Below, one piece after another: positions 1 to 64,000 of a DNA stretch of 64,000 nucleotides; the first letter of the stretch is position 1; every line of letters begins with the position of its first letter. Position numbers and translations under genes: made by a program. The notes beneath the pieces are model-generated. The model did not search any database, was not told the DNA's origin, and saw only the letters and a program-made list of their open reading frames with translations. This DNA comes from an uncultured Gemmatimonadota bacterium (GTDB lineage Bacteria > Gemmatimonadota > Gemmatimonadetes > Gemmatimonadales > Gemmatimonadaceae): contig CADEFN010000003.1 of the NCBI GenBank assembly GCA_902826615.1, positions 517,133 through 581,132 of the forward strand, read 5' to 3'.

Positions 1-277
1 CGGCGAAGATGAGGCCCATGCCGACCAGGCAGAGGCCATACCCGAACGGCTCGGCGTTGGCGAATGACGCTCCCTCTCGGTACGCGGTGCCCGCCGACCC
101 CATGATGGTCTCGGCGCCAAACCACGTGGCGAAGATGGAGAACGTGGCCAGCCACGGACCCAGCGAGCGACCGGCGAGGAGGTAGTCCGACTCGTTGCGA
201 ATCCGCTTGCTGGCCCAGACACCAATGCCAAACTGAATGACGAGATAACCCAGAATGGCGCCGAGGAGTGGTGTCAT
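1..277 (-). CDS. Sodium:solute symporter (SSS family), N-terminal fragment
   Basis: Reading the minus strand from the ATG at 275-277 gives 92 residues that run off the left edge. They begin MTPLLGAILGYLVIQFGIGVW, a first membrane helix, followed by a charged loop (SKRIRNESDYLLAGRSLG) and a second helix with the FATWFGAETIMGSAG pattern typical of sodium:solute symporters. The family moves sugars, amino acids, carboxylates or similar solutes with sodium across the inner membrane. The substrate cannot be told from this fragment. The 174 bases between this start and the next gene hold no convincing coding sequence and should contain its promoter. Confidence 0.75.
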   Translation of the reverse strand, partial: MTPLLGAILGYLVIQFGIGVWASKRIRNESDYLLAGRSLGPWLATFSIFATWFGAETIMGSAGTAYREGASFANAEPFGYGLCLVGMGLIFA

Positions 278-451
278 GCCTGATGCGTGAGAAGCCTCGC
301 GTTCTGCCGGGTGGCGCCCGAACGACGGCGGCCTGGCGCGGGAAACGCGCCAAGTTACCGTCTCGTGTTCGTCGGACAAGGCATGCCGCGGCCACGCGCA
401 CAACGAGGGCTTCGCGCAGTGACCGGGCAATGCACCTGGCCGCTGAGAGGC

Positions 452-1714
452 CTACCTCTCCCCGCCAGCCAATTCAATCGCGGCGATCGCTGCCTTGTTC
501 ACAAAACGCTGATCGTGGAATTGGCGCCCCCACTCCACCGGCGACACATCCCGGTATTCGTGAAGTGTGTCGGGATAGTAGCCCGGATGGAGCTGCTTTC
601 TGAGCGAGGCGCGCGCGTGAATGTCAGCCCCATGGCGTAACAACAGATTCGTGAACCGTGCATCGCCGGTCCCGTGCATGTTCATCCAGAACGCCGGCTG
701 CGACACAACTGTCGAAAACAGTGCGGTGTGCCCGCCAAAGCCGTCTGCGTCAACATCCGCTCGCCGATCCACCGCGCAGCCGCGCTCCAGCAACCAGTTG
801 GCGATCTCCCATTCATCGTAGTCAACTGCCATATGCAACAGCGTGGCACCCGCGAGTGGTGTGCCGTGGGTCGCGAGCACCTCGTCGTGGCACCCTAACT
901 CTGGCGGGAAGATCTCTTCGAATCGGTACGTTCGATGCAGGCCGTTGGCGTCGCGGCCCTCCAGCTGCTCGAGCAGGTCAATCCGTCCCCGGTGGATGGC
1001 CATGGGGGCCGTGTCGGGCAACACCAGTCCGTGCTGAACGTACATCGCCAGGATCGCGTGTTTCTCCGCCGGCTTGCGACTATCGGTCTCCAGCACCGTA
1101 TCCGTTGGTGCCACACTACGCCCGCTGGCATCGACCACACGCGCACCCAGGTCAAACAGGAGGGCCGTTCCCGAGGCGCTCAGCGTGTACGCCGCACCGC
1201 CTAACAACTCATCGGGCGGTACCGGGCGCCCCTGCATGTCGTGCAACATCCGCGCGGTGCCGATCTGGCCCTGCAACACCGCACGATCCAGCGCGTGGGC
1301 ATGATCGCGAGCGCCCAGGTCATGCAACATGCGGATGATGCGGTCCCGACCCACGTTGGCCGCATACGACATCGGGGGCCCCCAATCGCTCTTGCGTATC
1401 AGCGTGGGCTCCTGCAGCAACGCCGGGTTGCGAGTCACCAGGGCGCGAACGGTGTCGAGGTCGTCCCCCCAGATGGCTTCCACCAGTTGGCAGGCCTGCA
1501 CCAGCCGCGGCCAGCTGGGGGCCTCATAGGCGCGCGCCAGCACGAGTTGCGCATCTGCGAGTTTGGCTTCCGCTGGCGAGGGCGCCCGGGGATGGAACTG
1601 CTGGAACTCGGTGAGTGCCACGGGCTCCTCGGCCCGGACAGCACGCAAGAGATCCCTGGCCTGGTGCCGCAACTGGTCCAGATCAGGACGAACGGGGAGC
1701 CGACGTTTGGGCAT
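452..1714 (-). CDS. Ankyrin-repeat protein, 420 aa
   Basis: The start was set at the ATG at 1712-1714 because AAGGAGG lies six bases upstream; a longer frame to 1756 has no such site. The protein has a basic, helical N-terminus (PDLDQLRHQARDLLRAV) and then ankyrin-type units, for example GATLLHMAVDYDEWEIANWL near residue 280 and FTNLLLRHGADIHARASL near residue 360. No signal peptide or membrane segment is visible, so a cytoplasmic protein-binding role is likely. The partner is unknown. It is followed on the same strand by the symporter fragment at the left edge, but the gap makes co-transcription uncertain. Confidence 0.8.
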   Translation of the reverse strand: MPKRRLPVRPDLDQLRHQARDLLRAVRAEEPVALTEFQQFHPRAPSPAEAKLADAQLVLARAYEAPSWPRLVQACQLVEAIWGDDLDTVRALVTRNPALLQEPTLIRKSDWGPPMSYAANVGRDRIIRMLHDLGARDHAHALDRAVLQGQIGTARMLHDMQGRPVPPDELLGGAAYTLSASGTALLFDLGARVVDASGRSVAPTDTVLETDSRKPAEKHAILAMYVQHGLVLPDTAPMAIHRGRIDLLEQLEGRDANGLHRTYRFEEIFPPELGCHDEVLATHGTPLAGATLLHMAVDYDEWEIANWLLERGCAVDRRADVDADGFGGHTALFSTVVSQPAFWMNMHGTGDARFTNLLLRHGADIHARASLRKQLHPGYYPDTLHEYRDVSPVEWGRQFHDQRFVNKAAIAAIELAGGER

Positions 1715-1875
1715 GACGAGCCTCCTTGAAGGGCCCGGGTCCGCACGCGCGGGCAAAGGAGGTTCGCAAGAACCGGATCAAACGACGAGCAGCAAGTCGG
1801 GTGGACTCGGTCCTCTCCGCGGACAGGTGGCGCCCCGCGCGCCATGCCGGAACATGACCGAGGGACGCGAAACTT

Positions 1876-2871
1876 TCAAGGCAACTCGCGACGCATCTCC
1901 AGCAGGGTCTGCCGATAGCCGAGTGACGAAAAGAATCGCTGGGCCCTGATGTTGGAGGACGAGACGCTCAGGAGAAGATGGTCCGACCCGAGCGCCCGCG
2001 CGGCCGCGTCCGCCGCATCCATCAAGGCGCGCGACACCGTGCCCATCCGCGCCTCCTCTTCGACGTAGATCTCGTGCAGCCACGCGCCGTCGGCGCGCAA
2101 CTCCAGCAGGCTCCCGGGCTCCCAGCGCACAAAGGCGTATCCCGCCGGCACGCCATCCACCGTGGCCACCAGCACCCGGGCGCGCTCGTCGGCCAGGTGT
2201 TCGGCGTAGTAGGGACGATGGGCGTCCTCCGCCGGCTCAGGCACCACAAAGCGGCGCGCGTCAAAGCCCTGGTGCATGCGGGCGAGCATGGACCCCCAGA
2301 TCGCCAGCCACTCGATGTCAGAAACCATTGCGGCCCGAACGGCGACCACGGACCCAGTCTCCAGGAAGCGGACGCGGGGGCAAACCATCAAATGCGCCGG
2401 ACCATCGGGCGTCTCCACGACCGCACGGTCCGCAAAGCCAGCCCCGCGATAACATCGAATCGCGCGTTCATTGTCAGGAGATGGGTCGGTCTGAACCGTG
2501 GTGACACGTGGATCGGTGAACACCTCGCCAAGGAAGGCGCGAATCATGGCCCGGCCGATCCCCTGCCCCAGCTGACCCTCGACAGCGAGGAACTGATCGA
2601 TGCCGCGTGCCCCGGGATCGGTCTCGTCAGGCCACCAGCCATCGCCTGACCCCATCACGACGTACACCTGAATAAAGCCCACAGGTTCACCGCCTCGGTG
2701 GGCAATGAAGGCACGCGTGGTATCCGTCCCCTCAGCCACCGGACCGTAGTCCTCGACCACCTCTTCCCACGTCGACGGCGAGTCCCACCACTCACGCACA
2801 TGCGGCCGCTGCAACCACTCGTGCAGCATCCCGAGATCCGCGGTACGAAGTGGCGCGAACGTAAACGACAT
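1876..2871 (-). CDS. Tandem GNAT N-acetyltransferase (two domains)
   Basis: This 331-residue protein contains two GNAT domains. Residues about 1-165 resemble AAC(6')/RimJ-like enzymes (LRTADLGMLHEWLQRPHVREWW, then the acetyl-CoA loop GQGIGRAMIRAF and NERAIRCYRGAGF). Residues about 175-331 form a second domain (SNIRAQRFFSSLGY). Each would transfer an acetyl group from acetyl-CoA to an amine; the N-terminal half looks like aminoglycoside 6'-acetyltransferases, but resistance is not shown. The second domain has a weak acetyl-CoA loop (EEARMGTVSRALMDA) and may be degenerate. The gene begins six bases after the dctA stop and is probably co-transcribed with it. The ATG at 2869-2871 was preferred over an in-frame TTG just upstream. 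Confidence 0.82.
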   Translation of the reverse strand: MSFTFAPLRTADLGMLHEWLQRPHVREWWDSPSTWEEVVEDYGPVAEGTDTTRAFIAHRGGEPVGFIQVYVVMGSGDGWWPDETDPGARGIDQFLAVEGQLGQGIGRAMIRAFLGEVFTDPRVTTVQTDPSPDNERAIRCYRGAGFADRAVVETPDGPAHLMVCPRVRFLETGSVVAVRAAMVSDIEWLAIWGSMLARMHQGFDARRFVVPEPAEDAHRPYYAEHLADERARVLVATVDGVPAGYAFVRWEPGSLLELRADGAWLHEIYVEEEARMGTVSRALMDAADAAARALGSDHLLLSVSSSNIRAQRFFSSLGYRQTLLEMRRELP

Positions 2872-2877
2872 CAAACA

Positions 2878-4242
2878 TCATCCCTTTTGACGAATAGCTT
2901 CGGCGTGCACGTCGGCGTCAAAGCCCTTCTCACCCTTGGCCACCACCACGGTCGCCACGGCGTTGCCGATCAGGTTGGTGATGGCCCGCGCCTCACTCAT
3001 GAATCGATCGACTCCGAGCAACAGTGCCAGCCCCTCGAGCGGAACAACACGAAGGGCCGACAACGTACTCGCCAGCACAATGAAGCCCGACCCCGTCACC
3101 CCCGCCGCTCCCTTCGAGGTGATCATCAACACCCCGAGCACACTCAGCTGCTGCCCCAGCGTCAGATCAACACCGTACGCCTGGGCGATGAACAACGTGG
3201 CCATCGACAGGTAAATGGACGTTCCATCGAGATTGAACGAATACCCGGCCGGAATGACCAGACCGACGACGGGCTTGGCACACCCGAAGCGCTCCATCTT
3301 GTCGATCATGCGCGGCAACACGGCCTCGCTCGACGAGGTTCCCAGGACGATGAGAATCTCATCCTTGATGTACACCACCAATCGCCACAGGGAAAAGCCG
3401 TACGCCCTGGCGATCAGGTTCAGAACCACAAAGATGAACAGCGCCATGGTGAGGTACACGGTGCCCATCAACCGACCAAGTGCGACCAGGGAGCCCAGAC
3501 CGTAGTTGCCGATGGTGTAGGCCATGGCACCAAAGGCCCCGATCGGTGCGACCACCATCACGATGCTCACGATGCGAAAGAACACCGTCATCAGGCGATC
3601 CAGCACGCGGGTGACGGGTCGAGCCGTCCGGCCTAACGACGCGAGCGCCACGCCGAAGATGACCGAGAAAAACACCACCTGCAGTACTTCACCCTGCGCA
3701 AAGGCGCCCACCACACTGCTGGGCACGATATGCGTGAAGAAGTCGATCCAATTCATCTCCGCGCCCTGCTGTGCATACTTGGAGATGTCGCCCTTGGCGA
3801 GTCCGGCGGCGTCGATCCCATCGCCAGGACGAAACACGTTCATCACGATCACGCCGATCGCCAGTGCGAACGTGGTGACCACCTCGAAGTAGATGAATGC
3901 CCGCAACCCCACCCGACCGACCTTCTTGAGGTCACTGGTCTGCGCGATCCCGAGCACAATCGTGAGGAAGATGATCGGCGCGATCACCATCCGGACCAGA
4001 TTCACGAAGGTGTCTCCCACCGGCTTCATGGCCTTGCCCCAGGAAGGCGCCACCACACCCACGATCACACCCAGGGTAATCGCCACCAGCACGCGGAACG
4101 TGAGATTCCGGCCTAACCGGCTGATGACGCTCGGTGGAACAGGGTGTGCGGTCGGCGGAAGTTCGGGCTCGCCGTGCGTAGGCGCTGCGATGTCGTCGCG
4201 CGTTTCGTGACGGATGTCCTCGTCGCGGGGACCTTCGGTCAT
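2878..4242 (-). CDS. dctA: C4-dicarboxylate:cation symporter (DAACS family)
   Basis: The 454-residue protein is an integral membrane transporter of the dicarboxylate/amino acid:cation symporter family, which imports succinate, fumarate, malate or aspartate/glutamate with protons or sodium. Diagnostic motifs are the serine-rich hairpin (VLGTSSSEAVLPRM), the substrate-site motif FNLDGTSIYLSMATLFIAQ and the second hairpin TSKGAAGVTGSGFIVLASTL. About 45 hydrophilic residues precede the first membrane helix, more than usual. It is the first gene of a probable two-gene unit with the tandem acetyltransferase and diverges from the cytochrome c gene across 172 bases. The symbol is assigned by family; glutamate transport (GltP-like) cannot be excluded. 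Confidence 0.9.
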   Translation of the reverse strand: MTEGPRDEDIRHETRDDIAAPTHGEPELPPTAHPVPPSVISRLGRNLTFRVLVAITLGVIVGVVAPSWGKAMKPVGDTFVNLVRMVIAPIIFLTIVLGIAQTSDLKKVGRVGLRAFIYFEVVTTFALAIGVIVMNVFRPGDGIDAAGLAKGDISKYAQQGAEMNWIDFFTHIVPSSVVGAFAQGEVLQVVFFSVIFGVALASLGRTARPVTRVLDRLMTVFFRIVSIVMVVAPIGAFGAMAYTIGNYGLGSLVALGRLMGTVYLTMALFIFVVLNLIARAYGFSLWRLVVYIKDEILIVLGTSSSEAVLPRMIDKMERFGCAKPVVGLVIPAGYSFNLDGTSIYLSMATLFIAQAYGVDLTLGQQLSVLGVLMITSKGAAGVTGSGFIVLASTLSALRVVPLEGLALLLGVDRFMSEARAITNLIGNAVATVVVAKGEKGFDADVHAEAIRQKG

Positions 4243-4414
4243 CGTGGGGGCGTGAGGGGAAGTCGAGCATGCCCCCGGACCATGTCGCGGAAGGCGGCAG
4301 GATGCTACCGCGAGAGCAGGAGCGCGGGAAGTGGCACGCGGCCCGCCGACCGAACATCCGAACGCTCACATGGTACAACTACCCCGCTCCCTGCCCCGGT
4401 ATATTTTCCCCCAC

Positions 4415-4909
4415 ATGAAAGCCCTCGCACTTGCCCTTGTGACCAGCCTGGTTGTCTCGCACACCGCGTTGGCGCAAACCGACTCCGTCCCCGCGGCGCC
4501 GCCCCCCGAACGCAGCACCAAGTCAGGCATCTTCTCCGCCGACCAGGCGGCGAAGGGCAAAGACGTGTACCTCGGTCAGTGCCAGAGCTGCCACACCGCC
4601 GCGTCGCTGACCGCCGGCGACTTTGTCAACAACTGGAACACCAGGCCACTCCGCGAACTCTTCACGTACCTGGTCGAGAACATGCCCGAGAGCGAGCCGG
4701 GCTCGCTCAGCAAGACCCAGTACGCACAAGTGATCGCGTACATCTTGCAGCTCAACAACATGCCGGCCGGAGAGGCCGAACTCGCGGCCGAGCCTGATTC
4801 AGTGGCCGGCATCAAGATCGATCTCCTGCCGACGCCATCACTCCCGTCGCCCATGGCGTGGCTCAATCAGCCTGTGAGCCGTCGCACCGCACGCCACACC
4901 CGGCGTTGA
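4415..4909 (+). CDS. Exported monohaem cytochrome c
   Basis: The start at 4415 gives a clean signal peptide (MKALALALVTSLVVSHTALAQ, cleaved after ALA), whereas the longer frame adds unlikely sequence. The mature protein carries one haem attachment motif, CQSCH, near residue 52, and methionines such as that in VENMPESEPGSLS that could be the distal haem ligand. At 164 residues it fits a class I cytochrome c. The gene lies upstream of a PQQ-dependent dehydrogenase, so it probably takes electrons from that enzyme in the periplasm. The sequence TATATT at 4400-4405 sits so close to the ATG that the message may be nearly leaderless. Confidence 0.88.
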   Translation: MKALALALVTSLVVSHTALAQTDSVPAAPPPERSTKSGIFSADQAAKGKDVYLGQCQSCHTAASLTAGDFVNNWNTRPLRELFTYLVENMPESEPGSLSKTQYAQVIAYILQLNNMPAGEAELAAEPDSVAGIKIDLLPTPSLPSPMAWLNQPVSRRTARHTRR

Positions 4910-4953
4910 GTACCTTGCAGCTAACGTTTGTTTATCTCCTGGAGGAAGCGCTC

Positions 4954-5394
4954 ATGTTGTTACGACGCATAACACTCGCGGCGGCCGCCGTCGCTCTTAC
5001 TTCGACCGCTGCCCTGGCCGGTGGACGTTTCGCCGCCATGTGGATGGGCACGGTGAGCGGAAAGGATGGCTCCGGCATCACCGGGAACGCGCAGATGACT
5101 CCCGGCGCCGAAGCGAACACCACCGCGGTGGAGGTATCGCTCAAGGGCGATGCCCCCAGCACTCCGCGCCCCTGGCACATCCACATCGGCAGCTGCGCCA
5201 AACCCGGCGGGGTGCTCGGGGGTGGCCGCTCGTACACGCCACTTGCTGGCGATGCCAGCGGAAGCAGCGCCAGCAAGGCAACGCTCGCCATCGCACTTCC
5301 CGACACCGGGAGCTACTACGTCAACATTCATGAGTCTGCCGCGAACATGGCCAAAATCGTGGCGTGTGGCGACCTGATGTTCCACAAGATGTAA
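4954..5394 (+). CDS. Secreted Cu/Zn-SOD-like domain protein, incomplete metal site
   Basis: GGAGG lies about ten bases before the ATG at 4954. The 146-residue product has a signal peptide ending TAALAGG. The rest resembles a Cu/Zn superoxide dismutase fold: a HIH pair followed by a cysteine (WHIHIGSCAKPGG), a late NIHES like the fourth copper ligand region, and a C-terminal IVACGDL resembling the disulfide cysteine region of SodC. The bridging and zinc histidines expected between them are not visible, so dismutase activity is doubtful. It sits between a cytochrome c and a PQQ dehydrogenase and may protect or accompany that electron chain. A CHRD-like assignment is the main alternative. Confidence 0.6.
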   Translation: MLLRRITLAAAAVALTSTAALAGGRFAAMWMGTVSGKDGSGITGNAQMTPGAEANTTAVEVSLKGDAPSTPRPWHIHIGSCAKPGGVLGGGRSYTPLAGDASGSSASKATLAIALPDTGSYYVNIHESAANMAKIVACGDLMFHKM

Positions 5395-5415
5395 CGCAAC
5401 CCGCAGAATGGTTCG

Positions 5416-5446
5416 GGCCCTCGAGTTCACTCGGGGGCCTTTGCCT
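5416..5446 (+). terminator. Rho-independent terminator after the SOD-like gene
   Basis: A ten-pair stem (5416-5425 with 5430-5439, one G-T pair) closes a TTCA loop and is followed by a T-rich tract. It lies between the SOD-like gene and the PQQ dehydrogenase, so the latter probably has its own promoter. Confidence 0.7.
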
Positions 5447-5553
5447 TACCCCCCTCTTGCACCGGCGCTACATTCGTCGCCGACTGTTCCCGACCCGTCG
5501 GCGTCCTCGGCGGGTTCGTTCCCGAACAACAACACGTGCGAAGGAACCCCAAC

Positions 5554-7761
5554 ATGGTGTTTTCGCAAACCTCGACTCGGCGTTTCCTGCCTGTCGCCGG
5601 TGCGGCAGCCTTGGCCGCGCTCGCCGCCGTTCTCTTCCGTACTTCTCCCCTCGACGCCGTACAGGGAAAGGCGACCGTCCGCGGTAACGTCTCCGGTGAG
5701 TGGCGATATTGGGGCGCTGACGCCTGGAGCACACGCTACTCTCCGCTCGATCAGATCAACGCCGGCAACTTCGGAACCCTGCAGAAGGCGTGGCAATGGA
5801 ACGCCGGTGCCTTCGGATCTGACGAGTACTACCGGACGACACCGCTGTACGCCAATGGGCGTCTGTTCACCGTGGCCACCACACGTCGTATTGCGGCGGC
5901 CCTCGACCCCAGCACCGGCGAGACCCTCTGGATGCATCGCCTGAACGAGGGCATTCGCTGGCAGAAGGCGCCTCGCCAGTTTGCCGGACGCGGACCGTCG
6001 TACTGGACGGACGGACCTAACGAGCGGTTGATCGTGGTGACGCCGGGGTACCACATGGTCTCGCTCGACGCCAAGACAGGCGTCCCGGACCCGAAGTTCG
6101 GGAAGAACGGCGTCGTCGACCTGATGAACGGGCTCGGTCTTCCACTCGTACCCCTTGCTGTCGACGACTCCGGGGCCTTTGTGATTTCGGATGCCGCCCC
6201 GTATCGTCAGGCCAAACCGGGCGAAACATGGGATCCCGTCACCAAGACCGGCGCAGATGGCACGGTGGGCATCGATCCGAAACTCGGCCAGATCGCCGCG
6301 TCGTCACCAGCAATCATCGTCAACGATGTGATCGTCGTGGGGAACTCGTCGATTCACGGCTACTACCCCATCCGGGCGCGCAACATCCCGGGCTTCATCC
6401 GTGGATTCGACATCCGCACCGGGCGTCAGCTCTGGAAGTTCAACCTCGTCCCGCAGCCGGGTGAGTTCGGCGCTGAGACGTGGAAGAATGGTTCGAAGAT
6501 CGGCACCGAGGGTGTTGGGAAAAACGACGCGTGGGCGACCTACTCCGCCGATCCGGAACTCGGGCTCGCCTACATCCCCGTCGGCATGCCCCTCATGGAC
6601 GAATACGGTGGCCATCGTCCGGGCGACAACTTGTACGGCAACAGCATCGTCGCGCTCGATGTGAAGACCGGCAAGCGGAAGTGGCACTTCCAGATGGTGC
6701 ACCACGACATCTGGGACTATGACACGCCGATGGCGCCCAACATCATGGATGTCACGGTCAACGGTCAGCGTCGCAAGGTGATCGCACAGACCACCAAGCA
6801 GGGATGGATCTACACCTTCGATCGCGCGACCGGCGAACCGATCTGGCCGATGCCGGAGACGCCAGTGCTCCAGAGCGACGTACCCGGCGAAGAGACGGCA
6901 AAAACGCAGCCCATTCCGTCGAGGCCAGCGCCCTACTCGCAGATGGGTCTCGAAGAAGAGGATCTGATCGACTGGACGCCCGCCATCAAGGACTCGGCGC
7001 TCAAGATCGCCAAACGCTGTCGCATGGGACCGTACTACATCCCCGGTGGCTCGACTGGTTCGCCGCAACACAAGTGCGCCTGGTACTCACCGGGTGCCAG
7101 CGGTGGCGTGAATATCGACGGTGGTGCCGCCGTGGACCCCGAAAGCGGCATGATGTACGTGGCTGCTCTCACCGGTTTGTCGACCATCGCCCTGCAGAAG
7201 GATCCCTGCTCGGAATTCCGGTACAGCTCCCCGCGTGACAACTGCGGACTGCCGGGCGCCCTGCCGGCGCCGGCGGGCTACACCCCACCCACCAACCGGG
7301 GTGGCGGCTTCGAGGGTCGTGGTGGGGTGCCAAGCCAGATCGGCGGCATCTCCATCCTCAAGCCGGCGCCGTTAGGCGGCATCACCGCGTACAACATGAA
7401 CAGCGGCGACAAGGCCTGGTGGATTCCGAATGGCCAGGCGCCAAAGCTGTCGAGCAACTCTCCCCTGTTTGCCGGCGTGAACCTGCCAGCTGGAAACAGC
7501 CGCGGCCAGGCACAGATCATTACCACCAAGTCGCTGCTGATTTACGGGCAGGGGCGCAGCGGTGGTGCACCTGACGAACCGCCATCGCTCTACGCCGTCG
7601 ACAAGGCCACGGGCAAGCAGGTCGGGGCCGTGAAGATCCCCGAGAAAACAACGGCCGTCCCGATGACCTTCATGCATGAAGGAAAGCAGTACATCGTCTT
7701 TGCGATGGGTGCAGGGAGCAGCACGTCGCTCATGGCCCTCACGCTGCCGCCGAAGAAGTAA
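5554..7761 (+). CDS. PQQ-dependent dehydrogenase (quinoprotein)
   Basis: The 735-residue enzyme is an exported eight-bladed quinoprotein that oxidises alcohols or sugars in the periplasm and passes electrons to a cytochrome. The start at 5554 has AAGGA nine bases upstream; an in-frame GTG at 5536 is the alternative. An N-terminal hydrophobic helix (residues about 10-30) is followed by blade motifs such as DWxxYGxD-like GEWRYWGADAWSTRYSPLD, LDVKTGKRKWHFQ, HHDIWDYDTP and GGVNIDGGAAVDPESG. The electron acceptor is probably the cytochrome c encoded at 4415. No dedicated PQQ synthesis genes are in the window. Substrate specificity cannot be told; the glucose/quinate/alcohol groups overlap in these motifs. 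Confidence 0.9.
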   Translation: MVFSQTSTRRFLPVAGAAALAALAAVLFRTSPLDAVQGKATVRGNVSGEWRYWGADAWSTRYSPLDQINAGNFGTLQKAWQWNAGAFGSDEYYRTTPLYANGRLFTVATTRRIAAALDPSTGETLWMHRLNEGIRWQKAPRQFAGRGPSYWTDGPNERLIVVTPGYHMVSLDAKTGVPDPKFGKNGVVDLMNGLGLPLVPLAVDDSGAFVISDAAPYRQAKPGETWDPVTKTGADGTVGIDPKLGQIAASSPAIIVNDVIVVGNSSIHGYYPIRARNIPGFIRGFDIRTGRQLWKFNLVPQPGEFGAETWKNGSKIGTEGVGKNDAWATYSADPELGLAYIPVGMPLMDEYGGHRPGDNLYGNSIVALDVKTGKRKWHFQMVHHDIWDYDTPMAPNIMDVTVNGQRRKVIAQTTKQGWIYTFDRATGEPIWPMPETPVLQSDVPGEETAKTQPIPSRPAPYSQMGLEEEDLIDWTPAIKDSALKIAKRCRMGPYYIPGGSTGSPQHKCAWYSPGASGGVNIDGGAAVDPESGMMYVAALTGLSTIALQKDPCSEFRYSSPRDNCGLPGALPAPAGYTPPTNRGGGFEGRGGVPSQIGGISILKPAPLGGITAYNMNSGDKAWWIPNGQAPKLSSNSPLFAGVNLPAGNSRGQAQIITTKSLLIYGQGRSGGAPDEPPSLYAVDKATGKQVGAVKIPEKTTAVPMTFMHEGKQYIVFAMGAGSSTSLMALTLPPKK

Positions 7762-7786
7762 GGGCTGACAGAGGAGTGGTAAAACA

Positions 7787-7819
7787 ACGAGGGGTTCGGC
7801 TTCCGGCCGGACCCCTCGT
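7787..7819. terminator. Bidirectional terminator between convergent genes
   Basis: An inverted repeat (7787-7795 with 7811-7819, extended inward by further pairs) lies between the stops of the PQQ dehydrogenase and the minus-strand gene at 7843. On the minus strand it is followed by a T-rich run, so it should mainly end the leftward transcript. Confidence 0.65.
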
Positions 7820-7842
7820 GATTTCTGGCCTGCGGCAACAAC

Positions 7843-8496
7843 TCAGTCGCGTCGCACCGCTTCCCTGGCGCGCGCATCGGCGAACGCCATGAGCGGGGCC
7901 GTGCCTTCTGCCAGGAGTTTGGCCTGGTACCGCTGCGACTCGCCGATTCGCTCGACCTCGATTGCCACGGCGTCGACGGCCTGTTCGAGCCGCTCCATGC
8001 GCGCATCCACCTGCGGATCTCTTTGGGGTGCGACCGGCGTGCGGCGCCCTCGGTTCCATACCAGCCGAAGGGCAGCCACTCCAACGAAGATGATGGCGAG
8101 TATGGGAATGACGAGTTCGGGGTCAAACTCTCTTTGACCGCGCCCTGGCGGGAACGGAGATGGCTGGCCCTCGGTGCCCGCCCGCGGGGCCAGTGCCAGC
8201 TGGCGCCCGACCGTCTGGATGTCCCCTTCCAGGGTGAGCAACCGCTGGTCGAGGAGCTGAATGCGCTGCTCCAGTCCCGCGCGCCCCTCTGCCGGGGCGT
8301 TCTTGAGCTGCTCCATCAGCTCGTTCCGGCGTTCGGACGCCGAGGTGAGCTGACGCGACAGCTCGCTCCGGGCGTTACGAAGGGCAGACACCTCCTGGGG
8401 ACCGAGCGGCTGTGAGCTCAGGGGGTTGATCCCACCCACCACGGCAGGAGCCGCAGGCGGCGGAGGGGGGGCTGGAGGCGCCTGGTCGATAGTCAT
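7843..8496 (-). CDS. Coiled-coil single-pass membrane protein, unknown function
   Basis: This 217-residue protein has a proline/alanine-rich N-terminus, a heptad-patterned coiled coil (residues about 38-100, SALRNARSELSRQLTSASERRNELMEQL and onward), one membrane helix (ELVIPILAIIFVGVAALRLVW, about 128-148) and a second helical tail. It has no signal peptide, so it is a tail-type or single-pass inner-membrane protein. I do not recognise a named family. The ATG at 8494-8496 was preferred to an in-frame TTG two codons upstream. It diverges from the cold-shock operon. Confidence 0.7.
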   Translation of the reverse strand: MTIDQAPPAPPPPPAAPAVVGGINPLSSQPLGPQEVSALRNARSELSRQLTSASERRNELMEQLKNAPAEGRAGLEQRIQLLDQRLLTLEGDIQTVGRQLALAPRAGTEGQPSPFPPGRGQREFDPELVIPILAIIFVGVAALRLVWNRGRRTPVAPQRDPQVDARMERLEQAVDAVAIEVERIGESQRYQAKLLAEGTAPLMAFADARAREAVRRD

Positions 8497-8579
8497 GCCC
8501 AAAGATACGAGCCTTCGGCATTTCGGTTTCCCGGAGATCGCTCCCGGGAGCTACTTCGCAAATTTGATGCACCAGCCTC

Positions 8580-8609
8580 TTGCGCACTTGAGCAAGTGCC
8601 CTTAGTATC
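8580..8609 (+). promoter_or_regulatory. Promoter of csp-rpsU-infA with operator-like palindrome in the spacer
   Basis: TTGCGC (8580-8585) and TAGTAT (8604-8609) are separated by 18 bases, a good sigma-70-type arrangement. Within the spacer lies a perfect inverted repeat, GCACTTG (8584-8590) and CAAGTGC (8593-8599), separated by two bases, placed where a repressor could block polymerase. The start of transcription would be near 8616. Confidence 0.55.
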
Positions 8610-8649
8610 TTCGGGCCGGTGAAAAATGCGTACCGGTGCAGGATGCCTC

Positions 8650-8689
8650 GGGGCCCTCGCTTTCGCGTTGGCCCCCTTTTTGTTTTTTT
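8650..8689 (+). promoter_or_regulatory. Attenuator-like terminator in the csp leader
   Basis: GGGGCC (8650-8655) pairs with GGCCCC (8670-8675) and is followed by a run of thymines broken by one G (8677-8689). It has the form of an intrinsic terminator, yet it lies between the promoter and the csp start codon, with no upstream gene on this strand. A small hairpin (8616-8620 with 8632-8636) precedes it. The likely role is cold- or Csp-dependent attenuation. Confidence 0.55.
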
Positions 8690-8710
8690 CCCAGTTCGGA
8701 GTTTATCGAA

Positions 8711-8923
8711 ATGCGCACGACGGGCACGGTCAAGTGGTTCAACGATGCGAAGGGGTTCGGCTTCATCACCCCCGAAGGCGGTCAGAAAGACTGCTTCGTG
8801 CATCACTCGGCGATTCAGGGTTCGGGGTTCAAGTCCCTCGCCGAAGGTGAGAAAGTCGAGTTCGACATCGTCCAGGGCCAGAAGGGCCCGGCCGCTGAAA
8901 ACGTCGTGAAGCTCGGCCGATAA
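8711..8923 (+). CDS. csp: Cold-shock protein (CspA family)
   Basis: The 70-residue protein is a single cold-shock domain with both nucleic-acid-binding motifs: [15 protein letters not shown] (RNP1) and DCFVHHSAI (RNP2). Such proteins melt RNA secondary structure and can act as antiterminators after cold shock. It is the first gene of a three-gene translation operon, with rpsU starting two bases after its stop. The long leader with a terminator-like hairpin suggests regulated expression. Family identity is certain; the symbol is generic because cspA/B/C paralogues cannot be told apart. Confidence 0.95.
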
Positions 8924-8925
8924 GC

Positions 8926-9108
8926 ATGGCTGAGGTCACCCTGGCCGAAGGCGATAACGTCGAACGCGCCCTCCGTACTTTCAAAAAGCAGGTGCTGCGC
9001 GCCGGAATCCTCAAGGAACTCCGTCGTCGCCGTCACTATGTGAAGCCCTCTGAGGCTCGGCAGCTCAAGGCCGCAGCAGCCCGTCGCCGGGTACGCACCA
9101 AGAAGTAG
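8926..9108 (+). CDS. rpsU: 30S ribosomal protein bS21
   Basis: The 60-residue, highly basic product matches bS21 in length and pattern: an N-terminal strand region ([21 protein letters not shown]), then a helix rich in arginine ([19 protein letters not shown]) and a basic tail. bS21 sits on the small subunit platform near the anti-Shine-Dalgarno sequence and aids initiation. It follows csp by two bases and precedes infA by 16, so the three are expressed together. Confidence 0.95.
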
Positions 9109-9124
9109 CGTACCCGTTCGGCTC

Positions 9125-9346
9125 ATGGCAAAGGAAGATATGGTTGAAATGGAGGGCGTCATCTCCGACGTCCTCCCGAGTGCCACGTTTCGAGTTCAGC
9201 TTGATAACGGGCACCAGATCATTGCCACCATTGGTGGCAAGATGCGTAGTCACCGGATTCGTGTTCTCTCTGGGGACCGGGTCCGGGTCGAGGTCTCTCC
9301 CTACGATCTCAGTCGTGGGCGAATAACCTTCCGGCACAAGGATTGA
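9125..9346 (+). CDS. infA: Translation initiation factor IF-1
   Basis: The 73-residue product is a single S1/OB-fold protein with the IF-1 signature ([18 protein letters not shown], then [20 protein letters not shown] and [18 protein letters not shown]). It binds the A site of the 30S subunit during initiation. Full length, last gene of the csp-rpsU-infA operon, closed by a strong terminator. Confidence 0.97.
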
Positions 9347-9364
9347 CCACACAGCGTTTCGGCA

Positions 9365-9391
9365 ACGGCCCCACTTCGGTGGGGCCGTTTG
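9365..9391 (+). terminator. Rho-independent terminator after infA
   Basis: A perfect ten-pair stem (9365-9374 with 9379-9388) closes a TTCG loop and is followed by TT then GTCGTT. It ends the csp-rpsU-infA transcript and lies just before the convergent selenoprotein gene. Confidence 0.8.
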
Positions 9392-9401
9392 TCGTTGCAG
9401 C

Positions 9402-9749
9402 CTAACGCAACTCCTCGCTGAACAACGCCTCGGAAAACCCGATGAAAAGCCTGCGCCCCTGCCGGACTGCGGGCGCGCGAAGGTTCCCCGACGGGCCCAG
9501 CAAAGCCCCCAGGAGTGTGGCCTTGTCTGGCTTGTCCTTCTTGAGGTTCAGATGCACGACCTTGGAACCGCGCATCGAGAAGATCTCGTCCACCTGGCCG
9601 GCAAGCGCCAGCGCATCCTTCTCGGCCAACTTCTGTTTCTTGGCGTCAACCGTGGTGCCTAACGCCACCTTGCGTCGTCCCAGGAACTCCTGGGTGCGGG
9701 CGCACGTCTTTCAACCAGGGCGGAGGTAACTCCAGTCTACAGCAGCCAT
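9402..9749 (-). CDS. ArsC-family selenoprotein, in-frame TGA read as selenocysteine (codon 13)
   Basis: A conventional caller sees only 88 residues from a GTG at 9668. Upstream, the same frame continues through a single TGA (9711-9713) to an ATG at 9747-9749. If TGA is read as selenocysteine (U), the N-terminus is MAAVDWSYLRPGUKTCARTQ, so U13 replaces the first cysteine of the redox motif CxxC of the thioredoxin-fold ArsC-like family. The rest (GTTVDAKKQKLAEKDALAL, GPSGNLRAPAVRQGRRLFIGF) fits that family to its C-terminus, total 115 residues. A hairpin follows the TGA at the spacing of a bacterial SECIS. The function is probably thiol/selenol redox chemistry rather than proven arsenate reduction. 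No selA, selB or selC is in this window, so decoding rests on genes elsewhere. Confidence 0.85.
9679..9713 (-). promoter_or_regulatory. Bacterial SECIS-like element with Sec codon
   Basis: Reading the minus strand, TGA (9713-9711) is followed by 16 bases and then a perfect six-pair stem, CCCAGG (9694-9689) with CCTGGG (9684-9679), closing the four-base loop AGTT. The loop starts 22 bases after TGA and has a G at its second position, as known for bacterial SECIS elements bound by SelB. The element lies inside the coding sequence, as expected in bacteria. Confidence 0.7.
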
Positions 9750-9817
9750 TGGTGGGCGACTCGATGCAGGGTGAGAATGTGCGGCAAACGCGACGCCCGT
9801 AACGCTGGTTCCAGCGC

Positions 9818-10246
9818 TCAGCTCGTTTTGCCCGGTGGGCCGTGCGGATTGAACGGAACCGCCGAGGGTGTATGCGTCGGGTCGCCAGGCTCAACGCCAC
9901 GCTGCTTCAGCATGCGCATCGCCGTGTCGGCCAGTGCACTATCACCCATCATGTTCGCAGCCATGGAAATGCCCCACCAGGGGGCCGGATGGCCAGGGAC
10001 AAGCTCCAGGGTGCGACGATAGGCCGCAAGCGCTTCCGGGTAGTCCTTGGCGGCGAAGGCCCGGTTGCCTTCGTCGATTGCCGCCTGCGCCTTTGCATCC
10101 AGTGGCACCGCGCGGGTCACCGGCACATGACCGTCGGGAAGCGCGGCGGTGGTATCGGCTGAGGGAGTTGCCTTGCCCTGACAGCCGCTGTTGAGCAGCA
10201 CGAGCGCAGCCAGACTGGCCGCCGCGAGTCGGTGTGAGAAGATCAT
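9818..10246 (-). CDS. TPR-containing lipoprotein
   Basis: This 142-residue product has a lipoprotein signal (hydrophobic LAAASLAALVLLNSGC, cysteine 22 as the lipid anchor), a linker, and one and a half tetratricopeptide units: IDEGNRAFAAKDYPEALAAYRRTLELVPGHPAPWWG and a following helix pair. It should be anchored to a membrane and bind a partner protein. The start was placed at the ATG at 10244-10246, not the TTG three codons upstream. It diverges from the NSS transporter gene. The partner is unknown. Confidence 0.75.
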   Translation of the reverse strand: MIFSHRLAAASLAALVLLNSGCQGKATPSADTTAALPDGHVPVTRAVPLDAKAQAAIDEGNRAFAAKDYPEALAAYRRTLELVPGHPAPWWGISMAANMMGDSALADTAMRMLKQRGVEPGDPTHTPSAVPFNPHGPPGKTS

Positions 10247-10349
10247 GACGCACAATGTGGCGTCAGGTTGGGTTTGCGCTGTGGGGGATTCCCGCGCGGT
10301 CGTGTCGTGCTACTCCCGGGTTGGCGGGAGAACCGTACTATCCCCACCC

Positions 10350-11699
10350 ATGCCACCTCCAGAAAACACGAGCCCGTCTCGCCCCACCTTCGGCTCGCGG
10401 TTTGGGGCGGCCATGGCCCTCATCGGGGTGGCGGTGGGCCTCGGCAATGTCTGGCGGTTCCCGTACATGGTCGGAAAGTTCGGCGGGGCCGCCTTTGTGC
10501 TCTTCTACGTTCTCGTGGTCATCGTGATCGGTATTCCCGGTCTGATGGCCGAGCTGGCGCTCGGACGCGAAACACGACGTGGTCCCGTGGGTGCCTTTGC
10601 CGCCGGCGGGCTGCCTCTTGGACGATATGTAGGATGGGGATTCTTTGGTGTCGTTACCGCCGCCACCTCGTACTACTGCGCGGTGATCGGGTGGGTGCTC
10701 TACTTCGCGCTCGCTGAATTGCTTCGGCCTGTTGGAGTGGTCCTCGACGCCTCAGCCATCCTCCCTCCCGACAGTGGGATCGACATGGGATCGCTGGTGC
10801 GGCAGCTCCTCTGCACCGGAATTGTCATCGCCACCTGTGGTGCAGTGCAATGGCGTGGGCTTCGCGCTGGCATCGAGCGGGCGAGTGTATGGATCATGCC
10901 TACGCTTTATGTGATCCTTCTGATCCTGGTGGGGCGCTCACTTACCCTCCCCGGTGCATGGGCCGGTGTGCAGTGGTACCTCCTCAAATTCTCGGTCGCC
11001 GACATCACCCCCGCGGTAGTGGTGGCGGCCATGGGTCAGGCCATTTTCTCCATGTCGTTAGGCGGCACCTTCATGGTGCTGTACGGGTCGTACCTGGCCG
11101 ATCACGTGCCGCTCGGCCGGCAAGCCGTCACCACCGCGATCGGTGACACGATGGCGGGGCTGCTCGCAGGACTCGCCATCATCCCCGCCGTGTTTGCCCT
11201 GGGACTACCGCCAGCGTCGGGACCGGGATTGCTCTTCACCACCCTGCCCCGCGTCTTCGCCACCATTCCACTTGGCTGGCTCTTTGGCCTCCTGTTTTTC
11301 GTCGGCCTCTTTGGTGCCGCCTGGCTCTCGGCCGTCGCCGCGCTCGAAGCGCTGGTGGCCGGGCTCACCGACAACACCCGCATCACCCGGTCTCGTGCCA
11401 TTGTGCTGATGGCGACGGTGACGTGGGCCCTGTCCATCCCCCCATCGCTCAACAACACGATCTTCGTCCCGTGGGATCTCACCTTCGGTTCAGGGATGCA
11501 GACACTCGGTGCCCTGCTCGCAGTGCTCACGTTAGGCTGGTGTGTCAGTCGCGGCCGAGCCTTGCAGCAACTGTCGGGGGCGCACCCCGTGCCAGGCTGG
11601 CTCATTCACTGGCTCCGCTTCGGGGTTCCGGCTGCCATTCTCACCGTGGGCCTCTGGTGGTTGGCGTCGAGCGTGCTGCAGCTCGTGACCGCCGTCTGA
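10350..11699 (+). CDS. Neurotransmitter:sodium symporter family transporter
   Basis: The 449-residue protein has the LeuT-fold NSS signature in its first helix, FGAAMALIGVAVGLGNVWRFPYMVGKFGGAAF, where the unwound region binds sodium and substrate. About eleven further hydrophobic segments follow. Bacterial members import amino acids or amines with sodium. The start at 10350 places the family pattern at the usual distance from the N-terminus; the longer frame upstream has no family similarity. The downstream decarboxylase pair and cyclase suggest the transporter may supply their substrate, which is inference from position only. Confidence 0.88.
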   Translation: MPPPENTSPSRPTFGSRFGAAMALIGVAVGLGNVWRFPYMVGKFGGAAFVLFYVLVVIVIGIPGLMAELALGRETRRGPVGAFAAGGLPLGRYVGWGFFGVVTAATSYYCAVIGWVLYFALAELLRPVGVVLDASAILPPDSGIDMGSLVRQLLCTGIVIATCGAVQWRGLRAGIERASVWIMPTLYVILLILVGRSLTLPGAWAGVQWYLLKFSVADITPAVVVAAMGQAIFSMSLGGTFMVLYGSYLADHVPLGRQAVTTAIGDTMAGLLAGLAIIPAVFALGLPPASGPGLLFTTLPRVFATIPLGWLFGLLFFVGLFGAAWLSAVAALEALVAGLTDNTRITRSRAIVLMATVTWALSIPPSLNNTIFVPWDLTFGSGMQTLGALLAVLTLGWCVSRGRALQQLSGAHPVPGWLIHWLRFGVPAAILTVGLWWLASSVLQLVTAV

Positions 11700-11763
11700 G
11701 GGACGCTTGTGGAGCAGGTGGCCGACGTGCCAGCTTCTCCGTTCACACACCACCGTTTGCGAC

Positions 11764-12279
11764 GTGCCCGTCTCCCTCACCGCTTCCAGTACGATCTACG
11801 CCGCGCTCAAAGCCAGCGGTGTACGCGTCGTCTCGGCCCTGCCGGAAACGTGGCTGGTGCATCTCATCCGGATGGCCGAAGACGATCCCGAGATGACCCT
11901 GGTTCGGCTGGCCAAGGAAGAAGAAGGGGTCGGCATTTCAGCTGGAGCACACCTGGCCGGCGTCCGGTCGGCGATGCTGATGCAGAACCACGGCTTCCTC
12001 GCCTCGGTCAACGGGATCGTCTCGTGCGCCCAGCTCTATCGCATCCCACTACTCATGCTGATCAGCGCACGCGGTGAGTTTGGCGAGCGCGATCCCTGGC
12101 AAACCGAAGGCGGGCTGGTCACCCGGCATGTGCTCGACGCCCTGCGCATTCCGGTCGATGAGCTTGGGCACGCCTCCGAGGTCGCGCACAAGGTGGCACA
12201 GGCACAGACCCTGGCGTACTCGGCAAGCCGACCCGTCGCGCTCTTGCTGACGCGCGATCTGATGTGGGAGGAGGCATGA
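11764..12279 (+). CDS. ThDP-dependent 2-oxoacid decarboxylase, alpha (Pyr) subunit, ComD-like
   Basis: The 171-residue protein resembles the alpha subunit of sulfopyruvate decarboxylase and the N-terminal half of phosphonopyruvate decarboxylase: a Pyr-type ThDP domain with the helper glutamate in RLAKEEEGVGISAGAHLAG and the segment LMQNHGFLASVNGIVS. It forms the active enzyme with the PP subunit encoded next, whose ATG overlaps this stop. Substrates in the family are sulfopyruvate or phosphonopyruvate; which applies here cannot be decided. The GTG at 11764 was chosen by family length; it lacks a clear ribosome site. Confidence 0.78.
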   Translation: MPVSLTASSTIYAALKASGVRVVSALPETWLVHLIRMAEDDPEMTLVRLAKEEEGVGISAGAHLAGVRSAMLMQNHGFLASVNGIVSCAQLYRIPLLMLISARGEFGERDPWQTEGGLVTRHVLDALRIPVDELGHASEVAHKVAQAQTLAYSASRPVALLLTRDLMWEEA

Positions 12280-12845
12280 AACGCATCGACGCACTTCGTG
12301 CCATCCACGACGATCTCGCCGACTGCGCCGTGGTGACGATCATGGGGGCGGTTGCGGCGGAGCTGCAATCGTTAGGTCATCGGCCCAACCACTTCTATCT
12401 GCAGCATGCCATGGGCCTTGCAAGCTCCCTCGGACTCGGGATTGCGCTGAGCCGCCCCGATCTCGACGTGGTTGTCATTGACGGCGATGGGTCGTTGCTG
12501 ATGAACCTTGGCGGCCTCACGACGCTTGCCCGGTACCAGCCCTCCAACCTGGTCCACATCGTTTTCGATAACGAGAGCCTCCTGTCCGTCGGGGGCTTTC
12601 CGACCGCCACCTCGACAGGGTCCGATCTCGCCGGTATTGCCGCCGCTGCCGGCGTTCCTCGCACGGGCACGGTGCGCTCGGTGGAAGACTTCGCCGGCGC
12701 GTTCCGGGCGGCACGCGCAGCGCGCATGTTGTCCACGATCGTGGCCAAGGTGGATGCCGTCGGACCAAGTGCCTTTGTGACCGATCTCGGGCTCCTTGAA
12801 AATCGCTACCAATTCGCACGGCATCTGCGACGCCCATCCGCCTGA
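12276..12845 (+). CDS. ThDP-dependent 2-oxoacid decarboxylase, beta (PP) subunit, ComE-like
   Basis: The 189-residue protein is the ThDP diphosphate-binding subunit: the magnesium/ThDP motif runs from IDGDGSLLMNLGGLTTL, followed by QPSNLVHIVFDNESLLSVGG. It decarboxylates a 2-oxoacid to an aldehyde together with the alpha subunit. GGGAGGAGG precedes the ATG at 12276, and the ATGA overlap with the alpha gene indicates translational coupling for equal amounts. Phosphonopyruvate and sulfopyruvate decarboxylases share this split architecture. Confidence 0.82.
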   Translation: MKRIDALRAIHDDLADCAVVTIMGAVAAELQSLGHRPNHFYLQHAMGLASSLGLGIALSRPDLDVVVIDGDGSLLMNLGGLTTLARYQPSNLVHIVFDNESLLSVGGFPTATSTGSDLAGIAAAAGVPRTGTVRSVEDFAGAFRAARAARMLSTIVAKVDAVGPSAFVTDLGLLENRYQFARHLRRPSA

Positions 12846-12877
12846 CGCCGCGCCCTCCTCTCACTCGGTCTCCCACG

Positions 12878-13654
12878 ATGCAGATTCTGGCCCAGCTCGT
12901 CGATGCCCTCAATACGGGCAAACTCCAGATCATCGACCTCACACAACCGTTAGGTCCGGACACCCCGGTCATCGGGCTCCCGCCGATCTTCGGCGCGTCA
13001 CCGGGGGTGACCATCGACGTCATTTCCCACTTTGACGACAAGGGCCCCGCCTGGTACTGGAACACCATCCGGATGGGCGAACACACCGGTACGCACTTCG
13101 ACGCCCCGGTACACTGGATCACCGGCAAGGACCTGCCGGACAACGCCACCGACACCATTCCCGCGCGGCAATTTGTCGGCCCGGCCTGTGTCATCGACGT
13201 GACGATGGGTGTCGAGCATAACGAGGACTTCCTTCTCATGCCCGAACATGTCGAGGCCTGGGAACGCTCGCATGGACGGATCCCCGCCGGCGCCTGGGTG
13301 CTGCTGCGAACAGGTTGGAGCAACCGGACGGGCGCCGCCGCCTTCCTCAATGTGCAAGACGACGGGCCACACAGCCCGGGCTTCCACGCCGACACCTCGA
13401 GGCTCCTCGCACACGATCGCAACGTGCTCGGCGTCGGTGTGGAAACCGTGGGCACCGATGCGGGCCAGGCGGGCGGATTCGATCCCCCGTTCCCGAACCA
13501 CACCATCATGCACGGCGCCGGCAAGTTCGGCCTGGCGAGTCTCTGCAATCTGGACAAACTCCCTGCAACTGGCGCCATTGTCATCGCAGCACCACTCAAG
13601 CTGGTGCATGGCAGTGGGAGCCCCTTGCGGGTGCTCGCCATCGCTCCGGCCTGA
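12878..13654 (+). CDS. Cyclase-family metal-dependent hydrolase (KynB-like)
   Basis: The 258-residue protein belongs to the cyclase family (Pfam PF04199), which includes bacterial kynurenine formamidase. The metal-binding motif HTGTHFDAPVHW is at about residues 69-80, and the family pattern IIDLTQPLGPDTPVI is near the N-terminus. A second conserved stretch is GVGVETVGTDAG. It lacks a signal peptide. Following the decarboxylase pair by 32 bases, it probably acts in the same pathway on an amide, ester or lactone. Kynurenine formamidase is not supported by any tryptophan genes nearby. Confidence 0.82.
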   Translation: MQILAQLVDALNTGKLQIIDLTQPLGPDTPVIGLPPIFGASPGVTIDVISHFDDKGPAWYWNTIRMGEHTGTHFDAPVHWITGKDLPDNATDTIPARQFVGPACVIDVTMGVEHNEDFLLMPEHVEAWERSHGRIPAGAWVLLRTGWSNRTGAAAFLNVQDDGPHSPGFHADTSRLLAHDRNVLGVGVETVGTDAGQAGGFDPPFPNHTIMHGAGKFGLASLCNLDKLPATGAIVIAAPLKLVHGSGSPLRVLAIAPA

Positions 13655-13689
13655 GTCGCCCACCAGCCAAAGTGCAGCAGGCAGGCCCA

Positions 13690-13740
13690 ACCAATTGGTC
13701 CTGCCTGATCCGTCGAATTGGTACTGGAGCTGGGACCAAT
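13690..13740 (+). promoter_or_regulatory. Probable MocR operator: repeated ATTGGT boxes
   Basis: A perfect palindrome ACCAATTGGT is at 13690-13699. ATTGGT recurs at 13717-13722, 23 bases after the first copy, and its complement ACCAAT is at 13735-13740. The boxes lie just upstream of the MocR-type regulator gene, where regulators of this family often bind repeated sites spaced by about two helix turns. Confidence 0.5.
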
Positions 13741-13758
13741 CCGAGGTAGCTTGCCCGC

Positions 13759-15312
13759 ATGTCCACCACAACCGCCGGTCTCGGCAAACGCACTCGCCCC
13801 AAGGGGAGACCCAGCGTGGTGGAGCTCCTCGACATGGAGCCGGGCGATGGCACCTTGCATGCCCGACTGTACCGCCAGCTCAGGGAGCGGGTGCTGGCTG
13901 GCGTCCTGCGCGCCGGGGCGCGACTCCCCTCGGCCCGCACACTCGCCGCTGATCTCGGCGTCTCACGCAACACGGTCGAGGCCGCGTACGGGCAGCTGCA
14001 GGCCGAAGGATTCGTGGAGCGCCGCGTAGGAGCCGGCACCGTGGTGGCCGAGTCGATCGGGAATACGCTGGCCCTTCGGTCGAAGGGCCCCACATCAGCA
14101 CCCGTGGCGCGGCGGGCATCCACACTCGCCCGCCCGGCGTTCGCGTCGCTGGGCGAACTCGAACTCGAGGGAGACCAGCTCGGCGGACCCTGTGTGGTGG
14201 ATGTCCGGCACTTCCCGTTAGGCGTCTGGACACGGCTCATGGGTCGCGCCATGCGCCGCGACAGCACCGCCTGGCTGTATGCCGGCGACTCGCAGGGCCA
14301 CCCGGCGTTGCGCCGTTCGATTGCCGACCACGTCGCCCTTACCCGCGGTGTGCGATGTGATCCGTCGCAGATTGTTGTGGTGCACAGCACGCAGCAGGCC
14401 CTCGACCTGATCACGCGCCTGCTTCTGCCCCCAGGCGGGACCGCCATCGTGGAAGACCCGGGGTACCTCGGCGCCAAACGGCTCTTTGCAGCTGCCGGGG
14501 CACGCGTGGTGCCGCTCCCCGTGGACGAACAGGGTCTGCGGGTCCAGTCGCTTCCGCCTGACGGTGACCGCTCCCTGGTGTACGTCACGCCGTCGCACCA
14601 GTACCCGTTAGGCGTGACCCTCTCCCTCAGTCGCCGTCTTGAGCTGCTGCGATGGGCCGCGACCACGGGTGCCTGGATTCTGGAAGACGACTACGACAGT
14701 GAGTTCCGCCACGATGGCCGCCCGATTGCCGCGCTCCAGGGGCTCGACCGAGCGGGACGCGTGATCTACCTGGGCACGTGGAACAAGATTCTCTTCCCCG
14801 GCTTGCGGCTCGCGTACCTCGTGCTCCCCACCCCCGAGGTGGGGGCCTTTGTGGCAGCGCGACGGCTGATGGACGGCCCGCCACCGCAACTGCAGCAGTC
14901 GGTGCTGGCGCAGTTCATCGCCGACGGACACCTCGCGGCCTACCTGCGAAGTGCACGTCAGCACTACACCCGGCGCCGAGATGTACTCATCGAAGCGGCA
15001 CAGGGCGCGTGGGGGCCGGCGGTACGCTTCGGGCCCGCAAGCACCGGCCTGCATCTGGTGGCACATCTCCCGCCGAGCACGGACGACCTCGCGCTCGTCA
15101 CCCACCTGCCGTCCACGCTGCGCGTGGGTCTCGGTGCCCTGTCTGCCTACTACGACATGGCCCCCGCCGCCAAAGGCTTGCTGCTGAGTTACGGGACGGC
15201 CTCACCCCTCCTGCTGCGCCGTGCCGTGGACACCTTTGCCGCACCGCTGCGTGAGGCGCTGTCCGCAGGCACGGTCTCCCCTGGCCGGCGTGTGCGGCAC
15301 ATACGCACCTAA
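13759..15312 (+). CDS. MocR/PdxR-type transcriptional regulator (GntR wHTH fused to aminotransferase fold)
   Basis: The 517-residue protein has an N-terminal GntR winged helix-turn-helix (LYRQLRERVLAGVLRAGARLPSARTLAADLGVSRNTVEAAY, about residues 36-78) and a C-terminal class I aminotransferase fold that binds PLP. The motif DDYDSEFR and the lysine in YLGTWNKILFPGLRLAYLV mark the PLP site. Such regulators sense PLP or an amino compound rather than catalyse transamination. ATTGGT repeats lie upstream, consistent with autoregulation and control of the preceding transporter/decarboxylase/cyclase genes. Most PdxR members control pdxST, which is absent here. Confidence 0.88.
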   Translation: MSTTTAGLGKRTRPKGRPSVVELLDMEPGDGTLHARLYRQLRERVLAGVLRAGARLPSARTLAADLGVSRNTVEAAYGQLQAEGFVERRVGAGTVVAESIGNTLALRSKGPTSAPVARRASTLARPAFASLGELELEGDQLGGPCVVDVRHFPLGVWTRLMGRAMRRDSTAWLYAGDSQGHPALRRSIADHVALTRGVRCDPSQIVVVHSTQQALDLITRLLLPPGGTAIVEDPGYLGAKRLFAAAGARVVPLPVDEQGLRVQSLPPDGDRSLVYVTPSHQYPLGVTLSLSRRLELLRWAATTGAWILEDDYDSEFRHDGRPIAALQGLDRAGRVIYLGTWNKILFPGLRLAYLVLPTPEVGAFVAARRLMDGPPPQLQQSVLAQFIADGHLAAYLRSARQHYTRRRDVLIEAAQGAWGPAVRFGPASTGLHLVAHLPPSTDDLALVTHLPSTLRVGLGALSAYYDMAPAAKGLLLSYGTASPLLLRRAVDTFAAPLREALSAGTVSPGRRVRHIRT

Positions 15313-15830
15313 CGATAGACGCGTTCGATGTGCTCGAGGTGGTACGCGACGTGCCCGGGGATGATCCAGAGCGCACTGCGCACGCTGAAGGGCCGCTCGC
15401 TTGCCACGCCACGCCGCGTCCAGCCCGCCTCGGGCAGGGCCTCCGCGAACGCCACCGTCGCGTGTCGCACCGCAACCCATTCGTCGAGTACATCCGTCAT
15501 GGGTCGCCGTTCGTAGTCTCCCGCCGGGAGCCATGCGTCCTGATCAAACGAGGGCAGCGGTGCGGTATCGCCGCGGGAAAAATGCGCCGCGCGATAGGAA
15601 AACACCCGCTCGGCATCAATAAGATGGCCGAGCACTTCCCGAAGAGTCCATTTCCCGGCTGCGTAGGTATAGGCTGCCCGCTCCTCCGGCAGATGCCTGA
15701 ACACCCGCTCGACATCGGCGATCTGCGTCCGCAGCGTCTGTACCAGGTCGCCATCCGGCGTGCGGCTGATGTACCCCAGATAGTAGGGATCATGTTCGGT
15801 GGCGTCGGGTCGCTGAGCGCGCGCGGGCAT
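15309..15830 (-). CDS. DinB-family protein
   Basis: The protein (173 residues from the chosen ATG at 15828-15830) is a four-helix DinB-like domain with the metal-ligand histidine pattern: KWTLREVLGHLIDAERVFSYRA in the first half and PGHVAYHLEHIERVY at the end. Members include thiol-dependent S-transferases and damage-inducible proteins of unknown activity. No ribosome-binding site decides the start; an ATG at 15875 is a possible alternative. The stop overlaps that of the convergent MocR gene by four bases. Confidence 0.75.
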   Translation of the reverse strand: MPARAQRPDATEHDPYYLGYISRTPDGDLVQTLRTQIADVERVFRHLPEERAAYTYAAGKWTLREVLGHLIDAERVFSYRAAHFSRGDTAPLPSFDQDAWLPAGDYERRPMTDVLDEWVAVRHATVAFAEALPEAGWTRRGVASERPFSVRSALWIIPGHVAYHLEHIERVYR

Positions 15831-15905
15831 CGAGGTCTGGGCAAGGGGGCGGATTGGGTCAAGCGGTGGCAACATCCACAGCCATGACGCGAAGTGACAG
15901 TGCCA

Positions 15906-17435
15906 ATGCTCAACCCCTGTAAGGACCAATCCGGAACAGCGGCGTTCAGGTTAGCTTCGTTGGACTCCTTCACGCCGACGTTGTCGCTCTCGAAATCCGA
16001 TTTCCTCGCCGGACTCCAGTGTCCGAAGCTCCTCTGGCTCCGGCAGCACGAGCCTGAGGCTCCCGAGTTGCAGCCCGACCGCGTGCTGCAGGACCTCTTT
16101 GATCAGGGCCGCCAGGTGGGTGAACTGGCCCGGGCGCGCCTGACAGATGGCATCCTGATTCCCCAGGAGGCGTCACGGGACACCCGCGTTCGGCTCACTG
16201 CGGAGGCTATCGCGGAGGGACACACCACGCTGTTCGAAGGGGCCTTTGAAAGCAACGGAGTGTTTGTCGCGACCGATCTTCTGGTCAAACGCGACGAGGG
16301 ATGGCAGCTGATCGAGGTAAAATCAGCGTCCTCCTGCAAAGAGGAACACATTCTCGACACCACGGTGCAGCGCCGTGTGCTGGAGTCGTGCGGCGTCACA
16401 CCCGCGCGCGTCGAGGTGATGCACCTCAACAAGGATTTCGAGCATCCGGATACCGGGGATCTCTTTGGCGCGACCGACGTCACCCAGACTGAAAGCCCGC
16501 TCCCAGTTGACCTCGGCGAAACAGCGACCCGGTTCAGGCACATGCTCGCCGGGCCGATGCCCGACGTCGAGATTGGCGCGCATTGTAACGAGCCGCGCGA
16601 GTGCCCCTTTCACGACAGGTGCTGGCCAAATGACGAAGGACACATCTCCAGGCTGTACAACGTCGGCAAGGTAAAGACCCTGCAGTACATGGCGGCTGGT
16701 GTCCACCGCATCGACGACCTCCCGCCAAACGCCAAACTACCGCATGCTGCTCAACGTCAGCGGCGCGCCATGGCGACTGGCACACTCGTCGTGGAGCCCG
16801 GGCTGGCACGCGACCTCGAGGCCTTCGCCGTTGAGCCGCTGGGCTTCCTCGACTTCGAGACCATCTCGCGAGCGGTACCGGTGTGGCCGGGGATGTCCCC
16901 GTGGGGTCAGGCGGCCGCGCAGTTCAGCTATCACGAGTCCATTCCCGGAGGCGGCTACCGCCACCAGCAGTTCCTCGCCGAAGGCCCCGCCGACGCACGC
17001 CCCCGAATTGCCGAGCGACTCGTAGAAGCCACGCAGCACGCGCGCCGCGTCGTCACCTACTCGGCCTTCGAAAAAACCCAGATTCGTGCGCTGGCCCGTG
17101 CCGTGCCCACCCTCGCCGGGGAGCTGCTGGAACTCGAAGAGAAGCTGGTCGATCTCCTTCCGGTGGTGCGAAACAATGTCTATCACCCGAAGTTCCACGG
17201 GTCCTTCAGCATCAAGTTTGTGCTACCGGCCATGGTCCCCGACCTCGACTACACGGACCTGGTGATCGTCAATGGGCTGCTGGCAAGCGTCGAGATTGCG
17301 AGACTCCTCTTTGTCGCCGACAGGATTCCGGCGGCCGAGCGCGACCGGGTGCGGCAGGATCTGTACGCTTACTGCCAGCGCGACACATGGGCCACAGTAC
17401 GCCTCCTCGAGGAATTGCGCCGACTTGTGACCTGA
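15906..17435 (+). CDS. DUF2779 protein: Cas4/RecB-like nuclease fused to DEDD-type exonuclease domain
   Basis: The 509-residue protein joins two nuclease folds. The N-terminal half has a PD-(D/E)xK core (GVFVATDLLVKRDEGWQLIEVKS) framed by four cysteines placed as in Cas4/AddB iron-sulfur nucleases: C39 in LQCPKLLWL and C227, C233 and C239 in CNEPRECPFHDRC. The C-terminal half begins with PLGFLDFETISRAVP, a DnaQ-like motif, and contains a later aspartate in YCQRDTWATVRLLEEL, as in DUF2779. The likely role is processing of DNA or RNA ends. There is no CRISPR array or cas gene nearby. GTG at 15894 is an alternative start. Confidence 0.8.
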   Translation: MLNPCKDQSGTAAFRLASLDSFTPTLSLSKSDFLAGLQCPKLLWLRQHEPEAPELQPDRVLQDLFDQGRQVGELARARLTDGILIPQEASRDTRVRLTAEAIAEGHTTLFEGAFESNGVFVATDLLVKRDEGWQLIEVKSASSCKEEHILDTTVQRRVLESCGVTPARVEVMHLNKDFEHPDTGDLFGATDVTQTESPLPVDLGETATRFRHMLAGPMPDVEIGAHCNEPRECPFHDRCWPNDEGHISRLYNVGKVKTLQYMAAGVHRIDDLPPNAKLPHAAQRQRRAMATGTLVVEPGLARDLEAFAVEPLGFLDFETISRAVPVWPGMSPWGQAAAQFSYHESIPGGGYRHQQFLAEGPADARPRIAERLVEATQHARRVVTYSAFEKTQIRALARAVPTLAGELLELEEKLVDLLPVVRNNVYHPKFHGSFSIKFVLPAMVPDLDYTDLVIVNGLLASVEIARLLFVADRIPAAERDRVRQDLYAYCQRDTWATVRLLEELRRLVT

Positions 17436-17541
17436 CGGTCCACAAAGTCACAGCGCGCTCCGTCATTCCTGAAACCGAGAACCGGGGCAGGCAGCGATAT
17501 AAGTCGTTTCCTGTAAACGGTTTAGCAGTTGGCGCAAAAGC

Positions 17542-17578
17542 GAACACGCCCCTCCAGAGTTCCTGGCGGGGCGTGTTC
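17542..17578 (-). terminator. Terminator of tRNA-Ile
   Basis: A perfect eleven-pair stem (17542-17552 with 17568-17578) lies just beyond the tRNA on the minus strand and is followed by four thymines on that strand (17539-17536). Confidence 0.75.
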
Positions 17579-17580
17579 CA

Positions 17581-17654
<74 letters not shown>

Positions 17655-17671
17655 TCTCGGGCAAGCTGCCA

Positions 17672-17700
17672 AAGGTAGCCGACCCACTATCGAGGGTCAA
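17672..17700 (-). promoter_or_regulatory. Promoter of tRNA-Ile
   Basis: On the minus strand TTGACC (17700-17695) and TACCTT (17677-17672) are separated by exactly 17 bases, ending 17 bases before the tRNA 5' end. This is the best sigma-70-type promoter in the window. Confidence 0.7.
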
Positions 17701-17859
17701 CGGACCAAGTCTGGGACTCTCGGGTTCTCACGACTCGGCCGGCGTGACCAGGGTACATTCCTGCCGGAACAAGGTTTGCAACTGTTATGGATTGATGACG
17801 AGACGCCAGCGTTCTCGTCCTTCAGTAGCAGTTGAGATCGGATCCCCACAAAACAGCGC

Positions 17860-18654
17860 TTGTCCAGCCCAATTATTCTTATCGGCGTACCCTTTGGAGT
17901 CATCGTTTTGGCGATGATCTTCGGGTATTTCCTGCCGAGTCTGCGGCGGCGGCGCATGCTCAACAGCCCCATCGCGTTGGCCCCCTTCGGGAAGGAGAAG
18001 GCGGTCATTCCGGCACGGCCCGTACGCCCGGAGCCACCTCCGCCGACTGCCCCTCCCGTTGCGGCGGCCGCTGCGCCGGCTGCACCCGAAGCCCGCCCGG
18101 TCTCGTCCTTTGCACCCCGCGAGCGACCGACGACCGCTATGGACGCTATCCCCGTCGAAGCCCGCGCGGCTCGCGCCCGCGAGGCTGAGGTGGAGGCTGA
18201 GCGCCCCATGCTCAAGCTACAGGTGGCTGGGGATACCCCCCGGCGAGAGGCCCCAGCTCGCGATAACGGAATTGGCTCGGCTACGCTGCGCCTGGAGAAG
18301 GCCCAGGACGGTACCCTGCAGTTCCTCCCCGGGAAGCTGGAGATCGTGGAAGGGCGTGGGGTGGGCCAGGAACTCCGGTTTGTACGCACCGCCGGGGCAG
18401 ACGGTCAGTCCATCACCTTCGGCAGGAATGAGGGACCCCAGTACCGGCACATCCAGCTCGAGGAACACACGGTTTCGCGGCTCCACGCCAAGATGTCGCT
18501 CGAGGGAAAGACCTGGACCCTGACCAACCTTTCCAAGACGAACCCTGTCGTGGTAAATGGGCTCGCCTTGAGCGAGGAGACCCCCGCGGTTGTCCTTCGA
18601 GACGGCGACCGGATCGAGATGGGTGAGGTCATCTTCCGCTTCAGATCTCGATAA
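17860..18654 (+). CDS. Membrane-anchored FHA-domain protein 1
   Basis: The 264-residue protein has an N-terminal membrane helix (PIILIGVPFGVIVLAMIFGYF), a proline/alanine-rich cytoplasmic linker (about 35-145) and a C-terminal FHA domain (about 165-262) with the phosphothreonine-binding elements ITFGRNEG, HTVSRLHAKM and NPVVVNG. FHA domains bind phosphothreonine peptides made by kinases such as the one encoded downstream. The start is a TTG without a clear ribosome site, chosen because it yields the complete membrane helix. It shares domain order and FHA sequence with the next gene, suggesting duplication. Confidence 0.82.
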   Translation: MSSPIILIGVPFGVIVLAMIFGYFLPSLRRRRMLNSPIALAPFGKEKAVIPARPVRPEPPPPTAPPVAAAAAPAAPEARPVSSFAPRERPTTAMDAIPVEARAARAREAEVEAERPMLKLQVAGDTPRREAPARDNGIGSATLRLEKAQDGTLQFLPGKLEIVEGRGVGQELRFVRTAGADGQSITFGRNEGPQYRHIQLEEHTVSRLHAKMSLEGKTWTLTNLSKTNPVVVNGLALSEETPAVVLRDGDRIEMGEVIFRFRSR

Positions 18655-18844
18655 AGTGTAGCGCGCCTGCAACGGTGGCTGGCGCGCCCCCCCGCATCCT
18701 TTCAGATTAGCAAGTTGAACGCTCAGCCCCGCGCCCCTCGCGCGGGTATGTGTGTTTTCTGATTGTGAGAATGCGTGTCGCTGGCACGCGTATCTACTTA
18801 TCAGACAAAGCTGTCGGCGAATTCTGGAAAGGTGCGGATCACGG

Positions 18845-19579
18845 ATGCGTGTATCGCTGGGTAGCCTGCTCGTGATTGGTGCCGTGCTCATCACGGCGGT
18901 GGTCGCCATTCTCGCTGCTTCGTGGATGGCGCGGCGTCGGCGCGACATGGAATTGCGCGATCATGGGAGCCCTCTACTCGTGGTGCCGACCATCGGTGCC
19001 GCGCCGCTGGCGTTTAACGCTCCGTCCCCATCGTCTGCCGGTCTGGTCAGTGTGGGCGAACGACGCTCAGTATCCCGCGAAGTACCTAACGCGGAGCTGG
19101 TCGTGCCGTTCTCTGGCCCGATCTCGGGAGCCGTTGAGGATCCGGTCACTGCCACAACCGGGAGATTCTCGCCGGGCTCCGTTCCAGCAGAAGTGGTGCT
19201 TGGTCATTCGCTGCGCTTCCACCGCCCGCCCGACGGTACACTCCAATTCCTTCCCGGACTGCTGCAAGTGGTTGGAGGACCAGACGCCGGCCATGAGGTT
19301 CGCTTTGTTGCGCCCGAAAGCGGTGAATCACCCGACATCACGTTCGGACGCAAGGAGGGACCAGCCTATCGGCACGTGCAGCTGCTCGAGCCCACTGTTT
19401 CACGCACACACGCCCGGCTCTCCATCGAGAGCGATCGATGGCGCCTGACCAACCTGTCGAGGACCAATCCGGTTCTGGTGAATGGACAGCCACTCGACGG
19501 GGTAAACACGTCGCATCTGCTCTCCCATGACGACCTGATCGAGATGGGTGCACTCGTCTTCCGTTTTCATGACCGCTGA
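18845..19579 (+). CDS. Membrane-anchored FHA-domain protein 2
   Basis: The 244-residue protein repeats the plan of its neighbour: membrane helix (LGSLLVIGAVLITAVVAILAA), short variable linker, and a C-terminal FHA domain with FGRKEGPAYRHVQ, PTVSRTHARLS, and TNPVLVNGQ. The segment before the FHA core, DGTLQFLPGLLQVVGG, closely matches DGTLQFLPGKLEIVEG in the first protein, so the pair is paralogous. The kinase gene starts 27 bases after its stop. The 190 bases upstream hold no gene; a GC-rich hairpin near 18727-18745 may terminate the preceding transcript. Confidence 0.88.
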   Translation: MRVSLGSLLVIGAVLITAVVAILAASWMARRRRDMELRDHGSPLLVVPTIGAAPLAFNAPSPSSAGLVSVGERRSVSREVPNAELVVPFSGPISGAVEDPVTATTGRFSPGSVPAEVVLGHSLRFHRPPDGTLQFLPGLLQVVGGPDAGHEVRFVAPESGESPDITFGRKEGPAYRHVQLLEPTVSRTHARLSIESDRWRLTNLSRTNPVLVNGQPLDGVNTSHLLSHDDLIEMGALVFRFHDR

Positions 19580-19606
19580 TCAACTCCCTTTACTCGCTCC
19601 CTCGTC

Positions 19607-22162
19607 ATGACGGATCCGGTCCTGCGGGACATGTCCGAAGGCGCGGTGACCGGCTGGCCTGAGGAACTCAGCGAGGAATACGAGTACCTCGGCGAGCTGG
19701 GGCGCGGTGGCATGGCGGTCGTGTACCGTGCCCGTGAGCGAGCGCTCGGCCGGGAAGTGGCCGTGAAAGTCGTGCGCCCGCGATTTCACGCCGATGAAGA
19801 AGCGGTGTCGCGGCTCGCGCGTGAGGCACGAACCGTGGCGCAGCTCGAGCACCCCAACATCGTCTCACTGCACGCGGTCAAGAAGCTGAACAACGGGCTC
19901 GCGCTCGTTATGCAGATTGTGCCCGGCATGACGCTGAAGGCGGCGCTGGCGGGTGGTCCACTCCCGCCCGAACGGGCTGAGGCGGTCCTCAAGGACATTG
20001 CGCGTGCCCTCGCGTACGCCCACCGGTGTGGCGTGGTGCATCGCGATGTGAAGCCGGAGAACATCTTCCTGGATGATGTCACCAACCGGGCGCTGCTCTC
20101 CGACTTTGGTGTTGCCCGGTCGATCACTGAAAACACCGAGCTGACCGCGACCGGGACGGCGATTGGTACGCCGACCTATATGTCGCCTGAGCAGATCGAC
20201 GGCGGATCACTGGACGGCCGGAGCGATCTGTACGCACTCGGGATGGTTGGCTGGGAAATGCTGAGCGGGCAACGCCCCTGGATGGGCGAGAGCCTGTACA
20301 GCGTCATCTATAGACAGAAGCACGATCTCCCAACGCCGCTGGACGTCGTGCGGAATGACGTGCCGCCGAGGCTGCAATACCTGGTCGAGGGGCTGATGGC
20401 CAAACGCCCCGACCATCGCTGGCCAAGTGCGGCTCGCTTCCTCACGCTGCTCTCGAGCACGGAGAAACTTCCGGGGTTCAAAGAGTGGCAATCGGCCGCC
20501 AAAAAGCGGCGCAAGGCCGGGGCACGCGCGGCACGCACCGTTGAGGTGCAGTCAGTTTCGCCGCAGTCGTCAACGGTGCAATTCCGGCGCGGCGAAACAC
20601 CTGCTGGTCTCACCCCCTCGTCGCTCAACAAGGCGTCCCTCACCGCGTCGGGCGAAGTCACGCGTCCGCCCTCACCGTGGGGACAGCCGGCCATCGCCGG
20701 TCCCTTCGACAGAGCTGAGCGGCGGCGCACACCATGGCTCGTGGGTGCAGGCATTGCCGGCGCGTTGCTGCTGGGCGTGTTAGGAGCGCTGCAGCTGCGT
20801 CCCGAGCCACCACCTCGGACGCTGCCTGACTCCATCAGGATTGCCGATGCGGGAACGGTCGAGGTGCCGGTCATCTCGCCACCTGACACCGCCGCCGGAC
20901 TTGTGGTCGACTCGACACTTGTCGCCGCTGACACCGCGCAGAGTACAGTGCCGACCAGACCGCAGCGCGATTCTGCGTTGCCGGTGGCACCTGCACCAGT
21001 CAGACCTCCCGTGACGACGCCGACGACGCCGCCGCCGCAAGTTGTGGATAGCGCACGCGCGACGCCCACACCGGTCGTGGAGCCAGAGCCCGCCGGCGTT
21101 TCATTCCCTGCGGATCGTGCCACCATCGCAGCCGGTGTCAAACACTCCTGCATGCTCGACGGTAATGGCCGAGCCCTGTGCTGGGGCAACAACGAAAGTG
21201 GCCAGCTCGGTGACGGCACCTTTGCTGAGCGATCAACGCCGGCGCCAGTGGCCGGAGAGTTTGCCTTCAGCTATCTGAGCTCGGGAGGTGCCCACTCATG
21301 CGGCATTTCACGTGACGGTGACGCCTACTGCTGGGGCGCCAACGAAAACGGGCAGCTTGGTGATGGCACCTCGACGCCGCGGAGCGCACCGGTGCGTGTG
21401 AGCGGCAGCGGCGGGTACCGCCTCCTGCGGGCGGGCCGCTTTCACACCTGCGGACTCACCGGCGGCGGCACGGTCCGCTGCTGGGGCAGCAACACCCGCG
21501 GCCAGCTAGGCGATGGCTCAAAAAGCGGCCGAGCCGCCCCTGTGAACATTTCGTTAGGCAGCCCGGCCGGTGCCGTGGCGGTTGGCAATGCGCACACCTG
21601 CGCCATTACACGCGCGGGCGAAGCCTTCTGCTGGGGACGCAACGACGGTGGCCAGCTTGGTGACGGGAGCACAACCGACCGGTCCGCTCCAGTGGCGGTG
21701 GCAGGCAACACACGATTTGTCAGTCTTGCGGCGGGGCTGTCCCACACCTGCGGGATCTCGACCGAAGGCGATCTCTATTGCTGGGGTGCAAACCGCTACG
21801 GCCAGCTCGGCGCGGCGGGGGCGAACGTCAGCTCGCCGCAGAAGGTGGAAGGGGTTGGCGCCCTGGCGACCCTCTCGTCTGGGAACGACCACACCTGCGC
21901 CCGGGGACGCGATGGCCGGGGATGGTGCTGGGGACGCAACGCCTACGGCCAGCTAGGGGACGGCAGCACCACTGACCGGGACCGCCCAACGCCGATCCGG
22001 GGCGCCGGCTCGTTCACTGTGCTCAATGCCGCGGGTGCGCATACCTGCGGCGTGTCCGGAGGCGACGCATATTGCTGGGGATACAACACCGACGGTCAAC
22101 TCGGTGTCGGGGATCGGGAGAGCGCGCCTCTTCCGCAAAAGGTGTCAGGAGTGAGCCGTTAA
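19607..22162 (+). CDS. Transmembrane Ser/Thr protein kinase with seven extracytoplasmic RCC1-type repeats
   Basis: Of 851 residues, about 25-285 form a Hanks-type kinase: glycine loop GRGGMAVVY (32-40), lysine 54 in VAVKVV, catalytic HRDVKPEN (from 145), DFG (166-168) and SPEQ in the activation segment. A linker and one membrane helix (about 376-398, WLVGAGIAGALLLGVLGAL) lead to an external proline/threonine-rich stalk and seven RCC1-like units (from about 505). Each unit carries CWGxNxxGQLGDG-type sequence plus a second cysteine in HSCGI or HTCAI, suggesting disulfides. All catalytic residues are present. It follows two FHA genes, its likely readers, and abuts the BIG2 gene with no spacer. 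Confidence 0.92.
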   Translation: MTDPVLRDMSEGAVTGWPEELSEEYEYLGELGRGGMAVVYRARERALGREVAVKVVRPRFHADEEAVSRLAREARTVAQLEHPNIVSLHAVKKLNNGLALVMQIVPGMTLKAALAGGPLPPERAEAVLKDIARALAYAHRCGVVHRDVKPENIFLDDVTNRALLSDFGVARSITENTELTATGTAIGTPTYMSPEQIDGGSLDGRSDLYALGMVGWEMLSGQRPWMGESLYSVIYRQKHDLPTPLDVVRNDVPPRLQYLVEGLMAKRPDHRWPSAARFLTLLSSTEKLPGFKEWQSAAKKRRKAGARAARTVEVQSVSPQSSTVQFRRGETPAGLTPSSLNKASLTASGEVTRPPSPWGQPAIAGPFDRAERRRTPWLVGAGIAGALLLGVLGALQLRPEPPPRTLPDSIRIADAGTVEVPVISPPDTAAGLVVDSTLVAADTAQSTVPTRPQRDSALPVAPAPVRPPVTTPTTPPPQVVDSARATPTPVVEPEPAGVSFPADRATIAAGVKHSCMLDGNGRALCWGNNESGQLGDGTFAERSTPAPVAGEFAFSYLSSGGAHSCGISRDGDAYCWGANENGQLGDGTSTPRSAPVRVSGSGGYRLLRAGRFHTCGLTGGGTVRCWGSNTRGQLGDGSKSGRAAPVNISLGSPAGAVAVGNAHTCAITRAGEAFCWGRNDGGQLGDGSTTDRSAPVAVAGNTRFVSLAAGLSHTCGISTEGDLYCWGANRYGQLGAAGANVSSPQKVEGVGALATLSSGNDHTCARGRDGRGWCWGRNAYGQLGDGSTTDRDRPTPIRGAGSFTVLNAAGAHTCGVSGGDAYCWGYNTDGQLGVGDRESAPLPQKVSGVSR

Positions 22163-25100
22163 GTGAACTTTGCACGCTGGCGTCAACGCACCACCCTCGC
22201 GCTGGGCTACGCCTTGCTCGGCGTGGTTTCGTGCGGCGAGCCGCTAGGCCCTGACGGTGAGGGTGAGGTCGGTCGTGTCGACGTCACACCCGCGGCGGCG
22301 CAGATGGTGGTGGGCGATACACGGACTGCCACCGCTCGTGTGCTCGATGCCGCCGGTGGTTCCCTTCCGGACCGTCGGGTGTTCTGGGCCACGCAGAACC
22401 CGGCCATCGCCACCGTCAATCAGAGTGGTGTGATCACCGCAGTGTCGGTGGGCGCCACTCAAATTGCGGCGAGCTCCGGCGGAAAGTCTGGAGTGGTTCA
22501 GGTAACCGTGGGTTCGCGCCCCGTTTCTCAGGTGCGGATGACGCCGGCAAACACGTCCGTTCTTGCCGGGGCAACAGTGCAGCTGCGTGCCGATCCTGTG
22601 GATGCCACCGGAACGGCGGTGCCTGGTCGGCCAGTCATCTGGGCCTCTTCGGCCAACGCGATAGCCACCGTCACCTCCACTGGTCTGGTGACCGGTGTTG
22701 CTCCCGGCACGAGCAGCGTCACGGCGACGGTTGATGGTGTGACCGGGACCACCCTGGTGACTGTCACTCCCCTTCCCGTCGCGACGGTCACAGTAAGTCC
22801 CAACGCAGGCACACTGGTGGCCGGCCAGACACTCCAACTCAGTGCAACAACAGCCTCGGCCACGGGGCAAACGCTCAGTGGCCGAGTGGTCACCTGGACC
22901 TCGAGCAGCAGCACACTGGCCACGGTTTCATCGACGGGACTTGTCACGGGAGTTGCTGCCGGCGTGGTGACGATCACCGCCACCAGTGAGGGCCGGAGCG
23001 GCACATCACGCCTGACGGTCACCGACATCCCGGTGAGCGAGGTTCGTGTGACGCCCAGCAGCGCCACGATTGCAGCCGGTCGCACCGCTCAGCTGACCGC
23101 GGTCGCGGTGGACGCGAACAACACCGTGCTTCCGCGGACCGTGACCTGGACGTCAGATCAGCCGGCGATCGCTACGGTTTCGCAGACGGGGCTGGTCACA
23201 GCCATCAACAATGGCGCGGCGCGCATCAGCGCGACGGCAGGTGGCGTGTCCGGAGTCGCCACGGTGACCGTCACGCCGGTTCCCGTCGCCACGTTGCGGA
23301 TTTCACCAAACGGCGGAAACCTTGTCGTAGGTCGTACGCTCCAGCTCAACGCAACCCCGGCGGACGCCCAGGGTAATGCGCTGCCCGGACGCGTGGTCAC
23401 CTGGATCTCCGGGTCACCGAGTGTGGCGACCGTTGCGCAGGACGGTGTGGTCACCGCCGTCGGCCCCGGATCGGTCGGGATCTTCGCGGCAGCGGAGGGC
23501 ATCTCTGCCAGTGTGACGATCACCGTGTCCAACGTTGGCGTTGCGACGGTTCGGGTCACTCCTGCCTCGGGAAACATTCCTCAGGGACAATCGCAGCAGC
23601 TTACCGCGGAAGCGCGTGATGCCGCCGGCAACTTGCTGACCGGGAGAACCGTGGTGTGGACCTCCAGCAACGAGGTCATCGCTTCGGTGGGGTCCACTGG
23701 ACGTGTGACCGGAATTCAGCCGGGGTCCGCAACCATCACCGCCACGGTGGACGGTGTGTCAGGGAACGCCACCTTCACGGTGACGCCGCTTCCGGTTTCC
23801 ACAGTGAGTGTCTCGCCCGCCACGTCCACCCTGATCTCTGGGCAGACGGTGCAGCTGCAGGTGAATCTCTTTGCGGCAAATGGGCAAGCACTGGCGAGCC
23901 AGGGACGAGTGGTATCCTGGACGAGCGTGACGCCCGCCGTGGCCACCGTGAATCCATTCGGTGTGGTGACGGCGGTGGCCAATGGCCAGGCGGCCATCAA
24001 CGCCACTGTCGAGGGGGTCATCGGCTCCGCCCTGATAAACGTCACAGCGATTCCGGTCGCCTCGGTGTCTCTCTCGCCAGCGTCGGTCACGCTGAATCAG
24101 GGGCAGACCTCCGCAGTCACAGCCACGGCGCGTGACGCTGGAGGAAATATTCTCACCGGCCGCCCGGTAACCTGGTCCAGCAGCGACCCAACCCGCGCGA
24201 CGGTCAACACGTCGAGCACGGCGGCAGGCAACACCATCACAGCGGTCGCCGCTGGAAGCGCCACGATCAGTGCCGTTGTTGGAGGCATTCAGGGCGTCTC
24301 CACGGTGACGGTCACCGCCATACCCATCGCGACCATCACGGTCACACCGACACCCAGCAATCTGGTCGAGGGAGCCAACACCACGCTCACGGCAACCGCG
24401 CGCGACGCAGGCGGCAATGTGCTGACGGGTCGCACTATCGTGTGGGCCTCCAGCAATCCTCAGGTGAGTGTGTCGCAGACGGGTGTGGTGACCGCGGTGG
24501 TGAATAGCGCTGCACAATCGGCCACGATCACGGCGTCGTCCCCCAGTGGGGGCGCGGGTGGTTCCACACCGCAAGGCACGGCAACCGTGAACGTCACGTT
24601 TGCGCCGGTCGCGAGTGTGACCCTGGCCCCCGGTGGCGGGTTGTCGGTTCCCACCGGGCAGACCATCTCCGGCTTCACTCCCCAACTGCTGAATGCCGGC
24701 GGGCAGTCACTGAATACGGCGGGGCGGACCGTGACATGGACGTCACTGACGCCGGCAGTCGCCACCGTGAACGCGACGACCGGCGCCATCACCGGTGTCG
24801 CACAGGGTACGGCGCAGATCCAGGTGGCAGTCAACTCGCCAGGACAGACCCCGGCCATCACCACCCAGGGGACCGTAACCGTATCCAACATTCCGGTCGC
24901 CAGTGTGGACATCACGACAACGCCTGGAACCGTCCACCTGGGAAATATCTACCGGCGGCAATACACCGCCGTCGCCAAGGACGCGGGTGGCAATGTGCTT
25001 CCCGGGCGTGTGATCAACTGGTTCGACCAGGACCTCGGGATCATCAGCGCCAACGCCACGACGGGGGAAGTCACCGGTCTGACGTTAGGCTCGGAGCAAC

Positions 25101-27091
25101 TGACGGCAACGTCAGAGGGCATCAGCACGGTGCTCACGATCACCACCGACCTGGTGACCGTGTCGTCGGTGAGCGTGACACCGGGCAGCGCGACCCTCAA
25201 TCCCAACGTGAATCCCACGCAGGCACTGGCCGCCTCACCCCGTGACTCGGCCAACAACGTGATTTCGGGCGTCGCGTTAGGCGGTCGTGCCACGAGCTGG
25301 GGGTCGAGCAACGGCACCGTCGCGACGGTGAGTGGCGCAGGCGTGGTGACGGCGGTCGGCGCGGGGAATGCCACAGTGACCGCTACTGTAGCTGCACCGA
25401 ACGGTGGGGCCGGAACGTCATCCATTACCGTCATTCCGCCAGTGGCCACGGTGGGCCTCACCATCGCCCCGGATACGCTGATCCTCCCCGGTTCGCTTTC
25501 TGGCACCGTGACATTGCTCGACGCCGGAAATCAGCCGCTTTCGGGGCGTAGTGTGACCCTGGCCAGCGCCCAGCCCGCACAGGCGACCGTTTCCCCCTCG
25601 AGTGGGGTGAGCAATGGGTCCGGTCAGGTGGCTCTCACGCTGACCGGTGTCGCAGGCGGGGCCGGTCCCTTCAACATCACAGCGACCAGCGAAGGGATCT
25701 CACAGACATTCGCCGTGAAGATGCTCAATCCGGTCAATACCGTGGACATCACCACGGTGGCTGACTCGGTGATTGGAACAGCGGGGCCCGCGTCGCCCGC
25801 CACGGTGGTGTTGCGCGACGCAGGCAACGCCGTGCTCACCGGGCGACCCATCACCTTCGCCAGTGGCACCCCCGCAGTCGCCACGATATCGCAGTCCACG
25901 CCAACATCGGGCACCGGCACACTCACGGTGGTGGGCTTTGGCTCCACGACCATCTCGGCGACAAGCGAAGGAAAGTCTGGCAACTACACGTTCCGCGTTC
26001 TCCAGCCCGTCAACACCGTCACGCTGGCAACAGTTGGAGATTCCGTGATCGGTACCGGCACCCTGCCTGTCACGGCGACCCTGCGCGACATCAACAACGT
26101 GGTGCTCACCGGCCGGCCGATCACCTGGAGTGTTGCACCGCCCATGGGCCTCGCTACCGTAAGCTCGACGGGAGTGGTGACCGGCGTGGCGCCCGGCAAC
26201 ATCACGGTGACCGCGACCGTTGAGGGGAAGACCAGCCAGGTGAGCCTGCGTGTGCTCCCGGCGATTACCGCAATCGCCCTGACCCCGACGGGGCTCGACT
26301 CCTTGATCGGTCCGGGAACCATCAACCTCACCGCCACCGCCACGACGACAGGGGGTGCGGGTGTACAGGGCCGGCCACTCACGATCGTGTCGAGTGATCC
26401 CACCAAGGCCACTGCAACTCCGGCGAGCGGGATCACCTCTGCGACCGGCGAGGTGCCGGTGACGATCACCCAGGTGGCCTTCGGCAACACCACACTCACG
26501 GTGAGCGCTGAAGGTCAAACGGCCACACGAGTCATGCGAATGCTGGCACCCGTGGCGTCAGTAAGTCTCAGCGCGCCCGCCGACTCGATCATCGGGACCA
26601 ACACACTTCAGCTCGTGGCGACACTGCGCGACGCCAGCAGCAACGTGCTGACCGGCCGGCCGATCACCTTTGCCCCGCTCACCGACGCCGCCGCTGACAT
26701 GACCGCAACGGGGCTGATCACCGGCAAGGGGAACACGAACTCAGGTTCTGTGGCCTACACCGCGACGAGTGAAGGACAAACGAGCCCCTCCTTCACCGTG
26801 CGAATCCTGCGCAGTGTCGCCTCCGCCACCTGGAGCGGACCTGCAACGGTGACGGTGGGTGGGTCTGCTTCGCTCATCGTGACGGTTCGGGACGGATCAG
26901 GGACCGCGCTTGCCGGGCGAGTCTGTACTTTCACCAACAACACACCCACCATCGCATCCATAAGCGCCTCCCCGACCAGCAACCTCAGCGGCGAGTTCAA
27001 CGTCGGCGTCACCGGAATACTTGCTGGGGCGGCCAGTTTTACCGCGCTTTGCGAAGGCGTGTCGAGTGGTGGAGGCATCACGGTCCAGTGA
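22163..27091 (+). CDS. Giant BIG2 (bacterial Ig-like) repeat lipoprotein, 1642 aa
   Basis: A GTG directly after the kinase stop opens this frame. A lipoprotein signal (ALGYALLGVVSC) is followed by about 18 Ig-like BIG2 repeats of roughly 90 residues, each marked by a pattern such as VATVTVSPNAGTLVAGQTL, a middle GRxVTWTSSxxxVATV, and GxVTGVxxGxxTITAT. The last five units drift (SVIG variants, no full WTSS). Such proteins form long stalks at the cell surface for adhesion or matrix. The neighbouring TPR gene overlaps its stop. Recombination between repeats could change its length. Confidence 0.9.
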   Translation: MNFARWRQRTTLALGYALLGVVSCGEPLGPDGEGEVGRVDVTPAAAQMVVGDTRTATARVLDAAGGSLPDRRVFWATQNPAIATVNQSGVITAVSVGATQIAASSGGKSGVVQVTVGSRPVSQVRMTPANTSVLAGATVQLRADPVDATGTAVPGRPVIWASSANAIATVTSTGLVTGVAPGTSSVTATVDGVTGTTLVTVTPLPVATVTVSPNAGTLVAGQTLQLSATTASATGQTLSGRVVTWTSSSSTLATVSSTGLVTGVAAGVVTITATSEGRSGTSRLTVTDIPVSEVRVTPSSATIAAGRTAQLTAVAVDANNTVLPRTVTWTSDQPAIATVSQTGLVTAINNGAARISATAGGVSGVATVTVTPVPVATLRISPNGGNLVVGRTLQLNATPADAQGNALPGRVVTWISGSPSVATVAQDGVVTAVGPGSVGIFAAAEGISASVTITVSNVGVATVRVTPASGNIPQGQSQQLTAEARDAAGNLLTGRTVVWTSSNEVIASVGSTGRVTGIQPGSATITATVDGVSGNATFTVTPLPVSTVSVSPATSTLISGQTVQLQVNLFAANGQALASQGRVVSWTSVTPAVATVNPFGVVTAVANGQAAINATVEGVIGSALINVTAIPVASVSLSPASVTLNQGQTSAVTATARDAGGNILTGRPVTWSSSDPTRATVNTSSTAAGNTITAVAAGSATISAVVGGIQGVSTVTVTAIPIATITVTPTPSNLVEGANTTLTATARDAGGNVLTGRTIVWASSNPQVSVSQTGVVTAVVNSAAQSATITASSPSGGAGGSTPQGTATVNVTFAPVASVTLAPGGGLSVPTGQTISGFTPQLLNAGGQSLNTAGRTVTWTSLTPAVATVNATTGAITGVAQGTAQIQVAVNSPGQTPAITTQGTVTVSNIPVASVDITTTPGTVHLGNIYRRQYTAVAKDAGGNVLPGRVINWFDQDLGIISANATTGEVTGLTLGSEQLTATSEGISTVLTITTDLVTVSSVSVTPGSATLNPNVNPTQALAASPRDSANNVISGVALGGRATSWGSSNGTVATVSGAGVVTAVGAGNATVTATVAAPNGGAGTSSITVIPPVATVGLTIAPDTLILPGSLSGTVTLLDAGNQPLSGRSVTLASAQPAQATVSPSSGVSNGSGQVALTLTGVAGGAGPFNITATSEGISQTFAVKMLNPVNTVDITTVADSVIGTAGPASPATVVLRDAGNAVLTGRPITFASGTPAVATISQSTPTSGTGTLTVVGFGSTTISATSEGKSGNYTFRVLQPVNTVTLATVGDSVIGTGTLPVTATLRDINNVVLTGRPITWSVAPPMGLATVSSTGVVTGVAPGNITVTATVEGKTSQVSLRVLPAITAIALTPTGLDSLIGPGTINLTATATTTGGAGVQGRPLTIVSSDPTKATATPASGITSATGEVPVTITQVAFGNTTLTVSAEGQTATRVMRMLAPVASVSLSAPADSIIGTNTLQLVATLRDASSNVLTGRPITFAPLTDAAADMTATGLITGKGNTNSGSVAYTATSEGQTSPSFTVRILRSVASATWSGPATVTVGGSASLIVTVRDGSGTALAGRVCTFTNNTPTIASISASPTSNLSGEFNVGVTGILAGAASFTALCEGVSSGGGITVQ

Positions 27092-28200
27092 CACGTTCAC
27101 TCCTCATTCTCACCGCAGTGCTTGTCGGCGGAACGGCACTTGATGCCCAGGGCTTTCCCTTGAAAACCGGGCTCGCCACCGGCGGTGTAGTGGGCTGCTC
27201 GGCGGTCTCGATCACCACCCGGACCGGCGCGGCCAACCCCACCAGCGACGCCGAAGCGCAGCAACTGATCGCGGATGGGGAGGACGCCGCCTTGCAGGGA
27301 GAACATGCCACTGCCAAGGAAGCCTTTGCGAAGGCGGCGGCCCTGGTGCCCGGCAACGCACGTTTGGCCTACTACCTGGGCCGCGAACACGAGGCGCTGG
27401 CCGAGAACGGCGAAGCCGTCAAGCAGTACTGCCGCTACCTCGCCCTGTCCGCCTCGCCAAGCGACGCCGACGATGTGCGCGGCCGTATTGTGCGGCTCAC
27501 TCCGGCCAACGAACTCACACGGCTCGAAGAGGCGCGCGCCAACTTCCAGTCCGGAGTTGCCCTGCTTCGCCGCAAGCAATACGCGGCCGCCGACTCGGTC
27601 TTTGGTGCCGTTGCCACGGTGATCCCCAACGCGCCGGAGCCCTATTTCAACCGGGCGTTGTCACGGGCGGCTCGTGGTGATCGTGTCATCGCCATGCAGG
27701 ACTTCGAGCGATACCTCGAACTCGCGCCCCAGACCTCTGACCGTGGTGTGGTACGGCAGGCCATGGCGCGCCTCCCGGAGCGCGTCTACAACCCCGGTCA
27801 GGCCTTCGGGACAGGGCTTGCCGTCCCCGGACTGGGGCAGATGTCGACCGGTCGCCCACTTTTCGGCATCCTCGTCCTCGGTGCGGCCGGGGCAAGCGCC
27901 GGGCTCGGCCTGAGGTCGAAGTCAGAAGTGGTGGTGCAACGCTTCACCGATCCGTTCGGCAACACCTATGCGGACTCGGTCACACAAACGTCACGGCCGC
28001 TGCTGACCATCGGACTCGCGACCGCGGGCGCGGTCTGGCTGCTCTCGGCGATCGAGTCTCGTTCCTACGCCGCCCGGTCGCGACGGCGCGCGGAATCGAT
28101 CATTTCGGCGGAGCGCTCCTCCTCTGCCCCGCGGTCGGTATCGATCGACATTCGGGCGCTCCCGCGGGAACGACTTGGCCTGGGGCTCGCGGTGCGGTAG
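27088..28200 (+). CDS. Exported TPR protein with C-terminal hydrophobic segments
   Basis: The GTG start overlaps the BIG2 stop by four bases. The 370-residue product has a signal peptide (SLLILTAVLVGGTALDAQ), TPR-like helix pairs (DGEDAALQGEHATAKEAFAKAAALVPGNARLAYYLGREHEAL; a second set FQSGVALLRRKQYAAADSVFGAV) and two C-terminal hydrophobic stretches (LFGILVLGAAGASAGLGL and PLLTIGLATAGAVWLLSAI). It should be periplasmic or membrane-bound and may help assemble or anchor the BIG2 protein. I do not recognise a named family. Confidence 0.8.
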   Translation: MTRSLLILTAVLVGGTALDAQGFPLKTGLATGGVVGCSAVSITTRTGAANPTSDAEAQQLIADGEDAALQGEHATAKEAFAKAAALVPGNARLAYYLGREHEALAENGEAVKQYCRYLALSASPSDADDVRGRIVRLTPANELTRLEEARANFQSGVALLRRKQYAAADSVFGAVATVIPNAPEPYFNRALSRAARGDRVIAMQDFERYLELAPQTSDRGVVRQAMARLPERVYNPGQAFGTGLAVPGLGQMSTGRPLFGILVLGAAGASAGLGLRSKSEVVVQRFTDPFGNTYADSVTQTSRPLLTIGLATAGAVWLLSAIESRSYAARSRRRAESIISAERSSSAPRSVSIDIRALPRERLGLGLAVR

Positions 28201-28222
28201 CGGACCACACCGCCGGACAACA

Positions 28223-28248
28223 AAAAGGGCGCCCGCTGGCGCCCTTTT
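28223..28248. terminator. Bidirectional terminator between convergent genes
   Basis: A perfect eleven-pair stem (28223-28233 with 28238-28248) has A and T runs on both sides, so it can end both the rightward TPR transcript and the leftward transcript of the acidic protein. Confidence 0.85.
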
Positions 28249-28257
28249 GTCTTTCAC

Positions 28258-28596
28258 TCAGTCGTTGCTGCCGTCCCCGTTGTCCGACTCGTCGAAATCA
28301 CCATCGTCGTCATCATCGTCGTCGAGGTCCTCGTCCAGGTCGTCGTCGAAATCGTCGTCGAGGTCGTCGTCGTCGTCATCATCATCGTCGTCATCCTCCT
28401 CGTCGTCGTAGTCTTCGTCGTCCTCGTCGAGATCTACCTCTTCGGGGTCGTCAAAGCCGTCATCGACGTCATCCTTGCCATCATCCTCGTCATCATCAAA
28501 CCCGCCATCGTCGTCCTTATCATCGTAGTCGTCTTCATCCTTGCGCGGCGACATGAAGAGTGGCGTCAACAGTTCCGATGACTGCTCGGGCAGCAT
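28258..28596 (-). CDS. Extremely acidic Asp/Glu-rich protein, 112 aa
   Basis: After a short normal N-terminus (MLPEQSSELLTPLFMSPRKDE) the protein is almost wholly aspartate and glutamate with a few glycine, valine and tyrosine residues. It should be disordered and strongly negative, like a calcium-binding or nucleic-acid-mimic tail. The DNA is a degenerate GAC/GAT triplet repeat, prone to slippage. GGAGAG lies upstream of the ATG. It starts 26 bases after the typA stop on the same strand, so the two are likely co-transcribed. No family is recognised. Confidence 0.7.
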   Translation of the reverse strand: MLPEQSSELLTPLFMSPRKDEDDYDDKDDDGGFDDDEDDGKDDVDDGFDDPEEVDLDEDDEDYDDEEDDDDDDDDDDDLDDDFDDDLDEDLDDDDDDDGDFDESDNGDGSND

Positions 28597-28622
28597 TGCG
28601 AAGGCTCTCCAGGGAAGTGAAC

Positions 28623-30467
28623 TCAGGACAGTGTGCGTTCCCGCTCACGCTTGGCTTCGCGGGAAATTTTCTTCCGGTCGATCGTATTGATCACGCGCTT
28701 CCGGAGACGAATCGACAGGGGCGTAACCTCGATCAGTTCGTCGTCTTCGATATACTCCAATGCGCCTTCCAGCGTCAACTCCCGCGGGGGCTCAAGGACC
28801 ACATGTTCATCAGCCGACTTGCTCCGCATGTTCGTGAGTTTTTTCTCTTTCGTCGGATTGACGTCCATGTCACCCGGGCGGGCGTTCTCACCGATGATCA
28901 TTCCCTCATAGACAGGATCACCGGGTTTCACGAACAGTGTCGACCGCTCCTGGAGATTGAACAGGGCGAAAGCGACCACCACCCCGGTCTCCATGCTCAC
29001 CAGCGTACCGCGAGTACGCCCCGTCAGGGGGCCGACCCACGCTCCGTACTCGAGGAAGCGGTGGTGCATGATGCCGGTGCCGCGCGTGTCGGTGAGAAAT
29101 TCGGAGCGGTAGCCAAATAGTCCGCGTGCCGGAATTCGATAGCGCAGCCTGACCATCCCCTGCCCCGGATTGCGCATGTCGATGAGTTCGGCCCTGCGTG
29201 GGCCGAGCGCCTCGATGACCACCCCGAGGTGTTCCTCGGGAACATCGATCATCAGCTCCTCATAAGGCTCGGTGCGCTCACCATTGGGCCCCTCGTGAAT
29301 GATCACGCGGGGGCGAGACACCTGAAACTCATAACCCTCGCGCCGCATGGTCTCCATGAGAATGGAGAGGTGCAGTTCCCCGCGTCCGGAAACACTCCAC
29401 GCGTCGGTGGCATCGGTCTCTTCGACCTTGAGCGCGACATTGCGCTCGAGCTCCTTGTAGAGCCGGTCTCGGAGCTGACGGGACGTCACGAACTTCCCGT
29501 CCTTGCCGGCGAACGGAGAGTTGTTGACCACAAAGTCCACCGAGATCGTGGGCTCTTCAACCGCAATGCCTTCCAGCCGGTCCTGCTGGTCCACATCCGA
29601 AACGGTCAACCCGATTTCCACGCCTTCCAGCCCCGCCAGGGCGACAATCTCCCCTGCAGTGGCGGACGATACCTCGATGCGATCGAGCCCCTGGTGTGTG
29701 TAAAGCTTCGTCACCCGAGACAGCTCGGCGGCGGTGGAGGGATCACTCGACAACAGGGCGACCGTTTGCCCCACCCGCACCGTGCCCCGTTCGACCCGAC
29801 CCACGGCCAGGCGGCCGAGGTACGGAGAGTAGTCGAGGGTGGAGACCAGCATCTGGAACGGGCCGTTCGCGTCGTTAGGCGGACCGGGAATGCTTTCGAC
29901 GATGGCGTCAAAGAGCGGGCTGAGGCTCTCGGGAGTCACACTCATGTCCCGCGTGGCCACACCCTCGCGCGCCGACGCATAGACGAACACCGTCTCGTAC
30001 AGGAGTTCGTCGTCGGCTTCGAGCTCGATCAGCAGATCGAGCACTTCGTCGTGGACACGCGCCGGATCGGCGCCCTGCCGATCGATCTTGTTGATGACCA
30101 CGATGGGGCGACGCTTGAGGTCCAGCGCTTTGCGCAGCACAAACCGCGTCTGCGGCATGGGCCCGTCGAAGGCATCGACCACAAGGAGCACCCCGTCGAC
30201 CATGCGAAGGATGCGCTCGACCTCACCCCCAAAGTCCGCGTGCCCTGGCGTGTCCACGATGTTGATCTTCGTGTCCTTCCAGGTCACAGCGGTGTTCTTG
30301 GCGAGAATCGTGATGCCCCGCTCGCGTTCGAGCGGATTGGAGTCCATCACGCGCTCTTCGACGACCTGATTGTCACGGAATGCTCCAGCCTGCCTGAGCA
30401 TCTTGTCCACGAGCGTCGTCTTGCCGTGGTCGACGTGCGCGATGATAGCGATGTTGCGGATTTGCAT
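28623..30467 (-). CDS. typA: Ribosome-associated GTPase TypA/BipA
   Basis: The 614-residue translational GTPase has P-loop HVDHGKTTL (residues about 11-19), switch [14 protein letters not shown], and NKID. The C-terminal TypA signature includes [19 protein letters not shown] and the segment [30 protein letters not shown], which separates it from EF-G and LepA. It acts in 50S assembly and stress translation, especially at low temperature. The start is the ATG at 30465-30467. LepA, a second rescue GTPase of this superfamily, is encoded at 47325. Confidence 0.97.
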
Positions 30468-30574
30468 AGCCCTGAAGTATCTCCGGGCCGGGGGGCGCAT
30501 ACAAGCCTCTTGCCACAGGCAACTTCCGGATGCACCGTAACAGGGCCATCAAAAAAACGGACCGGAGGTGTTCC

Positions 30575-30769
30575 ATGCAGCAGGAGCAGGAGCCCAGGAA
30601 GAACGCTTACCCTCTCGGACGCGGTTACGGTAACGACTACATGCGCGGCGGCGAGGTGCACGGCGGGTACGGCTACAGCGAGCGCGATGAATACGAACGT
30701 ACCCGAGGCGAAACGGGCGAACATCCCGTCCAGACCAAGAGCGCCGGCGAAGAACGGCTCCAGCAATAA
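30575..30769 (+). CDS. Small hydrophilic Gly/Tyr/Glu-rich protein, 64 aa
   Basis: A strong site GGAGG lies six bases before the ATG at 30575, so translation is likely. The product is soluble and low-complexity (YPLGRGYGNDYMRGGEVHGG, then acidic and basic residues), without signal or membrane segment. A clear terminator follows the stop. Function unknown; such short glycine/tyrosine-rich proteins are often disordered stress proteins. It diverges from typA. Confidence 0.65.
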   Translation: MQQEQEPRKNAYPLGRGYGNDYMRGGEVHGGYGYSERDEYERTRGETGEHPVQTKSAGEERLQQ

Positions 30770-30775
30770 AAGACG

Positions 30776-30810
30776 GAGGGGCGAGACTTGAGTGTCTCGC
30801 CCCTCTTGTT
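30776..30810. terminator. Bidirectional terminator
   Basis: A perfect twelve-pair stem (30776-30787 with 30794-30805) has T-rich tracts on both strands. It ends the small gene at 30575 and the leftward PilT-like transcript. Confidence 0.85.
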
Positions 30811-30828
30811 GTTCTGATAGCCCGTCGG

Positions 30829-32370
30829 CTACCGCCGCGCTGCCACCGGGTTGCGCGTGGCGTTGGGCGTCGCGGCCGCCGAACTGGCCGAATCGATTTC
30901 GGCAAACGATGTGTCGAAGTTGCGCGACTTGAGGGCAGCCAGAATGCCCGGTTTGTCGGGCGCCTTGAGGTACGCCTCCTGTGGCTCGATGAGCCCCTTT
31001 TCCACGAGGGTGATCAGCGCATCTGCCATGGTCACCATACCCAGCTTTTTTGACGTCTGCATGATCGACGTCATCTGGAAGGTTTTCCCCTCCCGGATGA
31101 GGTTCGAAAGTGCCGGGGTCACCAGCAGAATCTCCATAGCCGCGACACGGCCGCCGCCAATCTTGCGGCATAAGGTCTGTGAAATCACCGCCCGAAGCGA
31201 CTCTGAGAGCATCACGCGAACCTGGGCCTGACGATCCGGCGGGAACTGATCGATGATCCGATCGACCGTGCTGGCCGCCGTCGAGGTGTGCAGGGTCCCG
31301 AAAACGAGGTGCCCCGTCTCGGCAGTTTCGATGGCGATCGAGACCGTTTCCAGGTCACGCAGCTCGCCTACCAGCACGACGTCGGGATCCTCGCGGAGTG
31401 CGGCGCGCAACGCGTTCTTGAACGACCCGGTGTGCACCCCCACCTGCCGCTGAGTGATCAGGCACCCTTTGCTGCGGTGCACAAACTCAATCGGGTCCTC
31501 GATGGTCACGATGTGATCGCGGCGACTGGCATTCACCAGATCCACGAGGGAGCTCAGCGTCGTGGATTTGCCGCTCCCGGTCGGACCGGTCACGAGAACA
31601 AGGCCTTTGGTCAGCTGGGAAAGCGCCCGCACTTCCGGGCTGATTCCGAGCTCTTCAACGGTCACGATTCTGGAGGGAATGGCACGGGAGACCATGCCCG
31701 GCCCGCTCCGGTCGACAAAAGCGTTCAAGCGGAAACGCGAAACACCGGCTATCTCGTGCGCAAAGTCGGCGTCAGAATTCTCCTGAAACTCGCGCAGCGT
31801 GTCCTCGGGCATGACGGCGTTGAGCATGGCCGTCATCTGCTCGGCCGAAATCTCGGGCTCCCCCTCTAGTGTCACGATATCGCCGCTCTGCCTGACGAGT
31901 GGTGGCACCCCGGAACGAAGGTGCAGGTCGCTGGCACCCATCTCATGCTGAAGACTGAGCAGCCGCTCGATGGCCTCGAGCGCTTCGGGAAAGACGTCTG
32001 ACCCAACAACCGGGAGCACCGTCGCCGACGCGGTGCTCTCTCGCAACCCTGACACATCCAGTGCCGGCCGCGACAGGTGCACCACCGCCAGCGGCAGACC
32101 GGCTTGATCGCGCTCGAGTTTGACAGTGAAATGCCGTCCGGACGACGGAAGACTCGTCACCAGAGAGCCCTCTTCCTCGAAGGCGGCAAAGGCGAAAGGT
32201 GGCACCAGCTGCATCGCCACCGACCGCCAGTTGTCGGCAGTGATCGGGGCCTTCGTCAGGGACGAGGTGCCGCTCGGCTTCACCAGGGTAATGGCCGTCT
32301 CCGGGCTGATATGCAGCTCGGCGTCCGGATTGGTGATCAGCACATCCAGCAGTCGTTTGATCTGTGACAT
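30829..32370 (-). CDS. PilT-like type IV pilus retraction ATPase with long N-terminal extension
   Basis: The 513-residue protein has a complete PilT/VirB11-type ATPase: Walker A GPTGSGKST at about 262-270, the Asp box TIEDPIEFVH, Walker B DPDVVLVGELRD and the His box GHLVFGTLHTSTA. PilT is usually 340-370 residues, but here about 140 residues precede the N2 domain (ASDLHLRSG). The extension shows no known domain. The C-terminal tail is alanine-rich. It would power pilus retraction and twitching, or a related machine. The ATG overlaps the upstream gene's stop (TGATG), so the two proteins are translationally coupled. No other pilus gene is in the window. Confidence 0.88.
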   Translation of the reverse strand: MSQIKRLLDVLITNPDAELHISPETAITLVKPSGTSSLTKAPITADNWRSVAMQLVPPFAFAAFEEEGSLVTSLPSSGRHFTVKLERDQAGLPLAVVHLSRPALDVSGLRESTASATVLPVVGSDVFPEALEAIERLLSLQHEMGASDLHLRSGVPPLVRQSGDIVTLEGEPEISAEQMTAMLNAVMPEDTLREFQENSDADFAHEIAGVSRFRLNAFVDRSGPGMVSRAIPSRIVTVEELGISPEVRALSQLTKGLVLVTGPTGSGKSTTLSSLVDLVNASRRDHIVTIEDPIEFVHRSKGCLITQRQVGVHTGSFKNALRAALREDPDVVLVGELRDLETVSIAIETAETGHLVFGTLHTSTAASTVDRIIDQFPPDRQAQVRVMLSESLRAVISQTLCRKIGGGRVAAMEILLVTPALSNLIREGKTFQMTSIMQTSKKLGMVTMADALITLVEKGLIEPQEAYLKAPDKPGILAALKSRNFDTSFAEIDSASSAAATPNATRNPVAARR

Positions 32371-32861
32371 CAGGTCACCTGCTCGACGTGCACGATGGCC
32401 TCGCGGTTGATCAGCACCACGCCCTGCGCCGTGAAGAGCTGCAGGAATCGATCGCCGACGCGGTTGAGATAGTCGAGGACGCGCTGATGTGCAGTCTGCT
32501 GGGCGATGAACACCGTCCCGCTGTGAAGACCACCACCCGCGATCTGGACCGCAATGTCAGCGCGGGCTCCAATGCTCCAGTCGGGCTCGACGACGTCGTC
32601 GCGCGCAATGATGAGCTCGCGGACATGTGACTTGGCGCACAACAGCACACGACCGCTGAGGGTGGCCAGTGGGAAATACGGCTCGGGGGCATTCAGCACG
32701 TCGGGGGCGTCCTCGTGCCCTGAGGGGTTTCGCGGATTCCCCACCACAAAGAGATCCCCGGTCAGCCGCTCTCCACCCGTCGTTATGAGCACGACGGGAA
32801 GCCGGGTTTTCTCGATGTGGAAATCGTTGACGATTGTCCACATGGGTGAGGTGCGAGTCAT
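32370..32861 (-). CDS. Unknown protein with internal duplication, coupled to the PilT-like gene
   Basis: The 163-residue product appears to be a tandem repeat of one beta-rich unit. Residues about 20-85 (VVLITTGGERLTGDLFVVGN, then LNAPEPYFPLATLSGRVLLC) align with about 100-163 (IAVQIAGGGLHSGTVFIAQQ, then YLNRVGDRFLQLFTAQGVVLI). There is no signal peptide or membrane segment, so it is cytoplasmic. Its stop overlaps the PilT-like start by one base. The start at 32861 was preferred because the longer frame adds a compositionally odd segment. I do not recognise a named family with confidence; a cofactor of the ATPase is the simplest idea. Confidence 0.75.
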   Translation of the reverse strand: MTRTSPMWTIVNDFHIEKTRLPVVLITTGGERLTGDLFVVGNPRNPSGHEDAPDVLNAPEPYFPLATLSGRVLLCAKSHVRELIIARDDVVEPDWSIGARADIAVQIAGGGLHSGTVFIAQQTAHQRVLDYLNRVGDRFLQLFTAQGVVLINREAIVHVEQVT

Positions 32862-33004
32862 GACGTGAAAAGGACGCCCCGACGTGGTGTGTGTCACCAC
32901 GCGTGGCCGAACATGTGATAGTGTCGGCCTCTGACGAACGGGGGTGAGCGGCGGAAGTGCCGCAGGGAGGAGCCGGGTGACCACCCCAGGCCCGGCTCAC
33001 GGCC

Positions 33005-33898
33005 TCAGGCGTGGCCCCCCTGGCAGATCTCCTCCCGCTCAACCTGGATGGTCACGTGACCAATGCCGAGGGCCCGCATGGCGTCCACACTCTGCTCCAG
33101 GAAACGCTGATGTAGTGCGGTATCGGGGATGATCGCGTGAGCGCTCATGGCAATCATTCCCGACGTCACCGTCCAGACGTGCAGATCATGGACCGAGTGC
33201 ACCCCCTCCATGGACTGCAGCCGGTCGCGCACCGCGCCTAACGATATGTGCGCGGGCGTCGACTCCAGCAAGACATCCACACTCTCACGCACCAGGCGCC
33301 ATGCCGACCGGATGATCAGGGCCGTGACCAGCAGCGACACGAGTGGATCGACGACCAGCCACCCCGTGGTGCGAATCAGCAGCGCGGCGCCAACCGCGCC
33401 CACCGAGCCGAGCAGATCACCCAACACGTGCAGGTACGCACCGCGCACGTTGAGGCTGTGGTGGTGGTCAGCGTGCAGCAGCCATGCACTGACGGCATTG
33501 GTGAGCAAACCACCAGTGGCAACCAGGAGCATGGTGCCCGATGCCACAGGCTCTGGCTCACTCAAGCGAAGGGCTGCTTCCCAGACAATCCCCGCCGACA
33601 CCAGCAGCAACACGGCGCCATTGAGGAAGGCAGCAAGAACCTCCCATCGCAGGTAACCGTAGGTCTTTTCGGGGGTAGCCGGCTGGCGGCTGAACCAGGC
33701 GACAAAAAGCGACAGGGCGAGTGCCGCCACGTCGGTGAACATGTGCCCGGCGTCCGCCAGAAGCGCCAGCGAGTTGGACAGGATGCCTCCCACCACCTCG
33801 GCCACAAAAAAGAGGGCCGTCATCACGAGGGCAGCCATCAGCCTCCGGCGCTGGGCGCCGTTGGGAGGGTGATGGTGGTTGTGATGGTGGTGAGGCAC
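33005..33898 (-). CDS. czcD: Cation diffusion facilitator (zinc/cobalt/cadmium efflux)
   Basis: The 297-residue membrane protein is a CDF family exporter with a histidine-rich start (PHHHHNHHHPPNG), the transport-site motif SNSLALLADAGHMFTDVAAL in helix 2, HADHHHSLNVRGAYLHVLGDLLGSV in the middle, and the cytoplasmic dimer domain (VHDLHVWTV). It exports zinc or related metals in exchange for protons. The start is uncertain: the GTG at 33898 was chosen because the preceding DNA holds repetitive GGCAGAT units; GTG at 33958 and TTG at 34012 stay open. The symbol is by family. Confidence 0.88.
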   Translation of the reverse strand: MPHHHHNHHHPPNGAQRRRLMAALVMTALFFVAEVVGGILSNSLALLADAGHMFTDVAALALSLFVAWFSRQPATPEKTYGYLRWEVLAAFLNGAVLLLVSAGIVWEAALRLSEPEPVASGTMLLVATGGLLTNAVSAWLLHADHHHSLNVRGAYLHVLGDLLGSVGAVGAALLIRTTGWLVVDPLVSLLVTALIIRSAWRLVRESVDVLLESTPAHISLGAVRDRLQSMEGVHSVHDLHVWTVTSGMIAMSAHAIIPDTALHQRFLEQSVDAMRALGIGHVTIQVEREEICQGGHA

Positions 33899-33901
33899 GA
33901 G

Positions 33902-33922
33902 GCCAGATGGCAGATGGCAGGA
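33902..33922. repeat. Short GGCAGAT heptamer repeat
   Basis: Two to three head-to-tail copies of a GGCAGAY-type heptamer, ending GGCAGGA, lie just before the chosen start of the metal transporter. The same unit and the same ending occur in the longer array at 35336-35398. Confidence 0.5.
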
Positions 33923-34043
33923 CGCGTCAGTGGACGGCTGACTCCCCGACTTGGACACGCCCGGTGAATCTAGTCTGGGTTGGACAGGACCGGCGATGCA
34001 TGGCTCCCCCAAGCTGCCCCGGAGCGCGTAGACTTATGCTCCT

Positions 34044-35333
34044 GTGAGTCGCGCCCTTCTCATCATCCTGCTGCTGGCACTCAACGGCTTTTTCGTCGCC
34101 GTGGAGTTTGCCCTCGTTCGTTCCCGGAGAACGCGCCTTGAAGGCATGGCCCGATCCGGCGATCGGCTGGCGGCCATTGCGCTCAAGGCGACGGGCAACC
34201 TGTCCCGGGTGCTCTCGGCGTCCCAGCTGGGCATCACCCTCGCGTCACTTGGCTTGGGGTGGGTAGCGGAAAGTGTGTTAGGCGAACTCTTCGAACACTG
34301 GTTCGCTTCCCTTCCGATCGCGGTGGACGCCTCGGTGCGGATCAGCATCGGGGCCGCGGTGGCCCTGACGATTGCGACGTACATGCATGTGGTGTTCGGC
34401 GAACTGGCACCTCGCGCCGCCGCGCTCAACCACCCCGAGCAGGTCGCCAAGTGGCTCGCCCCGCTCCTGCTGGCGTTTGCCTGGCTGACCACCCCTTTCA
34501 CGTGGGTGCTGAATCACTCCGCGACGCTGGTGTTGCGGCTCTTTGGCCAGCGCGCCGATGTGTCCGAAGAGACCGTGCATTCGCCTGACGAGTTGCGGAT
34601 GCTCGTCGAACACTCGGAAGAGGGCGGCGCCATCCAGCGCCAGGACGCCGAACTGATCGAGGGAGTCTTTGAATTCAGCGAGAAGAACGCTCGCGAGGTG
34701 ATGACACCGCGCACCAACGTGGTCGCGATGCCGATTGACGCCACTCTCGACGAGGCCTGTGCCATTGTCGACGAGAGCAACTTCTCGCGGTATCCGGTTT
34801 TCGAAGACTCGCTCGACAACGTGGTGGGTCTGGTGCTGGCCAAGGACCTGCTGCGCGCCATGCGCCGCACCCCCGACGACTTTTCGCTCCGTCAGATTAT
34901 TCGCGACGTCCATGTGGTGCCGGGCTCACGTGAAGTGGAGGAAGTCCTCTCCGACTTCAAGCGTCGCAAGGAACACATGGCCGTGGTGCTGGACGAATTC
35001 GGCGGCACCGCCGGCATCGTCACCATGGAAGACCTCCTCGAAGAGATCGTCGGCGAAATCCTGGACGAATACGACGAGCCAGAGCGACGCGCATCGACGG
35101 GGACATCGGGTGAAACACTCGTGCCGGGTGAAACGCACGTGACCGAGGTGAACGAGACCTACGGGCTCACCCTCGAAGAAGAGAACTACACGACCATCGG
35201 CGGCTATCTCTTTGGAGCACTCGGACGGCTCCCCCAGGTAGGCGATCGCGTGGTAATTCAGGGCACCGCGCTGTCAGTGCGCGAGATGGAGGGGCGCCGG
35301 ATCAAGACGGTGGCGCTGGAGGCTAGGGCGTAG
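34044..35333 (+). CDS. CorC/HlyC-family protein (DUF21, two CBS domains, transporter-associated domain)
   Basis: The 429-residue protein has the order typical of the family: an N-terminal DUF21 (CNNM) membrane domain with helices at about 3-25, 55-85 and 95-150, two CBS domains (about 200-320: REVMTPRTNVVAMPID, NFSRYPVFEDSLDNVVGLVLAKDLL) and a CorC_HlyC domain (YGLTLEEENYTTIGGYLFGALGRLPQVGD). Members are linked to magnesium or cobalt efflux; the older name haemolysin is misleading. GTG start at 34044 with no clear ribosome site. The stop is followed at once by a heptamer repeat array. Confidence 0.9.
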   Translation: MSRALLIILLLALNGFFVAVEFALVRSRRTRLEGMARSGDRLAAIALKATGNLSRVLSASQLGITLASLGLGWVAESVLGELFEHWFASLPIAVDASVRISIGAAVALTIATYMHVVFGELAPRAAALNHPEQVAKWLAPLLLAFAWLTTPFTWVLNHSATLVLRLFGQRADVSEETVHSPDELRMLVEHSEEGGAIQRQDAELIEGVFEFSEKNAREVMTPRTNVVAMPIDATLDEACAIVDESNFSRYPVFEDSLDNVVGLVLAKDLLRAMRRTPDDFSLRQIIRDVHVVPGSREVEEVLSDFKRRKEHMAVVLDEFGGTAGIVTMEDLLEEIVGEILDEYDEPERRASTGTSGETLVPGETHVTEVNETYGLTLEEENYTTIGGYLFGALGRLPQVGDRVVIQGTALSVREMEGRRIKTVALEARA

Positions 35334-35335
35334 GC

Positions 35336-35398
35336 GGTAGACGGCAGTTGGCAGACGGCAGACGGCAGACGGCAGACGGCAGAGGGCAGACGGCAGGA
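35336..35398. repeat. Heptanucleotide tandem repeat array (GGCAGAC)n
   Basis: Nine consecutive seven-base units, five of them exactly GGCAGAC and the rest differing by one to three bases, run from 35336 to 35398 directly after the CorC-type gene stop. There are no spacers, so it is not CRISPR. Unit length seven would shift reading frames if expanded into a gene. Confidence 0.85.
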
Positions 35399-35427
35399 GC
35401 GGGGCGGCCGAGAGCTTCACCGTGCCT

Positions 35428-36324
35428 TCATCGCCTCTTCGCCATTTCCACGGCCACACGGATCGCTTGCTTCATGCTGCTCGCATCGGCGAGCCCTTTG
35501 CCGGCAATATCCAGCGCCGTGCCGTGATCCGGTGAGGTCCGTGGAAACGGAAGGCCGAGCGTCACATTCACCGCGCTACCAAATGAGGCCACCTTGATGG
35601 CCGTCATCCCGACGTCGTGATACGGCGCGATAACGGCGTCGAACTCCCCGCGCATGGCACGCACAAATACCGTGTCCGCTGGGAAGGGGCCGGCAACACC
35701 CAGGGCCCGCGCCACCGGGGCAAGCAGGTCATCGTCCTCGCGACCAAAGCGGCCACCATCGCCCGCGTGCGGGTTAAGGGCGCACAGAGCGAGTCGCGGG
35801 GTGGTCAGACCAAACCAGTGCTGCAGGCCGGACCGTGTGGTTTCGACGGCTTCGCGCAGCGCCTCCGCGGTAACACGATCGGGGACGTCGCGCAGCGGGA
35901 TGTGGGTGGTAGCCAGCACCACGCGCAATCGATCTGAGGCCAGCATCATCGCCGTGGGCACGCCACACAAGGCGGCCAGCATCTCGGTGTGACCAGGATA
36001 GGTGTATCCGCCAGCCAGCAGTGCCGCTTTGTCGATGGGCGCGGTCACGAGGGCGTCGGCGCCACCGGCAAGGATGAGTGCCACGGCACGCTCGATGGCG
36101 AGCCCGGCCAGCTTCCCTGCCTCCGCGGCGCTGCTGCCAGGAGTCCAAGCACCGACAGACACACCGACTGTGGGCTCGATCCCGGTCGGCCCTACCACGA
36201 TGTAGCTCGCCAGCGACGCAATGTCGGGGTCAGCCAGCGCCTTCGTCACGATTTCCGGACCGATCCCCCGCGGATCGCCGAGTGTGATGGCGACGCGCGG
36301 CTGCACACCAGGCGAGGGGGACAC
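35428..36324 (-). CDS. pdxA: 4-hydroxythreonine-4-phosphate dehydrogenase
   Basis: The 298-residue protein matches PdxA: ITLGDPRGIGPEIVTKAL at the N-terminus, metal-site histidine in YPGHTEMLAALCG, LNPHAGDGGRFGRED in the middle, and the C-terminal HDVGMTAIKVASFGSAVNVTLGLPFPRTSPDHGTA. It makes the precursor of pyridoxal phosphate in the DXP-dependent route. GTG start ten bases after the surA stop; the surA-pdxA order is also found in enterobacteria. PLP would also be the ligand of the MocR regulator at 13759. Confidence 0.95.
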   Translation of the reverse strand: MSPSPGVQPRVAITLGDPRGIGPEIVTKALADPDIASLASYIVVGPTGIEPTVGVSVGAWTPGSSAAEAGKLAGLAIERAVALILAGGADALVTAPIDKAALLAGGYTYPGHTEMLAALCGVPTAMMLASDRLRVVLATTHIPLRDVPDRVTAEALREAVETTRSGLQHWFGLTTPRLALCALNPHAGDGGRFGREDDDLLAPVARALGVAGPFPADTVFVRAMRGEFDAVIAPYHDVGMTAIKVASFGSAVNVTLGLPFPRTSPDHGTALDIAGKGLADASSMKQAIRVAVEMAKRR

Positions 36325-36334
36325 GATCGGGAGC

Positions 36335-37687
36335 TCAGTCCTTCAGCATGACGGTGACAAACGTTTCCTTGCGCAGATTGTCGAGCAGACGGCGCATGGA
36401 CTTCTCCTCGGCCAGCTGGTCCCGGATCTGGTTGCGGAGATCCTGGACGGTGTAGTCGCCCTCTTCGGCCACGGCGATCAGCTGGGCAATGACAAACTTG
36501 GGAACGCCTCGCGACTTGTCCTCGACCGGGAAGGGCCCGACGAAGTCCCCATTGGCCCGGCCCTTGAACGCCTCCTGGTACGACTCGGGCAAACGCGAAC
36601 GTTCGAACGGTTCCAGCACGCCGCGGGCCTCGTCCGACGCGATGTCGTGATACCGCGCCACGAGCGTATCGTACGACACTGCTCCGCTCTTCCACATGGT
36701 GATCACGGAGTCGGCGCGCACCTGGGCCCGTGCGACATCGGTGGAGTCGTAGCCCGGCTTGATCAGAATATGCCGTGCCTTGCGCTCCGAGGGCTGCACG
36801 CGGTCCACGCGAATGATGTGGTAGCCGTACTGCGTCTCGACGATCGGGCTGATCTGTCCCGCCGAGAGGTAGAACATCATCTGGTCGAATGCCGGCACCA
36901 TCTGCGCGCGCCGATTCCACCCCAGGTCGCCGCCCTGAATGGCCGACGCCGAATCCTGCGATTCGCGCTTGGCGATCTTCTCGAAATCCCCGCCCGTGCG
37001 CAGCTCCGTGAGGAGCGAGTCGGTCTTGGTGAACGCCACCTTCTTCGACGAGTCCGACGCCGTCGTGGGGACGACGATCTGGCGGAACGTGACGGTTGCG
37101 GGGCGTTTGGGGAGGCGCTCCTTTTCCTTGGCGAAGGCCTCGGTGATCTCGTCCTCGGCCACGGCGACGGTGATCATCTTGCCGTCCTGCCGGAACTTCT
37201 GCACCAGCTTCTGCTGCATGGTGCTGCGACGCGCCTGATCCATCATCCAGCGACGGTACTCCTCGATGGTGCCGAATCCATCGCCCTTGAGGGCCTGGTT
37301 GAGTTCCGCGTCGCTTTTGAAGTTGTCGCGCAACTGCTTCATGCGCTGATCGACCGTCTCGTTGAGATCGGTGTCGGCCACGACAATCGAGGTGTCCTTG
37401 CGAGCACGCTGCACCATGACCTCGACGTCGATCATCTCGCCGAGTACCTCTCGCGCGAACTTCTCCTGTGCCTCCGGATCTTCCGGCACCTGAATGCCGC
37501 GCGCTCGGCGGATGTTCACCTGCTCGAGCACTTCACTCCACAAGATGGGAGTGACACCAACAACCGCCACAATGCGGTCGATATCAATCTTGATACCCGG
37601 ATCAGCGGCGACCTTGGTGGAGTCCTGAGCTCCAAGGCTTCCGGCGAAGAGGGCGAGGGCCAGCGCAAATCGACCGAGGGTTTTCAT
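36335..37687 (-). CDS. surA: Periplasmic peptidyl-prolyl isomerase / outer-membrane protein chaperone (SurA-like)
   Basis: The 450-residue protein has a signal peptide (LGRFALALALFAGSLGAQ), a SurA-type N-terminal domain (IDIDRIVAVVGVTPILWSEVLEQV, about 34-170) and two parvulin-like regions (about 185-290 with GGDLGWNRRAQMVPAFDQMMF and YGYHIIRVD; then RKARHILI onward). It chaperones unfolded outer-membrane proteins. GGAG lies upstream of the ATG. It is followed closely by pdxA and preceded by a second PpiC-domain gene, so three genes probably form a unit. Confidence 0.88.
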   Translation of the reverse strand: MKTLGRFALALALFAGSLGAQDSTKVAADPGIKIDIDRIVAVVGVTPILWSEVLEQVNIRRARGIQVPEDPEAQEKFAREVLGEMIDVEVMVQRARKDTSIVVADTDLNETVDQRMKQLRDNFKSDAELNQALKGDGFGTIEEYRRWMMDQARRSTMQQKLVQKFRQDGKMITVAVAEDEITEAFAKEKERLPKRPATVTFRQIVVPTTASDSSKKVAFTKTDSLLTELRTGGDFEKIAKRESQDSASAIQGGDLGWNRRAQMVPAFDQMMFYLSAGQISPIVETQYGYHIIRVDRVQPSERKARHILIKPGYDSTDVARAQVRADSVITMWKSGAVSYDTLVARYHDIASDEARGVLEPFERSRLPESYQEAFKGRANGDFVGPFPVEDKSRGVPKFVIAQLIAVAEEGDYTVQDLRNQIRDQLAEEKSMRRLLDNLRKETFVTVMLKD

Positions 37688-37781
37688 GGCTTCTCCTACC
37701 CGCGATGACAGTGCGGGTTCTCAAACTGCCCGGGACACCTGGCTAAGATTGGCACGGGGCCAGTGAAAGCCAGCGACACCC

Positions 37782-37806
37782 GAGGCCCCCGCTCATGCGG
37801 GGGCTC
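37782..37806 (-). terminator. GC-rich hairpin between ppiC-like gene and surA
   Basis: An inverted repeat (37782-37792 with 37797-37806, one bulge) with a four-base loop lies 17 bases after the PpiC gene stop on the minus strand. No T run follows on that strand, so it may reduce rather than end transcription into surA. Confidence 0.45.
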
Positions 37807-37822
37807 GGTGATGCGTCGAGAG

Positions 37823-39274
37823 CTACCGCCTGGTCGTGTCGACCGGCGGCATTGGGGCCGGCGGTGCACCACCCGGCATCGGCACGGCCGACTTCGGCAT
37901 GCTTGACGCCTTTGCCGAATCTTCCTTCGCACGAATGGTCTGTGCAGCCGCCACCGCTCGGTCCAACCCGGCCGAGTTGACTTTCCAGTCGAATTTCTTG
38001 CGCAGCGCCTGCGCAAGCGGCGCCGGAACCTCGATGAACTGTTCCTCGCCCTTCACCAGCTTGTTGAAGTAGGCGTCGACACGCGAGGGAGCGAGTGTCT
38101 TGCGCTCAGCGGCACTCTTGGCGCTATCGGCGAGCATGGCCGGTGCAATGCGCAGACCCGACCAGGCGTTACGAAGAATGGTCGCAAAGGAGCGGTAGAG
38201 CTCCGACGTCTCCGTGGAGTCCATCGCGATCTTGGCGCTATCGGCAGCCGCGAGAATGAGTTCGCTGCGCATCAGGTTGCGAACAAAGGTCTCGAGCAGC
38301 GAGTCAGGCGCCTGGCCGATCTGCCCACGGATCTGTTCCGGATTCGGAGTGCCTTCGAGCCAGCGTGCCACCTGACTGGCCTTGAAGGTGCCGAGTCGCG
38401 ACTTGGCGACGGCGGTGCCGTCATCCTGGTGCGCGGCGGGGTTGGCGGCAATCGACTTCACGGTACGGGCAAAGGTGGGCTCGATGACCACCTTGGCGCC
38501 GTTTTCGAGCCCGGCGATCCATGTGCTCTCGGCCACCACCCGCGAGCGCTGCGACCACTGCTGCTTGAAGGCGTCTGCAACTTCGCTGTAGGTGGAGCGA
38601 CGCACGATGTGGTAACCGAACTGCGTCTTCACGAGCGGCCCGATCTGGCCGGGCTTGAGGCCCATGACCGCCTGCGCGAATTCCGGGACCATCGCTGCCG
38701 GCGGGAAGACTCCGAGGTCTCCGCCCTGTTCCTTTGTGCCATCGGAGCCGTACTGCTTGGCCAGCGCAGCAAAGTTGGCATCGGTGGTGCGATCGAGCAC
38801 CGACTGCGCGCGCTTCATCACGGAGTCGCTTCCCGTGGCGCCCTGATCCGGGGGCAGCGCAAAGAGGATGTGCCGTGCCGCCAGGAGCTGACCCGTCTCG
38901 TACTTGCTCGCGAGATCGGTGGTGTCGGCCACCCATGATGCGGAGAGCTGGGTGTAGAGTTTCTGCGACTTGGTCTGCGAGATCACCGGCCACATGACGT
39001 CGTCGATGAGCTTCTTGTCGGTGAGCGAGTCGCCGTTGGCGGCTGCTTCACCGAGGAGGTGATAGTTCACCCAGGCGTCGGCGATGCTCTGTGCGACTTC
39101 ACGCCGCACGGGCACCTGCGACTTCCCCATCATTTCGGCCATCCGGTCAACGGACAGCTCCTGAGAGCCAGCGCTGGCGACGACGTCGACATGTGCGGTG
39201 AGGGCTTCCTTGAGTCCATCGCAGGCCGCGAGACCCGCGAGCATGGCGACGCCGAGAAGACGAAAACGTGGCAT
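37823..39274 (-). CDS. PpiC-type peptidyl-prolyl isomerase lipoprotein
   Basis: The 483-residue protein has a lipobox (LLGVAMLAGLAAC, cysteine 18), a helical N-terminal chaperone region, and a parvulin domain at about 130-235 (AARHILFALPPD, GGDLGVFPPAAMVPEFAQAVM, TQFGYHIVRR). The C-terminal third is helical and ends in a proline/methionine-rich tail. It should sit in the periplasm attached to a membrane and help fold exported proteins, like PrsA. Located upstream of surA with the same orientation. Confidence 0.85.
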   Translation of the reverse strand: MPRFRLLGVAMLAGLAACDGLKEALTAHVDVVASAGSQELSVDRMAEMMGKSQVPVRREVAQSIADAWVNYHLLGEAAANGDSLTDKKLIDDVMWPVISQTKSQKLYTQLSASWVADTTDLASKYETGQLLAARHILFALPPDQGATGSDSVMKRAQSVLDRTTDANFAALAKQYGSDGTKEQGGDLGVFPPAAMVPEFAQAVMGLKPGQIGPLVKTQFGYHIVRRSTYSEVADAFKQQWSQRSRVVAESTWIAGLENGAKVVIEPTFARTVKSIAANPAAHQDDGTAVAKSRLGTFKASQVARWLEGTPNPEQIRGQIGQAPDSLLETFVRNLMRSELILAAADSAKIAMDSTETSELYRSFATILRNAWSGLRIAPAMLADSAKSAAERKTLAPSRVDAYFNKLVKGEEQFIEVPAPLAQALRKKFDWKVNSAGLDRAVAAAQTIRAKEDSAKASSMPKSAVPMPGGAPPAPMPPVDTTRR

Positions 39275-39389
39275 TGGAGAAGTGAGGGTGGTCGGTGGGA
39301 CAGGGCGATTCAGGAGGAGTCGTTCTGCTACGAGCGTCGAGCCTCCGACCCGAACTCGCCTGCGCCCCGAGATTGGTCCCGAAACAGGC

Positions 39390-42300
39390 TTACGGGGTTG
39401 GCCGCAGAAACTGCAGCGCCCTCACAAGCCCTTCGAGGATGGCGGAACCGCCCAGTCGCGTCAGCTTGAGCGACAGCGGGTGCGGTCGGCGCACCTCGGC
39501 GCGGAACTGGACCTCCCCGAAAGCGGTGGAGAGGGCCTTGAGCCTTGGAACAACAGAGTCGCGAAAGTTAACACGCGCCTCGTTGCCATGCACCATGATT
39601 CCCTCGATCCCCAGCTCTCCGCCGACCAGTCTGAGGGTGGCCGTGGCCAGGAGGTTCGAGACTTCCGGGGGAAGCTTGCCGAATCGGTCACGCAGCTCGG
39701 CCCGAATGCCGTCCAGTTCCGCTGGGGTGGCAGCGGCCGTCATGCGCCGATACAGGTCGAGCTTTGACTCCTGCGCCGGGATGTAGTCGTCGGGCACAAA
39801 GGCTGGCAGGTCGAGCGACACGTCGGCCGGGGCGGCCTTCGGGGCGTGGGCCCCAAGCTGGATCCGCTTGACCGTCTGTTCCAGCATCCGGAGGTAGAGG
39901 TCGAACCCAACCGCCGTGACATGACCCGACTGTTCGGCGCCGAGGAGGTTGCCCGCCCCTCGCAGCTCCATGTCCTTGAGGGCCACACGATACCCGGCCC
40001 CAAGCTCGGTGTGATGTTCCAGCACCTTGAGCCGGCGCTCGGCGTCTTCGTCGATGAGGTCGGGGACGACCAGGTAGCAGTAGGCCCGACGATGGGAGCG
40101 CCCCACACGTCCGCGAAGCTGATAGAGCTGCGCAAGCCCGAAGTGATCGGCCCGGTTGATGAACATCGTGTTGGCGTTGGGCACATCGAGCCCCGACTCG
40201 ACAATCAGCGTGGAGACCAGGATATCGACCTCTCCACCAACAAAACGCCGCATCACATCCTCGAGCTCCTTCTCCTTCATCTGCCCGTGGCCCACGGCAA
40301 TCCGCGCGCGCGGAACCACCCGCTGCAGGTGATCGGCAATCGCGAGGATGGTCTCGATGCGATTGTGGACGAAGAAGACCTGTCCCCCACGATCCAGTTC
40401 GCGCGCGATCCCCTCTTCGATGAGGCCATCGTCCCACGGCTCCACGAACGTGAGCACCGGCGACCGGTCACGCGGCGGCGTCTGCATGAGTGTCATGTCG
40501 CGCAGGCCCGCCAGCGACAGATGCAGGGTACGCGGAATGGGAGTCGCCGTGAGCGTGAGCACATCGGTCTCGAGCTTGAGCTGCTTGAGACGCTCCTTGT
40601 GTTTCACCCCGAAGCGATGCTCCTCGTCCACCACGATGAGCCCTAACTCGCCGAAGACGACGTCCTCACTCAGCAGGCGGTGCGTGCCGATGACGATGTC
40701 CACCTTTTTGGCCTTGAGTTCAGCGAGCACACCCGCCTGTTCCTTCGCCGTCTGAAAGCGGCTCATGGCGGCGATCCGAATGGGAAAGTCGGCCATGCGT
40801 TCGCTGAAGGTGCGGAAGTGCTGGTCGGCCAGAATGGTCGTCGGCACGAGGACCGCTACCTGCCGCCCGCTCTGGACGGCCTTGAAGGCCGCGCGAATGG
40901 CAATTTCGGTTTTGCCATAACCCACGTCGCCCACGAGCAGGCGGTCCATGGGACGCTCGCCTTCCATGTCACGCTTGACGTCCTCGGTGGCACGACGCTG
41001 ATCGGGCGTGTCTTCAAAGAGGAACGACGACTCCAGCTGACGCTGCCAGGCAGTGTCGGGATGGTGCGAGGAGCGGCTGGCGATACGGCGGCGGGCGTAG
41101 AGCTCGAGGAGCTCCTGGGTCATCAGCTCGATCGCTGCGCGTGTTTTGTCGCGCTGCGCGGCCCAGCGGCGTCCCCCGAGTTTGTGCAGTTTGGGGGGCG
41201 GCACATCGTCGCCCACGTCCACCCCCGACCGGTATCGCTCCACCTGGTCGATGCGGTACAGGGGCACATTGAGACGGTCGCCACCCTCGTACTCGATGAC
41301 CGCCACCTCGATGGTGCTCTCCTTGACGAAGAGCTGCTCGATGCCTCGGTAAATGCCCACCCCGTGCTCGAGGTGCACCACATAGTCCCCGGGCTTGAGG
41401 GTATTGAGGGTCTCGAGGGCCGAGGCGGTGGCGTATCGGCGCGCGCGGCGCAGACGCCGGTCACGCCGGAAGATTTCGTGATCGGTGAGGATTCGCAGCC
41501 CACGCGCTTCGGACGCCGGGCCCGCGTCAGTGCGTCGGGTGCCGGGCGGAATAACAAAGCCGCCGTGCAGCACACCGATGGTCAGCGCGGCCGGCGACGG
41601 GTTCCACTCATCCTCGTTGAGCAACTCATCGAGACGTTCGGCCTGGCCACTGTTGTCGCAGAGAATGACCGTGGGCATTCCGTCGCGCACCACGCGTCGC
41701 AGCAGCCGCACATCGCGCGAGATGTTGTCGGGGGCGCGGATGGGAAATGAGATGGCCGAGGGCTCGCTGGCGGCATCGGCAGTGGCGATACGCCCGAACT
41801 GGTCGAGCTGCCGCCGCAATTCCTCAGGACTGACAAAGGCTTCGTGTTGCGCGGCATGGTCTTCACCACGACGCCGAGCCAGATCGGCATGATGCGCGGC
41901 CTCGTCCCAGGTGCGCTGCACTTCCGGCTTGAGGTGCGACTCGTCAGGCAGGACGAGCAGCGCATCGGGGGGGAAGAGCGAGGTGATGGAGACCTGCTCC
42001 TTCCCGGCTGTGGCGGGTCCGACGTGCCCATCCACCGGAAGAATGACTGCGACCTCGGCCGGTCGCGTGGTGCGCTGCGTGCCGAGGTCAAAGTGCCGCA
42101 ACTCGGTGATCTCGTCGCCCCAGAACTCGAGGCGTACCGGTTCGGCCATGCCATACGAGTAGATGTCGACGATCCCGCCACGGACGGCGAATTGCGCGAC
42201 ATCATCGAGCATGGTGACCCGTTCGAAGCCGATGGCCTCGAGGTGGGCGATGAGATCTTCGAGCCGTCTCGTCTCACCGGCGCGCAGTTCGAGTCGTGCG

Positions 42301-42713
42301 GCCCCCAGCGCTGCGGGCAACCCGGTGCGTTCAAGGAGGGCGCGTCCCGTGGTGAGCAGCACTCTCACCTGACCGCGCGACACGCGTTCGAGGGTTTCCA
42401 CGCGCTCGCCGGCGATTTCGGCGTGTGGCTCTGCCAGGTCAAAGCTCTCACGCGGCGGGTACAGCGCCACGGACCCGCTGTCCATCAATAGTTCGAGATC
42501 GGCCAGCCAGCGTTCGGCGTCACTGACGCTTTCAGCGACTACAACAAAAAAGCGGTTGGCGTGGTGGCGAGCCACCGCCGCGACCAGCACGGCACCGGAC
42601 GACCCCACGAGTCCGGAGACGGCAACCCGCTCTCCGCGTCCGGGAATTCCGGCAACCAGGCGGCCGAACGGTGCGAGGCGTTCGAACGCATCAATGACCA
42701 GCGGTAGTGGCAT
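39390..42713 (-). CDS. mfd: Transcription-repair coupling factor
   Basis: The 1107-residue protein is a full-length Mfd. The N-terminal UvrB-like domains include YPPRESFDLAEPHAEIAGERVETL. The RNA-polymerase interaction domain starts near PGDYVVHLEHGVGIYRG. The RecG-like translocase has VGDVGYGKTEIAIRAAFKA (Walker A), DEEHRFG (Walker B) and TATPIPRTLHLS. The C-terminal TRCF domain ends the protein. Mfd removes stalled polymerase and recruits UvrA. The start at 42713 overlaps the stop of the BatA-like gene (TGATG); the longer frame is spurious. A terminal segment after 39390 opens a 115-base gap without features. Confidence 0.97.
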   Translation of the reverse strand: MPLPLVIDAFERLAPFGRLVAGIPGRGERVAVSGLVGSSGAVLVAAVARHHANRFFVVVAESVSDAERWLADLELLMDSGSVALYPPRESFDLAEPHAEIAGERVETLERVSRGQVRVLLTTGRALLERTGLPAALGAARLELRAGETRRLEDLIAHLEAIGFERVTMLDDVAQFAVRGGIVDIYSYGMAEPVRLEFWGDEITELRHFDLGTQRTTRPAEVAVILPVDGHVGPATAGKEQVSITSLFPPDALLVLPDESHLKPEVQRTWDEAAHHADLARRRGEDHAAQHEAFVSPEELRRQLDQFGRIATADAASEPSAISFPIRAPDNISRDVRLLRRVVRDGMPTVILCDNSGQAERLDELLNEDEWNPSPAALTIGVLHGGFVIPPGTRRTDAGPASEARGLRILTDHEIFRRDRRLRRARRYATASALETLNTLKPGDYVVHLEHGVGIYRGIEQLFVKESTIEVAVIEYEGGDRLNVPLYRIDQVERYRSGVDVGDDVPPPKLHKLGGRRWAAQRDKTRAAIELMTQELLELYARRRIASRSSHHPDTAWQRQLESSFLFEDTPDQRRATEDVKRDMEGERPMDRLLVGDVGYGKTEIAIRAAFKAVQSGRQVAVLVPTTILADQHFRTFSERMADFPIRIAAMSRFQTAKEQAGVLAELKAKKVDIVIGTHRLLSEDVVFGELGLIVVDEEHRFGVKHKERLKQLKLETDVLTLTATPIPRTLHLSLAGLRDMTLMQTPPRDRSPVLTFVEPWDDGLIEEGIARELDRGGQVFFVHNRIETILAIADHLQRVVPRARIAVGHGQMKEKELEDVMRRFVGGEVDILVSTLIVESGLDVPNANTMFINRADHFGLAQLYQLRGRVGRSHRRAYCYLVVPDLIDEDAERRLKVLEHHTELGAGYRVALKDMELRGAGNLLGAEQSGHVTAVGFDLYLRMLEQTVKRIQLGAHAPKAAPADVSLDLPAFVPDDYIPAQESKLDLYRRMTAAATPAELDGIRAELRDRFGKLPPEVSNLLATATLRLVGGELGIEGIMVHGNEARVNFRDSVVPRLKALSTAFGEVQFRAEVRRPHPLSLKLTRLGGSAILEGLVRALQFLRPTP

Positions 42714-44518
42714 CAGGCCGCGACGGAACGTTCCGTGCGCCGAACGACCAGGGTTTCCGCCGCCAGGAGCAGGAGCGCCGCAATGATGAGCGGGAGCTGC
42801 AGCGGTCGCTTGGACCCCGCTGAGAAGAGCGACTGGCGCCACGTCGCGTTGTCGGCGGTTGCCAGCACGTCGCGGCCGCGCACCCGATCGCCCAGTGCGC
42901 CGGGAGCCAGACGGCGAAGATCGGACTCCTCTGGCTCGGGGTTCACCACCAGCGCGCCCACTCGATCGGCGCCAGCCCGCATGAAGTACACCCCAGGACG
43001 CCCCGGCGCCGTCGCTTGCACCGTAGCTTTTTGCACCTGACCGTCGGGCGCCTCGAGGCCGTCGACCCCAAGTGGGAGCCGGACCGCTGCCCCCGGCGCC
43101 GCAGACAACACCGTGGTGGCGTCGCCGGCGAGACGCTGCGCAATGACGTCGCCAAGCCAGGGGACAAAGCCGGCGCGGAGCGGGAGGTCAGTACCCGATG
43201 GATCGAGGGGTGAGGCAATGACCACATATCCGGGACCGGCGACAATCCATGCCTCACCACCGGCAGTGGCGAGGGTGTCGGCCACTGCCCCGGCCTGCGC
43301 CACCAGCGAATAACGAAGCGACGCGCGCACCCCTTCGAGCCGTGGCGCGCGAATGGCGGTTTCGTCGCGCTTCATGGCGCCAAAGCGCCACGGCACACCA
43401 AGGCGTTCGAGTGACCGATTGGCCGTCCCGACCCGCGACGGATCGAGCGGCGCGACCAGGAGCGCCGGGAGCCGGGCTGCGACGTCGGCGGCAACGATGG
43501 CCACGTCATCACCCATGGCCACACGCTGATTCTGCACCAGGGCGTCGGCGGCGGTGCGAGCAAATGCACCAGCCGAGGGATCGATCCGCACACGCGGCGC
43601 CGCACCAAGCCAAACCGCAAAGTGCCGCACGTCGTCGCCACGCAGTTCGTCGGCTTCGAGCTCCACCACCCCGGCCCGCCATCCCTGTTCGGTCGAGGTC
43701 GTGTGCACGGTGAGGTCCTCACCACCACGGGCAATACCGCTGGCGAGTCGCGTGGTGCCTAACGCAATGCGATACGTGGCGGAATCGGGACCGGTGGCGC
43801 GCGCCACGACCGATCCACGGGGCGTCCAGCGTGCGGGGCGTGCTTCGGCCTGCACCACCGCGCGGTTAGGGGGCGGAGGCGCCGACGGCGCCAGCACCGA
43901 CACACGCACATCCCCCGCCGACACCGGATCGGGCCAGGTGGTCGCCTGACCATCCGTGACAATCACCACCTGCTGAGCGCCGAGACCTGCGCCGGCCACC
44001 AGCCCACTGGCCCGAGTGACCGCCGTGGCGAGGTCACCGCGTCCGGCGAGTGCGTCGGTACGATCAATGGCTTCGGCCACCTGCTCGCGTGTTCCGCCGG
44101 TCACGGTGCCGTTGGCGGTCACCAACCAGATGCGATCGCTGCTCGTCGCGGCCTCTGCCGCCTCGCGCGCACTGGCGCGGAGGGTGGCGAGCACCGGCTG
44201 TCCATTGACGATGGCGCTGGTGGAGAGCGAGTTGTCGAGCACAATCGCCAGCGCCGTCGGCACATGGCCGGCGCCAAAAAACGCGCCTAACGGGCGGGCC
44301 GCGGCAAAGGCCAGCATGAGGACGGCCAGGATGCGCAGCAACATCAGCAGCAGGTTGCGCATCTTGATCTGGCGATTGTTCTCGCGTTCGGCACGCGCCA
44401 GGTAGGCCACGGCCGGAAACTCCACCTGGTTGTGGATCTTCCGGCGCATGAGGTGCAGCACAAGCGGTACGGCCGCGGCGCCGCCGAGCAGGAGATACAG
44501 CGGTTCGAGAAAACTCAC
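42713..44518 (-). CDS. BatA-like membrane protein with von Willebrand factor A domain
   Basis: The 601-residue protein begins with the BatA/aerotolerance N-terminal domain (LEPLYLLLGGAAAVPLVLHLMRRKIHNQVEFPA and LLLMLLRILAVLMLAFAAARP), followed by a von Willebrand A domain with a MIDAS-like DNSLSTS and VIVTDGQAT, a long beta-rich middle, and a C-terminal membrane helix (LQLPLIIAALLLLAAETLVV). It sits in the inner membrane with its domain outside. GTG start overlaps the DUF58 stop by four bases. In other bacteria such genes follow a MoxR ATPase, which is missing here. Mfd follows with a one-base overlap. Confidence 0.85.
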   Translation of the reverse strand: MSFLEPLYLLLGGAAAVPLVLHLMRRKIHNQVEFPAVAYLARAERENNRQIKMRNLLLMLLRILAVLMLAFAAARPLGAFFGAGHVPTALAIVLDNSLSTSAIVNGQPVLATLRASAREAAEAATSSDRIWLVTANGTVTGGTREQVAEAIDRTDALAGRGDLATAVTRASGLVAGAGLGAQQVVIVTDGQATTWPDPVSAGDVRVSVLAPSAPPPPNRAVVQAEARPARWTPRGSVVARATGPDSATYRIALGTTRLASGIARGGEDLTVHTTSTEQGWRAGVVELEADELRGDDVRHFAVWLGAAPRVRIDPSAGAFARTAADALVQNQRVAMGDDVAIVAADVAARLPALLVAPLDPSRVGTANRSLERLGVPWRFGAMKRDETAIRAPRLEGVRASLRYSLVAQAGAVADTLATAGGEAWIVAGPGYVVIASPLDPSGTDLPLRAGFVPWLGDVIAQRLAGDATTVLSAAPGAAVRLPLGVDGLEAPDGQVQKATVQATAPGRPGVYFMRAGADRVGALVVNPEPEESDLRRLAPGALGDRVRGRDVLATADNATWRQSLFSAGSKRPLQLPLIIAALLLLAAETLVVRRTERSVAA

Positions 44519-45426
44519 GGGAGACGCTGGCGAGCGGCGAAGGCCTTGCGCAACGGAACCCCGAAGGGCTCATCGGTGAACACCACTTCGTACGACACAC
44601 CCAGCGCGCCGAGACGTTCGCGCCATTCTTCGATGGCGTGGTCGACCGTGCGTCGGTAGGCCTCACGGACCTCACTGGTGGTGGCCGACACCTTGAGCGA
44701 GCCCTCGGTGTCGGCAAACAAACCCTCGGGCGCAACATCGAGGTCGCGCTCGGAGCGATCCATCACGTGAAGGACCGTCACATCGTGCCCACCTGCACGA
44801 GCCGCCTTGAGTCCGCTCAGGGTCTGCTCCACATCCACGAGGAGATCGGAAATGAGGATGACAATCCCGGGTCGGCTCACCATGCGAGAGGCATGCATCA
44901 GCGCCTCTCCCATCTTGGAATCGCCGCCCCCCCCGGGCTCTTCCATGGCCTTGATGATGCGGCGCCAGTGGACGGTCCGGGCCTTTGGCGTAATGATGCT
45001 CCGCACCTGGTCGTCGTAGCGCACGAAGCCCACCGCATCCTTCTGCTTGAGAAGGAGCAGCGAAACCGCTGCCACCACCTGCTCCGCATACTGGACTTTG
45101 GTGAGGGAGCCCTTGAGGCCCTTCCAGTCCATGGATTTGCTGACGTCGAGGACGATGGCGGCCCGGAGGTTGGTTTCCTCCTCGAACTGCTTGATCATCC
45201 ACTTGTCGGCGCGGGCGACCACCTTCCAGTCGATGTAGCGCAGATCGTCGCCGGGCTGGTAGCCCCGATACTCGGCGAATTCGACGGAGAAACCTTTGCG
45301 GGGGGAGCGGTGTAGCCCCTGCAGAAATCCCTCGACCACCCATCGCGCGACAATTTCCATGCGGCCGAGGGAGGCCACCTGGGATGGATCGAGCAGGTCT
45401 GCGCGGGGGGAACGGGCGGAGTCCAT
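44515..45426 (-). CDS. DUF58-domain protein (vWA-like, MoxR-associated)
   Basis: The 303-residue protein contains the DUF58 signature: FAEYRGYQPGDDLRYIDWKVVARADKWMIKQFEEETN followed by a von Willebrand A fold (AAIVLDVSKSMDW, VILISDLLVD). It lacks a signal peptide and membrane helix. Such proteins act with MoxR AAA ATPases as chaperone systems for metal or complex assembly; no moxR is in the window. First gene of a three-gene overlapping unit with the BatA-like protein and mfd. Confidence 0.9.
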   Translation of the reverse strand: MDSARSPRADLLDPSQVASLGRMEIVARWVVEGFLQGLHRSPRKGFSVEFAEYRGYQPGDDLRYIDWKVVARADKWMIKQFEEETNLRAAIVLDVSKSMDWKGLKGSLTKVQYAEQVVAAVSLLLLKQKDAVGFVRYDDQVRSIITPKARTVHWRRIIKAMEEPGGGGDSKMGEALMHASRMVSRPGIVILISDLLVDVEQTLSGLKAARAGGHDVTVLHVMDRSERDLDVAPEGLFADTEGSLKVSATTSEVREAYRRTVDHAIEEWRERLGALGVSYEVVFTDEPFGVPLRKAFAARQRLP

Positions 45427-45574
45427 TTGCGGGGCGGAAGGTGCGAGGGATGCACGGACGGGGGCAAGTGGTTCGGGTGAAATCGCTATCGCGGTTTTTG
45501 GGAGCCTGTCGTAGGTTGGACAGGTGTGGTCACTGACGGAGCCGTAAATCGTCGATCACGTATCGGGGGGAGTC

Positions 45575-47170
45575 ATGAAAGCACGAATCGTACACTCATT
45601 CGTCGTGCTGGCCTTTGCGGTCTCGACCGCCGGCGCACAGAACACCGTCCAATGGGACAGGCTCCTCCCGGGTGCGGAGGTGGGATTCGATCCGCCTGCC
45701 GTTCGCGTGTGGATGGATCAGCGCGCGGTCGGATGGGGTGAACCGATTCGGGTGGGGTTCAGCGTTGAGGAAGACGCTTTTGTCGTCGTCGCACGTGTCG
45801 ACTGGCAGGGCAACCTCACCGTCCTCTACCCAAGCAATCGCAATCGTGTCACGCTCGTAAAAGGTGGCGAAGACACGTACATCCGAGGTGCAAGGACTGG
45901 CGGCGCCGCGACATTCCTCGCCGCCGAACGGCCCGGGGCTACGGGATACGTCTTTGCGATCGCGTCCCGAACCCCCATGGATCTCTCGCGCCTCACCATC
46001 CGCGATTTCTCGACGTGGGTGACCGGCGTTTCCGTGGGCCGGAGCGCCCAGCGCTACATCGGCGATCCCTATCGCGTCATTCAGCGTTTCGCGCGCCTGG
46101 TCTCCTACGCCGACGACGCCGAATTCGACTATGACATGGAGTTCTACTCGGTCGACCAACCGCGTTTTGCAGCCTCCAGCGCGTATGCCGGCTTCGGCTA
46201 CTGCAACAGCAGCTTCGGCCGGGACATTCTGAACCAGGAGTTGTACGGCGGTCTCTTCGGCTTCAACGAGGGCGCATTCTTCGATTGCCGCTCCCCCTCC
46301 TTCTGCTTCTCGCAGTTCTCGCTCGGTGGTTTCGGGGTGCCGCTCGGCTTCCTTTCAGGGTCCTGCGGTAGCCCATTTGGTCAGCAGGTCGCAGTGAACG
46401 GCCAGAACCCCGTTGTGAGTCCGCCGCCGATTCGCGGCAATGGTCCGGTGAACCCATGGGCCGGAGACAGTATTCAGCGTCCCAACCTGGATCGGTCAGG
46501 ACAAGGTGGCAGCATACCGGACCGTCACAATGCCGTCGACCTGGTGCGCCCCGTTCCGGTTGCCGTCGGCTCCGAAGATCTGAGCTTCTCGATCCCTTCG
46601 CGTGCGCTCCGTGGCCTTCGCGAGCGGAGTGACCGCTCTGGTGAACGGCTCCCAAATCGACCTGATCAGGGTGGCTCGATCCCGAATCCGGGAGGCCGGC
46701 CGACGCCCGTTGTCGCCGAAAACTCTCCTTCGATGGAATGGGTGCGCCCCCCGCGCTCTTTCGATGGTCCCGGACGAGGAGGCGAGCCAGATCGGCTGCC
46801 ATCGCGGGGCGCGATTCGACGCGAGTCAGCCGCCAACAACCCGCCAACGCGTGGCTTTGACTACAACCCACCGCCGCGCTCGGGCAGTGTGATGTTTGAT
46901 CGTGAGGTGGGAGGCATGCGCGGCTATACGCCGCCGACGATCGACTACCGCGGCGGGCAGTACAATGGCGGATCGGTCTATTCACCGCCGAACTTCAACG
47001 GTTCGGGCGGACGGCCCATGACCGACCCGGGTATGTCCAATCCAGGCACGATCGGGGGCGGGGGTGCTCCGCCAATCAGGAGCATCGAAACTTCGTCGCC
47101 GCCGCCAACACCGCCGGCGTCCTCCAGCAGCGGTGGAGCATCGAGCGCCGAAAAGAAGCCTGGCGCCTGA
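45575..47170 (+). CDS. Secreted protein with DUF4384-like domain and Pro/Gly-rich tail
   Basis: GGGGGGAG lies four bases upstream of the ATG. The 531-residue product has a signal peptide (HSFVVLAFAVSTAGAQ), a beta-rich domain at about 30-150 in the style of DUF4384 (VWMDQRAVGWGEPIRVGFSVEEDAFVVVARVDWQGNLTVLYPS), a cysteine-containing aromatic middle (about 200-260, YCNSSFGRDILNQELYGG) and a long disordered tail rich in proline, glycine, serine and arginine. It is probably exported and may be surface-exposed. The function is not known; the DUF4384 label is tentative. Confidence 0.7.
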   Translation: MKARIVHSFVVLAFAVSTAGAQNTVQWDRLLPGAEVGFDPPAVRVWMDQRAVGWGEPIRVGFSVEEDAFVVVARVDWQGNLTVLYPSNRNRVTLVKGGEDTYIRGARTGGAATFLAAERPGATGYVFAIASRTPMDLSRLTIRDFSTWVTGVSVGRSAQRYIGDPYRVIQRFARLVSYADDAEFDYDMEFYSVDQPRFAASSAYAGFGYCNSSFGRDILNQELYGGLFGFNEGAFFDCRSPSFCFSQFSLGGFGVPLGFLSGSCGSPFGQQVAVNGQNPVVSPPPIRGNGPVNPWAGDSIQRPNLDRSGQGGSIPDRHNAVDLVRPVPVAVGSEDLSFSIPSRALRGLRERSDRSGERLPNRPDQGGSIPNPGGRPTPVVAENSPSMEWVRPPRSFDGPGRGGEPDRLPSRGAIRRESAANNPPTRGFDYNPPPRSGSVMFDREVGGMRGYTPPTIDYRGGQYNGGSVYSPPNFNGSGGRPMTDPGMSNPGTIGGGGAPPIRSIETSSPPPTPPASSSSGGASSAEKKPGA

Positions 47171-47191
47171 AACCGATCGTTGAGTATGGCA

Positions 47192-47223
47192 AAGAGGCCT
47201 CCCAGGGGAGGCCTCTTCTGTTT
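47192..47223 (+). terminator. Rho-independent terminator before lepA
   Basis: A twelve-pair stem (47192-47203 with 47206-47217) with a very short loop is followed by CTGTTTT. It ends the transcript of the secreted protein. Confidence 0.8.
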
Positions 47224-47324
47224 TCGTGCCGTCCCGCCGGAATTGCACACCCAACCCGCTAGATTCCGGCTTCGCTCCCCCGCCAGTACGCCCGGCCTGA
47301 GCGCCGAGCCTATCCATAAAGACC

Positions 47325-49121
47325 GTGAAGCTTGAGCAGATCCGCAATTTTTGCATTGTCGCCCACATCGACCACGGGAAGTCCACGCTGGCCGACCGCC
47401 TGATCGAGGCGACGGGGACACTGGAAAAGCGCGAGATGAAGGCGCAGGTGCTGGACACCCTCGATCTCGAGCGCGAGCGCGGCATCACTATCAAGCTGAA
47501 CGCCGTCCGCATGAACTATGCGGCACGCGATGGCGGGCAATACGAGCTGAACCTGATCGACACCCCGGGGCACGTGGACTTCACCTACGAAGTCTCGCGT
47601 TCGCTTGCCGCGTGCGAAGGGGCGATCCTGGTCGTGGACGCTTCACAGGGTATCCAGGCGCAGACCCTCTCGAACCTCTTTCTCGCCCTCGACGCCGGAC
47701 TCGAGATCATTCCGGTCCTCAACAAGATCGATCTCCCGGGAGCCGAGCCTGATCGCCGAAAGCAGGAAGTGCACGACCTGATTGGCGCCGACCCCGACGA
47801 CATTCTTTGTGTGAGTGCCAAGGAAGGACTCGGCATTCCCGAGTTGCTCGAAGCGATCGTGAAACGCGTTCCGCCCCCCAAAGGGCGTCCCGATGCACCA
47901 CTGCGTGCCCTGGTGTTCGACTCGTACTATGATCGCTACCGGGGGGCCATTCCGAGCATTCGTGTGGTGGACGGCGAACTGCGCGCCGGCATGAAGATCA
48001 CCTTCGGCGCCAACGAGGGTGTGTATGAAGTGAGCGAGGTGGGATCGCTCCAGCTGCGGCAGGCAAAAACCGATACGCTCTCTGCCGGTGAGGTGGGGTA
48101 CGTGGTGGCCAACGTGCGGACGGTGCGCGAAACGCGGGCCGGCGACACAATTTTTGACGCCACCAACAAAGCCGCCGAAGCGCTGCCCGGTTACAAGGAC
48201 GTGCACTCGATGGTGTTTGCGGGCATTTACCCGACCGACACCACACAGTACGAGCAGCTCCGCGACGCCCTCAGCAAGTTGCAGCTCAACGACGCCTCGC
48301 TCAACTACGAACCCGAGACGTCGACCGCGCTTGGCTTCGGCTTTCGCTGCGGATTTCTCGGGCTGCTGCACATGGAAATCGTGCAGGAGCGTCTGGAGCG
48401 CGAGTTCAATCTCGATCTGGTCACCACGGTGCCTAACGTGGAATACCACGTGTACCGCACCGACTCCGAGATGGAGCTGATCGAGAATCCCTCCAAACTC
48501 CCCGCGCCTGGCGAGATCGAACGCATCGAGGAGCCATACGTCAAGGCGCGCATCGTGTCGCCGACGGAGTACATCGGGCCCATCATGACGTTAGGCACGG
48601 ACCGGCGTGGCGTCTACCTCGGTATGCGGTACATCGACACCACCCGTGTGGAGTTCGACTGGGAGTTTCCGCTCGCCGAGATCATCCTCGACTTCTACGA
48701 CCGGCTCAAGACCATCTCTCGCGGCTACGCATCGCTGGACTATGAGATGGCCGATTACCGCCCGGGCAAACTCGTCAAGCTCGACATGCTGATCAATGGC
48801 GATGTCCTCGACGCGTTCTCGGTGATCATTCATACCGACAAGGCCTACGACTGGGGCCGCAAGATTGCCGACAAACTCAAGGAGCTCATTCCGCGACAGC
48901 TCTTCGAGGTGATCATCCAGGCGGCCATCGGCAGCAAGATCATTGCGCGCACGACGGTCAAAGCGCTTCGCAAGGACGTGCTGGCCAAGTGCTACGGCGG
49001 TGACATCAGCCGAAAGCGCAAGCTCCTGGAGAAGCAGAAGGAAGGCAAGAAGCGGATGAAGAACGTGGGGAGCGTGGAAATTCCGCAGGAGGCGTTCCTG
49101 GCAGTGCTGCAGGTGGAGTGA
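47325..49121 (+). CDS. lepA: Elongation factor 4 (LepA)
   Basis: The 598-residue GTPase has [13 protein letters not shown] (P-loop), [14 protein letters not shown] (switch II), [11 protein letters not shown] and the LepA-specific C-terminus ([38 protein letters not shown]). It associates with ribosomes and back-translocates or assists initiation under stress. GTG start. TAGATT at 47260-47265 could be its -10 box, although no good -35 match is at the right distance. Confidence 0.97.
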
Positions 49122-49161
49122 CCGGCTGTTGTACCAACGCATGAGCACCTTCGCTGGCGCT

Positions 49162-49190
49162 TTGCGGCACCTGCGTGTGATTCCTAGTAT
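49162..49190 (+). promoter_or_regulatory. Promoter of the beta-propeller lipoprotein
   Basis: TTGCGG (49162-49167) and TAGTAT (49185-49190) are 17 bases apart, 39 bases before the ATG. The same -10 hexamer occurs at the cold-shock promoter. Confidence 0.6.
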
Positions 49191-49229
49191 CCCGGTCGAG
49201 AGTTGCCCACCAGTGCCAGGAGGTTTCGC

Positions 49230-50201
49230 ATGAGAGACATTTGCACACGATTGGGCGCGACGCTGACAGCCGCTTTGTCCCTCGCCTGTGCGGACCGCGC
49301 GGGACCGCGGAGTCTCGCGCCAACGGAGCCCGCCCTCAACGCAACAGCACAGGGCGCGACGTACACCAACGTCATCGCCTTCTCGTATGGCAACGGCATC
49401 GGCGCCGAGTTTGCCGTGATGAACCCGGACGGGCGCAATGTGGTGCAGCTCAGTGCGCTCTCGGACGGGTTCAGGCTCAGCGACGTCTCGCCGGATGGTA
49501 CCCTGTTCGCATTCACGAACACCGCACTGGGGCAGTACGGAGCATGGGTCGCCAGAGCCGACGGGTCGCAGCGGCGGCGACTTCCGAATTCGTTCTACAC
49601 CTTTGATGGCTCGACACACTTCTCGCCGGACGGTCGCTGGATCGTTTTTGGGCAGCTGACGTCGCAGGTTCAGGGTTACTTCTGGCGCGCCATGCTGGTG
49701 GACCCGCTCACCTGGACCTCTCGCCAGGTGATTCCCGAGGCGGTACCAGATCCGCGTGACTTTCAGTATGAACCGACGTGGTCACCTAACTCTCAGGAGA
49801 TCGCGTTCATCGGACCGTCGGGGCTCGAGCGCGTTCGTATCGACGGGACAGGCAGAACGCGTATACCAATTGCCGGCTATGAGTGTGAGAAGCCGGCGTG
49901 GTCACCTTCCGGTGGAATGTTCGCCTGCGCCGGAAGTGTCGCAGGGAGCCCGACAGAGAGGACGCATTTGTTCGTCGTGAACGCTCGGGGCCGGGAGCTG
50001 CGAGTGCTCAGTAGCTCCGTGGATGGAGTGGACGATCCAACGTGGGCACCCAACGGCCGCAGCATTGTGTTCAAGAAAGTGATTGGGTTCCAGAGCATGA
50101 TTTTTCGGGTCGCGGTTGATGGGAGCTGGGAACGAGAGCTGACTCGTGGTCCGCAGGGAGTCTCTTCCCCGGTGTGGGCCCGCGTCGTACAGGTGCCCTG
50201 A
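49230..50201 (+). CDS. TolB/PD40-type beta-propeller lipoprotein
   Basis: AGGAGG precedes the ATG at 49230. The 323-residue product has a lipoprotein signal (LGATLTAALSLAC) and PD40 blades marked by repeating (S/N)PDGxxIxF patterns: DVSPDGTLFAFT, HFSPDGRWIVFG, TWSPNSQEIAFI, AWSPSGGMFACA, TWAPNGRSIVFK. Such propellers bind proteins or peptidoglycan-linked partners in the periplasm. There is no TolB N-terminal domain and no tol-pal gene nearby, so it is not TolB itself. Confidence 0.85.
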   Translation: MRDICTRLGATLTAALSLACADRAGPRSLAPTEPALNATAQGATYTNVIAFSYGNGIGAEFAVMNPDGRNVVQLSALSDGFRLSDVSPDGTLFAFTNTALGQYGAWVARADGSQRRRLPNSFYTFDGSTHFSPDGRWIVFGQLTSQVQGYFWRAMLVDPLTWTSRQVIPEAVPDPRDFQYEPTWSPNSQEIAFIGPSGLERVRIDGTGRTRIPIAGYECEKPAWSPSGGMFACAGSVAGSPTERTHLFVVNARGRELRVLSSSVDGVDDPTWAPNGRSIVFKKVIGFQSMIFRVAVDGSWERELTRGPQGVSSPVWARVVQVP

Positions 50202-50552
50202 TCACTTGAAGCTGGAACTCCGGCGCGGCCCAGCCTGAGGCGGACGGGCGGAGGCGTCGGTGTCCGCCGGTAAATCGCCGGAAAGCGCGGGTGAGTCGAT
50301 GGTGCTGCGGGCGGGTGAGGCCACGTCAGCGCCCGCTGTCGCAATCACCGACAGTTCTGGATTCACCGCGTTGTCCCCAAGTGTCCGGAGGCTAACGTCA
50401 GCCACGACCAGCTTGACGTGGGCGCGCGGGCCACTGGCCGACTTGACGGAACAGCACCGCTGGCAGGAACCGCAGGGTTTCCAGATCGTGACCGCGTCTG
50501 CGCTGACCGACTTACGCGACAACATGTCGTTCGGCCCGTTCGTGGCCGACAT
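50202..50552 (-). CDS. Hypothetical protein with CxxCxxCC cluster, 116 aa
   Basis: This frame is tail to tail with the propeller gene (adjacent stops) and head to head with the glycosyltransferase gene across 23 bases. Third codon positions are strongly G/C, as in the neighbours, which supports coding. The product contains KPCGSCQRCCSVKS near residues 25-40, a possible metal or redox site, then a beta-like stretch (HVKLVVADVSLRTLGDN) and a proline/serine-rich tail. No family is recognised. The start is weak (only a distant AAAGG), and a rival plus-strand frame was judged less likely. Confidence 0.45.
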   Translation of the reverse strand: MSATNGPNDMLSRKSVSADAVTIWKPCGSCQRCCSVKSASGPRAHVKLVVADVSLRTLGDNAVNPELSVIATAGADVASPARSTIDSPALSGDLPADTDASARPPQAGPRRSSSFK

Positions 50553-50575
50553 CGCGCCCTGATACCTTTCGCCAC

Positions 50576-51562
50576 GTGCCCGCCTCCTTGGTGATCCAGA
50601 CGTCATTCCTCGGTGACGTCGTCCTCACGACCCCTCTTGTCGCCGAACTGGCAAAGCGTGGCCCGGTCACCTGCGTCGTAACGCCGGGGGCAGCGCCTCT
50701 TCTCGACGGCCACCCCGCGGTGAGCAGGCTGGTCGTCTACGACAAACGAGGAAAGGATGCCGGCGCCGCCGGGTTCCTTCGAGTCGCGGCCGCGGTGCAT
50801 GCGCCCTCGCCCGACGCCATCGCCTACCTCGCACAAGGCTCGCATCGGAGCGGCGCCCTGGCGCAAGCGGCGGGCTACCGGACGCGCACAGGCTTTGCGA
50901 CCTCCGCCGGGCGTTTCTGGTACACACAACGCCGTGTGGCCCCGCCGGGGCGTCATCACGCGGCCCGCCTGCTCAGTCTCGCAGACCCGGCACTGGGGGA
51001 ATTGCCGCCACCGCGACCGCAGCTCTTCCCGTCGTCGGACGACGAAGCCCTGGTGCATGAGCTGCTTCGCGGGATCGACGAACCGCTGGTGGCGCTCGCA
51101 CCGGGGAGTGTGTGGGCCACCAAACGCTGGCCCCACTTTCCCGCGTTGGCGCGGTCACTTCCCGAGCGCCCGGTAGTCATTGGCGGTCTGGAGGATCATG
51201 ATCTCGCGGCCGCCATCTGCGCCGTGCGTCCCGACGCGATCGACGCGACCGGACGCCTCCCGCTCCTCGCGTCAGCGGCGCTGATTGCCAGGTGTCGAGT
51301 ACTCGTGACTAATGACTCACTGCCGCTGCATCTTGCCTCGGCGATGAATACGCCCACGGTGGCCCTGTTCGGCCCCACCATTCCCGCGTTCGGCTTCGGA
51401 CCTCTTGCAGACCGCATGGCTCAACCGCAGTTCGAAGGACTCCCCTGCCGTCCCTGCCACGCCCACGGCCCCATGACCTGCCCCGAGTCGCACTTCCGGT
51501 GCATGCGTGATCTGCTGCCCGAGCGCGTCGCAGCTGCGGTGCGCGACCTGAGCGGCTCATGA
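50576..51562 (+). CDS. Glycosyltransferase family 9 (heptosyltransferase-like)
   Basis: The 328-residue protein has the ADP-heptose:LPS heptosyltransferase pattern: IQTSFLGDVVLTTPLVAELAKRGP at the N-terminus, LVALAPGSVWATKRWP in the middle, and LVTNDSLPLHLASAMNTPTVALFGPT near the C-terminus, the donor-binding region. It would add a heptose or related sugar to the lipopolysaccharide core on the inner membrane. GTG start. Its stop overlaps the ATG of the next gene. WaaF-like by length, but the exact acceptor is unknown. Confidence 0.88.
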   Translation: MPASLVIQTSFLGDVVLTTPLVAELAKRGPVTCVVTPGAAPLLDGHPAVSRLVVYDKRGKDAGAAGFLRVAAAVHAPSPDAIAYLAQGSHRSGALAQAAGYRTRTGFATSAGRFWYTQRRVAPPGRHHAARLLSLADPALGELPPPRPQLFPSSDDEALVHELLRGIDEPLVALAPGSVWATKRWPHFPALARSLPERPVVIGGLEDHDLAAAICAVRPDAIDATGRLPLLASAALIARCRVLVTNDSLPLHLASAMNTPTVALFGPTIPAFGFGPLADRMAQPQFEGLPCRPCHAHGPMTCPESHFRCMRDLLPERVAAAVRDLSGS

Positions 51563-52338
51563 CCGTTCCACACCAGGGACTCGGTCTTGTCCTCGCACTC
51601 CTCGTGGGCATTGTGCTCGGCTTGCTGGGTGGGGGCGGCTCGATCCTCGCACTCCCCATCTTTCTTTACGTCTTTGAGGTGCCGACCAAACCGGCGGTTG
51701 CCATGAGCCTCGCCGTGGTGGGAATCAGCGCCGCCGTGGGCTTTCTCACGCACTGGCGGCAGGGCACCGTGAATCTCCGCATCGCACTCCCCTTTGGTGG
51801 TCTTGCCATGGTGGGAGCCTTTGTCGCCGCACGACTGGCGCGGTTCGTACCGCCGCACGTGCAACTCGGGATGTTTGCCCTGTTTGCCCTCTCCGCGGCG
51901 GCGCTCATGCTGCGCGACTCGCTGCGCACACAACCTGCTGCCGGTGCCGCGCCGAGCGTGCCGCCGCGGTTCACGCCCCTGCTCGGCGCCCAGGCCCTTG
52001 GCGTGGGGGTTCTCACCTCTCTGATCGGGGCCGGCGGCGGATTTGTGATTGTGCCGGCGCTGGTGCTGCTGGCCAAGGTGCCGGTGAAGGCGGCGGTGGG
52101 GAGTTCTCTGCTGATCATCACCATGAACGCGTTGTCGGGCTTTGTGGGCTACATCGGGCAGGTGGCCATCAACTGGCCGCTCGTGGGGAGCTTCACCAGC
52201 GTGGCGGCTGTGGGGGCCATCGCGGGGACTCGACTCGTACCGTACGTCCCGCAGCAGCGGATCAAGCAGGGGTTTGCGGCGATGATCCTGGTGCTCGGCG
52301 CTTTTGTGGTGCTCCGCACCGTGCTCGGCTCGCGCTAG
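51559..52338 (+). CDS. TSUP family membrane transporter (TauE/SafE)
   Basis: The 259-residue protein has about eight membrane helices and the two glycine-rich inverted repeats of the TSUP family: LLGGGGSILALPIFLYVFEVPTKPAVAMSL and LIGAGGGFVIVPALVLLAKVPVKAAVGSSLLIITMNALSGF. Members export or import sulfite, sulfolactate, sulfoacetate or other organosulfur anions. It overlaps the glycosyltransferase gene by ATGA. A sulfonate link to the ComDE-like decarboxylase at 11764 is tempting but the two loci are 40 kb apart. Confidence 0.88.
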   Translation: MTVPHQGLGLVLALLVGIVLGLLGGGGSILALPIFLYVFEVPTKPAVAMSLAVVGISAAVGFLTHWRQGTVNLRIALPFGGLAMVGAFVAARLARFVPPHVQLGMFALFALSAAALMLRDSLRTQPAAGAAPSVPPRFTPLLGAQALGVGVLTSLIGAGGGFVIVPALVLLAKVPVKAAVGSSLLIITMNALSGFVGYIGQVAINWPLVGSFTSVAAVGAIAGTRLVPYVPQQRIKQGFAAMILVLGAFVVLRTVLGSR

Positions 52339-52392
52339 ATTCCCGGACCCTTGCGCGGCGTTCGTCCCGCGCGTGCCTCAGCCCCGCTTCGC

Positions 52393-53394
52393 ATGCCCCA
52401 GCGCAAATCCGGCAAGTTCATCATCGGCGTCGATCTCGGCGGCACGAATATCGTGGTGGGTGCCTTGAGCGAAGATGGGAGCCGTGAGTACGCCATGCGC
52501 TCCGAACCGACGCGCGCGGATCAGGGCGCGGATGCCGTGGTCGATCGGATGGTGCGGATGATCGACACCGTGATTGCCGAGACCTCGGCCGCTGGTGGGG
52601 GCAAACGTGAGGCCTGTCTTGGTGTGGGTGTGGGCGCTCCGGGGCCGCTCGACCGTGAGAACGGCATTGTGCTGACCACGCCGAATCTCGGGTGGACAAA
52701 CTTCCCACTGCGCCAGGTGATTGGTGACCGGGCGGGGTTGCAGGCCACCCTGGACAACGACGCCAACTGCGCCACGTTTGGCGAATGGTGGCTGGGCGCC
52801 GCACGCGGGGCGAAGAATGTGGTGGGGATGACCATCGGCACGGGGATCGGCGGTGGCCTCATTCTCGATGGGCGACTGTACCACGGCTCGTCCGACGTGG
52901 CGGGTGAGATCGGCCACACCACCATCGACGTGACGGGGCGACGCTGCAAGTGCGGCAACTATGGATGTCTCGAAGCGTATGCGTCGGGGCCGTCGATTGC
53001 CGAACGCGCGCGCGAGGCCGCGGTAGGTGAAAACGATTCGCTCCTCTATCAGCTGGTGGATGGCGACCTCACCAAGCTCACCGCCGCGACGGTGTACGAG
53101 GCGGCCCAGCGTGGAGACGACGTGGCGCGCGATGTCGTGCGTGAGACCGCACGTTTCCTGGGCACGGGGCTCGCCAACCTGCTGAACGTGTTCAATCCGG
53201 ATGTGGTCGTCATTGCCGGGGGTGTGACCCAGGCCGGCGACTCGCTGTTCGAGCCGCTCAAGCGTGAGGTGCGACGGCGCGCCTTTGCCGCGGCGGTGAA
53301 TGCCTGCCGCATCGTGCCGGGCACCTTGCCTGGCACGGCGGGGGTGGTCGGTGCGGTGGCCACGTTCAAACAGCAGCAGCTGGGAGCGGTGTAG
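52393..53394 (+). CDS. ROK-family sugar kinase (glucokinase-like)
   Basis: The 333-residue protein is a ROK kinase: ATP phosphate motif IIGVDLGGTNIVVGAL at the N-terminus, catalytic aspartate in DNDANCATFGEW, TIGTGIGGGLILDG, and the zinc-binding motif GHTTIDVTGRRCKCGNYGCLEAYAS with three cysteines and a histidine. It most likely phosphorylates glucose to glucose-6-phosphate. The ATG at 52393 was chosen because the family begins there. It is the first gene of a tightly spaced chain with the PfkB kinase five bases downstream. TAGATT at 52336-52341 may be its -10 element. Confidence 0.92.
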   Translation: MPQRKSGKFIIGVDLGGTNIVVGALSEDGSREYAMRSEPTRADQGADAVVDRMVRMIDTVIAETSAAGGGKREACLGVGVGAPGPLDRENGIVLTTPNLGWTNFPLRQVIGDRAGLQATLDNDANCATFGEWWLGAARGAKNVVGMTIGTGIGGGLILDGRLYHGSSDVAGEIGHTTIDVTGRRCKCGNYGCLEAYASGPSIAERAREAAVGENDSLLYQLVDGDLTKLTAATVYEAAQRGDDVARDVVRETARFLGTGLANLLNVFNPDVVVIAGGVTQAGDSLFEPLKREVRRRAFAAAVNACRIVPGTLPGTAGVVGAVATFKQQQLGAV

Positions 53395-53399
53395 CCCCC

Positions 53400-54374
53400 T
53401 TGCCGCGCCTTGGTGTGATCGGCTCGTTCGTCTGGGACGTGATCCATGGTCGCGACCCGGCGACCGGTCCCGTGGAGGAGTGGGGTGGGATCACCTATTC
53501 CCTGGCGGCCCTCGATGCCGCGCTCGATCCCGGGTGGGAGGTGGTGCCCCTGGTGAAGGTGGGGCGCGACCTGGCGCCCAAGGCGCGTGAGTTTCTGCGG
53601 ACGTTGCGCCGTGTGGCGCCCGATGCCGCCCCGATCGAGGTGGAGCAGCCCAACAACCGCGTGGTCCTGCGCTACGTCTCCGCCGAACGGCGTACGGAAA
53701 CGCTGAGTGGTGGCGTGCCTCCCTGGCACTGGCTTGGCCTCAAACCGCTGCTGCAGGATCTCGATGCCCTGTACGTGAATCTACTGAGCGGCTTCGAGCT
53801 CGATCTCGAAGTGATGCAATTCATCCGTCAGCACTTTCGTGGTCCGGTGTATTGCGACCTGCATTCGATCTTTCTCGCCATTCAGCCGGATGGGTTACGC
53901 ACGTTACGGCCGCTGCCTAACGCGGATGGGTGGCTGCGCTGCGCCGACATCATCCAGGTGAATGAAGACGAGATGTCGATGATGGCGCCCGATCCGATGG
54001 CGCTGGCGGCTACGGCGATGCAATGTGGTGTCGCATCGTTAGTCGTCACGCTGGGGCCGCGCGGCGCCGTGTATGTGAACGCGCCAGGTTTCGAGCGCCT
54101 TGCCGACCTGGCACGTCGCGATGATGCGGCGTTCATGTCGGGTGCGGTGCGCACGGCGCGAATGGCGGCAGAGACCCCGCGTGTCAAGGGGGTTGACGCC
54201 GACCCAACGGGGTGCGGTGATGTGTTTGGCGCCACGCTCTTCTCGCGACTCCTTTGTGGTGCTACGTTTTCCGACGCGTTACACACAGCCCAGGTGGCTG
54301 CAGCGCGCAACGTCGAGTTTCACGGCGCTACTGGCCTCTCGCATCACCTTCGCGGCGAACTGATTCCCCTGTGA
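53400..54374 (+). CDS. PfkB-family carbohydrate kinase
   Basis: The 324-residue protein has the ribokinase-type fold with the C-terminal PfkB signature VDADPTGCGDVFGATLFSRLL (catalytic aspartate and anion hole) and an N-terminal IGSFVWDVIHGRDP. The substrate could be a sugar, sugar phosphate or nucleoside. The start is a TTG five bases after the ROK kinase stop; the stop overlaps the GTG of the ATPase/STAS-like gene. Two sugar kinases in one chain suggest linked carbohydrate metabolism, but the pathway is unknown. Confidence 0.85.
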   Translation: MPRLGVIGSFVWDVIHGRDPATGPVEEWGGITYSLAALDAALDPGWEVVPLVKVGRDLAPKAREFLRTLRRVAPDAAPIEVEQPNNRVVLRYVSAERRTETLSGGVPPWHWLGLKPLLQDLDALYVNLLSGFELDLEVMQFIRQHFRGPVYCDLHSIFLAIQPDGLRTLRPLPNADGWLRCADIIQVNEDEMSMMAPDPMALAATAMQCGVASLVVTLGPRGAVYVNAPGFERLADLARRDDAAFMSGAVRTARMAAETPRVKGVDADPTGCGDVFGATLFSRLLCGATFSDALHTAQVAAARNVEFHGATGLSHHLRGELIPL

Positions 54375-55261
54375 CCTCTGTCATCACTGTTCCGCCTTCG
54401 CTCGACGACCAGACGTTCGAACAGGTCCTCGAGCAGCTGGCACCGCTGAGTGCGGAGCAGAAGGTCCTGCTGGACGCACGGCATTGCCGCTGGGCCTCGC
54501 CGTACGGTCTCACCGCACTGCTCACTTTGGCGCAGACACGTGTCGAGCGCGCCGGCTTCGCCGGGCCGGAGACCGAAGAAACAGCGAGTTACTGGCAGCG
54601 TGCCGGTTTCTACGAGCAGGCCGAAAAACTCTTCGAGATGCATGGCCATGTGCCGCGCCCCCGCGCACTGGGTGGCGAATCGAACGTTCTCCTCGAAGTC
54701 ACACCGGTCGCCAAAAGTGACGACGTCCACGACGTCGTCGAGAAAATCCAGGCCAAGGCACAGAGCATCCTGGTGAACGAGCTGCATCTCGACCCGATGG
54801 CCACGATGCGCTTTGCCATGACGCTCTCGGAAGTTTGTCAGAACATTGTGGAGCATGCGCAGACCGCCGGCTTTGTGGCCGTGCAGACCTATCGCTACCG
54901 GCAGCGGCTCGGGCGCCGGGTGGTGGTGATTGCGGTGTGTGATGCCGGGGTCGGTTTCCGCAAATCGCTGGAAAGCGCGCAGGGCCGCAAACTCAGCGAT
55001 CGCTGGGACGACGGCATGGCGCTCGAAGATGCCCTCGTGCGTGGCGTGAGCCGTTTCCGGGATCCCGGTCGCGGACAGGGCCTCGCCGGTGTACGACGCT
55101 ATGTAGGCAAGTGGGACGGGAAACTCACGATTCGCAGTGGCACCGCGCGGATCGCACTTCTCCCGTCGTGGGACGACGATCTCGCGCTGAAAGAGGGACT
55201 CAGTCCCTTTCCCGGCGCTCAAGTGCAAATCACGATTCCAGAACGGGTTCAAGGACGTTGA
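54371..55261 (+). CDS. STAS-like plus HATPase (anti-sigma-factor-type) protein
   Basis: The 296-residue protein has an N-terminal STAS-like region (about 1-60: LAPLSAEQKVLLDARHCRWASPYGLTALLTL) and a C-terminal GHKL ATPase (from about 140): N box LSEVCQNIVEHAQ, G1 box CDAGVGFRKS, and G2-like RGQGLAGVRRYVGKWDG. This resembles SpoIIAB/RsbW serine kinases, which control partner-switching of sigma factors or other targets. GTG start overlapping the PfkB stop. The next gene codes for a STAS-type protein, a natural partner. Confidence 0.8.
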   Translation: MTSVITVPPSLDDQTFEQVLEQLAPLSAEQKVLLDARHCRWASPYGLTALLTLAQTRVERAGFAGPETEETASYWQRAGFYEQAEKLFEMHGHVPRPRALGGESNVLLEVTPVAKSDDVHDVVEKIQAKAQSILVNELHLDPMATMRFAMTLSEVCQNIVEHAQTAGFVAVQTYRYRQRLGRRVVVIAVCDAGVGFRKSLESAQGRKLSDRWDDGMALEDALVRGVSRFRDPGRGQGLAGVRRYVGKWDGKLTIRSGTARIALLPSWDDDLALKEGLSPFPGAQVQITIPERVQGR

Positions 55262-55818
55262 AATACCACATCGACATCGATGACCGCGCTGACGAACGGC
55301 GCACGGTCTGCGAGTTGTACTCCAATCTTGTCACCCGGCCGACCGGGGCGACGGTGCGGAAAGCCATCGAGGACGCGCTCGCCGACCAGGCCGAGCCGAA
55401 CATGACGGTGATCGACTTCTCGCGGGTTACCCTGCTGGATTTTTCGTGTGCGGATGAGATCGTCGGCAAGCTCCTCGATGCCTACCAGGGCGCCAAGACG
55501 CGTCCACGCACCTATTTCCTCATTCGGGGGGCGCATGGCGCCCATCTCGAAGCCATCGAAACCGTGCTCGAGCGTTACGACGTCGCCGTGATCGTGCAGG
55601 ACGACACCGGAAGCATGTCGCTCATCGGGCGACTGGACGACGGCGCCCGGCGGGTCTGGCAGCTCGTGCGCGAACGCGGGGCAGTGGTGGTGCAGCAGGT
55701 GGAGCAGGAGCTGGGCACCACCATGGCTCAATGCACGGCCGCCCTCGATGAACTTTCCTTGCGCCGCCTCGTCGTGCGTCGTGCCGATGGCTTTGTGGCG
55801 CTCCCGCATGCCTCGTGA
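55258..55818 (+). CDS. STAS/anti-anti-sigma-like protein with C-terminal winged helix
   Basis: The 186-residue protein starts from a TTG overlapping the preceding stop (TTGA). Residues about 25-125 look like a STAS or DUF4325 domain (TVIDFSRVTLLDFSCADEIVGKLLDAYQGAK), with the serine in LDFSCADEI at the position often phosphorylated by an RsbW-type kinase. Residues about 130-186 look like a winged helix (VWQLVRERGAVVVQQVEQELGTTMAQCTAALDELSLRRLVVR). It is likely regulated by the ATPase encoded upstream. A DNA-binding output is possible. Confidence 0.75.
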   Translation: MKYHIDIDDRADERRTVCELYSNLVTRPTGATVRKAIEDALADQAEPNMTVIDFSRVTLLDFSCADEIVGKLLDAYQGAKTRPRTYFLIRGAHGAHLEAIETVLERYDVAVIVQDDTGSMSLIGRLDDGARRVWQLVRERGAVVVQQVEQELGTTMAQCTAALDELSLRRLVVRRADGFVALPHAS

Positions 55819-56084
55819 GCATTCGCACCAATCCCCCGCTCCACGTGGTGGGATTCCTGGCCACCCGCCGCGGCGACCCTGACCGCGGCCCCCAGGTTTC
55901 GCTCCGCGCCACCGACGCAGCGGAGCGCCTGCTCGCGGATGGCGACCTCGTCTATTTAAGTGGCCCACGTCGCCAGGAGCTGGCGGTCCTCAGGATCGAC
56001 GACGCCGTGCCGCGGGGGGGCGTCGTGCTCCGCGACATTGCCGGGGTCGCCGTCTCCGAAATCGTGAGGTTGCACAAGCGGTAG
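55815..56084 (+). CDS. Small double-psi-barrel-like protein, 89 aa
   Basis: The GTG overlaps the preceding stop (GTGA), the third successive overlap in the chain. The product shows the pattern VSLRATDAAERLLADGDLVYLSGPRRQELAVLRI followed by VPRGGVVLRD and VSEIVRLHK, which resembles the double-psi beta-barrel of molybdopterin-dinucleotide-binding and Cdc48 N-terminal domains. There is no signal peptide. No named family is assigned with certainty. Translation appears coupled to the STAS protein, so a shared complex is the working idea. Confidence 0.6.
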   Translation: MSIRTNPPLHVVGFLATRRGDPDRGPQVSLRATDAAERLLADGDLVYLSGPRRQELAVLRIDDAVPRGGVVLRDIAGVAVSEIVRLHKR

Positions 56085-56190
56085 ACCCGCGGCCGAAGAA
56101 GTTACCTTCTCCTCGGTCAAAGTGTCCGACAGGTGAGTGTTCGTCCGCGAAATCATCCGCTGACCCTGTCACCCTGCCCCAGGCCCGTTT

Positions 56191-56886
56191 GTGATCCGCT
56201 TTACCCGCGTTCGCAAAGAGTACCCGCGCACCGGCACCGCGCTGAACGATGTCACGTTCAGCATCGCCAAGGGAGAGTTTGTCTTTCTCACCGGCCCCAG
56301 TGGTGCGGGCAAGAGCTCGATTCTCAAGCTCATCTACATGGATGAACTCCCTACACATGGAGAGGTGTGGGTGAGTGGCACCCGATCCACGGGCGTCAAA
56401 CGCAAGGAGATTTCCCTGCTGCGCCGAAAGCTGGGCGTGGTCTTTCAGGACTTCCGCCTGCTCGAAGATCGCAGCATCGAGGCCAACGTGGCCTTTGCGC
56501 TCGACGTGATTGGCACCCCGGCCGACAAGATCCGCACCAAGGTGAGCCGGCTGCTCACGCAAGTTGGGCTGGCGTCGAAAGCCACCAACCTGCCGCGCGA
56601 ACTCAGTGGTGGTGAACAACAACGGGTGGCTATCGCCCGTGCGCTGGCCAACGACCCCTTTGTGCTGGTCGCCGACGAACCCACTGGCAACCTCGACGAC
56701 CGCGCGACCCGCGGCGTCTTTCAGCTGCTGCGCGAGATCAACACCGCCGGCACCGCGGTGATCATGGCCACGCACAACCTCGACCTGGTCAAGCGACATG
56801 ACTTCCGCGTACTCGAAGTGAACCGGGGGCAGATCGTCTTTGACAGCGCCGACGAAAAGGGTCGTGTTCCGGAGATCACACCGTGA
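56191..56886 (+). CDS. ftsE: Cell-division ABC transporter ATP-binding protein FtsE
   Basis: The 231-residue ATPase has Walker [10 protein letters not shown], the signature [15 protein letters not shown], Walker [13 protein letters not shown] and the H-loop ATHNLD. The start ([22 protein letters not shown]) and position before an FtsX identify FtsE rather than LolD. With FtsX it regulates periplasmic amidases at the division site. GTG start; FtsX overlaps by four bases. It follows the small barrel gene after 106 bases, which hold its promoter. Confidence 0.92.
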
Positions 56887-57734
56887 AACTCGCCCTTCGT
56901 GAAGCAATGATCGGATTCCGGCGCGCCCCCATGCTGAGCGCGCTCTCCATTACCACGATCGCTTTTTCGCTCTTTGCCTTTGGTCTCTTCTCCCTGGTGG
57001 CGCTGAACCTGCGCGAAGCGCTGCGTCAGGTGGAGTCCCGCGTGGAAATCCGCGCCTTTCTTGCCGACGACGCGTCGGTGGAGTCGATCGCCGACGCCAT
57101 GAAGGTCATCGGTGACTACGCCGAGGTGGCGCGTGTGGAGTATGTCACGCAGGAGCAGGCGCTGGAGCGCGCGCGCACCGAGCTGAAGGAGTTCAGCGAC
57201 GTGTTCGAGGCCGGCTTTCTCCCGGCCTCGGTGGACGTACGGCTGCGCGAAGGCTTCCGCTCCCCCGAGCAGGTGGCCGATGTGGCACAACGGATCCGCA
57301 CATTCGCGTTTGTCGATGACGTGCGTTTCGGGGCTGAGTGGATCCAGAAGCTCTACACCATCCGCAACGTGGCCACCGCAGCGGGAATCATCCTCGGGCT
57401 CGTCTTTGCCGGGGTGGCCATCATCATCATCAGTGCGACCATTCGGATGGCGGTCATGGCGCGTGCGCGCGAGATCTCGATCATGCGACTCGTTGGCGCC
57501 ACCGACGGCTTCATCCGGCAACCCTTCCTGATCGAGGGTTTCGTCAAGGGAATCATGGGCGGGGTCCTCGCACTCGGCCTCACCTGGTTCGCCAGCCTTG
57601 TCATCAGCAAATACTTCGTTCAGACCACCTTCTTCGAGACGCGCTTCACGCTGCTGGGGCTCCTCGGAGGCGCAGTGATCGGTGTCCTGGGGAGTGCACT
57701 CTCGGTGGGCCGCCAGATCCGGAAGGTCACGTGA
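56883..57734 (+). CDS. ftsX: Cell-division protein FtsX
   Basis: The 283-residue membrane protein has the FtsX layout: a first helix (MLSALSITTIAFSLFAFGLFSLVALN), an extracytoplasmic loop (about 45-150, VESRVEIRAFLADDASVESI), and three C-terminal helices (AAGIILGLVFAGVAIIIISATIRM onward, with the cytoplasmic REISIMRLVGATDGFIRQPFLIEG). The loop binds the periplasmic amidase activator. The start and stop overlap those of ftsE and the EnvC-like gene. Confidence 0.93.
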   Translation: MKLALREAMIGFRRAPMLSALSITTIAFSLFAFGLFSLVALNLREALRQVESRVEIRAFLADDASVESIADAMKVIGDYAEVARVEYVTQEQALERARTELKEFSDVFEAGFLPASVDVRLREGFRSPEQVADVAQRIRTFAFVDDVRFGAEWIQKLYTIRNVATAAGIILGLVFAGVAIIIISATIRMAVMARAREISIMRLVGATDGFIRQPFLIEGFVKGIMGGVLALGLTWFASLVISKYFVQTTFFETRFTLLGLLGGAVIGVLGSALSVGRQIRKVT

Positions 57735-58918
57735 CGAGGGCGTGCCTCCGTTGGTTGATGGGGTGGTGTGTCCTGGCGATGCCGCTCGCCGGGGCGCTGC
57801 ACGCCCAGACAGCGGAGCAGCGACTGCGTCAGCAGCAGAATGAACTCGAGTCGATCCGGCGCGAGCGCTCCGATCTCCAGAAGCGGCTGGATGAGCTGCA
57901 GGGGCGTGCGCACGACCTGAGCGAAGAGGCCACCAACCTGCGGCGTCAGGCCGATGCGACCGCCCGACTCGTCAGGCAGCTCGATGTACAGCTGACGGAG
58001 ATCAATCGCGACGTAGCCAGCTCCGAGGAAACGCTGCAGAAGGCCGAGCAGGAAGTGACGCGCAAACGCGCCTCACTTCGGCAGCGGCTGGTGGACATCT
58101 ACAAGCGCGGGCCGATGTACACCACGGAAGCGCTCCTGTCGGCGCGCACCTTTGGCGATCTGGTGGGACGATACAAGTACCTGCATGAGCTCACCCTGCA
58201 TGACAAGAGTGTGGTCGCGCAGGTGGAGCATCTGTACGATGAAATCGAGGAACAACGCACGCTGCTGGTGCGCCTCCAGACCGAGATCGAGCGCAATCGG
58301 CAGGAAAAGGCGGAGGAAGAGTCGCGGCTGCGCTCCATGCAGGGGCAGCGGCAACAGAGTCTCAAGGTGGTGCAGCAGACCGAGCAGCAGGTGCGGGATC
58401 GTCTGGCGCGCATCCAGCGTGACGAGCAGCGGCTCTCTTCGCTGCTGGCGACCATGGAAGACACACGCAAACGCGCCGATGCAGCCCGGCCTGGCGGCGT
58501 GTCGGGAAGCACGCTGAAGACCACCGACTTCGGCCGACTCGACTGGCCGGTGGATGGCGACATCCTGTACAGCTTTGGCCGGGTGATCAACCCGAACAAC
58601 ACCACGATCCGCTGGAACGGTGTAGGCATTGGTGCGCCGTCGGGCACGGCCGTGAAAAGTGTCGCCGCCGGTGAGGTGACCTACGTGCGACCGATCGGGA
58701 CGTATGGGCTGACGATCATCATCCAGCATGGCGGTGGTGACTACTCGGTGTACGGATCGCTCAGCCGGGCCGATATGCGCGAGGGTCAGCAGGTGACGAA
58801 GGGCCAGGTGATCGGGGCCGTGGGCAGTGCCGATCCGGACATGCCCCCACACCTCCATCTCGAGATACGGCCGAAGGGGCGCGCCGTCGATCCACTCTCC
58901 TGGCTGAGACGTCAATAG
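57731..58918 (+). CDS. envC: EnvC-like murein hydrolase activator (degenerate LytM domain)
   Basis: The 395-residue protein has a signal peptide (LRWLMGWCVLAMPLAGALHAQ), a long coiled coil (about 25-260) and a C-terminal LytM/M23 domain. Two zinc-ligand positions are lost: where active enzymes have HxGxD-like sequence this one has RWNGVGIGAP, while the last motif PHLHLEIRP is kept. That is the pattern of EnvC, which is not itself a peptidase but activates amidases under FtsEX control. GTG start overlapping the ftsX stop confirms the link. Confidence 0.88.
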   Translation: MTRACLRWLMGWCVLAMPLAGALHAQTAEQRLRQQQNELESIRRERSDLQKRLDELQGRAHDLSEEATNLRRQADATARLVRQLDVQLTEINRDVASSEETLQKAEQEVTRKRASLRQRLVDIYKRGPMYTTEALLSARTFGDLVGRYKYLHELTLHDKSVVAQVEHLYDEIEEQRTLLVRLQTEIERNRQEKAEEESRLRSMQGQRQQSLKVVQQTEQQVRDRLARIQRDEQRLSSLLATMEDTRKRADAARPGGVSGSTLKTTDFGRLDWPVDGDILYSFGRVINPNNTTIRWNGVGIGAPSGTAVKSVAAGEVTYVRPIGTYGLTIIIQHGGGDYSVYGSLSRADMREGQQVTKGQVIGAVGSADPDMPPHLHLEIRPKGRAVDPLSWLRRQ

Positions 58919-59007
58919 GCGTCTCGTGACCCGCTGAGGGCGCGGGGACGGTGCCATGCGCGCCGCGTCCGCGTTATCCTGCCTGTTGTTGTGACCAACC
59001 AGGCCTG

Positions 59008-59853
59008 ATGCTTCTCGGTGCGCACACTTCGACGGCGGGTGGAGTTTCGAGTGCCCTGCCCCGTGCCGGGGCCGTTGGCGCCACGGCCATGCAGATCTTC
59101 ACCAAGACGGCCAACCAGTGGCGCGAGCCGGCCATTGAGCCGGAGGAGCGCGCGGCCTTCCAGCGCGGCGTTGCCGAGTCGTCGTTAGGCTTCACCAACG
59201 CGCACGACTCCTACCTCATCAATCTCGCCTCCCCCGATCCGGTACTCTGGACGCGGTCACTCATTTCCTTCACGAGTGAGCTGCGCAGGTCAGAAGCCAT
59301 TGGGCTGCACGCCGTGGTGTCGCACCCCGGGAACTACATGGACGATCGGGCCAGCGGTATCGCCCGGAACGCCGCCGCCATCACACTCGCGCTCGAAGCC
59401 GCACCCGGTCGCACACGCCTCTTCATGGAGATGACCGCCGGCAGCGGCACGGTCATCGGCTCGACCTTCGAAGAGATGGCGCTCCTCATTGGCGCCCTGC
59501 CGGCAACGGTGCAGTCGCGTGTTGGGGTGTGTGTGGATACGGCGCACATCTTCGCGGCCGGCTACGACCTGGTGAATGACTACGACGACGTCTGGCTGCG
59601 GTTTGGTGACACCCTCGGTTTCGAACGCCTCGGGATGTTGCACCTCAACGACTCGAAGGTCCCGTTAGGCTCCCGCAAGGACCGGCACGAACTCATCGGC
59701 CAGGGCGCCATTGGGGCCGGAGCCTTTCGCCGGATCATGACCGATCCGCGGCTGGCCGACGTCCCGAAAGTCATCGAAACACCCAAGGGCGACGACGAGG
59801 TGACCAACGACCGGCGTATGCTCGCCTTGTTGCGTCGCTTCGCCAAGGGCTAA
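59008..59853 (+). CDS. nfo: Endonuclease IV (AP endonuclease)
   Basis: The 281-residue protein begins LLGAHTSTAGGVSSALPRAGAVGATAMQIFTKTANQWREP, the endonuclease IV start, with later motifs SHPGNYM, GVCVDTAHIFAAGYD, MLHLNDSKVPLGSRKDRHELIGQGAIG and VIETPKG, which carry the trinuclear zinc ligands. It cuts DNA at abasic sites in base-excision repair. The ATG at 59008 was chosen by family start; no ribosome site is obvious. Confidence 0.95.
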   Translation: MLLGAHTSTAGGVSSALPRAGAVGATAMQIFTKTANQWREPAIEPEERAAFQRGVAESSLGFTNAHDSYLINLASPDPVLWTRSLISFTSELRRSEAIGLHAVVSHPGNYMDDRASGIARNAAAITLALEAAPGRTRLFMEMTAGSGTVIGSTFEEMALLIGALPATVQSRVGVCVDTAHIFAAGYDLVNDYDDVWLRFGDTLGFERLGMLHLNDSKVPLGSRKDRHELIGQGAIGAGAFRRIMTDPRLADVPKVIETPKGDDEVTNDRRMLALLRRFAKG

Positions 59854-59862
59854 GTTGGGCGC

Positions 59863-60504
59863 ATGGCACCGACCCGCCGTCCCCTGATCACCGAACGCGA
59901 TGTGCGGCGCGCCGCCAGCGCGGGCCTTCGGGTGCTCGACACCAAAGGCGCCGTGGTGACGCCGAGTGCCCGCGACGCCGCGGCGGCACTGGGTGTGTCG
60001 CTGGCGGCCGCAGCCGCCTCGGCGCCCGTCGCAGCCCCGGCTCAGGCGTCTCCGAGCGCCCACGTGGTGGTTGGGGCGGATCACGGCGGCGTGGCCATGA
60101 AGGATGCCATCCTGACCCACCTGCGAAGTGCCGGCCACACGGTCACTGATGTCGGCACCTTTGGAAGTGACGCCGTCGACTACCCCGACTTCGCCGTTGC
60201 GGTCGCACACGCGGTACGAGACGCCAAGGCCACCTTTGGCATCATGGTGGACGGCGCCGGGGTTGGCAGCTGCATGGCCTGCAACAAGGTGCCAGGTGTG
60301 CGAGCCGCCATGTGTTACGACGTCACGACCGCGAGCAACGCCAGAGAACACAACAACGCCAATGTGCTCACACTCGGCGGCACACTTATCGGGCAGCGTC
60401 TGGCGCTGGAAATTGTGAACACTTTTCTGCGGACGCCGTTTGGCGGTGGCCGCCACCAGAAACGCGTGGACAAAATCGACGCGCTCCTCACGGGCAAAGC
60501 CTGA
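59863..60504 (+). CDS. rpiB: Ribose-5-phosphate isomerase B with extra N-terminal domain
   Basis: The C-terminal part (about 65-213) is a full RpiB: VVVGADHGGVAMKDAI, DYPDFAVAVAHAVRD, and the phosphate and sugar site GAGVGSCMACNKVPGVRAAMCYDVTTASNAREHNNANVLTLGG. It interconverts ribose-5- and ribulose-5-phosphate. The first about 45 residues (LITERDVRRAASAGLRVLDTKGAVVTPSARDAAAALG) are not part of RpiB and resemble the TPSAR region of EutT/PduO-type N-terminal domains; an alanine-rich linker follows. The start lies nine bases after the nfo stop. Confidence 0.9.
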   Translation: MAPTRRPLITERDVRRAASAGLRVLDTKGAVVTPSARDAAAALGVSLAAAAASAPVAAPAQASPSAHVVVGADHGGVAMKDAILTHLRSAGHTVTDVGTFGSDAVDYPDFAVAVAHAVRDAKATFGIMVDGAGVGSCMACNKVPGVRAAMCYDVTTASNAREHNNANVLTLGGTLIGQRLALEIVNTFLRTPFGGGRHQKRVDKIDALLTGKA

Positions 60505-60536
60505 AACACCGGCTGGCCCACCTCCACACGCTCCCC

Positions 60537-62051
60537 ATGCGATTCACGTTTGCTCTGCTCGTGCTCCCCGTTGCGCTTGCCGCGCAGGAAACACCCACCC
60601 AGCGTGCCGCGGCGGCCGATGTCGTGCGACGCATGACAGAGCTGCACAAAACAGTTGACGCTGCGGGTCTTGCGACCCGTCTCACCACCCGGGTCAGTCC
60701 CGCGCGCGACGCCGTGATGGCGCGTGCCGACGAACTCTGGAAGTCGGAGCTGCAGGCCATGAGCGACGACATCACCAAACATCCGGAGATCGGCTTCAAG
60801 GAAACGCGTTCGGTCAAAATCCTCGCCGACTACCTCACCGCACACGACTTCACGGTGGAGATGGGAGTGGCCGGGCTGAGCACCGCGTTCGTGGCGCGCT
60901 ACAACAAGGGGACACCGGGGCCCAACCTGGGTGTCGTCCTCGAATACGACGCGCTGCGTGGCACGGTGCGCGACTACCATGGTGACCAGCACAGTGCACA
61001 GGGCCCCGTCGGGATGGCTGCCGCCATTGCCGTCGCCGAGTTCCTCACGCGCACCAAAACACCGGGAACAGTGACGGTGATCGGCACGCCGGCCGAGGAA
61101 ATGATGCCGCCCCCGTCAAAGACGGTGATGCACGAGAAGGGAGTGTTCACGGGTGTGGATGTGTTTGTCCGATCCCATTCGTCCACCAACACCCAGCGCC
61201 CCGCGCCCGGCTTCGGCACCTGCTGCCTGAATATTGACGGCGTGCGGTACGTCTTTACGGGTGCACCGGCCCACCAGATGATGTCATGGGAGGGGCGTGA
61301 CGCCCTGAGTGCGGTGGTGCGCTTCTTTACGAATGTCGATGGACTCCGGAAGAGCATCCGCCCCGAAGCCCGCATCCAGGGAATCATTCCCGAGGGAGGC
61401 AAGGCGCCTAACGTGGTCCCCGATCGCGCGGTGGCGGACTTCTATATCCGGTATCCCGACGAGGTGTATCTCGCCCAGATCCGGCAGCTCATCGACGACG
61501 CGGCGCGTGGCGCAGCCCTCGCGACCGGCACCAAGGTCTCCATCGAGCCCTACGGGAGCATGCGCGACGGTATCTCCACAGGTGCCTTGAACGAGGTGGC
61601 CTTTGCGTACCTCAAGAAGCTCGGGGCGTCGCAGGTGCTGTCAGAGCCACAGAAACCCCAGGGCTGGGAAGAAACCGGGAGTGTGTCCCGGGACATTCCC
61701 GGTGTGGGGTTTTCGGCGCACACCTCCAACGGCGGCTTTCATACGTACGAAATGGAGGCTGACGCACTGACGGATGTGGGACATCGAGGTTTCCGGCTCG
61801 ACGCCATGGGCATGGCCGCCCTGCTGCACGACTTTGCCACGGACGCCGAGTTCCGGGCGCGGGTGAAGCAGGAATTTTCGGGTACGCGAGCGCTTTTTGG
61901 CGAGTACGTCCAGGCGCTCCGGAAGGCGTACCCGGTGCCGGAGGTCGGGGCGGAGGCACGGGAGGCACGGGAGGCACGAGAAGCACGGGAGGCGAATAAC
62001 TTGATGCGGTCTCTCGTGCCTCCCGTGCCTCTCGTGCCTCCGCTTTTATGA
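60537..62051 (+). CDS. Exported M20-family amidohydrolase/peptidase
   Basis: The 504-residue protein starts with a signal peptide (FTFALLVLPVALAAQ). Metal and catalytic patterns of the AbgB/PepT-type M20 family follow: HPEIGFKET, GVVLEYDALRGT, GPVGMAAAIAVAEF, TVIGTPAEEMMPPP, and a dimerisation domain with YVFTGAPAHQMMSWEGRDALSAVV. It hydrolyses amide bonds of small peptides or acylated amino acids. The last about 30 residues (EAREAREAREAREANN, then [11 protein letters not shown]) come from a palindromic repeat and are unlike the family end, so the natural C-terminus was probably near residue 470. The stop overlaps the maeB start. Confidence 0.87.
   Translation: MRFTFALLVLPVALAAQETPTQRAAAADVVRRMTELHKTVDAAGLATRLTTRVSPARDAVMARADELWKSELQAMSDDITKHPEIGFKETRSVKILADYLTAHDFTVEMGVAGLSTAFVARYNKGTPGPNLGVVLEYDALRGTVRDYHGDQHSAQGPVGMAAAIAVAEFLTRTKTPGTVTVIGTPAEEMMPPPSKTVMHEKGVFTGVDVFVRSHSSTNTQRPAPGFGTCCLNIDGVRYVFTGAPAHQMMSWEGRDALSAVVRFFTNVDGLRKSIRPEARIQGIIPEGGKAPNVVPDRAVADFYIRYPDEVYLAQIRQLIDDAARGAALATGTKVSIEPYGSMRDGISTGALNEVAFAYLKKLGASQVLSEPQKPQGWEETGSVSRDIPGVGFSAHTSNGGFHTYEMEADALTDVGHRGFRLDAMGMAALLHDFATDAEFRARVKQEFSGTRALFGEYVQALRKAYPVPEVGAEAREAREAREAREANNLMRSLVPPVPLVPPLL
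61951..62042. repeat. Long palindrome built of GGAGGCACG-type nonamer repeats
   Basis: The left arm (61951-61981) and right arm (62012-62042) are inverted copies over 31 bases with one mismatch, separated by 30 bases. Both are built of repeats of GGAGGCACG or its variants. The right arm is followed by CTTTT, so the transcript could form a terminator-like hairpin just before the maeB ATG. It lies inside the coding end of the M20 gene. Confidence 0.8.
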
Positions 62052-64000
62052 AACGCCAGGACGCCCTCGACTACCACGCCCTCCCCAAACCGGGGAAAAT
62101 TGCGGTTGTTCCCACCAAGCCGCTCACCAACCAGCGCGACCTGGCCCTTGCCTATTCGCCGGGCGTGGCCGAGCCCTGTCTGGAGATCAAGAAAAATCCC
62201 GAGGCCGCGTACAAGTATACCGCCAAGGGTAATCTGGTCGCGGTCGTCACCAACGGCACTGCTGTACTCGGTTTGGGAAACATCGGCGCGCTGGCGGGCA
62301 AGCCGGTGATGGAGGGCAAGGGCAATCTCTTCAAGCAGTTTGCCGACCTCGACGTGTTCGATCTGGAAGTGGGATCAGAGGACCCGCAGGACGTCATCCG
62401 GTTCTGCCAGCTGCTCGAACCCACGGTTGGCGGCATCAACCTCGAAGACATTCGCGCCCCCGACTGCTTTATCGTCGAGGAGACGCTGCGAAAGACCATG
62501 AAGATTCCGGTCTTCCACGATGATCAGCACGGGACGGCCATCATTTCAGGTGCCGCGCTCCTCAACGCGCTGGAGATCGTGGGCAAGCCGCTCGATCAGG
62601 TGCGTGTGGTCTTTTCGGGTGCGGGCGCAGCGGCCATTGCCACTGCCATGCACTACGAGCGGCTCGGCGTGAAGCGCGAGCACATCCTGATGTGCGACAA
62701 GGAAGGGGTGATTTTTGCGGGCCGTGTCGATCACATGGACCCGTACAAGGCGCGCTTTGCGGCCGACACCTCGCTGCGCACACTGCAGGAGGCCCTGGTT
62801 GGCGCCGATGTCTTTGTCGGTTTGTCAGCGGCCGGTGCCGTGACCCCGGAGATGGTGGCCGGCATGGCGCCCGACCCGATTGTTTTTGCGCTCGCCAATC
62901 CTGTCCCCGAGATCATGCCTGGGGAGGTGAAGGCCGTGCGACCCGACGCGATCGTGGCCACGGGTCGCAGCGACTACCCCAACCAGATCAACAACGTCCT
63001 CTGTTTTCCGTTCATCTTCCGTGGAGCGCTCGATGCCCGCGCCACTGAAGTGAACGAGGAAATGAAGATGGCGGCGACTCGTGCGCTTGCCGCGCTGGCC
63101 CGGGAAGACGTCCCTGACAACGTCTCGGCGCTGTATGGCTTGCGACGGGTCACCTTTGGTCGCGAGTACCTCATTCCCTTCCCGTTCGATCCTCGTGTGT
63201 TGCTCTGGGTTGCGCCAGCGGTGGCATGGGCCGCGGTCGCGAGCGGAGTGGCCGAGTCGTTCATCGATCTCGAGGACTACCGCGAGTCTCTGGAAAGCCG
63301 GCTGGGACGTGCGCGAGGAATCATGCGCGGCATCATCAATCGCGCCGTGCGCGATCCCAAGCGGCTCGTGCTCCCCGAGGGTGAAAACCGGAAGATGATT
63401 CGGGCTGCGCGAATCCTGGTGGACGAGGGGATGGCCCAGCCGATCCTCCTCGGCAACGCCGACAAGATCCGCCAGCGCGCCGAGGTGGATGGGATATCGC
63501 TCGAAGACATCCAGGTCGAGGATCCCGCCCGGTCTGACCGCCGGGAATCCTACGCCCTTCACCTCTGGGAGAAACGGCAGCGCAAAGGGCTCTCGCTGGC
63601 CGAGTCTCAGCGGCTTTTGTACAACGGCAACTACTACGGGTGCGTGATGGTGACTCGTGGCGACGCCGACGCCGTGCTGACCGGCATGACGACGTCGTAC
63701 CCCGAGGCCCTGCGCCCCGCCCTGCAGGTGATTGGCGCCAACCCCAGAACGGGGCTGGTGGCGGGTATGTACATGCTCGTCTTTGAGAAGCAGGTGATTT
63801 TCTGCGGGGATACCACGGTCAACTTCGAGCCGACGTCGGAGCAGCTGGCGCAGATCGCGATTGCAGCCAGTCGAATTGTCCGCGTTTTTGGCCAGGATCC
63901 CAGGATTGCGCTCCTTTCCTTCTCCAACTTCGGGTCGGTTCGGCACCCTGAGGCAGACCGGGTGGCGCAGGCCGTAGCACTCATCAGGCAGCTGGATCCC
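62048..64000 (+). CDS. maeB: NADP-malic enzyme with phosphotransacetylase domain, C-terminus off the edge
   Basis: The frame is open for 651 codons to the right edge. The malic-enzyme part includes [60 protein letters not shown], and [11 protein letters not shown] (NAD(P) site). From about residue 430 a phosphotransacetylase-like domain begins ([32 protein letters not shown]). MaeB converts malate to pyruvate and CO2; the fused domain is regulatory. The ATG overlaps the M20 stop, and a strong hairpin lies directly upstream, so expression from the upstream promoter may be limited. Confidence 0.93.

Follow-up and report, generated by a model that had tools for sequence, protein, structure and literature searches.

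An in-frame TGA that almost certainly encodes selenocysteine in an ArsC-like gene of an uncultured Gemmatimonadota bacterium

The stretch of DNA analyzed here (64,000 nucleotides, hereafter the window) carries a small minus-strand reading frame of 88 codons that aligns with only the C-terminal part of its protein family. This raises the question of whether the gene is a remnant or whether its catalytic half is concealed by an unusual decoding event. The initial annotation proposed the latter, placing the missing part upstream in the same frame, beyond a single TGA that occupies the first cysteine position of a CxxC motif. The features of the locus on which our assessment depends are the following.

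9402..9749, minus strand: ArsC-like selenoprotein gene of 115 codons plus stop, with predicted start codon ATG at 9749 and TAG at 9402-9404.
9711..9713, minus strand: in-frame TGA, assigned as the Sec codon (U13 of the U-x-x-C motif); this column holds TGA in 45 of the 46 aligned relatives and Cys in the remaining one.
9702..9704, minus strand: codon for the putative resolving cysteine C16, in a column that is invariant among 33 aligned relatives.
9402..9668, minus strand: 88-codon frame with a GTG start, as expected from standard gene calling; a truncated artefact that covers only positions 28-107 of NF041106.
9679..9694, minus strand: predicted bacterial SECIS hairpin with a 6-bp stem (CCCAGG/CCUGGG) and the loop AGUU, supported by its minimum free energy (MFE), bSECIS constraints, and a covarying counterpart in relatives.

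When the TGA at 9713-9711 is translated as a residue, the frame from ATG 9749 begins MAAVDWSYLRPGUKTC, in which U13-K-T-C16 forms the motif. The entire 115-residue frame matches the NCBIfam model NF041106 ("ArsC family (seleno)protein") over all 107 profile positions (1-107) with 128.5 bits against a cut-off of 85, whereas the part following the TGA by itself scores 87.9 bits over positions 28-107. The protein also exceeds the cut-off of Pfam PF03960 (ArsC; 30.1 bits versus 24) but falls below that of the Spx/MgsR regulator model TIGR01617 (26.8 bits versus 75.05), to which it is therefore not assigned. The N-terminal UxxC/CxxC redox motif that characterizes NF041106 is present, and the U13 and C16 columns are invariant when U is read as C.

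Comparison with 43 relatives indicates that the segment preceding the TGA is translated. For the nine codons before the TGA, divergence of these relatives from the window amounts to 28, 17, and 53% at first, second, and third codon positions, versus 70, 74, and 78% for codons located just upstream of the gene. This low divergence, patterned by codon position, argues that the stretch is under protein-coding constraint and is read in frame with the remainder of the gene. The ATG at 9749 is kept in relatives and similarity fades upstream of it; no clear Shine-Dalgarno sequence was found ahead of this codon.

We then considered how the TGA is distributed among homologues. Within 298 genomes of the phylum, 54 members of NF041106 score above the cut-off, and every one carries exactly one in-frame stop, which is TGA. 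The gene selA is present in all 54 member genomes compared with 221 of the 298 overall (hypergeometric probability 1.4e-8, a value that ignores shared ancestry), and tRNA-Sec passes strict filters in 50 of the 54. Twelve genomes that have only a weak, stop-free match below the cut-off are absent from both the selA and the tRNA-Sec lists, as checked by eye, and G096, another genome with a match of this type, carries both selA and tRNA-Sec; these weak matches are probably paralogues. Below-cut-off homologues that each contain one in-frame TGA were also observed in family f7, genus g72 (for example, G099:C38:74702-74992), and in genus g80 (G110, G200, G291), where the NF041106 scores are 64-74 bits and 21-23 bits. 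These possibly represent separate Sec-containing ArsC-like subfamilies that lie beyond the curated model.

An alignment of 46 loci, which took in Planctomycetota, Desulfobacterota, Myxococcota, and Gammaproteobacteria from a collection of named genomes, shows the TGA at one shared position in 45 cases. The exception, locus L058 (match 2995-3327), has Cys at this position (RKGCTSC) and is the single row in which a Cys homologue is aligned opposite Sec. This only Cys member found also lacks a SECIS hairpin (-0.5 kcal/mol; z +1.6). Because it is nested within a well-supported Sec clade of the tree, its cysteine is best read as a natural replacement of Sec. Where the family is present, the phylum thus keeps it almost wholly in the Sec form, with one Cys form in the 46 loci examined, and this near-exclusive use of Sec suggests a function in which selenium is hard to replace.

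In the same tree, the window protein groups with its own taxonomic family and order, and the nearest relative found is about 52% identical to it. The distribution fits vertical descent with losses, although four congeneric genomes have no copy; these four cases amount to patchy occurrence of the gene and not to disruption of its frame. One congener keeps the SNF-TPR neighborhood, which ends at a contig edge, such that gain and loss cannot be separated. No neighbor of the gene in the window was found next to it in the loci of seven relatives.

The hairpin downstream of the TGA was compared with the bacterial SECIS model given in a 2026 review (PMC13188914), which calls for a loop of 3-9 nt, a stem of 4-16 bp, a G within the first two loop positions, a UGA-to-loop distance of 16-37 nt, and an MFE of -7.5 or lower. 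The window hairpin, CCCAGG-AGUU-CCUGGG, lies within all five of these limits: its 4-nt loop has G at the second position, its stem comprises 6 bp, the TGA-to-loop distance is 22 nt, and the MFE is -10.0 kcal/mol. An equally good fold arose in 4 of 200 shuffles. Single-sequence folding of a longer, 57-nt stretch was not significant (z -0.88). Therefore, we employed a comparative test with synonymous shuffles instead. Among 29 relatives from other taxonomic families (26 distinct sequences), the equivalent 7-bp stem is paired in 179 of 182 cells, versus 110 paired cells on average and at most 126 in 2,000 synonymous shuffles drawn with the codon usage of the family. Changes on both sides of the stem occur in these relatives at columns 18/32, 20/30, and 23/27, and the pair changes seen in the stem are G-C/U-A, A-U/G-C, and G-C/A-U.

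Note that the three sequences from the taxonomic family of the window share an identical hairpin whose register is shifted by one base relative to other families, and the covariation statistics consequently rest on the relatives. The loop of the window hairpin (9679-9694) has 4 nt, versus the 3-nt loop GUU in other families (L022, L025-L053). Comparative evidence of this kind carries the assignment of the hairpin as a probable SECIS element, in agreement with the initial annotation, which had described six base pairs with a loop 22 bases from the TGA.

The proposal also implied that the organism possesses SelA, SelB, and tRNA-Sec. A search of the same genome recovered tRNA-Sec (66.3 bits versus a gathering threshold of 47, with ARAGORN in agreement and the anticodon TCA), SelB (343 bits versus 242), SelA (524 bits versus 268), and SelD (380 bits versus 125). 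All four components of the Sec decoding trait, SelB and tRNA-Sec plus SelA and SelD, thus score above curated cut-offs. SelD is itself a well-known selenoprotein (PMC9312934). The selD gene of this genome (L018, C3:14927-15847, minus strand) has one in-frame TGA (...RCAGUAAKMG...), making it a second Sec gene; standard gene calling would assign it too late a start, and tRNA-Sec lies directly downstream of it. A crude scan of the window for additional TGA-interrupted frames, which missed the known case, returned two candidates at 58075 and 62548 (minus strand) that have no redox motif and look like shadow frames.

These data bear on several other explanations for the TGA. If the locus were a pseudogene, the TGA would be a true nonsense mutation in what was once an ArsC-like gene with a Cys codon, as might be suspected from the N-terminally truncated frame that standard calling yields and from the four congeneric genomes without a copy. 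We consider this highly improbable and reject it on the basis of the conserved TGA column, which recurs in all 54 members from the phylum and in other phyla, and the hairpin, which is retained and covaries in relatives; coding constraint on either side of the TGA and the Sec machinery of the genome likewise speak against decay. A sequencing or assembly error at a TGC or TGT codon is scarcely credible, even though one substitution would restore Cys at a position where the motif requires one of these two residues, Cys or Sec, for redox function, since the identical TGA recurs in 54 separately assembled genomes, and this candidate was also rejected.

It is very unlikely, if slightly less so than either of these, that the TGA is suppressed or reassigned to another residue such as Trp, or that translation starts at GTG 9668 and yields the 88-codon product by itself. 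The start codon is available for the shorter product, and its 87.9 bits are just over the family cut-off of 85, but such a protein would be without strand 1, U13, and C16, which together form the conserved active site. A residue other than Sec is disfavored by the sole non-TGA relative, which has Cys in this column, and reassignment is disfavored both by the full Sec pathway in the genome and by the neighboring TPR gene, which terminates at an ordinary TGA stop (9820-9818). Given the machinery, the SECIS element, and the Cys alternative, Sec is the sole amino acid that fits, and the internal TGA of this small gene is almost certainly a selenocysteine codon. Sec decoding here is supported by comparative evidence. 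None of the signs that the initial annotation had set against its own reading (missing selB or selC, a frameshift, or unrelated upstream sequence) was observed, and the annotation's account of the truncated frame, the upstream portion, and the position of the TGA holds.

The gene converges with a gene for IF-1, which lies side by side with genes for a cold-shock protein and ribosomal protein S21 just beyond it (8687-9346, plus strand). The stretch that separates the selenoprotein gene from the IF-1 gene contains, at 9364-9389, the GC-rich inverted repeat AACGGCCCCAC-CGAA-GTGGGGCCGTT. This repeat has no T run and was not called as a terminator, although it may function in that way. Scans for promoters and terminators gave no hits.

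An AlphaFold model built from 33 relatives has a mean pLDDT of 90.6, and its best PDB matches in Foldseek are Spx and ArsC-related proteins, with moderate E-values (8e-5) and a TM score of about 0.55. Sequence searches likewise point to the ArsC/Spx fold, and the model together with these searches places the product as a predicted ArsC/Spx-fold redox protein with a U-x-x-C motif. Residues U13, C16, G61, G88, L90, R91, A92, P93, and G104 are invariant in the 33 aligned relatives, a set that would fit a thioredoxin-fold active site with the proline loop LRAP.

The best explanation, to which we assign a probability of about 0.97, is that the locus encodes a 115-residue thioredoxin-fold selenoprotein of the ArsC/Spx branch, whose UGA is decoded through SECIS and SelB and whose redox chemistry involves U13 and C16. 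Judging from the comparative evidence, SelB carrying Sec-tRNA(Sec) would bind the hairpin just past the UGA, and Sec would be inserted at residue 13. The fold and its U-x-x-C motif lead us to infer that the U13 selenol would act as the nucleophile on an oxidized substrate, that C16 would resolve the intermediate as a selenenylsulfide, and that the protein would subsequently be reduced and recycled by the thioredoxin or glutaredoxin of the cell. True arsenate reduction is a less likely function than that of a general thiol-oxidoreductase or a role in peroxide/disulfide chemistry, and the name ArsC reflects similarity of fold alone. Since Spx regulators are the closest proteins of solved structure, we also entertain, as an improbable reading, a selenium redox sensor of the Spx type instead of an enzyme, in which a U13-C16 selenenylsulfide would serve as the switch for binding RNA polymerase or some other partner.

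Compared with known systems, the enzyme-like selenoprotein favored here shares its fold and the position of its CxxC motif with Spx/MgsR and ArsC-related proteins (TIGR01617, PF03960), but differs from Spx/MgsR in scoring under the TIGR01617 cut-off and in having Sec in place of the first Cys. ArsC-like selenoproteins form an established group, as the initial annotation had stated. They were reported in 2006 from the Deltaproteobacteria Desulfotalea and Desulfuromonas (PMC1794560), appear in a 2022 review as a COG1393 UxxC arsenate reductase-like selenoprotein family (PMC9312934), and are listed in the 2026 review under NF041106 (ArsC_rel_Se_1) as "Arsenate reductase-like protein, UxxC" (PMC13188914). 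The Deltaproteobacteria proteins belong to the same class and were recognized by the same reasoning, a likeness drawn from their published description; Desulfobacterota relatives have U in the same column as the window protein. With NF041106, the window protein shares a full-length match, a Sec-first UxxC motif, length, and a SECIS just downstream, and there is no difference of substance, the window hairpin being one base out of register relative to members from other taxonomic families. The gene therefore adds a correctly decoded member to an already catalogued selenoprotein family and corrects an entry that standard annotation would otherwise truncate.
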